A stretch of DNA of 36,514 nt from an uncultured Alcanivorax sp. (GTDB taxonomy: Bacteria > Pseudomonadota > Gammaproteobacteria > Pseudomonadales > Alcanivoracaceae), in NCBI GenBank assembly GCA_913055795.1, contig CAJXLA010000017.1, forward strand, positions 1 through 36,514, read 5' to 3'. Shown here piece by piece: positions 1 through 36,514 of the stretch (position 1 is its first letter; the number at the start of each line of letters is the position of its first letter). The position numbers were made by a program, and so were the translations under genes. The notes under the pieces were generated by a model, which saw only the letters and a list, made by a program, of their open reading frames with translations, was not told the DNA's origin and did no database searches.

Positions 1-1
1 C

Positions 2-97
2 ACCCTGCTTACTCCCAACCCGACCGTGGTCGAAACGGCTATCGCCCGGCCCACTTGGCGCGCGTCGGGGCTGGCCGATGTCCTAACCAGCCGGTAA
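2..97 (+). CDS. C-terminal end of a second RecD-like exonuclease V alpha subunit (5' end outside window)
   Basis: Frame 2 reads TLLTPNPTVVETAIARPTWRASGLADVLTSR*, aligning to the end of the RecD at 19161..21095 (TLLSPNPAVVENAIARPTWRASGLAEQL*), 22/25 identical residues before the tails diverge. Confidence 0.75.
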   Translation, partial: TLLTPNPTVVETAIARPTWRASGLADVLTSR

Positions 98-967
98 TGA
101 CGCACGTGAGCAGTACTGATGCTATGCTGTCTCAAACACTGCACATCCGAGACAAAGCAAGAGTAGAAGTTGCGTGGTCTCTCAGCTTTAGTGCAGTGTT
201 TCGTAAAACGCTTGTCCGGCTACTATCGGGTGGTCCGGGATTGTTGCAACCGGTTCCTACTGATCGTCTTCGACAGGCCGAGGCCACCCTGAAACCGCTC
301 GACCAGAAACCAAACCCGGGTCATAATTGACCGCCAAGCCCTGTAGGTACGGGTCTGGATGAGCCTTTTTCGGGCATAGCTTATTCCCCGGTAACAGGGC
401 GCTACAGGGGCTTTATCAAGTCCTGGAGGGCATCGAACCGAAGCCCTCACCGTACCAGATTGGCTTGGGGGTACCTGAGGGGGTACATGGCGCTTTCACA
501 TTGGACTTTTCCGAGGAATTCCGGGGACTTGAGCGCCGAATGTGAGTGTCCCCCTCGGCACCATTTCACTCCCTACATCCACCCGTAGTCTGCCGGGACC
601 GGGTTATTCCGGCGCATTCGGGCCGACCGTCGCGATCTCTCCCGCTGGCCGTGCAACGGAACAGCCCCTACCTTCAGGTTGATGCGAAGACCGTGCGGCT
701 CCCGCAAGGCCGGATTGCCCGGTTCTGCCTCCGACGATATCGAATCGGGTGGGGCCCTGCTCGCCCGATGGCGGAAACGACGGTCGGGAGAGCGATTTCG
801 GGCGCGCGACGGGAGCGTGGCAAAAGCTTCTCGCTCTTCCATGCCTCATGCCATGGCCGGTCATTCCCGGGCCGGGTTACCGGGCCAGGATCACGGCGCA
901 GCGACCGCAGTACTCCCCCCGTCCTCCTGTCTCCCTGTTACCAGGGCCTCTTGCATTATTATAAGTA

Positions 968-999
968 TATGCTAATTTAGCGCATACTAATTTAGCATA
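968..999. promoter_or_regulatory. Imperfect 32-bp palindrome TATGCTAATTTAGCGCATACTAATTTAGCATA, putative ArsR-family operator
   Basis: Outer arms TATGCTAA/TTAGCATA; two copies of CTAATTTAG 15 bp apart; core TTTAG-N6-CTAAT also found upstream of the rhodanese gene; ends 16 bp before the MMPL ATG. Confidence 0.6.
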
Positions 1000-1015
1000 G
1001 TTGGGAGATCCGGAC

Positions 1016-3622
1016 ATGGGACGCCTCATTGCGCGCTTCAGCATGCGCCACCGGTGGTGGGTTTTCGGTGTGACCCTCGCCATCGTCGTGGCCACGGGGT
1101 TGCTGATTCCGCGGCTGACCATCGACACCGACCCGGAAAACATGCTGCCGGCCGATCAGCCGGACCGGGTCGAGCATAACCGTATCCAGGAGCGTTTCGA
1201 TCTCCATGACATGATCGTCGTGGGCGTGGTCAATGAGCAGCACCCGGAAGGCATCTTCAACCCGCAATCACTGAGCGCTCTCTATCAACTGTCAGAGTCC
1301 ATCGAGGACATTGAGGGCGTGATTGAGCAGGACATGCTCTCGCTGGCCACCATCGACAATGTCGAGCAGGTCAGTCCGGGCACCATCAGCTTCGACTGGA
1401 TGATGTCCGAGCCGCCGTCCACCCAGGCCGAAGCGGACAGCATCCGTCGCGCCATTCAGGATCTGCCCATGTTCTACGGCACCCTGGTGGCCGAAACCGA
1501 CCAGGCCGCGGGCATTTTCGTGCCCATTGAAAGCAAGGACGAAAGCCACCGCATCGCCACCGAGATCCAGGGCATCATTGATGAGCTGGACAGCAATGAC
1601 GATTTTCATATCACCGGCCAGCCCGTGGCGCAGGACACCTTCGGCGTGGAGATGTTTCAGCAGATGGCCATCTCCGCCCCGCTGGCGGGCCTGCTCATCT
1701 TCCTGTTGATGCTGTACTTCTTCCGCAGCCTTCCGCTGGTGGTGGCACCCATGCTGCTGGCCATGGCTACCGTTATCACCGCCATGGGCCTGCTCATCGG
1801 CATGGGCTACACCGTGCACATCATGAGCTCCATGATCCCCATCTTTCTCATGCCCATCGCGGTGGTGGACTCGATCCATGTGCTGTCCAGCTTTGCCGAC
1901 CGTTGCCGCGCCGGCGACGACAAGCAGCTTGTCATGGCGGAGGTTATTCAGAGTCTCTACAAGCCTTTGATCTTTACCAGCCTGACCACTTCCGTGGGTT
2001 TTGCGTCGCTGATGCTCACGCCCATTCCGCCGGTGCAGATATTCGGTGCCTTCGTGGCCATTGGTGTGCTCTTCGCTATCGTGCTTTCGCTCACTTTCCT
2101 GCCCGCCTTCGTCGCCGCGTTGCCACAGAAAACCGTGGACGGCATGGTGAGCCGCGTGCGCACACACGAGGAGTCGGGGAAGGGAGCCGATTGCCGGCTC
2201 TGCCGCTTCATGTCCGCCACCGGCCGCTTCGCGACCCGACACGCTACCCCCTTGCTGGTCACCTTTGCCGGGCTGGTCGTGGTGGCGGTCTACGGCATCA
2301 ACCAGATCTATATCAACGACAACCCCACGCGCTGGTTCAAGGAGGATCACCGCATCCGGGTCGCGGACCGCGTGCTCAATGAGCATTTCGCGGGCACATA
2401 CGAGGCCTACATCGTTCTTGAACAGACCCGGGTGGGGGATCTGATGGCGACGCTCAACGAGCGCGCCGAGCCGGTTCTCGACCAGGCGGCCGAGGACGGC
2501 CACGCCATCCGCAAGGACTGGAGCCGAATCCTGGAGCAATCGCGCTCGGGCAATACCGAAAACGAGGTCGGCGCGACCCTCGACGAACTGATGTTCGCGC
2601 TGGAAGACCAGTCCTTCAACGCGCCCCGTGACCAGGCCCAATACTGGGACGAGCTGCTGTCCATCACCGAGCGCATCCGCAGCGAAGCGCAATACTTCCA
2701 GAAGCCCGAAGCACTTCGGTACATGGACAACATGCAGACATGGCTGGAAGAACGCGATCACGTGGGCAAGTCCAGCTCGCTGGCCGATCTGGTACAAACC
2801 ATCAATCGCGAACTGGTCAGCGGTGAACCGCAAGACTACCGCATCCCCGACCGGCCGTCCGGTGTAGCCCAGACCATTCTCAGTTATCAGAGCTCGCACC
2901 GGCCCGAGGATCTCTGGCACTTCGTGAGTGAAGACTACGAGGAGGCCAGTATCTGGCTACAATTGCCCAGTGGCGACAACCGCGCCATGCAATCCGTGGT
3001 GGATGCGGTGGAGCAGTACAAGGACAACCACCCCTTGCCCGAAGGCGTGGACATGACCTGGGGCGGCTCCACCTATATCAACCTGGTCTGGCAGGGCGAG
3101 ATGGTGGAAGGCATGAGAGCGGCCCTGCTGTCCGCCTCGGTCTTCGTGCTTGCCATGATGATCCTGCTGTTCCGTTCGTTCGTCTTCGGTGTGCTGGCTG
3201 TTTTGCCCCTGACCCTGACCATCGCGCTGATCTACGGCGTCATGGGTCTGATCGGCAAGCCCTACGACATGCCGGTAGCTGTCCTGTCGTCGCTCAGCCT
3301 GGGCCTTTCGGTGGACTTCGCCATCCACTTCATCCAGCGCTTGCGCGCCGAGGCCGCCGAAACCGGCAACTGGCGCCAGGCTATAGACGCGGTATTCGAG
3401 GAACCGGCTCGGGCCATCACGCGCAACGCCATCGTGATCTCGCTGGGCTTTTTGCCGCTGCTGGCCGCGCCGCTGGTGCCCTACATCACGGTGGGCATCT
3501 TCCTGGCGAGCATCATGGCCCTGTCCGCCGTGGTAACGCTGCTGATGCTGCCGGCCATTCTGCGCGCAATTCCAAGCCTGTTCTTCGGACGCGAGATCGC
3601 GCGAGCCACACGCCAGGAGTGA
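1016..3622 (+). CDS. MMPL/RND-superfamily exporter
   Basis: About 870 aa with two repeats of TM-rich segments (e.g. SLPLVVAPMLLAMATVITAMGLLIGMGYTVHIMSSMIPIFLMPIAVVDSIHVL and the C-terminal LSLGLSVDFAIHFIQRLR). ATG at 1016 has GGGAG upstream; the ORF track start at 1001 is a TTG. Confidence 0.9.
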   Translation: MGRLIARFSMRHRWWVFGVTLAIVVATGLLIPRLTIDTDPENMLPADQPDRVEHNRIQERFDLHDMIVVGVVNEQHPEGIFNPQSLSALYQLSESIEDIEGVIEQDMLSLATIDNVEQVSPGTISFDWMMSEPPSTQAEADSIRRAIQDLPMFYGTLVAETDQAAGIFVPIESKDESHRIATEIQGIIDELDSNDDFHITGQPVAQDTFGVEMFQQMAISAPLAGLLIFLLMLYFFRSLPLVVAPMLLAMATVITAMGLLIGMGYTVHIMSSMIPIFLMPIAVVDSIHVLSSFADRCRAGDDKQLVMAEVIQSLYKPLIFTSLTTSVGFASLMLTPIPPVQIFGAFVAIGVLFAIVLSLTFLPAFVAALPQKTVDGMVSRVRTHEESGKGADCRLCRFMSATGRFATRHATPLLVTFAGLVVVAVYGINQIYINDNPTRWFKEDHRIRVADRVLNEHFAGTYEAYIVLEQTRVGDLMATLNERAEPVLDQAAEDGHAIRKDWSRILEQSRSGNTENEVGATLDELMFALEDQSFNAPRDQAQYWDELLSITERIRSEAQYFQKPEALRYMDNMQTWLEERDHVGKSSSLADLVQTINRELVSGEPQDYRIPDRPSGVAQTILSYQSSHRPEDLWHFVSEDYEEASIWLQLPSGDNRAMQSVVDAVEQYKDNHPLPEGVDMTWGGSTYINLVWQGEMVEGMRAALLSASVFVLAMMILLFRSFVFGVLAVLPLTLTIALIYGVMGLIGKPYDMPVAVLSSLSLGLSVDFAIHFIQRLRAEAAETGNWRQAIDAVFEEPARAITRNAIVISLGFLPLLAAPLVPYITVGIFLASIMALSAVVTLLMLPAILRAIPSLFFGREIARATRQE

Positions 3623-3657
3623 ATCGGACATCAACGAAAACGCAGAGGAGAATCGCG

Positions 3658-4473
3658 ATGAAAAACAGAGTACTTCGCACCCTAGTGATCGGGCTGGGCC
3701 TGGCGGCAACCGCGTTCGCGCCGGCAGCCAGTGCACAGGACAGACCCTCGACCATGGAAATCGTGAAACGGGCCAACCAGGCATCCTTTTACGCCGGTGA
3801 CGACGGACGGACCGAGGCGCGGATGCGCATCGTGGGCAGTAGCGGCCGGGAACAGGTCCGCCAGTTCACCATGCTGCGCCGCGATGGCGACCAGGGCCGC
3901 CAGCAGTACCTGGTGGTCTTCAGCCGTCCCGCCGACGTGCGCGGCACCGTCTTTCTGGTGGAAAAGAACCCGGGTGCGGATGACAACCGCTGGCTCTACC
4001 TGCCCGGTCTGGATCTGGTTCGCCGCATCGCCCCGGGCGACAAGCGCACCAGCTTCGTGGGCTCGCACGTCTATTACGAGGACGTCTCCGGCCGCGATAT
4101 CCAGGCGGATGAACACGAGTTGATCGAAACCACGGACGAACACTACGTCGTACGCAGCACGCCCAAAGACCCGGACAGTGTGGAGTTCGCGTATTTCGAC
4201 ACACGCATTGACCGGGACACGTTCCTGCCCATGGAGAGTGAATACGTGAATGCCGACGGCAAGATCTACCGCCGCATGAAGATCGAGGAGGTCAAGGAGA
4301 TCGACGGCTACCCCACGGGCGTGCGTATGCGCATGGAGGATGTCGCGAACGGCGGCCATACGCTGGTGCAGTTCCGGTACAACGCTTATGACCTGGGCAT
4401 TCCGGAATCCGTGTTCAGCGAACGTTCGCTGCGCAATCCGCCGCGGGAATGGCTCCAGCGTCCGGAACGGTAA
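3658..4473 (+). CDS. Outer membrane lipoprotein-sorting protein (LolA-like fold)
   Basis: Signal peptide; NRWLYLPGLDLVRRIAPGDKRTSFVGSHVYYEDVSGRD motif typical of this family; follows the MMPL exporter; RBS AGGAG before the ATG at 3658. Confidence 0.85.
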   Translation: MKNRVLRTLVIGLGLAATAFAPAASAQDRPSTMEIVKRANQASFYAGDDGRTEARMRIVGSSGREQVRQFTMLRRDGDQGRQQYLVVFSRPADVRGTVFLVEKNPGADDNRWLYLPGLDLVRRIAPGDKRTSFVGSHVYYEDVSGRDIQADEHELIETTDEHYVVRSTPKDPDSVEFAYFDTRIDRDTFLPMESEYVNADGKIYRRMKIEEVKEIDGYPTGVRMRMEDVANGGHTLVQFRYNAYDLGIPESVFSERSLRNPPREWLQRPER

Positions 4474-4489
4474 GACAACGACCGAGGCA

Positions 4490-5812
4490 ATGATGATGCG
4501 CTTTGATTATTACAAAAGGCATGCCCGAACCCGACTTGCCCTGCTGGCCGGGCTGGTCCTGCTCCCGCTCGCCAGCGTTGCCCAGGACGATGCCTGGGGG
4601 GACGACCCCTGGGCAAGCGAGAACGTCTCGCCCTGGTCCTGGTACGGCTTTGTCGAGGGCGCGGCCGGTGTGCGCACCGACGAAAACCCGCTCATCGACG
4701 AGGACATGCCCCTGGGCGAGCTACGCCTGCAAGTCGAAGGCGAATATCAGGGCGATGGCGCCACCTGGGACTTCAAGCTCGACGGTATCGCCGACGGTGT
4801 GGAAGACGACTTCACGGGCAATGTCCGTGAAGCCAAGGTCAGCTTCACCCTGGGTGAGCGCACCGATGTCCGCGCCGGCCGTCAGATCCTGACCTGGGGC
4901 ACCGGCGATCTGGTCTTTCTCAACGACCTTTTCCCCAAGGACTGGGTCTCCTTCCTGAGCGGCCGGGACCGGGAATACCTCAAGGCCCCGTCGGATGCGA
5001 TCCGTACCAGCTGGTTCGGGGATAATGTCAACGTGGACCTCGCTGTATTGCCTTTCCGGGAACCGGACGTCTACATCGACGGCACAAGGCTGTCGTACTG
5101 GAACCCTCGCGCCGGCCGCCGTGTCGCCGCGCCCCCGAAGCTGCGAACCACCGAGCCCGCCCGCACCGTGGAAAACAGCGAAGCGGCCCTGCGCGTGTAC
5201 GGCATGGCGGGCGATCAGGAATGGGCGGTCTATGGCTACCGTGGCTTCGCCGGTCAGCCGGAAGCTGTGGACACCGATACCGGCCGGCCCACCTTTGCCC
5301 GCCTGGACAGTCTGGGCGCCAGCCTGCGCGGGCCCCTGGGCGATGCGCTCTACAATCTGGAATTCGCGTACCACAACGCGCCCGACGACCCGGACGGCGA
5401 CGACCCGCGGGTGCCCAACGACGAACTGCGTTTTCTAACGGGCTATGAGCGCGAAGCGTTCACCAACTTCAACGTGGGCGTGCAGTATTACCTGGAATGG
5501 ATGCAGGACTACGACGCCTTCCGCGAGACCTACCCCTTCGCCACTGATGAACGGCCGGAGGAAAAGCGCCATGTCGTCACACTGCGCCTGACGTGGCGAC
5601 TGATGCGCGATAATCTGGTGCTGGGCCTGATGAACTTCCATTCCCCCAACGAGGAGGACTCGTTTATCCGTCCCACGGTCGAGTACCGCATCACGGACCA
5701 GCTGTATTTCAATACCGGTGCGAACCTGTTCGAAGGGCAAAGCCCGGCCACTTTTTACGGACAATTTGAACCCGACAGCAGCGTTTATGCCCGGCTGCGG
5801 TATAACTTCTGA
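4490..5812 (+). CDS. Predicted outer-membrane beta-barrel protein (DUF1302/alginate-export-like)
   Basis: Signal peptide ending ASVAQDD; alternating amphipathic strands; C-terminal ...VYARLRYNF ends in an aromatic residue as outer-membrane barrels do; operon position after the MMPL and lipoprotein-sorting genes. Confidence 0.7.
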   Translation: MMMRFDYYKRHARTRLALLAGLVLLPLASVAQDDAWGDDPWASENVSPWSWYGFVEGAAGVRTDENPLIDEDMPLGELRLQVEGEYQGDGATWDFKLDGIADGVEDDFTGNVREAKVSFTLGERTDVRAGRQILTWGTGDLVFLNDLFPKDWVSFLSGRDREYLKAPSDAIRTSWFGDNVNVDLAVLPFREPDVYIDGTRLSYWNPRAGRRVAAPPKLRTTEPARTVENSEAALRVYGMAGDQEWAVYGYRGFAGQPEAVDTDTGRPTFARLDSLGASLRGPLGDALYNLEFAYHNAPDDPDGDDPRVPNDELRFLTGYEREAFTNFNVGVQYYLEWMQDYDAFRETYPFATDERPEEKRHVVTLRLTWRLMRDNLVLGLMNFHSPNEEDSFIRPTVEYRITDQLYFNTGANLFEGQSPATFYGQFEPDSSVYARLRYNF

Positions 5813-5839
5813 CCCACACCGATCGACAGGAGAGCAATC

Positions 5840-6031
5840 ATGACCGTCAACCAGGCCCTTCGATTCATCGCCGGCACCTTTGTGCTCGCGAGCATTCTGC
5901 TGGCCCATTTCCATCACGGCTACTGGCTGTTCTTCACTGGTTTTGTCGCACTGAACCTGATGCAATCGGCATTGACCCAGTGGTGCCCCATGATGACCCT
6001 GCTGCGCAAGGCGGGGCTGCGCGATGCGTGA
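5840..6031 (+). CDS. DUF2892 (YgaP-type) inner membrane protein
   Basis: MTVNQALRFIAGTFVLASILL...WLFFTGFVALNLMQSALTQWCPMMTLLRKAG, typical small DUF2892 sequence. Confidence 0.85.
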   Translation: MTVNQALRFIAGTFVLASILLAHFHHGYWLFFTGFVALNLMQSALTQWCPMMTLLRKAGLRDA

Positions 6032-6120
6032 CGCGCTCACGCAGCGATTCAAACGGCTGAAGGCCAGCGGAAGCGGCTGTCAACCAACCGGAACCTGATC
6101 AGCCATCGGAGGTAACTTCC

Positions 6121-6513
6121 ATGGCACATCCCGTTATCATCGGTGCCGGCATGCCGCTCGCGCTGGAGCAGAGGAAGACCTGCGGCCACAACGCAAGGAT
6201 TACCCGGGTCAGTGCCGTGGATCACTTCCAGTTCGTGCCTTCCAACCCCTGGGGGGCCCTGGGCTGGCGTAAAAGGCCGCGAACGACCACCGTACTGGCT
6301 CCGCCGTTGAAAAAGCGCAAGGTCAACCCGGGGGTAGATACCGTCAGCCACATCGACCCGGACGAACAACGCGTCGAGCCCAACGGTGGCAATAGCCTGG
6401 ACTACGATTATGTCGTGATAACCACCAGGCCCAAAAGCGCCCTGGATGAAATGCCCGGGCTGCCGTCGGGTGCTCTCACAGGGACAGATTCAGCGTTCTC
6501 TGATAGACAATAG
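6121..6513 (+). pseudogene. Truncated sulfide:quinone oxidoreductase-like FAD protein
   Basis: N-terminal third resembles SQR (MAHPVIIGAG..., VSAVDHFQFVPSNPW, LAPPLKK, LDYDYVVITTRPK) but the GxGxxG nucleotide-binding motif is shortened and the protein stops at 130 aa instead of about 400. Confidence 0.75.
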
Positions 6514-6539
6514 CGATCCAACAGTGGAGAAACCCAACA

Positions 6540-6887
6540 ATGTCGTCCCAAAAGCTCAAACACAACAGCATCGCAGGGCTATCCCCCGGGGAAATGGCCA
6601 ACCATGCGGATGAGACGGCCGAGGTGCTCAAATCCATTGCCAACCCCAACCGCCTGATGATCCTCTGTGCCCTGATTGAAGAGGAAAAGACGGTGAGCGC
6701 CATCAACGAGCTGGTGCCGCTCAGTCAATCGGCGCTGTCCCAGCACCTGGCCCGCCTGAGAGCGGAAAACCTGGTCACCACCCGCAAGGAGCGCCAGACG
6801 GTTCACTACAGCATCAGTGATCCCAGGATCGTCGAGCTCATGTCCAACCTGTACGAACTCTACTGCGAACCGCCATCACAGAGCTGA
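6540..6887 (+). CDS. ArsR-family regulator, BigR/SqrR/YgaV-like with two cysteines
   Basis: Winged-helix signature SQSALSQHLARLRAENLVTTRKERQTVHYSI; cysteines in LMILCAL and LYELYCE at positions matching the persulfide-sensing pair of BigR/SqrR. Confidence 0.85.
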   Translation: MSSQKLKHNSIAGLSPGEMANHADETAEVLKSIANPNRLMILCALIEEEKTVSAINELVPLSQSALSQHLARLRAENLVTTRKERQTVHYSISDPRIVELMSNLYELYCEPPSQS

Positions 6888-6912
6888 CCTTTTGCGTCCG
6901 GGCTCTTTTTAT

Positions 6913-6928
6913 TTTAGATTGTGCTAAT
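6913..6928. promoter_or_regulatory. Putative operator TTTAGATTGTGCTAAT (TTTAG-N6-CTAAT)
   Basis: Same inverted half-sites and 6-bp spacer as 976..991 (TTTAGCGCATACTAAT); immediately upstream of the rhodanese gene. Confidence 0.5.
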
Positions 6929-6964
6929 ATATTGATCATTGTACCGCAAAAGAGGTAGTCCACC

Positions 6965-7324
6965 ATGAGTCTCAAGCCCCTTCAGGAACTTGTCGCCGAG
7001 ACCAAGGCCAGTGTTCATTGCCTGAGCCCGGAGGCGGCCGCGGAAGTGTTCAAGGAGGACAGCAACGCCCTGATCATTGATGTGCGCGAGCCCGGCGAAG
7101 TGGCCGAGAAACAGGCCCGGGGCACCATCAATATCCCGCGCGGCGTTCTGGAAATGAAAATCACCGATTACACCATGGATCCGGACTGTCCCATCTATCT
7201 GCACTGCGCCAGCGGTGGCCGGGCCGCGCTGGCCGCGTCCGCGCTGGAGCACATGGGCTTCAACAAGGTCAGCATCCTGGACGCCAACTGTGACGACCTG
7301 ATCACTCACCTGGGCGCATCCTGA
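6965..7324 (+). CDS. Rhodanese-like sulfurtransferase
   Basis: ALIIDVREPGEVAEKQARGTINIPRG and active-site loop LHCASGGRAALAA. Confidence 0.9.
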   Translation: MSLKPLQELVAETKASVHCLSPEAAAEVFKEDSNALIIDVREPGEVAEKQARGTINIPRGVLEMKITDYTMDPDCPIYLHCASGGRAALAASALEHMGFNKVSILDANCDDLITHLGAS

Positions 7325-7372
7325 GGCGGCTGCCCCGGCGGCCCGCCCTGCGCGCTTTCGGGATTCACGGCG

Positions 7373-7579
7373 ATGGCTGATTCCATCCGGCTCAAACGCA
7401 TCCAGGATCCGGTGGCCGCCGGAGACGGCGCACGGATTCTGGTGGACCGGGAACACAACCAGGCCCGGGTCCTGCGCGAAGTATTGCAGCAGGAAATCGC
7501 CGAGGAACAACGCCCGGGCGAAAGCGCTTCACCGGTTTGTTACCGCGGCGATTTTGAAGACAGCGACAACCGAGGCTGA
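7373..7579 (+). pseudogene. DUF488-family remnant with internal deletion
   Basis: N-terminus IRLKRIQDPVAAGDGARILVDR resembles DUF488 N-termini (IRLKRVYDPP..DGYRVLVDR); directly followed by EHNQARVLREVLQQ resembling DUF488 C-termini; the middle is missing. Confidence 0.6.
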
Positions 7580-7697
7580 TGGCCGCAATGTCGCGACATC
7601 ACCTTTGACCCCGCGCGCGAAAACCGGAGACACTGCTGGCATCCACTTTCAGCCATGAAGCCCGAATTCGACCGCCAATGGCCCGGGGAGATACGCC

Positions 7698-8162
7698 ATG
7701 AGTTCCGGAAACAAGGTCCTGTTTGCCCTGTTCACATTCGGCCTGGCGGTTATGGCCCAACCGGTGGCGGCCCGGGATGTCACCACCGAACTGCCCGCCG
7801 AGCTCCGCGCATTGCTGCAGGAAGAAATGGTGCAAATCGACGCGGCCATGAAAAGCATCCATAGCGCCATGATTCGCGGACAGCATCAGGTCGTGCAGGC
7901 AAAAGGACAGGCGATTCATGACAGCTTTATCCTGGAGCAGTCCATGACGCCGGAAAAACGCAAGGCGCTGAAAGCCGCTGTGCCGAAGGCGTTTCTGAAA
8001 CTGGACCAGCAATTCCACCAACTCGCCAGGCAACTTGCGAACAGCGCCGGCGCGCGGAATACCGCGAAACAGCAAGAGATCTTCGCGCAAATGACCCAGG
8101 CCTGTGTTACCTGTCACAGCCGTTACGTCGATGAGCGTTTTGATGGACTCAAGCAGCAGTAA
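7698..8162 (+). CDS. Periplasmic cytochrome c'-like protein with C-terminal CXXCH
   Basis: Signal peptide; helical body; heme motif CVTCHSRYV near the C-terminus. Confidence 0.8.
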   Translation: MSSGNKVLFALFTFGLAVMAQPVAARDVTTELPAELRALLQEEMVQIDAAMKSIHSAMIRGQHQVVQAKGQAIHDSFILEQSMTPEKRKALKAAVPKAFLKLDQQFHQLARQLANSAGARNTAKQQEIFAQMTQACVTCHSRYVDERFDGLKQQ

Positions 8163-8255
8163 CCCGGATCAGACGGTCGTCCAGCTGAACCCGATCAGCT
8201 GGCAAGCTGTTGAAGGCCACCTTTCGTCACTGGACCGGACGGGTACAATGCGCGC

Positions 8256-10088
8256 ATGTCACCACCCGCCCAACCCCGTTCCGATACCGGCGGTGAAACG
8301 CCCGGCCGCTTGCTGGGCGTGTTCCGCTACAGCCGCCGGGCCCTGGAACTGGTCTGGACCACCAATCGCCGCCTGACGATCCTGCTCGCCGTGGGCACGC
8401 TGATCGCGGGCCTGCTGCCGGCGGCCGCGGCCAAGGTGGGCCAGTGGATCGTCGACGGCGTGGTGGCCGCCATGGAGGGCAATGGTGACGCCGAGACCGT
8501 GTTCTGGTTCGTGGCCCTGGAAGGCGCGCTCATGGCCGGCATCGCCGGCGCCCAGCGCCTGATTTCGCTGGGGCAGTCCCTGCTGCGCGGGCTGCTGGGC
8601 CAGCGGGTGAACGTCATGATCCTGGACAAGGCGCTCACGCTGCAGCTGGCGCACTTCGAGGATTCGGAATTCTACGACAAGCTCACCCGCGCCCGGCGCG
8701 AAGCCTCCACCCGGCCGCTGGGGCTGGTCAACAAGACCTTCAGCCTGATCCAGAACGCCATCTCGCTGATCAGCTATGCCGCCCTGCTGCTGGCGTTCTC
8801 GCCCTGGGCCGTGGTGATCCTGATCCTGGGCGGCCTGCCCCAGTTCGTGGCCGAGGCGAAGTTCTCCGGCGACGCCTTTCAACTGTTTCGCCGACGCTCG
8901 GCGGACAACCGCCGGCAGATGTATCTCGAAACCGTGCTCGCGCGCGAGGACAGTGCCAAGGAAGTCAAACTCTTCCAGATCGGTCCGTTGCTGCTGGACT
9001 GGTACCGCCGGATCTTCGAACGCATTTACGCCGAGGACCGCGCGCTGACCCTGCGCCGGGAAACCTGGGGTTTCATTCTGGGGCTGCTGGGCACACTGAC
9101 CTTCTACGCCGCTTATGCCTGGATTGTCTGGTCCACCATGCAGGGCCAGCTCAGCCTGGGCGAGATGACCATGTATCTGGCCGTGTTCAAGCAGGGCCAG
9201 TCCGCCGTGAGCGCAAGCCTGACCGCCATATCCGGCATGTACGAGGACAACCTCTATCTGTCCAACCTCTACGAATACCTGGAGCAACCCGTGGAGGGCC
9301 CGACCGGCAGCGCCACCGAGGGCGCGCGCCCCGGCGACGGGGTGCGCTTCGAAAACGTCGGTTTCACCTATCCGGGTAACGAAGAGCCGGCGCTGCACAA
9401 CATCGACCTGCACCTGACTCCGGGCCAGAGCCTGGCCCTGGTGGGCCAGAACGGCTCCGGCAAGACCACGCTCATAAAACTGCTGGGACGGCTCTATGAA
9501 CCCACGGAAGGGCGGATCCTGCTGGATGGCACCGACTTGCGCGACTGGGATCCGCCCGTGCTGCGCCGGCGCATTGGCGTCATCTTCCAGGACTTCATGC
9601 GCTATCAAATGCGCGTGGGCGAAAACATCGGCGCCGGCGACGTGGAGCGTTTCGAGGACACGCAAGGCTGGCGCGAGGCGGCGGAGCAGGGTCTGGCGGA
9701 TGACTTTATCCAAGCACTGCCCGAAGGCTATGAAACCCAGCTCGGCCGCTGGTTCAGCGGCGGCCGCGAACTGTCCGGCGGTCAGTGGCAGAAGATCGCC
9801 GTGGCGCGCGCGTTCATGCGTCGCGGCGCGGACATTCTGGTGCTGGACGAACCCACAGCCGCCATGGACGCCGAAGCGGAAGCACAGGTCTTCCAGCACT
9901 TCCGCGAGATGACCCGCGACCGTATCGCCATTCTCATTTCGCACCGCTTTTCCACGGTGCGCATGGCCGATCAGATCATCGTCATGGAAGAAGGTCGTGT
10001 AATCGAGCGCGGCCAACACGAGGAACTGCTCGCGCTTAACGGCACCTATGCCCGCCTGTTCCGGCTTCAGGCCGCGGGCTACCAGTAA
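8256..10088 (+). CDS. ABC exporter, fused membrane and ATP-binding domains
   Basis: N-terminal TM domain; Walker A GQNGSGKTT, signature ELSGGQWQK, Walker B DILVLDEPTAAMD, H-loop SHRFSTV. Confidence 0.95.
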   Translation: MSPPAQPRSDTGGETPGRLLGVFRYSRRALELVWTTNRRLTILLAVGTLIAGLLPAAAAKVGQWIVDGVVAAMEGNGDAETVFWFVALEGALMAGIAGAQRLISLGQSLLRGLLGQRVNVMILDKALTLQLAHFEDSEFYDKLTRARREASTRPLGLVNKTFSLIQNAISLISYAALLLAFSPWAVVILILGGLPQFVAEAKFSGDAFQLFRRRSADNRRQMYLETVLAREDSAKEVKLFQIGPLLLDWYRRIFERIYAEDRALTLRRETWGFILGLLGTLTFYAAYAWIVWSTMQGQLSLGEMTMYLAVFKQGQSAVSASLTAISGMYEDNLYLSNLYEYLEQPVEGPTGSATEGARPGDGVRFENVGFTYPGNEEPALHNIDLHLTPGQSLALVGQNGSGKTTLIKLLGRLYEPTEGRILLDGTDLRDWDPPVLRRRIGVIFQDFMRYQMRVGENIGAGDVERFEDTQGWREAAEQGLADDFIQALPEGYETQLGRWFSGGRELSGGQWQKIAVARAFMRRGADILVLDEPTAAMDAEAEAQVFQHFREMTRDRIAILISHRFSTVRMADQIIVMEEGRVIERGQHEELLALNGTYARLFRLQAAGYQ

Positions 10089-10094
10089 ACGGCT

Positions 10095-10427
10095 TCAGCC
10101 GGCATGCTTCAGCGCCAGACGCTTGCGGAGGCGCTGGACACGGTTGCCCTGCGTCTGCGCTTCGTCGGTTTCCAGCAGCTGCACATAGCCGTGGTCACGA
10201 AGCTCGTTGAACCTGGCGGCGACATCGCCGTAATTTTCCAGTGTCCGGGCATAGACCCGGAAAGGCGAGTGCCCGTCCACCGACCGCAACAGGGTCCGCA
10301 AACGCCGGGGCAGCGACGACTGCGACGTGTGCACCCGGCTCTCGCGGTGCCCCTGTCCGGTCTTGATGAACACATCCTCGGTGTGAAAGCTTCGTTGCTG
10401 CCCCTCAGCCCGCGTAGCGGCATGCAT
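10095..10427 (-). CDS. Small protein paralogous to the N-terminal domain of the 11080..11736 product
   Basis: Shared pattern DVxxKTxxGxRESRxxTxxSSLPRRLRTLLxxVDGxxPFxVYxxTLxNYGDV; RBS AAGGAGG upstream of the ATG. Confidence 0.7.
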   Translation of the reverse strand: MHAATRAEGQQRSFHTEDVFIKTGQGHRESRVHTSQSSLPRRLRTLLRSVDGHSPFRVYARTLENYGDVAARFNELRDHGYVQLLETDEAQTQGNRVQRLRKRLALKHAG

Positions 10428-10583
10428 CAAATTACCCTCCTTTGCGGCCTGGTCAAACCGGATCGAAGCGCAATGCCTTCAACCCCGACCGATGAACACT
10501 GTGGACACCGGCCCGTGAAAGCACGGTGACGCAAGCCTTTGTGCAGCTGCGCGGCCATCACGCTCCACCCGGGCAACGCGCAC

Positions 10584-11069
10584 TCAGGACGCACTGAACA
10601 ACCGCGCCAGCGCGCCTTTTTCCGGCGTCTCCTGCGGCTTGGCTTTCTTGTCTTCCATGGCCACTGTGGTATCCGTCAGTTCCTGCATCATGTTCTCCAC
10701 GGCATCGCCTTCCATGACATAGGGGTTGAACTGACTGCGCACCGAGTACTTGAGATAGATGGAGCGACTGGCTTCACTCGCGGGCGCAAAGGACATGGAC
10801 CATTCCGCCCAGTTGCGGCTCTCGGCGCGTTCGTACTTGAGGATCATCAGATCCTTGTGACGCGGGTCCTGCTCCAGGGTGTTGTAGAGCTTGTTGACCT
10901 CCTTGCGATCGCCCTCCAGCACCTGCAGAAAGATGCGGGAATTGAACATGAGCATGCCGGTGAGGTCCTTCGCGGCATTGTTCTTCTGGGCGGTGGCGAG
11001 AATGCGACGGAATTCGTCGATATCCACACCCTCGGTGGCAGTGCTGCAATAGATGATACGCGTGAGCAT
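10584..11069 (-). CDS. BLUF-domain blue-light photoreceptor
   Basis: MLTRIIYCSTA...FRRILATAQKNNAAKDLTGMLMFNSRIFLQVLEGDRKEVNKLYNTLEQDPRHKDLMIL...WSMSF: BLUF Tyr, Asn and Gln positions present. Confidence 0.9.
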   Translation of the reverse strand: MLTRIIYCSTATEGVDIDEFRRILATAQKNNAAKDLTGMLMFNSRIFLQVLEGDRKEVNKLYNTLEQDPRHKDLMILKYERAESRNWAEWSMSFAPASEASRSIYLKYSVRSQFNPYVMEGDAVENMMQELTDTTVAMEDKKAKPQETPEKGALARLFSAS

Positions 11070-11079
11070 GTTGTCTCCT

Positions 11080-11736
11080 TCAGGCGAGTTGCTTGCGCAC
11101 TTCAGATACGAAGCGCTTGACGTCCCGGCTGCCCATGCCCGCCTTGAGTTCCTCGGCAAGCTCGGGCAACAGATCCAGCAATTGCTGGGGCGTATCCACG
11201 GCTTCCACTTTCAGCAGAAGTTCCATGGCATCCGAACCCAGTTTTTCGGTGATCAGCGTGCTGATATCGCTCATCAGCTCGCGGAATTCGTGCTGATCGA
11301 TGCCACGGCCCGCCGGCTGTTCGGGATTGCCGGCCGATTCCGGCGCTGGTTCCGCGCGGGGCGCGGGTGACTGTTCGGCTCGGGGCTCCGGCTCGGGCTG
11401 GGCTCCCGGCGCCGCGGTCGGTTGCACTTCCTCCACCGGCGGCGGCCCGGCCGCGCCTGTTTTGGTATGCTCCCGGACTTGACATTCCAGATAACCGCCC
11501 GTGACGAGCGCCTCGTAGAGCGAGCCCACGTCGCCGTAATTCGCCAGCGTCTCTTCATAGACATGAAAAGGGGTCTTGCCGTCGACCACCATCAGCAGCG
11601 TGCGCAGGCGCCGCGGCAGCGACGACTCGGCGGTCTGAATGCGGCTCTCCCGGTTGCCCTTTTCCGTTTTGACCAGGACGTCGCCGGGATGGAATTCAGC
11701 TTCGTCGTTCATGGCTTTCACTTGTTCGTTGGACAT
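11080..11736 (-). CDS. Two-part protein: paralogous N-terminal domain, Pro/Glu linker, helical C-terminal domain
   Basis: Shares the N-terminal domain with 10095..10427; linker PPPVEEVQPTAAPGAQPEPEPRAEQSPAPRAEPAPES; GGGGG RBS upstream of the ATG. Confidence 0.7.
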   Translation of the reverse strand: MSNEQVKAMNDEAEFHPGDVLVKTEKGNRESRIQTAESSLPRRLRTLLMVVDGKTPFHVYEETLANYGDVGSLYEALVTGGYLECQVREHTKTGAAGPPPVEEVQPTAAPGAQPEPEPRAEQSPAPRAEPAPESAGNPEQPAGRGIDQHEFRELMSDISTLITEKLGSDAMELLLKVEAVDTPQQLLDLLPELAEELKAGMGSRDVKRFVSEVRKQLA

Positions 11737-11948
11737 AAATTACCCCCTGCCTCTGGGCGCGTCCCGGGATTTTCGCCGGAACGCGTACACAGCGACCGTT
11801 TGAACTGCGTCACACTTTAGGACCGGATGCGTGAAAGCCTGGTGAATCAAGGCGTCGTGAATTTTCGGAAACACAAAAGGCGCCGCCGAATTGAGCGCCC
11901 CGGCCTTTACCTTTATAAAGGGGCTTTGCCATCGCCTCGTGGGGATCC

Positions 11949-14900
11949 ATGCAACCCGGCTTTGCCGTCATCCACGCCAACCATCTGGAAGACCTGACCG
12001 ACATCACGGTCCAGTGGCTGCGCGATAACCCTCTGGCACCGCTGGAAAACGAGGTCTTTCTGGTGCAGTCCAACGGCATGGCCCAGTGGCTCAAGCTGGA
12101 GCTGGCCGCCGACGACGCCTGTGGCATTGCCGCCGCACAGGAATTCCAGATGCCCCAGCGCTTTCTCTGGCAGGTCTACCGCCAGGTGCTGGGCGAGAAT
12201 CAGGTGCCGCGCACCTCGCCCTATGACAAGTCCCGGCTGATCTGGCGGCTGATGCGGCTACTGCCGGAACTGCTCGGTGACGAGGCCTTCGCGGCCCTGC
12301 GCCGCTTTCTCGACGAGGGCACCGACCAGCGCAAGCGCTATCAGCTCGCCGAACGCCTGGCCGATCTGCTGGACCAGTACCAGGTCTACCGCGCGGACTG
12401 GCTGGATGACTGGGAAGCGGGCCGGGACCGCATCCGCCGTGATCCCGCCGACGACGGGAGCGAACTGGACGCCGATCAGCGCTGGCAGGCGATTCTCTGG
12501 CGCCGGCTGATCGAGGACATGGACACGAATCAGCGCGACACCTCGCGCGCGAAGATTCACCGGCGTTTTCTGCAAGCGCTGGACCAGGGCGACGCGCCCG
12601 CCGATCTACCCCGGCGCATCGTGGTCTTCGGCATTAGCTCCTTGCCCCAGCAGGCGCTGGAAGCGCTGCATGCGCTCTCGCGTCACTGTCAGATCCTGAT
12701 GCTGGTGCAGAACCCCTGCCGGCATTACTGGGCGGATATCGTCGAGGACCGGCACCTGTTGCGCATTGACCAGAACCGCCATGGCAGCAAGCCGGAACTG
12801 GCCACGCTCGACCCGGAGGAAATGCATCGCTACGCCAACCCGCTGCTCGCCGCCTGGGGCAAGCAGGGCCGCGACTATATCGGTCTGCTCTACAACTATG
12901 ACCTGCCCGAGCAATATCAGGGCTGGTTCAATGAAATTGATGCGTTCTCGGACGTAACCACCCGACACCATGCACCCGATAGTCTGCTGGCCGAAATCCA
13001 GCAGGCCATTCTTGATCTGGAACCCCTGCCGCCGGCGGATCAGTCCCGGATGCGTTCACCGGACGCTTCGGTGTCCCTGCAGGTCACGCACGGTCCCCAG
13101 CGCGAAGTGGAAGTGCTGCACGATCAGTTGCTCCAGCGCTTCAAGGACGCCGGCGGCGATCTGCGCCCACGCGACGTGATCGTCATGGTCCCGGACATCG
13201 AAACCTATGCGCCGCACATCGAGGCGGTCTTCGGCAATCTCGACAGCGACGATCCGCGCCATATTCCCTACACCATTTCCGACCGCAGTCAGCGTCATAC
13301 CCTGGCGCTTGCCGGCGCACTGGAAAAACTGCTGGAGCTGCCCGAGTGGCGCTTTACCGTGGGCGAGCTGCTGGATCTGCTGGATGTGCCGGCGCTGCGC
13401 GCACGCTTTGGCCTGCACGAAAACGATCTGCCCTTATTGCATCAATGGATACACGGCGCCGGCATCCGCTGGGGCCTGCACGGCGAACAACGCGCCGCTC
13501 TGGATCTGCCCGCGGAGTTCGAACAGAACAGCTGGTGGTTCGGACTCAAACGCATGCTGCTCGGCTATGCCGTGGGCCAGGGCGAGGCCTGGGAGGGCAT
13601 TGAACCCTATGACGAAGTGGGCGGTCTGGAAGCGGACCTTGCCGGGCGTCTGGTGCAACTGCTCGAGACCCTGGAAACCCAGTGGCACGAGTTGCGCCGC
13701 GACGGCACACCCACGGAATGGGTACAACGTCTGCGCGCACTGACCGAAGCGCTTTTCCTGCTCACCGAACCCGAAGACCTGCAACTCGAAGCCACGTTGC
13801 TGGACGCACTGGAGCAATGGCAATCCGCCTGCCTTGAGGCCGGCTTCGACGAGCCTCTGCCACTGGCCGTGGCCAGTCAGGCCTGGCTGTCCGCGCTGGA
13901 TCCATCCGGTCTGTCACAACGTTTTCTCGCCGGCCGGGTCAACTTCTGCACCCTCATGCCCATGCGCTCCATTCCCTTCCGCGTGGTCTGCCTGCTGGGC
14001 ATGAATGACGGCGACTATCCGCGCAGCCAGACGCCACTGGATTTCGATCTCATGGGCGTCAAGGATCAGTATCGTCCGGGTGACCGTTCAAGACGCGAGG
14101 ATGATCGCTATCTGTTCCTGGAAGCGCTGTTGTCCGCGCGTGAACAACTTTACATCAGCTGGGTGGGGCGCAACGTACGCGACAACGACAAACGCCCGCC
14201 TTCGGTCCTGCTGGCCCAGTTGCAGGACTATATCGAACAGGGCTGGCGCACAAACCGAGGCAAATCACTGCTGGAAGCCATTACCACCGAGCATCCCTTG
14301 CAGCCGTTCAGCCGGCGCTATTTTGAAAAGGGCAGTCTGCTTTTCACCTTTGCCAAAGAATGGGTCGCTGTTCATGACGACAAGCCTGTGGTTGAGGAGA
14401 ATCGTCCCCTGCCGCCACCGGAACCGGAAAGCGAACCCGTACTGGCGCTGAACCAGCTTTCCCGCTTTCTCAAACAGCCCGCGGCCCTGTTCTTTCACGA
14501 ACGGCTCAAGGTGCGCTTCCAGCGTCCCGATCTGGAAGCCGAGGACGCCGAGCCCTTCGACTTCGATGGCCTGGATCAGTACCAGATCACCGAGGAATTG
14601 CTGGACGCCACGCGAACCGCCACGGAGCACAATACCGAAACGGCCCTGGCCAAACGCGAAGCCGCGCTGCGCCGCGCGGGCCGGATTCCGCCCGGCGTCT
14701 TTGGCGAATCCGCCCTGGCCGAAATCAGTGAAAAGGCCCGCGCCGCCGTGGGCCACTGGCAGCAGCTGCGCTCCGGCTGGCAACCGACCGAAGACATTCA
14801 CGAGATTCGGCAGGCATTTCAGGTCGGGGACCAGAACATCCACATCGAGGACTGGCTGGACGATCTGCTGGTCAATGACGAAGGCCGCCACGCCCGCGTG

Positions 14901-15395
14901 CTGATGCTGCCCAATGACCTGGCCAACAACAAGGACAAGAACAAGACCTGGAATGCCCTGCCCGCCTGGATCGTTCATCTGGGTGGCTGTGCCCAGGGGC
15001 TGGATCTGACCACCGCACTGATTGCCGGTGATCAACGCAAGGTGTTGCGGCCCATCGCACCGGAGGAAGCCCGGGATCTTCTGCACAGTCTCATCGAGGG
15101 CTGGTGGCTGGGTCAGCAGGCGCCGTTGCCCGTGGCCTGTCGCAGCGCCTTTGCCTGGCTCGATCACGACGACAAGAAGAATCCGGCAGAGCATGCGCGG
15201 ACCGAATACGAGGGCGGCTTCAACAAGACCGGCGAACGGGATTTCACACCGGAACTCGGGCGCGCCTTCCCCGATCTCGATGCCATGATCGCCGCCAACG
15301 AACCCGCGCCCGGTGGTTTCGAGGCCTGGATGCGGTCTTTCTATGAACCCTTGCGTGAACGCCTGGTTCATCTGCCGGAAGGAGAAACGCTGTGA
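11949..15395 (+). CDS. recC: Exodeoxyribonuclease V subunit gamma
   Basis: 1148 aa with RecC-like N-terminus (FAVIHANHLEDLTDITVQWL...ENEVFLVQSNGMAQWLKLELA) and MRSIPFRVVCLLGMNDGDYPR; upstream of recB. Confidence 0.95.
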   Translation: MQPGFAVIHANHLEDLTDITVQWLRDNPLAPLENEVFLVQSNGMAQWLKLELAADDACGIAAAQEFQMPQRFLWQVYRQVLGENQVPRTSPYDKSRLIWRLMRLLPELLGDEAFAALRRFLDEGTDQRKRYQLAERLADLLDQYQVYRADWLDDWEAGRDRIRRDPADDGSELDADQRWQAILWRRLIEDMDTNQRDTSRAKIHRRFLQALDQGDAPADLPRRIVVFGISSLPQQALEALHALSRHCQILMLVQNPCRHYWADIVEDRHLLRIDQNRHGSKPELATLDPEEMHRYANPLLAAWGKQGRDYIGLLYNYDLPEQYQGWFNEIDAFSDVTTRHHAPDSLLAEIQQAILDLEPLPPADQSRMRSPDASVSLQVTHGPQREVEVLHDQLLQRFKDAGGDLRPRDVIVMVPDIETYAPHIEAVFGNLDSDDPRHIPYTISDRSQRHTLALAGALEKLLELPEWRFTVGELLDLLDVPALRARFGLHENDLPLLHQWIHGAGIRWGLHGEQRAALDLPAEFEQNSWWFGLKRMLLGYAVGQGEAWEGIEPYDEVGGLEADLAGRLVQLLETLETQWHELRRDGTPTEWVQRLRALTEALFLLTEPEDLQLEATLLDALEQWQSACLEAGFDEPLPLAVASQAWLSALDPSGLSQRFLAGRVNFCTLMPMRSIPFRVVCLLGMNDGDYPRSQTPLDFDLMGVKDQYRPGDRSRREDDRYLFLEALLSAREQLYISWVGRNVRDNDKRPPSVLLAQLQDYIEQGWRTNRGKSLLEAITTEHPLQPFSRRYFEKGSLLFTFAKEWVAVHDDKPVVEENRPLPPPEPESEPVLALNQLSRFLKQPAALFFHERLKVRFQRPDLEAEDAEPFDFDGLDQYQITEELLDATRTATEHNTETALAKREAALRRAGRIPPGVFGESALAEISEKARAAVGHWQQLRSGWQPTEDIHEIRQAFQVGDQNIHIEDWLDDLLVNDEGRHARVLMLPNDLANNKDKNKTWNALPAWIVHLGGCAQGLDLTTALIAGDQRKVLRPIAPEEARDLLHSLIEGWWLGQQAPLPVACRSAFAWLDHDDKKNPAEHARTEYEGGFNKTGERDFTPELGRAFPDLDAMIAANEPAPGGFEAWMRSFYEPLRERLVHLPEGETL

Positions 15396-18300
15396 GCGAA
15401 AACGAAGCACCCTTGCCGCTCAGCTTTCCCCTCAAGGGCGCGCGCCTGATCGAGGCCAGCGCGGGCACCGGCAAGACCTTTACACTAGCCGCGCTCTATG
15501 TACGCCTGGTATTGCGCCATGGGGGCGACAATGCCTTTGTGCGTGCACTCATGCCGCCCGAGATCCTGGTGGTCACTTTCACCGAGGCGGCCACACGCGA
15601 ACTGCGTGACCGCATTCGCAACCGGCTCGCGGAAACCGCGCGCTTTTTCCGCGGCCAGGAAGACGAAACCGACGCCGATCCTTTCGTCGCCGGCCTGCTG
15701 GCCGAACATGACGAAACCGAACGGCCCGGTTGCGCGGACCTGCTCGACGCCGCCGCGCAGTGGATGGACGAGGCGGCCGTCTACACCATCCATTCGTTCT
15801 GCAATCGCATGCTGCGCGAACATGCCTTTGATTCGGGCAGTCTCTTTGATCTCGAACTCAGTCAGGACGAACAACAGATCGTCGAGGACGCCGCCCGGGA
15901 TTACTGGCGTACCTTCTGTTATCCACTGAACGAACGCGAGGCGCACACGCTCAAAGAAATCGCCACCACGCCGGATGAACTCCTGGCGGAGGTGCGCCCC
16001 CTGCTGGGGCAGGATGGGGAAGCCCTGCGCGAATCCGCCGGCGATATCCTCCGGCGCATTACCGATGAACGCGAAGAAAAACGCGAAGCCGGCAAGGCCT
16101 TCTGGCGCGAACAGCTTCCCGATCTGATCGGCAAGTTCGAACAGGCCTGGAACGAAAAGCGCCTGCCGAAAAGCAAGCCGTCCAATTCGAAAAAGGTACT
16201 GGAGTGGCTGGACCAGATCCGTGCCTGGACCCAGGACCCGGAAGCGGTCACGCCTGGGCTCACGGCTACCGCCTTTCAGCGTCTGCGCCCGGAAGAAATC
16301 CGGGCGCACGGCACCGAAGTGGACGAACTCGCCGGCCATCCGGGGCTGGAACGGCTGCCCGAACTCCAGGACCCGCAAGCCGGACTGCCGAAACTAACAC
16401 CGGAGCTGCTGCCCCATGCGGCCGCCTGGATCACCGAACGCGTTCAGCGGCACAAGCGGCGTCAGGGTGTTATCGGTTTCGACGACATGCTGAGCCGATT
16501 GCGCGATGCCCTGCACGGAGACAATGGCAATAAGCTCGCGCGCATCATTCGCAACCAGTTCCCGGTGGCGCTGATCGACGAGTTCCAGGACACGGATCCG
16601 GTGCAGTACGACATCTTCCACCGGATCTATGCCCAGCAGCCGGACGTAGGCTGGTTCATGATCGGCGATCCCAAGCAGGCGATCTATGCCTTCCGGGGCG
16701 CGGATATCTTTACCTATCTGCATGCACGGAAGACGGTCGGCGAAAACCGGCACAGTCTGGATCACAACTTCCGTTCCAGCCCGGCGCTGGTGGAAGCGGT
16801 GAATCAGGTCTTGGGCGCGGCCGAAGCCCGGAACCCGGAAGGGGCCTTTCTGCTGGATCACAGCATTCCGTTCGAGCACGTCCATGCGGGCACGAAACAG
16901 AACAAGCGACTGACGGTGAACGAACGCGAGCAGCCCGCACTCAACTTCTGGCTGCTGTTCCAGAATCCGGACTCCGGCGAGACCAGCCTGCCCAAGGGGC
17001 AGTATCAGGAACAGATGGCCGCCGCTTGCGCCTCGCACATGACCCGGCTGCTCAATCAGGGCCGCACCGGTGAGGCGTACCTGCACGACGACACCAGCGA
17101 ACCGGTCCGGCCCGCGGACATGGCCGTGCTGGTACGCACCGGCCGGGAAGCCCGCGCCATCCGTAATGAACTCGACCGCCGCGGCGTGCGTTCGGTCTAT
17201 CTTTCCGACAAGGACAATGTGCTCACCACGGGCGAAGCCAACGACATGCTGCTATGGCTCATGGCCTGTGCCGAACCGGAATCGGAAAGCGCGCTGCGCG
17301 CCGCCCTGGCCACGGCCACCCTGGGCCTGAGCTGGCGTCAGCTGGATGAACTGGGCAACGACGAACGCCAGCGGGAAGACAAGATCGATCAGTTCCGCGA
17401 CTATCGCCGGCGCTGGCGCCGTCAGGGCGTGCTGGCCATGCTGCGCACCCTGATGCGTCAGCACGAGGTTCCCGAACGGCTGATGCAGTGCGAGGGTGGC
17501 GAACGTTCGCTCACCAATCTGCTGCATCTCTCGGAACTGCTGCAACAGGCGGCTACCGGTCTCGACGGCGAACAGGCTTTGATCCGCTGGTTCGCCGAGG
17601 AACAGGACGCGGCCGCCGACAGTGCCGCCAGCGAGGAACAGATCCTGCGCCTGGAAAGCGACGCGGATCTGGTGAAGGTGATCACCATTCACAAGGCCAA
17701 GGGCCTGGAATACCCACTGGTGTTTCTGCCCTTCATCTGCAACTTCCGCCCGGTAAATCCGAACGACAAGCCGCTGCGCTATCACGACGAAAACAATGTG
17801 CTGCAACTGAGTCTCGAACCGGACGAGACTATCCTGGCCCAGGCAGAACGCGAACGTCTGGCCGAGGACATGCGCCTGCTCTATGTCGCGCTGACACGAG
17901 CGAAGTTCGCCTGCTGGCTGGGCATGGCCCCCATGCGCAGTGGCGGCGGCAAAAGCCGAATGGATCTGCACCAGAGCGGGATAGGCACCCTGCTGGGGAT
18001 CAACGCGGACGATCAGGTGGATCAGTTGCAGGAGAAACTGCAACACCACGCGCACAACAGTGAAACCATCCAGGTGGTGCCGGCACCGGAGATCACCAGC
18101 GAAACCCTGCAACCGGCCTCAGAGAAAGACAACAGAATCGGGTCTGCGGAGACCTTCGAGGGTGTGCCCATGGAACGCTGGTGGGTCGCCAGCTACAGCG
18201 CCCTGCAACATGAAGCGGGTCAAAATACGCCGCCGGATTCGGCCCGGGACGAGGATTATCTCGAAGAAACACCGGCATCCGGGTCCATGTCACGCGGAGC

Positions 18301-19057
18301 CGATTCGGGCCATCCCCTGCATGCCTTCATGAGCGGGCCCATGGCCGGTACCTTTCTGCACGGTTTGCTGGAAGTGCTGGCCGACGAAGGTTTCGATTGC
18401 GGCGCACCGGAAGAAGGTGTATTCGCCGACGCCCTGCATCAGCGTCTGGCCGTACGCCGCTGGGAAGACTGGCACCAGCCATTGCATGAATGGATGCACG
18501 CACTCGTGGCAACGCCGCTACCGCTGGGCGAAACCGAAGTCGCCTTGCAGCAATTGCAGCCGCATGCCTTTCGCCCGGAACTGGAATTCCTGTTTCCGGT
18601 GCATCAGGTACCGGCGGCCGAACTGGATCGCATTATCCGCGCGCATGTTCTTCCGGGCGAGGACCGTCCACCACTGGCCGAGGAACACCTCAACGGCATG
18701 CTCAAGGGCTTTATCGATCTGGTGTTCGAACACGATGGGCGCTATTACGTCATGGACTACAAGTCCAACCGCCTGGGCGAGGACGACCACGCCTATACCG
18801 AAGCGGCCATGCGGGAAGCGGTGCTGAAAAAACGCTATGACGTCCAGTACAGCCTCTACCTGCTGGCACTCCATCGATTACTCCAGACACGGCTGGGCGA
18901 CGCCTATGACTATGACCAGCACATCGGTGGCTCTGCCTACTATTTCCTGCGCGGCATCCATGCCGACAGCCGTGGTCTGTTTTTCGAGTGTCCGCCGAAG
19001 GCATTGATGGAAGAAATGGATGCACTCTTTCGCGGGGATATGGTCCCCCATGGATAA
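15392..19057 (+). CDS. recB: Exodeoxyribonuclease V subunit beta
   Basis: Walker A EASAGTGKTFTLAALY, LIDEFQDTDPVQYDIF, helicase motifs, C-terminal nuclease YVMDYKSNRLG; GTG start overlapping the recC stop by 4 nt. Confidence 0.95.
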   Translation: MSENEAPLPLSFPLKGARLIEASAGTGKTFTLAALYVRLVLRHGGDNAFVRALMPPEILVVTFTEAATRELRDRIRNRLAETARFFRGQEDETDADPFVAGLLAEHDETERPGCADLLDAAAQWMDEAAVYTIHSFCNRMLREHAFDSGSLFDLELSQDEQQIVEDAARDYWRTFCYPLNEREAHTLKEIATTPDELLAEVRPLLGQDGEALRESAGDILRRITDEREEKREAGKAFWREQLPDLIGKFEQAWNEKRLPKSKPSNSKKVLEWLDQIRAWTQDPEAVTPGLTATAFQRLRPEEIRAHGTEVDELAGHPGLERLPELQDPQAGLPKLTPELLPHAAAWITERVQRHKRRQGVIGFDDMLSRLRDALHGDNGNKLARIIRNQFPVALIDEFQDTDPVQYDIFHRIYAQQPDVGWFMIGDPKQAIYAFRGADIFTYLHARKTVGENRHSLDHNFRSSPALVEAVNQVLGAAEARNPEGAFLLDHSIPFEHVHAGTKQNKRLTVNEREQPALNFWLLFQNPDSGETSLPKGQYQEQMAAACASHMTRLLNQGRTGEAYLHDDTSEPVRPADMAVLVRTGREARAIRNELDRRGVRSVYLSDKDNVLTTGEANDMLLWLMACAEPESESALRAALATATLGLSWRQLDELGNDERQREDKIDQFRDYRRRWRRQGVLAMLRTLMRQHEVPERLMQCEGGERSLTNLLHLSELLQQAATGLDGEQALIRWFAEEQDAAADSAASEEQILRLESDADLVKVITIHKAKGLEYPLVFLPFICNFRPVNPNDKPLRYHDENNVLQLSLEPDETILAQAERERLAEDMRLLYVALTRAKFACWLGMAPMRSGGGKSRMDLHQSGIGTLLGINADDQVDQLQEKLQHHAHNSETIQVVPAPEITSETLQPASEKDNRIGSAETFEGVPMERWWVASYSALQHEAGQNTPPDSARDEDYLEETPASGSMSRGADSGHPLHAFMSGPMAGTFLHGLLEVLADEGFDCGAPEEGVFADALHQRLAVRRWEDWHQPLHEWMHALVATPLPLGETEVALQQLQPHAFRPELEFLFPVHQVPAAELDRIIRAHVLPGEDRPPLAEEHLNGMLKGFIDLVFEHDGRYYVMDYKSNRLGEDDHAYTEAAMREAVLKKRYDVQYSLYLLALHRLLQTRLGDAYDYDQHIGGSAYYFLRGIHADSRGLFFECPPKALMEEMDALFRGDMVPHG

Positions 19058-19065
19058 TCGTTCCG

Positions 19066-19123
19066 GTAGGGTGCGCCCATGCGCACCAACCAGGGCCCGG
19101 AATGGTGCGCACGGGCGCACCCC
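19066..19123. repeat. Double-arm palindromic intergenic repeat GGGTGCGCCCATGCGCACC ... GGTGCGCACGGGCGCACCC
   Basis: Arms 19069..19087 and 19104..19122 are inverted (18/19 complementary); related to the unit at 25648..25702. Confidence 0.8.
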
Positions 19124-19160
19124 AAGGCGACCGGCCTGCCGATGATGGAGATTGAAGGGA

Positions 19161-21095
19161 ATGCAGCAGCCTGAAGCAAGTCAGCAAAGATCCATCTTCG
19201 AAGCACTGATTCGCTGGCGCGACACCGAACAACTGCGCCCACTGGACCTTGCTCTGGCCCGCTTTTTTGCCGACGAAGGCGGTGAGACCGACGAGACGGT
19301 TCTCCTGCTTGCCGCGCTCGCCAGCCAGCAACTGGGCCACGGCCATATCTGTCTGGATCTGGATCATCTGCTGGCCGATCCCGACGCCCTCTTTACCAGT
19401 GAAGCAGCGGAAACGGAGATGGGGCCGCGGCCCGGCGAACTTCTTGCAGGCACCACCACGGTCTCGCTGACCGAAGCACTGGCGCAATCGCCGGCAGTGG
19501 ATACCGGCGAAGGCAATGCGCCGCTGGTGCTACAACACAATCGCCTTTATCTGCGCCGCTACTGGCAATACGAACAGACCGTGGCGGATCAGCTAAGCCG
19601 CAAGCTGGCCCATGAAACGCAACCACCGGCGAATCTGCGCGCGCGGCTGGAAACCCTCTTTGACGCACCCGGCGAGCAAACGGACTGGCAGAAGGTGGCC
19701 TGTGCCCTGGCGACACGCTCGGCGTTAACGGTGATTACCGGCGGCCCGGGCACGGGCAAGACCACCACGGTGGTGAAACTCCTGGGCCTGCTGCAGTCCG
19801 GCGCCATGGAAAACGACCGCCCGCTGCGGATCCGCCTGGCTGCGCCCACGGGCAAGGCGGCGGCGCGCCTGTCCGGTTCCATTGGCGCGGCCGTCGAAGC
19901 ACTGCCGTTTGCGGATTCGGTGAAAAATGAAATTCCCACCGAACCCACGACCCTGCACCGCCTGCTGGGCCGGCGCCCGGACAGCCGCCACTTCCGCCAC
20001 CACCAGCACAACCCGTTGCACGCGGATCTGGTAGTGGTGGACGAGGCCAGCATGATCGATCTGGAACTCATGGCCGGCCTGCTGGATGCCCTGCGGCCGG
20101 AGACCCGGCTGGTGCTGCTGGGTGACAAGGATCAGCTCGCCTCGGTGGATGCGGGCGCGGTGCTGGGCGATCTCTGCCGCGACGCCGACCGGGGTGGCTA
20201 TGACGAAACCACCTGCGCCTGGGTGGAGGAACAAACCGGCGAAAGCATCGACGCCTTCGCCGGCGACGGCGGCGCCCTGGCGCAGCAGACCGCCATGCTT
20301 CGGCACAACTGGCGCTTTCGCGACGCGCCCGGCATCGGTGAACTGGCCGCCGCGGTCAACGCCGGCGACCCGGGTGCCGCCCGGGCCGTCTGGCAGGCGG
20401 AGCATGACGACCTCGAACAGATCACCCTGGCCGGGCCCCGCGACCGGCGTCTGGCCCGCACCGCCGTGGCCGGGTACAGCCCCTATCTGCAAACCCTGCG
20501 CAACGAACGCCCCGCCAGCATCGATACCGAAGCCAACGACGCCTGGGCGAAAAAAGTGCTCGATGCCTTCACCGGCTTCCAGCTGCTCTGCGCCCTGCGC
20601 CAGGGCCCGGCCGGCGCCGAGGGCCTGAACACCCTGATCGCCGAAGCCCTGCACCAGGCCGGCGAGATCGAACGCGCCGAGGGCTGGTACGAAGGCCGCC
20701 CGGTCATGCTCACCCGCAACGACTATCAGCTGGGCCTGATGAACGGCGACGTAGGCATTACCCTGAACGTGCCCGATCCAGACGGCGCGGCCAGCCGCCT
20801 GCGCGTCGCCTTCCCTCTACCCAACGGCGAGATCCGCATGGTCCTCCCCAGCCGGCTGGACGCCGTGGAAACCGTCTATGCCATGACGGTGCACAAGTCC
20901 CAGGGCTCGGAGTTCGACCACACCGCCCTGGTCCTGCCCGGCATGGACAACCCGGTGCTTACCCGCGAGCTGCTCTACACCGCCATTACCCGCGCAAAGA
21001 AGCGGTTTACCCTGCTCAGCCCGAATCCGGCCGTGGTGGAAAATGCCATTGCGCGGCCGACCTGGCGGGCCTCGGGTCTGGCCGAGCAGTTGTGA
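19161..21095 (+). CDS. recD: Exodeoxyribonuclease V subunit alpha
   Basis: Walker A GGPGTGKTTTVVKLL, LVVVDEASMIDLELMAGLLDAL, MTVHKSQGSEFDHTALVLP, LLYTAITRAKKRFTLLSP. ATG at 19161 with AAGGGA upstream. Confidence 0.95.
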   Translation: MQQPEASQQRSIFEALIRWRDTEQLRPLDLALARFFADEGGETDETVLLLAALASQQLGHGHICLDLDHLLADPDALFTSEAAETEMGPRPGELLAGTTTVSLTEALAQSPAVDTGEGNAPLVLQHNRLYLRRYWQYEQTVADQLSRKLAHETQPPANLRARLETLFDAPGEQTDWQKVACALATRSALTVITGGPGTGKTTTVVKLLGLLQSGAMENDRPLRIRLAAPTGKAAARLSGSIGAAVEALPFADSVKNEIPTEPTTLHRLLGRRPDSRHFRHHQHNPLHADLVVVDEASMIDLELMAGLLDALRPETRLVLLGDKDQLASVDAGAVLGDLCRDADRGGYDETTCAWVEEQTGESIDAFAGDGGALAQQTAMLRHNWRFRDAPGIGELAAAVNAGDPGAARAVWQAEHDDLEQITLAGPRDRRLARTAVAGYSPYLQTLRNERPASIDTEANDAWAKKVLDAFTGFQLLCALRQGPAGAEGLNTLIAEALHQAGEIERAEGWYEGRPVMLTRNDYQLGLMNGDVGITLNVPDPDGAASRLRVAFPLPNGEIRMVLPSRLDAVETVYAMTVHKSQGSEFDHTALVLPGMDNPVLTRELLYTAITRAKKRFTLLSPNPAVVENAIARPTWRASGLAEQL

Positions 21096-21186
21096 CGGGA
21101 CGCGTACACGACGCTAGAATGGAACGGAGGGACCGTTTGGATCCGTCCTCTGGAGCATGGATAGCACAACCGACGTAAGGGACCAC

Positions 21187-21765
21187 ATGACGATCGAGCT
21201 TCACGGAAACTGGCACAAGGGGCTCGCCTTCGATGTTCACACACTGAGCAGCACCTATCTTGGCCCGGATGAAAATGGCTACGAGCACTGGGAAAACGTC
21301 CGGAGCGAAATGGGCGAGCTTCTTTATCAGTTAAAGTATCGGGGTGACAAAACGAAGATTCAAACGATCATTCAGCTTCTGGATCGAATCAAAGGTATTG
21401 AAAACATGGACCTCCTGATTCCGATTCCATCGACAAACCGGAACCGCGAGTTTCAGCCGGTTGTTGAAATTGCGCGAGCCCTTGGCGCTCAACACGGCGT
21501 AGAGACTCTGGATAATGTTTTGCACAAGACTCCAGGCGGTTCTGAACTCAAGAATGTCCTGGATACAGACGAGCGCGAACACTTGTTAAATGAACGTATA
21601 CACCTCACGCCACACGAATCCGTTCCCGGCAGCAAGATCCTTCTTGTCGATAACTTGTACCGATCCGGCGCAACGCTGCGGGCGGCCACCAGCCTCCTTT
21701 ATGAACAGGGAAACGCCGCCACCGTCAATGTTTTGACCATGACCAGAACCCGGAGCAGACGATGA
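21187..21765 (+). CDS. ComF-like phosphoribosyltransferase (PRTase fold)
   Basis: LIPIPSTNRNREFQPVVEIARALG and PRPP-loop-like KILLVDNLYRSGATLRAAT; alternative start at 21157; TAAGGGA RBS before 21187. Confidence 0.75.
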   Translation: MTIELHGNWHKGLAFDVHTLSSTYLGPDENGYEHWENVRSEMGELLYQLKYRGDKTKIQTIIQLLDRIKGIENMDLLIPIPSTNRNREFQPVVEIARALGAQHGVETLDNVLHKTPGGSELKNVLDTDEREHLLNERIHLTPHESVPGSKILLVDNLYRSGATLRAATSLLYEQGNAATVNVLTMTRTRSRR

Positions 21766-22322
21766 CTACTGTATTCGTTGCCGGATCAAGAAACCTTAAA
21801 CAGTTGAGCCCTGAAATTCGTGAGCGACTGGAAAATCTGATCTCCGGTTCGTACGAGATTTTGGTGGGAGATGCCCATGGCGCGGACAAGGCCGTTCAGA
21901 AATTCTTTCTGGAAAAGAATTACCCAAACGTAGTCATCTATTGTTCCGGAAATACGTGCAGAAACAACACCGGGGACTGGCCTGTTCACAACGTTCCCGT
22001 CCCTTCTGATGCAAGGGGACGCGATTTCTATACCAGAAAAGATCTGGAAATGGCCCATGACGCCGATTACGGTTTCATGATCTGGGATGCCAAGAGCCCG
22101 GGGACGATCAGCAATGTTCTGGAATTGCTCAAGGAAGGGAAAAGCGCTCTGGTCCATGTATCGCGGAATTCAAGTTTTCATCGCATCATAACTTGCGAGG
22201 ATCTGGAGAATCTGCTCATGACCTGCTCAAAAGACGATCTGGCCAGTTTGAGCAAAAAAATCCACCTGCAATCACGCATATCGGAAGTTTCGTCTTCAAG
22301 GCAGCAAGCACTTGACCTCTGA
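21762..22322 (+). CDS. SLOG-superfamily-like (YspA/YpsA-related) predicted nucleotide-binding protein
   Basis: N-terminal TVFVAGSRNL, EILVGDAHGADKAVQKFF, AHDADYGFMIWDAKSPGTISNVLELLKEGK; ATGA overlap with the PRTase gene. Confidence 0.7.
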   Translation: MTTVFVAGSRNLKQLSPEIRERLENLISGSYEILVGDAHGADKAVQKFFLEKNYPNVVIYCSGNTCRNNTGDWPVHNVPVPSDARGRDFYTRKDLEMAHDADYGFMIWDAKSPGTISNVLELLKEGKSALVHVSRNSSFHRIITCEDLENLLMTCSKDDLASLSKKIHLQSRISEVSSSRQQALDL

Positions 22323-22411
22323 TCACGATTGTTTGAGAGACACCGTTGAGAGTCCATGATAATCGTCATCCTTGATAGATTGCCTATTCACGGCGTTCGG
22401 GTTCACGCACG

Positions 22412-23038
22412 CTAATCATCCGGCGCCCGGTGCCTCACCGCCTCCTCATCGATCCAGTCCTCCTCCACGAACGACTGCCCGTGGCGCCCGGGCACTTGCC
22501 GTTTCGGCCCGGGCTTGTACAGCGGGCACGACTTCGGACCATAGCAAAAGGTCTCGAAGCGGTACTGGACCTTCGACGGATTCCAGTGGTCGACGATCAT
22601 CTCCACCGGCATCCGGCAGCCCCAGATGCAGTTGTGGCACTGGGTGTCGTAGGTCCGCGCGGCCAGCCGGCGGTGGCCGCGCTCGCGATAGGTGGTCAGC
22701 GCTGGCGGAACGCCCAGCCAGGGCGGCGGCTCCGGCGGTGCGTCCCCACGCTCGGTCACCCGGAAACCGCTTACCTTGTAATAGCCGGCCACTTCCCGGC
22801 GCTCGTCCGCCACGGGCAGGCAGGTCCCCTCGGCCCAATCCCCGGCCCTGGGTTCGTGCCTGTCGCGCAGCGACGGTCCCACCGCCACCGAAAAGGTACC
22901 GATTTCACCCCCGATGGTTCCGTCCAGCGTGAGGACATAACCCAGATATTCGTGGTGGCGTTCATCGAAGGACCGGATCAGCCGGATCCGGGGCTGAATG
23001 CCCAGCACCTTGCCCTTCCAAGCAATCTTGCCCGTCAT
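22412..23038 (-). CDS. Conserved hypothetical protein with Cys-rich C-terminal half
   Basis: 208 aa; cysteines in CHNCIWGC and TFCYGPKSCPLYKPGPKRQVPGR; sustained coding character. Confidence 0.65.
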   Translation of the reverse strand: MTGKIAWKGKVLGIQPRIRLIRSFDERHHEYLGYVLTLDGTIGGEIGTFSVAVGPSLRDRHEPRAGDWAEGTCLPVADERREVAGYYKVSGFRVTERGDAPPEPPPWLGVPPALTTYRERGHRRLAARTYDTQCHNCIWGCRMPVEMIVDHWNPSKVQYRFETFCYGPKSCPLYKPGPKRQVPGRHGQSFVEEDWIDEEAVRHRAPDD

Positions 23039-23261
23039 GGGCGTCCCCGTTTGTGCAAACCAGCGAAACAGGAACCATTCTTCCGCTCCGGGGCCGACGG
23101 GACAACCGCCGAGGGTGGAGCACGGGAGTAAAGGGTTTCCGGCATCACATGCGCAAGGTGGGCGCGGCCGACCTGGCGCGCCGCGGGGCCGGCCGGAGCA
23201 CTCATCGGAGGATCATGGGCGAGGCGCGCCTACTTCCTGAAAAGGGATGTCCCGTCAGAGC

Positions 23262-23525
23262 CTATGCATAGTGCGTCCACAGTCGCAGTACTTTGACGAC
23301 ACCCTCCTCTTCCAGCACCTGGTACACAAGGCGATACAGAATATTAATCCTGCGGGAATAGGCCCCTTCGAGATCGCCGACCAGTTTCTCGAAGGGCGGT
23401 GGTTTGCGGAAGGGATCTTCCTCGAGTAACCGGAGCAGTTCCTGTGCTTTGGGTTTGAGACCACTCGAGGCCAGCTTTTCCGCATCCTTTTGAGCCTGCC
23501 GGGTATAGACCAGCTTCCATGTCAC
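23262..23525 (-). CDS. yoeB: YoeB/Txe-family toxin
   Basis: (M)TWKLVYTRQAQKDAEKLASSGLKPKAQELLRLLEEDPFRKPPPFEKLVGDLEGAYSRRINILYRLVYQV; GTG start overlaps the antitoxin stop (GTGA). Confidence 0.9.
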   Translation of the reverse strand: MTWKLVYTRQAQKDAEKLASSGLKPKAQELLRLLEEDPFRKPPPFEKLVGDLEGAYSRRINILYRLVYQVLEEEGVVKVLRLWTHYA

Positions 23526-23764
23526 CAGTCGAGCTCCTCGTCGCACTCATCAGCGGGAGTGTCCATACCTTCCCGAATGGATTCACGCATGCCGGGCACG
23601 GACAACAGGAACAGGGTTTCCTGAATCGCCGCCCAGTCTTCTTCGGCAATCAGTACGGCATTGTTCCGCTTGCCCGTGATCACGACGGGCTCATGCGATT
23701 CCGCCGTTTCATCGATCAACCTGTACAGATTGCTACGCGCCTCGGTCGCCGTAATGTCCGCCAT
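23522..23764 (-). CDS. yefM: YefM/Phd-family antitoxin
   Basis: MADITATEARSNLYRLIDETAESHEPVVITGKRNNAVLIAEEDWAAIQETLFLLSVPGMRESI. Confidence 0.9.
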   Translation of the reverse strand: MADITATEARSNLYRLIDETAESHEPVVITGKRNNAVLIAEEDWAAIQETLFLLSVPGMRESIREGMDTPADECDEELDW

Positions 23765-23790
23765 GATTCGTCTCCGGTTTATTGGTTCAG

Positions 23791-23825
23791 TGTACGCCTT
23801 TACGGACGTACGTCAATACGTACGC
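23791..23825. promoter_or_regulatory. Putative yefM autoregulatory operator: three GTAC-core repeats
   Basis: TGTACG (23791), ACGTACGT (23806), ACGTACGC (23818) within 35 bp upstream of the yefM start. Confidence 0.55.
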
Positions 23826-23949
23826 TTGGTTTCCGGTCACACAAAACGGAAGGGCGCAGCCAGCGGACGGTGGCATTGGTATTCTGGTGGTGGTTGTGGT
23901 TCATGGCCGTAACCAGGGATCTATCAGGCCCACGGAGAAACACGTCCCA

Positions 23950-24693
23950 ATGAACTTCACGCGCCTGGGCATTCGCCTTCTGCTCACCACCAGTATCGTG
24001 CTGCTGGCCCTGTGGTACTGGAACAAGGACGTCTTCCCCGAGCAGCCCCGGGCCATCTCCGGCATGGAGAAAACACCGGATCAGGTGCGCGTGGACCGCG
24101 AGCCCTTGATGCTGGAGTCCAGCGGCGTCGAATACCGGGTCAAGCCGCTCTACCGCTACGAGCTGACCGGGATGGTGGTCTCTTACGCCCGCCACAGCGG
24201 CGACCGCGGCTTGCACGAGCTGTGGAATGATCACCTCAATGTGGCCGATGTCTGTGTGGTCTGGGGCCGGAATGCGCGCGAGGTGGCGCTCAATGCCTTC
24301 GATTTCTGGAACGGGCAATTCACCTGCCGGTACTCGACCGGATCGGAAAAGGCATGGCAGCAGTTCAACCCCGACCAGCTTTCCAACAACCACCTGATCA
24401 CCAACGACCCCCGGGTCCGCGGGAAGATCGAGGACCTGCGCGTGGGGGATCAGATCCGTATCGACGGCTGGCTCGCCCACTATGGCGAGCCCGGCCAGAG
24501 CATGCGCAAGACCAGCACCACGCGTACGGACTCGGGCAACGGCGCCTGCGAGACCATACTGGTGGAAGATTTTCGGGTCGTCCGCAGCATGGACAACCCC
24601 TGGCGGGCCCTGTTTTGGCCCGGCCTGCTCGGCTTGCTGGGTTCCGTGGTCTGGTGGCTGGCGGCCCCGACCCATCGGTTCGCGGGGCGGTAA
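23950..24693 (+). CDS. Membrane-anchored hypothetical protein
   Basis: N-terminal TM (LLLTTSIVLLALWYW) and C-terminal TM (LFWPGLLGLLGSVVWWLAA) around a soluble domain. Confidence 0.7.
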   Translation: MNFTRLGIRLLLTTSIVLLALWYWNKDVFPEQPRAISGMEKTPDQVRVDREPLMLESSGVEYRVKPLYRYELTGMVVSYARHSGDRGLHELWNDHLNVADVCVVWGRNAREVALNAFDFWNGQFTCRYSTGSEKAWQQFNPDQLSNNHLITNDPRVRGKIEDLRVGDQIRIDGWLAHYGEPGQSMRKTSTTRTDSGNGACETILVEDFRVVRSMDNPWRALFWPGLLGLLGSVVWWLAAPTHRFAGR

Positions 24694-24865
24694 CCGACGC
24701 GGCCCCGGTCTGCCGAGGCCCCGCAATGCTGAAACACGTCCGCGAGCTTATCCAGCTTTTTCCAACTGCGTCTATGCGATCTGGCCCGGCGCTTGAACTT
24801 CCAGGGTGGCAGGCGAAATGCTTTTGCTACTTGACGTGGAACACCAGGAAGGCTGAAACCGTTCG

Positions 24866-25149
24866 TTATGTGCGCTCGTTCGACGACGAAGGATCTTTCC
24901 GGACATGGAATACGGCCGTCACAATCACGTGATCGCCCTGTACGAAAAAGAATACGCGATACGGGAAGCGTCTTATGGGGATGCGTCGTAATTCTTTGTG
25001 AATCCGGGGATAAATGAGCGGGTTTCTCTCCAGCCTGCTAGACACAGGAGGAAATCGCGCCCGAGCCCCTCTCTTTTCTTTTCGTAATAATCGAATTGCT
25101 CGCCAATATCAAACTCGGCCTCTTGCCGAAGAGTGACCCGGCAACTCAT
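24866..25149 (-). pseudogene. Frameshifted ParE/RelE-family toxin
   Basis: MSCRVTLRQEAEFDIGEQFDYYEKKREGLGRDFLLCLAG then, in another frame, LERNPLIYPRIHKELRRIPIRRFPYRVFFFVQGDHVIVTAVFHVRKDPSSSNERT*; both halves match ParE. Confidence 0.75.
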
Positions 25150-25349
25150 TCCCGAGGCAGTATCCGGGCCTTGACGCTCGACCACGATGAACCTGCGTCC
25201 TGGTCAATCTCGAACGCGGCGAGCCGACGGTCGAGCTCTTCCTTCTGGGACTGCGAGAGTTCGATTTCCGCATCTTCTGCGACAACGCTATCCCACAAGG
25301 CCTCGGCAAGCATGATGCGTTCGGATACGGTCAGTGATTGTATGTCCAT
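25146..25349 (-). CDS. Addiction-module component / ParD-like antitoxin
   Basis: MDIQSLTVSERIMLAEALWDSVVAEDAEIELSQSQKEELDRRLAAFEIDQDAGSSWSSVKARI; overlaps the ParE-like start. Confidence 0.8.
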   Translation of the reverse strand: MDIQSLTVSERIMLAEALWDSVVAEDAEIELSQSQKEELDRRLAAFEIDQDAGSSWSSVKARILPRE

Positions 25350-25627
25350 GACCTTGTTACCTCGGTTCTGAGACAGTCTATTGAAATCGTAATACAGGCA
25401 GGGGCTCGGCTCCTGCACACACAGGGCGCCATACCCGCAAAAGGCAATAGATTGCATCCCCCTCCCCCCGCGCTTTCTCGCAGGGCACGCCCGTTGCGCA
25501 CAGATCGCACACCAGGTCCGCAAATCATTGCGCAACTGACTCCAGCGACACCCGAAAATTGGCACGATCGCCCTAGGCGCGGCAGGCAGGAGGTGCAATC
25601 CTGTTTCCACCTTCACACCGGAACGAG

Positions 25628-25751
25628 GGTGTCGCAAAAGGCAAAGCGTAGGGTGCGCTGTGCGCACCATTGGCCTTCGAAGGTGCGCACAGCGCACCCT
25701 ACAGCTTATTCGAGCGTCCCGGACGCAAAATTCAGAAGCTTTTGCGACACC
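25628..25751. repeat. Nested palindromic element (MITE/REPIN-like)
   Basis: Outer perfect 13-bp IR GGTGTCGCAAAAG (25628..25640)/CTTTTGCGACACC (25739..25751); inner perfect 21-bp IR GTAGGGTGCGCTGTGCGCACC (25648..25668)/GGTGCGCACAGCGCACCCTAC (25682..25702). Confidence 0.8.
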
Positions 25752-25772
25752 TGCAGAACAGGGGGATCCCGC

Positions 25773-27602
25773 ATGCAACTGCCCAGCCCCGCGGAATTCG
25801 CGCGCACCAGTCTCAGCGTCTTCCATGCCGGCCGGCTGCTATGGCTGCGCGCGCGCCTGCCACTGGTTCGCAACCGCCCGCTCATTCTCTGGGGCGACGA
25901 AAGCTGGACCTATGCCGAGGTGTACCGCGAGGCCCAGCGCTACGCGCAGCTGTTCCGCGAACACCGGGAAAAGGCCATCCGCGCCGGCCGGTTGCAGAAG
26001 AACGAGCAGCTCACCATCGGCCTCTACCGCGACAACAGCCCGGCCTACTTTTTCGCCTGCTTCGGCGCCGCACTGGAGGGGGATCTGATCCTCGGACTCA
26101 ATACCGGCTTCCGCGGCCAGATCCTGGCCACCCTGCTGGAGCAAAGCGGTACCCCGCTGGTGCTCACCGACGACGACTATGTGGCCTATCTGGAACAGGC
26201 GCTGGACGGCGTGCCCCAGCTTAAGCGCGACCATGTTCTGGTCGACACCGACCAGCCCCCCGAAGGCATGCAGAGCCTGCCCCGGGCACTCGACAGCGCC
26301 CGCCCGGCCGGCAACGGCCGCAGGCCCCGGGGCGCCGATCCGCTGCTGGTGATCTACACCTCCGGCACCACGGGCACGCCCAAGGGCATTCCCTGCTCGC
26401 ACCTGAAACTGCTCGGCGCCGGCGGGCTCATCGCCGCGCGCATCGGCCTCAAGCGCGACGACCGCGGCTACATCGCCATGCCGCTGTTTCATTCCAACGC
26501 CTGGCTTATCGCGGTCATGCCCACCCTCTTCGCCGGGGCCAGCTTCGTGCTCAAGCCAAAGTTCAGCGCCAGCGCCTTTGCCAATGATGTGCTGGAAAGC
26601 CATGTGACCTGGATGAACTATGTGGGCCAGCCGGTGCACTACATCCTGGCCGCGCTGGAGCAGCGCTTCGGCTCGCCGGAGCAAGTCACCGAGGCGCTGG
26701 CGAGCCACCCGGACAACCACCTGCGCATCGCCTGCGGCAATGGCGCCAGCGCGCGGGACCGGCAGAAGTTCATGCGCTACTTCAACATGGCCCACATCTA
26801 CGAGGTGTACGGCTCCACCGAGGCGGTGATCAGCACCATGCTCATGCCCGGCGACCCGCCGGACAGCGTAGGCTCGGTCTCGAAAGGCGTGATCATCCTG
26901 GATGAAAACGGCAACGAATGCCCGCCCGCCCAGGTGGACAACGACGGCCGCATCCTCAATTACGACGAGGCCGTGGGCGAGATCTGCGCGAAGATCAACC
27001 CGAACAACCTGCGCTTCGACGGCTACTTCGGCAACCCGGAGGCCACCAACAGGAAGTACGACGGCAATATCTACCACTCCGGGGATCTGGGCCATACCCG
27101 CAAGGTGAAGGGCAAGCGCTACCTTTATTTCGACGGCCGCACCGACGACTGGATCCGCAAGGACGGCGAGAACTTCTCCGCCGACACCGTCGCCCACTTC
27201 GCACAGGACCTGCCCGGCGTGCACCTGGCCGCCGCCTATGGCGTGCCCGACCCGGTCGCCGACGAACGCGTGGCCGTGGCCCTGCAGCTGGAACCCGGCG
27301 AGCGCTTCGATCCGCAGGCCGCGTTCGACCGCTTCATCGAACAGCAGAAGAACGAAGGCATGGACCCGAAGTGGATGCCGGATTTCATCCGCATCGAGGA
27401 ACAACTCCCCATGTCCGAAACCAACAAGGTGCTGGTCCGCCACCTGCGCAAGGAAGGCTACAACCTGGACGCCAACCCGGACATGGCGATCTGGTTCCGC
27501 GAACGCGGGGATCAGGCCTACAAGAAACTCACGCCGGACGAGTTCGAGCGCCTGAAGAAAACCTTCGAGGACAATGGCCGGGCCCAGGCCCTGGTTGCCT
27601 GA
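25773..27602 (+). CDS. AMP-dependent acyl-CoA synthetase/ligase
   Basis: LLVIYTSGTTGTPKGIPCSH, EVYGSTEA, YHSGDLG, YFDGRTDDWIRKDGENFSADTV motifs; ATG at 25773. Confidence 0.9.
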   Translation: MQLPSPAEFARTSLSVFHAGRLLWLRARLPLVRNRPLILWGDESWTYAEVYREAQRYAQLFREHREKAIRAGRLQKNEQLTIGLYRDNSPAYFFACFGAALEGDLILGLNTGFRGQILATLLEQSGTPLVLTDDDYVAYLEQALDGVPQLKRDHVLVDTDQPPEGMQSLPRALDSARPAGNGRRPRGADPLLVIYTSGTTGTPKGIPCSHLKLLGAGGLIAARIGLKRDDRGYIAMPLFHSNAWLIAVMPTLFAGASFVLKPKFSASAFANDVLESHVTWMNYVGQPVHYILAALEQRFGSPEQVTEALASHPDNHLRIACGNGASARDRQKFMRYFNMAHIYEVYGSTEAVISTMLMPGDPPDSVGSVSKGVIILDENGNECPPAQVDNDGRILNYDEAVGEICAKINPNNLRFDGYFGNPEATNRKYDGNIYHSGDLGHTRKVKGKRYLYFDGRTDDWIRKDGENFSADTVAHFAQDLPGVHLAAAYGVPDPVADERVAVALQLEPGERFDPQAAFDRFIEQQKNEGMDPKWMPDFIRIEEQLPMSETNKVLVRHLRKEGYNLDANPDMAIWFRERGDQAYKKLTPDEFERLKKTFEDNGRAQALVA

Positions 27603-27636
27603 GCGCGGATTCCGTGACGCGACGGAGGCTGGGGAT

Positions 27637-28989
27637 ATGGAAACGGATGTAATCGTGCTGGGCGCCGGCTTCGCCGGCCTGGCCGCCGCCGAACGGCTGA
27701 GCGAACACGGCTACAGCGTGCGGGTGCTCGAGGCCCGCGACCGGGTCGGCGGCCGCGCCCGCACGGACTGGATCGACGATCATCTGTGGCTCGACCTCGG
27801 CGGCCAGTGGATCGGCCCGGGCCATGAACAGATGTATGCCCTCGCCGAGCGTCTGGATGTCCCCATCTGGTCCATGTACACCCTGGGCCGGCACCTGCTG
27901 CGCCTGGACGGCCGCACCCGGGCCTTCAAGGGCTTCATGCCCCTGACCCTGTCGCCCACCACCTATGCCGCGTTTGCCTGGGCCCTGCTGCGGCTGGAAT
28001 GGCTCACCCGGCGCATCCCGCTGGACGCGCCCTGGCAAGCGAACAACGCCGCCGAACTGGACCGCCAGAGCCTGGGCGACTGGCTGCGCCAGAACCTGCG
28101 CGACCGCCATGCGTACAGCATCTTCCGCGCGGCCACGGACGCCATCTTCGCCGCCCACCCGGACGACATCAGCCTGCTCCATGCGCTGTTCTATCTGCGC
28201 TCCAGCGACGGCATCAACAAGCTCACCTCCTCCGACAACGGCGCCCAGCAGGACCGCGTGGAAGCGGGCATGCAGGGCCTGGCCGAAACCTGGCAGGAAC
28301 AGCTGGCCGGCGCGGGCGTGGAATTCGTGCTCGGCGAACCGGCCCGGACCGTCGAACAGAGCGGCGACCCGGTCCGCGTGGACACCGATCACGCCAGTCA
28401 CCAGGCCCGCCGCCTGATCTGCACCCTGCCCCCGGCTCTGATCCCCGAAATCGACTTCCGGCCCGCGCTGCCGGACGAACGCCACCAGTGGTGCGAGGGC
28501 CTGCCCCCGGGCCGCGTCATCAAATGTTTCGCCGTCTATGACCAACCCTTCTGGCGCGACCGCGGCCTCTCCGGCCAGTCCGCCGGCGACGAACCGCCCG
28601 TCCATGTCACCTTCGACGCCACCCCGCCGGGCGAGGACCGCGGCGTACTCATGGGCTTTATCGAGGGCCGCGAAGCCGAACACTGGGCCGGCGTCCGCAA
28701 GGAGGAACGCCGCGCCGCCGTCCTGGCCGCCTTCGCCCGCTACTTCGGCGACGACGCCGGCCAGCCGCTACGCTACCTCGACCACATCTGGCAAGACGAA
28801 CCCTGGTCCCGCGGCTGCTACGCCGGCGTGGCCCGGCCCGGCATCCAGAGCACGGTCGGCCACGCGGCACGCGAGCCCCACGGGCATGTGTTCTGGGCGG
28901 GGACCGAGACGGCTACGCGGTATAACGGGTATCTGGAGGGGGCTGTGCGGTCGGGATTCCGCGCGGCCGACAAGATAGCAACTTCTTAA
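27637..28989 (+). CDS. FAD-dependent amine oxidase (monoamine-oxidase-like)
   Basis: DVIVLGAGFAGLAAAERLSEHGYSVRVLEARDRVGGRART, LGGQWIGPGHEQM, C-terminal HVFWAGTETATRYNGYLEGAVRSG. Confidence 0.93.
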   Translation: METDVIVLGAGFAGLAAAERLSEHGYSVRVLEARDRVGGRARTDWIDDHLWLDLGGQWIGPGHEQMYALAERLDVPIWSMYTLGRHLLRLDGRTRAFKGFMPLTLSPTTYAAFAWALLRLEWLTRRIPLDAPWQANNAAELDRQSLGDWLRQNLRDRHAYSIFRAATDAIFAAHPDDISLLHALFYLRSSDGINKLTSSDNGAQQDRVEAGMQGLAETWQEQLAGAGVEFVLGEPARTVEQSGDPVRVDTDHASHQARRLICTLPPALIPEIDFRPALPDERHQWCEGLPPGRVIKCFAVYDQPFWRDRGLSGQSAGDEPPVHVTFDATPPGEDRGVLMGFIEGREAEHWAGVRKEERRAAVLAAFARYFGDDAGQPLRYLDHIWQDEPWSRGCYAGVARPGIQSTVGHAAREPHGHVFWAGTETATRYNGYLEGAVRSGFRAADKIATS

Positions 28990-29000
28990 CGCTGATTAAG

Positions 29001-29771
29001 TTAATCTCGAAATTGCTGCTCACGATGCCATTTCAGAAAGTCAGTATTGGGAGAGAACTTCTCCGGCAACAGAAGCTTTTCGCCCTCTCGTGCAACAAAT
29101 GTCTCTCGAATATGGCCATTTCCGCTTTGCTCTTTGATTTCCGATGAAACCAAAAGCTCGAAATTCTCAGAGAAAGATACAAGCCCGATATCAAAAGCCC
29201 TATCGAAAAATGTGCTTAGGCATAGCCCATTACGCGGATTCAACCGGTTCTCTGAATCCTTCGACCAAGGCTTGATATGACTCGCTACAAGCAAACGGGC
29301 ATCCGAGACGCCGGTCATAGCGCAGCGGAATTCATAGGAGGAAAGAACGGCATCTCGAAATAAGTTTTGCCCCTTTCTTCGTTTCGATTTTCCTTCAACC
29401 TCCGGCGCAGAATAGTCTTCTATCCTTTCGGCCTCCCCTTTTTCAAGCCCATATCCTTCAGGGTCAATTCGAAACTGCTCCAGCTGGGTTTCGATTTCCG
29501 GCATAAGGCGGTTGGTTCCCGCCATAAACTCCTGCCATATCGCACGATCGGCAGCTGAAGCGCCCGGAAGCCCCGAGCGCCCCGACCCTGTAATATCTGG
29601 ATCCAGACTAGCCAGATTGGAAAGCTTCATTGCTAGCGCACTGGGAGTCCGCCCAATAGCTTCGGCCGCAGCGATAATCTTTGGGTTGTTCTGATGAAAC
29701 TGCCCGAAAGGAATCTCACAGTAGAGCCCTAACGCAAGCAGAAGCTGCTCTCTCGTCCAGTTATTAGCCAT
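29001..29771 (-). CDS. HNH endonuclease (HNH_2/PF13391-like C-terminus)
   Basis: FRDAVLSSYEFRCAMTGVSDARLLVASHIKPWSKDSENRLNPRNGLCLSTFFDRAFDIGLVSF. Confidence 0.88.
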   Translation of the reverse strand: MANNWTREQLLLALGLYCEIPFGQFHQNNPKIIAAAEAIGRTPSALAMKLSNLASLDPDITGSGRSGLPGASAADRAIWQEFMAGTNRLMPEIETQLEQFRIDPEGYGLEKGEAERIEDYSAPEVEGKSKRRKGQNLFRDAVLSSYEFRCAMTGVSDARLLVASHIKPWSKDSENRLNPRNGLCLSTFFDRAFDIGLVSFSENFELLVSSEIKEQSGNGHIRETFVAREGEKLLLPEKFSPNTDFLKWHREQQFRD

Positions 29772-29779
29772 ATCAAACC

Positions 29780-30133
29780 CTAGTCAAATATGTAACTCAA
29801 AGGATCCCAACCCTTCTTCTCTATTTGCGCGAACCTTTCGAGCAATTCTTTTGCAGAGAGGCTTACCGTGGGAGTCTTATCTGTATGCTCCACGCCTTCC
29901 CACTCATGCCAATCGTGATCCAGCCCGGGATCGTACGAAGACCCAGCAACAAAATCTTCGCGCAACCCCAGCAAACCGATCTCGGATGGAATAAATCCGT
30001 TCTCAGGAAAACGAGTCAGAAGAGAAGTCATCCACTCGACCTGGCTTTCCGTAAAGGTTCCATGGATCACCGCGTCTCCAAATACCTTATTGTTTCCTGC
30101 ATCACGATACATATACGAAATCCGTGTATTCAT
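29780..30133 (-). CDS. Small conserved hypothetical protein
   Basis: 117 aa (MNTRISYMYRDAGNNKVFGDAVIHG...FIPSEIGLLGLREDF...WHEWEGVEHTDKTPTVS), RBS GGAGGG, between two HNH genes. Confidence 0.75.
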   Translation of the reverse strand: MNTRISYMYRDAGNNKVFGDAVIHGTFTESQVEWMTSLLTRFPENGFIPSEIGLLGLREDFVAGSSYDPGLDHDWHEWEGVEHTDKTPTVSLSAKELLERFAQIEKKGWDPLSYIFD

Positions 30134-30216
30134 GGTCCCTCCGGTTAAGTCAGCGTGTCTACGCCGAAAATAACCTGGAGCCCCTTCCGCGTCACGAGGG
30201 CGACCGGTCTATCACC

Positions 30217-31149
30217 TCAAAGAAGGCTTCCCTTCCTCCGAGCTAGAAACTCCTCCTTCGGCCAGAGCCGCTGCTCCCTCGGAAGAATCAACTTTGTTTT
30301 GTCGAGCCGTGTCAGCGGGTCGTTCTCTCGCATTCTTCGGTCCAGTTGCCGGGATACATGCCACTTGTAGTCCGGTCCCGGCGCGATGATTTGCTTGTCC
30401 ATGGCCCAATGAATATCGGGAGTTAGCGCCAGCCCATTTCGCGGGTCGTCATTGCCGGCTACGGAAAACGGCTCGATATGGGCGGCCTGCACCATTACGG
30501 ATTCGTCTGGGAGAATGATGCGCGTACCGGTGGCGGCGCAGCGGTAGTCGTAGGCTTCGAGCACAACCCGCCGGAAGGCCGGATCGCGAATATATTGCGG
30601 GGGGGCCTCGCCGACTGCGGGAGCGGACTCGAAGTTGCGAAGCTGATGCTCGTACTGGTTGATCTGCCGGCCGCGCCTAAGCATTTCGCGGATTTCGTCT
30701 GCACTTCGGTCGAACCAGTGCTGGACGATCGCTTCCGCCAGCACTTCCCGCGCTTCGGTGTCGCGCATCAGCTGGTACAGGTCTTCATCCAGCGAGACAT
30801 GGGAGATGTTGCCGAGAACCTGGGACGGCTTGCGGATGGTGTTCAGCCCCTCCAGTACCTGCTCACGCTCCGGCAGCGCGTGCAGGTGCCAGAACCCCTC
30901 GCTTTTCAGATGAAAGAACGGGAAGTACGGGTGTGGATGGTCACCGGGCGCACTGACCGTTCTGAAAAAGCCGTGGAAACGGTCCAACAGTTGCGGCTCG
31001 TATTCGATGCGGTTGGGGCGGTCCGGATTGGCGTCGAACAGGTCGATCACCGCCAGCAGCATGCACATCTTGTGCGGGCTGACCTTGCCGTGGGCCCTGT
31101 TCACGTTCAGCTTGCGAACCTTGTCGAGGTAGGGCCCGAGCTCAGTCAT
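30217..31149 (-). CDS. HNH restriction endonuclease with N-terminal domain resembling the phosphorothioate-binding SBD of ScoMcrA-type enzymes
   Basis: N-terminus RKLNVNRAHGKVSPHKMCMLLAVIDLF...YFPFFHLKSEGFWHL; C-terminus FRRVVLEAYDYRCAATGTRI...MVQAAHIEPFSVAGNDDPRNGLALTPDIHWAMDK. Confidence 0.8.
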   Translation of the reverse strand: MTELGPYLDKVRKLNVNRAHGKVSPHKMCMLLAVIDLFDANPDRPNRIEYEPQLLDRFHGFFRTVSAPGDHPHPYFPFFHLKSEGFWHLHALPEREQVLEGLNTIRKPSQVLGNISHVSLDEDLYQLMRDTEAREVLAEAIVQHWFDRSADEIREMLRRGRQINQYEHQLRNFESAPAVGEAPPQYIRDPAFRRVVLEAYDYRCAATGTRIILPDESVMVQAAHIEPFSVAGNDDPRNGLALTPDIHWAMDKQIIAPGPDYKWHVSRQLDRRMRENDPLTRLDKTKLILPREQRLWPKEEFLARRKGSLL

Positions 31150-31513
31150 ACCGCTGCCTCTCCGGAATCACCCCGCGCACACCACCGGTCGGATCCTCGC
31201 TGTCGCCGCTGTAGCGCGGGACCAGGTGGCAGTGCATGTGGAAGACGGTCTGCCCCGCCGCCTCGCCGCAGTTCATGCCGATCTTGAAGCCATCCGGGGC
31301 ATGGGAGCTCGCCAGCCAGTCGCGGGCGCGGTGGATGAGCTCATCGATGGCGCGGCGCTCGGCTTCGTCCAGGCCGAACCAATCCTCGACGTGGCGCCGG
31401 GGGATGATCAGCAGGTGGCCGGGCGTGACCGGGTTGCGGTCCAGGCGCGCATAGGCCAGGTCGTTCTCCAGCACCGGGTCGGGCAGGCAGAAGGGACAGT
31501 CCGGCGGGGTCAT
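31142..31513 (-). CDS. HIT-family nucleotide hydrolase/transferase
   Basis: CPFCLPDPVLENDLAYARLDRNPVTPGHLLIIPRRHVEDW ... QTVFHMHCHLVPRYSGD (HxHxH); overlaps the SBD-HNH gene by 8 nt. Confidence 0.92.
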   Translation of the reverse strand: MTPPDCPFCLPDPVLENDLAYARLDRNPVTPGHLLIIPRRHVEDWFGLDEAERRAIDELIHRARDWLASSHAPDGFKIGMNCGEAAGQTVFHMHCHLVPRYSGDSEDPTGGVRGVIPERQRYD

Positions 31514-31623
31514 GGCCGGCTCCGCCCTGCCTGGGGTGTCTGGCTTACGTTGATGAGTCGGATTGCTGACATCCCTGGTCGCCGGGTTCCTACAACATTG
31601 TTCGTAGAAGGTTAGTACAAATC

Positions 31624-31653
31624 AGGGGCGAGGCGCGAGGGGCGAGGCGCGAG
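31624..31653. repeat. Degenerate GAGGNGC heptamer tandem repeat
   Basis: aggggc-GAGGCGC-GAGGGGC-GAGGCGC-gag. Confidence 0.8.
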
Positions 31654-31918
31654 CCGCCTGCTGGCGCCCTCTTCTGACCAAGCGGAACGGTGGCGGGACC
31701 CGGCAGGAGCTGGTGGGCTGGTCTGGGCGGCTACCCAGGCAGTCCCGCGCTTCATAACGCCTGGCCGAATCCCTGCCCGGCGCTTGCGGCCAGGGCGGGC
31801 GCTGGAGCCCCGGTGCAATGGCCCGTAAAACGACTGTGGTTGATCGGGCTCAAATCGGTGAATTCGACCGGCGTTTATAATGGGGGGCACCAACGACACT
31901 CAGTAAAGGAGGTTCAGC

Positions 31919-32158
31919 ATGTCCCATACGCCCCATGAACTGGCGGAAGAGTTTCCGGAGCACTCGGAGCGCATTCATGAGCTCAAGCTCAATGATGCGC
32001 ATTTCGCCAGGCTGGCGGACGAGTATCACGAGATTAACCGCGAGATTCACCGGATGGAGACCGAGGTCGAGCCGGTTTCCACGCATACCGAGGAAGACGT
32101 GCGCAAAAAGCGTCTGGCGCTCAAGGATGAAATCGCAGCCTATCTGGAAAGCGCTTGA
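31919..32158 (+). CDS. DUF465 (YdcH-family) protein
   Basis: ELAEEFPEHSERIHELKLNDAHFARLADEYHEINREIHRMETEVEPVSTHTEEDVRKKRLALKDEI. Confidence 0.92.
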   Translation: MSHTPHELAEEFPEHSERIHELKLNDAHFARLADEYHEINREIHRMETEVEPVSTHTEEDVRKKRLALKDEIAAYLESA

Positions 32159-32174
32159 GATGTGACTCGACTGT

Positions 32175-32210
32175 CCCCGGGCGGATGAGGCGCTGATCAA
32201 CCGCCCGGGG
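32175..32210. terminator. Strong GC hairpin downstream of the DUF465 gene
   Basis: CCCCGGGCGG (32175..32184) / CCGCCCGGGG (32201..32210), 16-nt loop; no clear T-tract. Confidence 0.4.
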
Positions 32211-32276
32211 TTGCGCCTGAACCGTTCGTGGGGGCAATGCGAGCGCATGGATCACCTGCAGGGACCGTCTTGCCCC

Positions 32277-32406
32277 ATGGCTCTGGTATTCCCGTTCGGC
32301 CCCAATGTGCGTTATGACCGGCTCAACTCGCCGCGGCGGTTGAACGGCGAGGCGCGGCTGGTGGATGGAGGCCTTCGAGCTGGACTTCACGGTCTGGAGC
32401 GAGGGC
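32277..32406 (+). pseudogene. Truncated duplicate of the 5' end of the gamma-glutamylcyclotransferase-like gene at 33477
   Basis: ATGGCTCTGGTATTCCCGTTCGGCCCCAATGTGCGTTATGACCGGCTCAA... aligns to 33477..33620, with a 14-nt deletion and then abrupt loss of similarity after GAGCGAGGGC. Confidence 0.85.
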
Positions 32407-32658
32407 CAAACTACGCAAGCATCTGCACGAAATACGCAATCGGGACGAAGATCGCTACTCCGGTAATGAACGTCTGAAGGAGTCAAAGGAAACAATCCCG
32501 GGATTCATTCAACCCCTTCTGGCCTCCCTGTCACGAGCAGCTGAAAGACGAAAGAAGAAAGTCGCAAGCGCCAGCCTCTGTGCCACTCATCCGGACCTAG
32601 TTGCCGGTCACACCGAGCCCCGGCTATCATGATGTTTTGATGTTCAACACGAGGCATC

Positions 32659-32931
32659 ATGATGCGTACCACACTGACTATTGACGACAACATACTGAAA
32701 AACCTCAAAAAGATGGCCCAGGAGTCGGGCCGTCCCTTCAAGGACGTGGTCAATGAGGTTCTGGTGCGCGGCCTGTCTGCCACGGAACGCGGCGACCAGG
32801 TTGAACCCTATCGTCTGGTGCCCGCGTCCATGGGTGCGGCCCAACCGGCAGTGGACCTGAACAAGGCGCTGCAGCTCGGTGATGCGCTGGAAGATCAAGC
32901 CATCGCGGAGAAGCTGGAGCGGCGGAAATGA
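32659..32931 (+). CDS. VapB-like ribbon-helix-helix antitoxin
   Basis: MRTTLTIDDNILKNLKKMAQESGRPFKDVVNEVLVRGL; overlaps the PIN toxin start. Confidence 0.85.
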   Translation: MMRTTLTIDDNILKNLKKMAQESGRPFKDVVNEVLVRGLSATERGDQVEPYRLVPASMGAAQPAVDLNKALQLGDALEDQAIAEKLERRK

Positions 32932-33410
32932 TCCTGGTCGACGCCAACCTGCTCGTCTATGCCGTGAACGGGGATTCGCCCTTTCATGATCAGGCCCGGC
33001 AATGGTGGGAGGAATCTTTGTCCGGGCACGAGCTGGTGGGGCTGCCCTGGGCGGTTATCCTGGCTTTCCTGCGCGTCACCACGCATCGCCGGATCTTCGA
33101 CAGGCCACTGGAGCCGGAGCAGGCTCTGGGGTACGTCGATGAATGGCTGAATCTCCCGATCTGCCGAACACCGCAACCCACGGACCGGCACTGGCCCGTT
33201 TTGCGCAATCTTCTGGTGCAATCCGGTACAGCCGGCAATCTGACCACCGACGCTCATCTCGCCGCGCTCGCGCTGGAGCATGGTGCGACCCTGTGCTCCT
33301 CGGACAACGACTTCCAGCGTTTCCCGGGCATCGCGTTCCACAATCCCCTGGCGGACATGGGTGGCAATGGCGTTCACGAAGATCGCGGGGCCTGGTCTGC
33401 TCGGGGTTGA
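32928..33410 (+). CDS. VapC-like PIN-domain toxin
   Basis: MILVDANLLVYAVNGDSPFHDQARQWW...TTDAHLAALALEHGATLCSSDNDFQRFPGIAFHNPL: conserved PIN acidic residues. Confidence 0.92.
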   Translation: MILVDANLLVYAVNGDSPFHDQARQWWEESLSGHELVGLPWAVILAFLRVTTHRRIFDRPLEPEQALGYVDEWLNLPICRTPQPTDRHWPVLRNLLVQSGTAGNLTTDAHLAALALEHGATLCSSDNDFQRFPGIAFHNPLADMGGNGVHEDRGAWSARG

Positions 33411-33476
33411 TGGGCTTGGGCCGGCCACGACGAGCGGATACACTCGCTTTCCCCATACCCTGAGTTTCTTTTGCTG

Positions 33477-34013
33477 ATGGCTCTCGTTTTCCAGTTCGGC
33501 TCCAATGTGCGTTATGACCGGCTCAATTCGCCGCAGCGGCTGAACGGCGATGCACGGCTCGTCGATGTGGTGCGCACGCGCGAGGCCTTCGAGCTGGACT
33601 TCACGGTCTGGAGCGAGGGCAACGGCTGTGCCGCGGCCGATATCGTGCCGGGGCGCGGGCGCTCGCTCTGGGGCGTGCTCTATGAGGTGCCGGATTTCCT
33701 GATCGCCACCGAAACGGCCGGCGGGCGGCGGTCCTTCGACGAGATCGAGTGCGAGTACGTGCGGCGTTCGATCACGGTGGTCAGCGGCGACGGCCATGGC
33801 GTGGAAACCGAGGCGCTGACCTATAGGGTGCCGGAGAAACGCTTTGATCTGCGCACCGGCATCGATTACGTAACCCATATTCTCACCGGCCTGCGCGAGC
33901 GTGAGGTGCCGGCCGAGTACATCGACTATGTGCACGGGCGGATTCTGGCGAATAATCCGGAGCTCAAGGACGAGCTCAAAGAAGAAAGCGGAAAGATGAA
34001 AGCAGGAAGTTGA
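33477..34013 (+). CDS. Gamma-glutamylcyclotransferase-family protein
   Basis: MALVFQFGSNVRYDRLNSPQRLNGDARLVD...FTVWSEGNGCAAADIVPGRGRSLWGVLYEVPDFLI. Confidence 0.8.
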   Translation: MALVFQFGSNVRYDRLNSPQRLNGDARLVDVVRTREAFELDFTVWSEGNGCAAADIVPGRGRSLWGVLYEVPDFLIATETAGGRRSFDEIECEYVRRSITVVSGDGHGVETEALTYRVPEKRFDLRTGIDYVTHILTGLREREVPAEYIDYVHGRILANNPELKDELKEESGKMKAGS

Positions 34014-34069
34014 GAGGCGCGAGGCGCGAGGCGCGAGGCGCGAGGCGCGAGGCGCGAGGCGCGAGGCGC
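34014..34069. repeat. Eight perfect tandem copies of GAGGCGC
   Basis: Directly readable; begins on the base after the stop codon of the preceding gene. Confidence 0.98.
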
Positions 34070-34208
34070 GAGAGTAAAATGCCGGTCCATCCTCGCCCTG
34101 GCAAGGGGAGTTAGAAGGGATCCCGGTTGGTCAACAAACGAACGCACCGGCACCAACGGCACGCCGCCTGATCTCTTTCAAAACAGTACGCTTTAATTAT
34201 TTCTCTCT

Positions 34209-34838
34209 ATGAGCCATAATTTTCTCATGGAGCGGATATCCCTGCGTGAGGCGGCGGTCTTGCTGGACGCGCCCGAGAAAACACTACGCAACGAACTGGA
34301 CCGAGTTCTGCGCACAACGGCGGACAACGCGGGCCAGGGTGACGCACGTGCCCGGCTCCGGTTCGGCGTGCGGGAGCTGGCATACTTTGAAGCCAAGCAA
34401 CTGCTGGAATCACAAGGGGTGTCCCTGGACCCCGAGCAGCGCCGCGAGCTATTTCAGCTGCTGACGCGCCGGCACACACATGTGCTCGGCGCGTGGAGCC
34501 TGTTCGGCTGCCGCCTGGCCCTGCACGGGCAGGTCGAAATCACCATGGATATGGAAAAGGCGTGGAGCGCATTGTTCCGCACATTGCGCTCCTACGCCCG
34601 GGGCGAAGCCCTGATCGAGCAAAGGAGTGACATCATGGGTGGTACATCGGTTTTCCGGGGCACACGAATCCCGGTCCAGCAAGTCGTGGATTATTTCCGC
34701 AACAGAGGCTCGGTCGAAGAGGCACGGGAAGACTTTCCCACGCTTTCGGAAGACGCCCTGCTCTATGCACGCATCCAGGCGGCAGCCGGCCCCGGGCCGG
34801 GTCGTCCGGCAAGGCGGATTTCCTTCACCGCGGCCTGA
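34209..34838 (+). CDS. DUF433-type antitoxin fused to an N-terminal domain
   Basis: C-terminal half IMGGTSVFRGTRIPVQQVVDYFRNRGSVEEAREDFPTLSEDALLYA is a DUF433 signature; N-terminal ISLREAAVLLDAPEKTLRNELDRVL is HTH-like. Confidence 0.8.
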   Translation: MSHNFLMERISLREAAVLLDAPEKTLRNELDRVLRTTADNAGQGDARARLRFGVRELAYFEAKQLLESQGVSLDPEQRRELFQLLTRRHTHVLGAWSLFGCRLALHGQVEITMDMEKAWSALFRTLRSYARGEALIEQRSDIMGGTSVFRGTRIPVQQVVDYFRNRGSVEEAREDFPTLSEDALLYARIQAAAGPGPGRPARRISFTAA

Positions 34839-34859
34839 TGCGGCTTCTCACTAAGGGAC

Positions 34860-34880
34860 GAGGAGCGAGGCGCGAGGGGC
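34860..34880. repeat. GAGGNGC heptamer repeat (GAGGAGC GAGGCGC GAGGGGC)
   Basis: Same unit as 34014..34069 and 31624..31653. Confidence 0.8.
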
Positions 34881-34903
34881 TAGAAAAAATACCCCAGTCC
34901 AGA

Positions 34904-34982
34904 TAACTACACAGAGAGCACGGAGACCACAGAGACTGAAAAAACTCACCTCTGTGCTCTCTGTGGCCTCTGTGGTTACTTC
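34904..34982. repeat. Imperfect inverted repeat of the CACAGAG/CTCTGTG type
   Basis: ACACAGAGAGCACGGAGACCACAGAGA ... CCTCTGTGCTCTCTGTGGCCTCTGTGGTT. Confidence 0.75.
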
Positions 34983-35048
34983 AGTTTCATCGCTCTGCCC
35001 CAACCGTTGGAGGTTGGCTTGAGGTTCTGGAAGGAACCCCTCCTCGGT

Positions 35049-35120
35049 CCTCCCCTTGGGAAGGGAGGAAGGGATTTTGACGACCCCTCCTTTGTTTTTC
35101 CTCCCCTTGCCAGGGGAGGA
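35049..35120. repeat. Two adjacent hairpins CCTCCCCTTGGGAAGGGAGG and CCTCCCCTTGCCAGGGGAGG
   Basis: Both near-perfect palindromes; related CCCTGGCAAGGGGAG near 34095. Confidence 0.75.
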
Positions 35121-35186
35121 AAGCACTTGATCAGCGAAACGGGACGGCCGCTGCTGCGCTGCCCTTGTTCCGGGTACAATGGCTTC

Positions 35187-36101
35187 ATGCTTCCGCTCGT
35201 GACTCATCCCGCCTACAGTTTTCCGTTCCCCGCCCGGCACCGCTTTCCCATGGAGAAGTTCGCGTTGCTGGCCGACCATGCGCGCGAGCAGGGCTGGCTG
35301 ACCACGGACAATCTCTGGCGGCCCGGGCGGGCGCGGACCGAGTTGCTGGCACGGGCGCACTGCCCGGACTACATCGCGCGTTTTCTGGGAAACGAACTCA
35401 CGGAGAAGGAACAGCGGCGCATGGGCCTGCCCTGGAGTGACGGGCTGGCGCAGCGCACGCGGATTGCGCCGGCAGGTACGCTGCTGACCGCGCAGCTGGC
35501 GCTGAAGCATGGTCTGGCCTGTCACCTGGCCGGCGGCACCCATCACGCGCACTATGATTTCGGCTCGGGTTTCTGCATCTTCAATGATCTGGCGGTCACC
35601 GCCCGGGCGCTGCTCGACGGTGGGCATGTCCAGCGGTTGCTGATCTTCGACTGTGACGTGCATCAGGGCGACGGCACGGCGGCGCTGCTGGCCGACGAGC
35701 CGCGCGCGTTTACCTGTTCCATTCATTGCGAAAAGAACTTTCCGGCGCGCAAGCAGGCCAGTGATCTGGATCTGGGGCTGGCGCGCTACACCACGGACGC
35801 GGATTATCTTTCGACGGTGGACGAAACCCTGGAGCGCGCGCTGGACGAGGCGCAGCCGGAGCTGGTGCTCTATGACGCCGGGGTGGACATCTACGAGCGT
35901 GATCCGCTGGGTCAACTCAATATCAGCTCGGACGGCATCCTTGAACGTGAACGGCGGGTGCTGCGGCGCTGCCGCGAGGCGGGGCTGCCCGTAGCGACCG
36001 TGATCGGTGGCGGTTATGACGACGACCGCCCGGCGCTGGCGCGCCGGCATGCACTGGTAGTGGCGGCGGCGCACGAACTGGCGGGAGCCGGGACGTCTTA
36101 A
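35187..36101 (+). CDS. Histone deacetylase/acetoin utilization family protein
   Basis: LAGGTHHAHYDFGSGFCIFNDLAVTARALL, LIFDCDVHQGDGTAALL, LVLYDAGVDIYERDPLGQLNIS. Confidence 0.93.
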   Translation: MLPLVTHPAYSFPFPARHRFPMEKFALLADHAREQGWLTTDNLWRPGRARTELLARAHCPDYIARFLGNELTEKEQRRMGLPWSDGLAQRTRIAPAGTLLTAQLALKHGLACHLAGGTHHAHYDFGSGFCIFNDLAVTARALLDGGHVQRLLIFDCDVHQGDGTAALLADEPRAFTCSIHCEKNFPARKQASDLDLGLARYTTDADYLSTVDETLERALDEAQPELVLYDAGVDIYERDPLGQLNISSDGILERERRVLRRCREAGLPVATVIGGGYDDDRPALARRHALVVAAAHELAGAGTS

Positions 36102-36166
36102 TCCGGCCCGCGCGATAGGGTATTTTGGGCAGCGCTTGTACCCTCAACCGGAGTGGAGAAACGGAT

Positions 36167-36445
36167 ATGGTGAAATCGTCGCGCGTAGTGCATCCGGGTC
36201 GTTTCGCCGCGCTGATCCTGCCGGCGCTGCTCGGCGCCTGCGCGAGCATGCCTGGTATCCAGTCCATGCCCGACGACGCCAAGGCCTGTCCGAAACAAAA
36301 ACCCGATGCCTGCACCATGGAATATGATCCGGTCATCGGCTACACCGCCGACGGCGAGGATCAGGGCGTGTTCAGCAATCATTGCAGCGCCTGCCGGGAA
36401 GAACACATCGAGTACACCGTGCCCAAGGACAAGGCACGGCGCTAG
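36167..36445 (+). CDS. Lipoprotein with Kazal-like Cys pattern
   Basis: Lipobox LLGACAS; CPKQKPDACTMEYDPVIGYTADGEDQGVFSNHCSACREEHIEYTV resembles the bacterial Kazal-like pattern CTxEYxPV.G..DG...SNxCxAC. Confidence 0.6.
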   Translation: MVKSSRVVHPGRFAALILPALLGACASMPGIQSMPDDAKACPKQKPDACTMEYDPVIGYTADGEDQGVFSNHCSACREEHIEYTVPKDKARR

Positions 36446-36514
36446 CCCGGATATTTCACCAAATCACTCGCATAACCGAAGCCAGGCTTGACGATACGGG
36501 CTTTTCAGAGGCTT

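Follow-up and report, generated by a model that had tools for sequence, protein, structure and literature searches.

The locus examined here raises the question of what two small overlapping genes, one for a ComF-like phosphoribosyltransferase (PRTase) and one for a SLOG-like protein, are doing together downstream of recC, recB and recD in DNA from an uncultured Alcanivorax sp. (the window, that is, the whole stretch of 36,514 nucleotides that was analysed). The pair is most likely a compact relative of the anti-phage toxin-antitoxin systems ShosTA and PsyrTA. It is fairly probable that its family belongs to the PRTase-DprA/SLOG kind of mobile module and serves as a toxin-antitoxin (abortive-infection) system, whose toxicity, neutralisation, trigger and anti-phage effect we infer. 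This reading is based on predicted folds, gene pairing, co-divergence, mobility, defence neighbours, gains of helix-turn-helix (HTH) domains and loss of the PRTase.

Both genes lie on the forward strand. The first (21187-21765) encodes a compact ComF-like type I PRTase of 192 amino acids, the proposed toxin, and the second (21762-22322) encodes a SLOG/DprA-fold protein of 186 amino acids that lacks an HTH, the proposed antitoxin. Their start and stop codons overlap by 4 bp as ATGA (21762-21765, +), which suggests that the two are translationally coupled. The preliminary description had reported this arrangement, a PRTase loop (ILLVDNLYRSGATL), the SLOG motifs GSRNL, GDAHGADKA and WDAKSPGT, an adjacent recBCD cluster and a lower GC content than that of recBCD, and all of these are found in the window, with recC, recB and recD upstream in this order. 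The cassette has a GC content of 50.2% vs 62.2% in the remaining window, GC3 is 0.59 in the PRTase gene and 0.55 in the SLOG gene compared to 0.74-0.80 in recBCD, and among 708 sliding segments (1136 bp, step 50) only 3 that lie clear of the cassette were as AT-rich. An alternative in-frame ATG for the PRTase exists at 21157; homologue alignments support the ATG at 21187, which is preceded by a Shine-Dalgarno-like AAGGGA. The 91 bp between recD and the PRTase gene (21096-21186, +) presumably hold the promoter and ribosome binding site, though a scan of the locus for promoters and terminators was uninformative and the weak sigma-70-like match at 21092-21120 is a consensus match only. Homologues taken from collections of genomes and viruses gave alignments of 58 PRTase and 57 SLOG sequences. 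The ORF pair lies far outside what chance would produce, since 57-58 non-redundant homologues could be aligned per protein and the SLOG alignment, which covers about a dozen phyla, has 19 invariant columns.

About 1 kb downstream of the cassette (23262-23764, -) is a second toxin-antitoxin pair, consisting of a YefM-type antitoxin (PF02604, 1e-18) and a ParE/YoeB-type toxin (PF05016/PF06769). An ORF at 25146-25826 (-), whose start is provisional, ends in a PF09720 'putative addiction module component' domain (1e-14). Two genes, at 29001-29771 (-) and 30217-31149 (-), encode HNH_2 endonucleases with a relationship to restriction enzymes of phosphorothioated DNA; the former matches the PADLOC model PDLC04132 'HNH' at 4e-101 and lies in an AT-rich stretch of 52-54% GC.

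The PRTase could be assigned from its sequence. It matched NCBIfam comF at 4.6e-10 and, among PADLOC profiles, the PRTase domain of PsyrT at 8.8e-11 and, more weakly, ShosT at 5.8e-6; homologous PRTases matched the PsyrT PRTase domain at 9e-8 to 4e-19. Its AlphaFold2 model (pLDDT 94.5) has a type I PRTase fold with the PRPP loop in place, the second acidic residue of that loop being N in the window copy. Foldseek against the PDB placed H. pylori ComF first (HpComF, 7p0h, 3e-6) and ShosT next (8zvd at 2.7e-5, also 8zvc and 8zvb). For the SLOG protein no significant family was found by Pfam, NCBIfam or PADLOC, and structure prediction was needed because neither its sequence alone nor a profile found a match in the PDB. 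Its model (pLDDT 96.1) had ShosA as the top Foldseek match (8zva, 1.1e-5), followed by H. pylori DprA (HpDprA, 6e-4), with moderate TM-scores of 0.57-0.59 on the query; LOG-type SLOG enzymes and the SLOG domain of ThsA were also among the matches. An hhalign comparison of the SLOG family with DprA/ShosA aligned 155 columns with the motifs in register (E 7e-4), at a probability of only 27%. The SLOG/DprA assignment is carried by the match of the predicted fold and not by the profile comparison.

The PRTase and SLOG genes form one unit with near-obligate pairing. When 399 Pseudomonadota genomes were sampled in an even draw, SLOG was present in 7 (6/213 genera), and the cognate PRTase was immediately upstream in all 7, scoring at least 183 bits. 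The remaining PRTase matches in the 399 genomes scored at most 57 bits and resemble ordinary comF genes. An intact adjacent PRTase was found in 83 of 100 SLOG-seeded loci, with four others stopping at a contig edge, and SLOG was found on 21/21 PRTase-seeded viral contigs. The overlap is exactly 4 bp, as in the window, in 25 of the 83 homologous pairs. Pairwise distances of the two proteins were correlated (Mantel r 0.80, compared to a maximum of 0.17 over 2000 permutations), and therefore both genes travel together. One SLOG gene without a PRTase (L025:8001-8552) lies downstream of an ORF that has an E-x-K motif and resembles a restriction enzyme; this lone SLOG tells against the toxin-antitoxin reading.

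The relatives of the cassette are distributed sporadically over about a dozen phyla, plasmids and prophages. SLOG was found in 98 plasmid records, 55 of them predicted to be conjugative, and no SLOG of this family was found in INPHARED phage records. The relatives' cassettes were GC-poorer than their own flanks in 79/79 loci, with a median difference of 8 points. Two copies are in P2-like prophages of E. coli, one between the genes for the portal and the replication endonuclease and one between tail genes and ogr; a DprA-PRTase defence system has been described in a variable locus of P2-like phages (PMC9122126). Known defence systems often lie next to the pair. E. coli copies adjoin a HamA-type gene, an ABC-three-component system and, on plasmids, either a type II restriction enzyme with a cytosine methyltransferase or ParDE, parA and a recombinase; a Sinorhizobium plasmid copy adjoins CBASS genes (E2, SAVED-HNH effector) and a SIR2 gene, and a Xanthomonas plasmid copy adjoins an OLD/GajA-like ATPase. 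In the 139 ORFs nearest to the pair at homologous loci, PADLOC detected components of Kiwa, AbiE, CBASS and type I R-M, compared to 1 weak match among 63 neighbours of ordinary comF genes. This neighbourhood is supportive of a role in defence, but it is not taken as a measured enrichment because comF is a housekeeping gene and thus an imperfect control. In one Neisseria gonorrhoeae record the pair (L003:3435-4549) is directly upstream of a carB-like frame (carbamoyl-phosphate synthase large subunit), and the record has no annotation there. Overall, the ComF-like PRTase and SLOG folds proposed in the preliminary description are backed by the AlphaFold models and Foldseek matches, and its expectations of a two-gene unit conserved in other genomes, of horizontal acquisition and of a defence setting agree with the SLOG-bearing Pseudomonadota genomes, with the plasmid and prophage copies and GC deviation, and with the known defence systems next to relatives.

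In the proposed module the PRTase would be a PRPP-using toxin that, if unrestrained, poisons DNA or the metabolism of nucleotides. Its restraint would come from the SLOG/DprA-fold protein translated along with it, which, if it resembles ShosA and DprA in this, may also detect DNA or an infection-altered nucleotide state. If that restraint failed under phage attack, the PRTase would halt cell and phage alike. The genotoxicity of RqlHI resides in the PRTase domain, mutants in the PRPP pocket of RqlH are non-toxic, and the DprA-like RqlI restrains RqlH (PMC4670107). PMC12593503 states that ShosTA acts via purine metabolism and, citing Pu et al. 2025, describes ShosT as a PRTase/pyrophosphatase that disturbs purine metabolism, ShosA as a DNA-binding antitoxin and T7 Gp0.7 as the trigger.

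The toxin-antitoxin reading is favoured because these nearest characterised systems are toxin-antitoxin systems, and because SLOGs have twice gained an HTH of antitoxin type while PRTases break and SLOGs stay. Type II toxin-antitoxin systems are small co-translated pairs on mobile elements whose antitoxin has a DNA-binding domain; the family shows the pairing and the mobility, and such a domain in some relatives but not in the window copy. A C-terminal HTH is present on 21 of 108 SLOG relatives. It belongs either to PF21716 'probable addiction module antidote' (best E 7.5e-23) or to PF13744 HTH_37 (best E 1.4e-20), types with separate origins on the tree. One SLOG (L060:8001-9299) is extended instead by a region that weakly matches DUF5677. 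As for PRTase loss, 7 Pseudomonas loci with an intact SLOG are missing either the N-terminal portion of the PRTase or almost the whole of it, with at least 5 different breakpoints among them. Their nucleotide identity to an intact homologue is 87-94% and continues through SLOG, though some of these truncations could be recombination junctions and not the result of selection against a toxin. In four other loci (L013, L026, L032, L061) a frameshift or stop interrupts the PRTase, and frameshifts in MAGs can be assembly errors. There is also a counter-case, a clonal E. coli island (54 genomes) in which the SLOG behind an intact PRTase has decayed. That island (L175:3016-5603 in E. coli S30, shared by 53 further genomes of the species) holds two tandem modules of different clades, the second of them intact and directly downstream of the decayed SLOG of the first. 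Either the second SLOG cross-protects, or the first PRTase is silent or not strongly toxic.

Whether the window copy itself is active is a separate matter. Its PRPP-binding loop (D155-N156-L-Y-R-S160, 21649-21666, +) reads VDNLYRSGAT, and residue 156 is D in 57 of the 58 aligned PRTases and N only here. The toxin of the window copy may be weakened or inactive because D156N is unique in an otherwise near-invariant DD motif, which would be in line with the trend to PRTase loss in the family. Taken further, the copy would be a decaying remnant that has lost toxin activity and persists as an anti-addiction or neutral element. This is compatible with a toxin-antitoxin role for the family, and the retention of SLOGs where PRTases are lost fits it. 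Apart from this residue, however, both window ORFs have their full length and are predicted to fold well, and N at position 156 is still capable of hydrogen bonds. Decay of this copy is possible but rather doubtful. Three residues further on, position 159 (21661-21663), just before the [ST]G of the loop, is R in 23 sequences and D/H in 31. A D at this position would presumably occupy the site of the HPRT catalytic base, and the split may reflect different chemistry.

The conservation of the SLOG pocket is striking. The invariant motifs GS, GDAxGxD and SxG contribute to 19 invariant columns, more than simple binding of a toxin requires, and this counts against the module. GS, GDAxGxD and WDxxSxGTxxN correspond to the nucleotide-pocket motifs of SLOG proteins, and most of the invariant columns fall in them, which suggests that the pocket binds a ligand. 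It is conceivable, though unlikely, that the PRTase makes a nucleotide derivative upon infection and that the SLOG pocket binds or hydrolyses it, either as a signal partner or as an enzymatic antidote. The LOG-type enzymes and ThsA SLOG domain among the fold matches agree with this, and LOG-type SLOG enzymes cleave nucleotides to base and ribose phosphate. However, the LOG catalytic motif, presumably GTxxE, is replaced by G[TS]xxN in every aligned SLOG, and the closest folds are those of ShosA and DprA, which bind DNA. The HTH fusions point to autoregulation and, together with PRTase decay, are better explained by a toxin and its antitoxin. A more specific version, which we regard as quite improbable, would have SLOG dismantle or sequester a toxic or signalling nucleotide that the PRTase builds from PRPP and a base. 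The two proteins would then run opposite reactions, and SLOG would also sense infection and, in relatives that carry the HTH, act as a repressor that responds to a metabolite.

The position next to recBCD, which the preliminary description called compatible with a defence module, is incidental because tblastn of the window RecB, RecC and RecD against the fetched flanks of about 107 homologous loci gave no match at any of them. Where DprA has the arginine that touches ssDNA (PMC4066776), 27 of 57 SLOGs have R and the others I, M or L, so DprA-like DNA binding cannot be assumed family-wide. The idea of a competence or recombination accessory, in which a ComF/DprA-like pair would handle incoming ssDNA with RecBCD, draws on the ComF and DprA homologies and the location beside recBCD but is very improbable given this absence of recBCD elsewhere, the partly conserved arginine, the sporadic distribution on mobile elements and the ordinary full-length DprA that the host genome already has.

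If the toxin-antitoxin reading is true, PRTase-DprA/SLOG defence is broader than ShosTA and PsyrTA and includes a minimal form, about 1.1 kb long and with a single domain in each protein, that is spread over roughly a dozen phyla and occurs on conjugative plasmids and in prophages. This form escapes the antitoxin models of the PADLOC release that was searched. Having two core domains only, it should simplify tests of the PRTase substrate and of the ligand of the SLOG pocket, and copies from plasmids and prophages of E. coli lend themselves to direct assay.

The comparison with known systems places the pair closest to ShosTA and PsyrTA/RqlHI. ShosTA consists of the PRTase toxin ShosT and the DprA-like antitoxin ShosA and is found in P2-like and Pf phages. 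The window pair shares with it the adjacent PRTase and DprA/SLOG genes, ShosT and ShosA are among the best solved structures for both window proteins, and family homologues also occur in P2-like prophages. However, ShosT has 424 amino acids (8zvc) and an extra N-terminal region that the window PRTase lacks, and the window SLOG is a Rossmann-like domain only, about 18% identical to ShosA over the structural alignment. PADLOC ShosA models gave no match to it at E up to 1, whereas the host DprA matches ShosA at 6e-61. Also unlike ShosTA, some compact-family relatives bear the C-terminal antitoxin HTH, and the PRTase gene comes first, whereas DprA is first in the P2, Mana and Riah loci. These reference loci were taken from phage records because a search of 249 genomes with the ShosT PADLOC profile found only an ordinary comF-like gene. 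With PsyrTA/RqlHI the pair shares the toxin-first order and a PRTase whose nearest match in sequence is the PRTase at the C-terminus of PsyrT, and RqlI also has a C-terminal HTH (PMC4670107), as some compact-family relatives do. The difference is that PsyrT/RqlH is a RecQ helicase-PRTase fusion, whereas the window has a stand-alone PRTase with recD upstream and no RecQ helicase, and the PADLOC PsyrA profile did not match the window SLOG or homologous SLOGs.

More distant likenesses are limited to single domains. The HTH domains of relatives fall in the same families as HI1420-type and HTH_37 antitoxins, but neutralisation would here fall to the SLOG domain instead of the HTH, which is absent from the window copy. 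The Rossmann-like SLOG fold and glycine-rich nucleotide-binding motifs are shared with LOG, YpsA and ThsA, but N stands in place of the catalytic E of LOG and there is no TIR or SIR2 partner gene. The preliminary description knew of no described PRTase-SLOG defence module, which does not hold since ShosTA, in which the PRTase is paired with DprA, itself a SLOG protein, and PsyrTA/RqlHI have been published (PMC9122126, PMC4670107, PMC12593503). A search of largely open-access literature found no SLOG-PRTase pair outside ShosTA/PsyrTA. The kind is already known, and the compact family is a distinct variant of it, set apart by its own sequence signature, its single-domain PRTase and SLOG, an optional antitoxin HTH and an antitoxin that PADLOC models miss.
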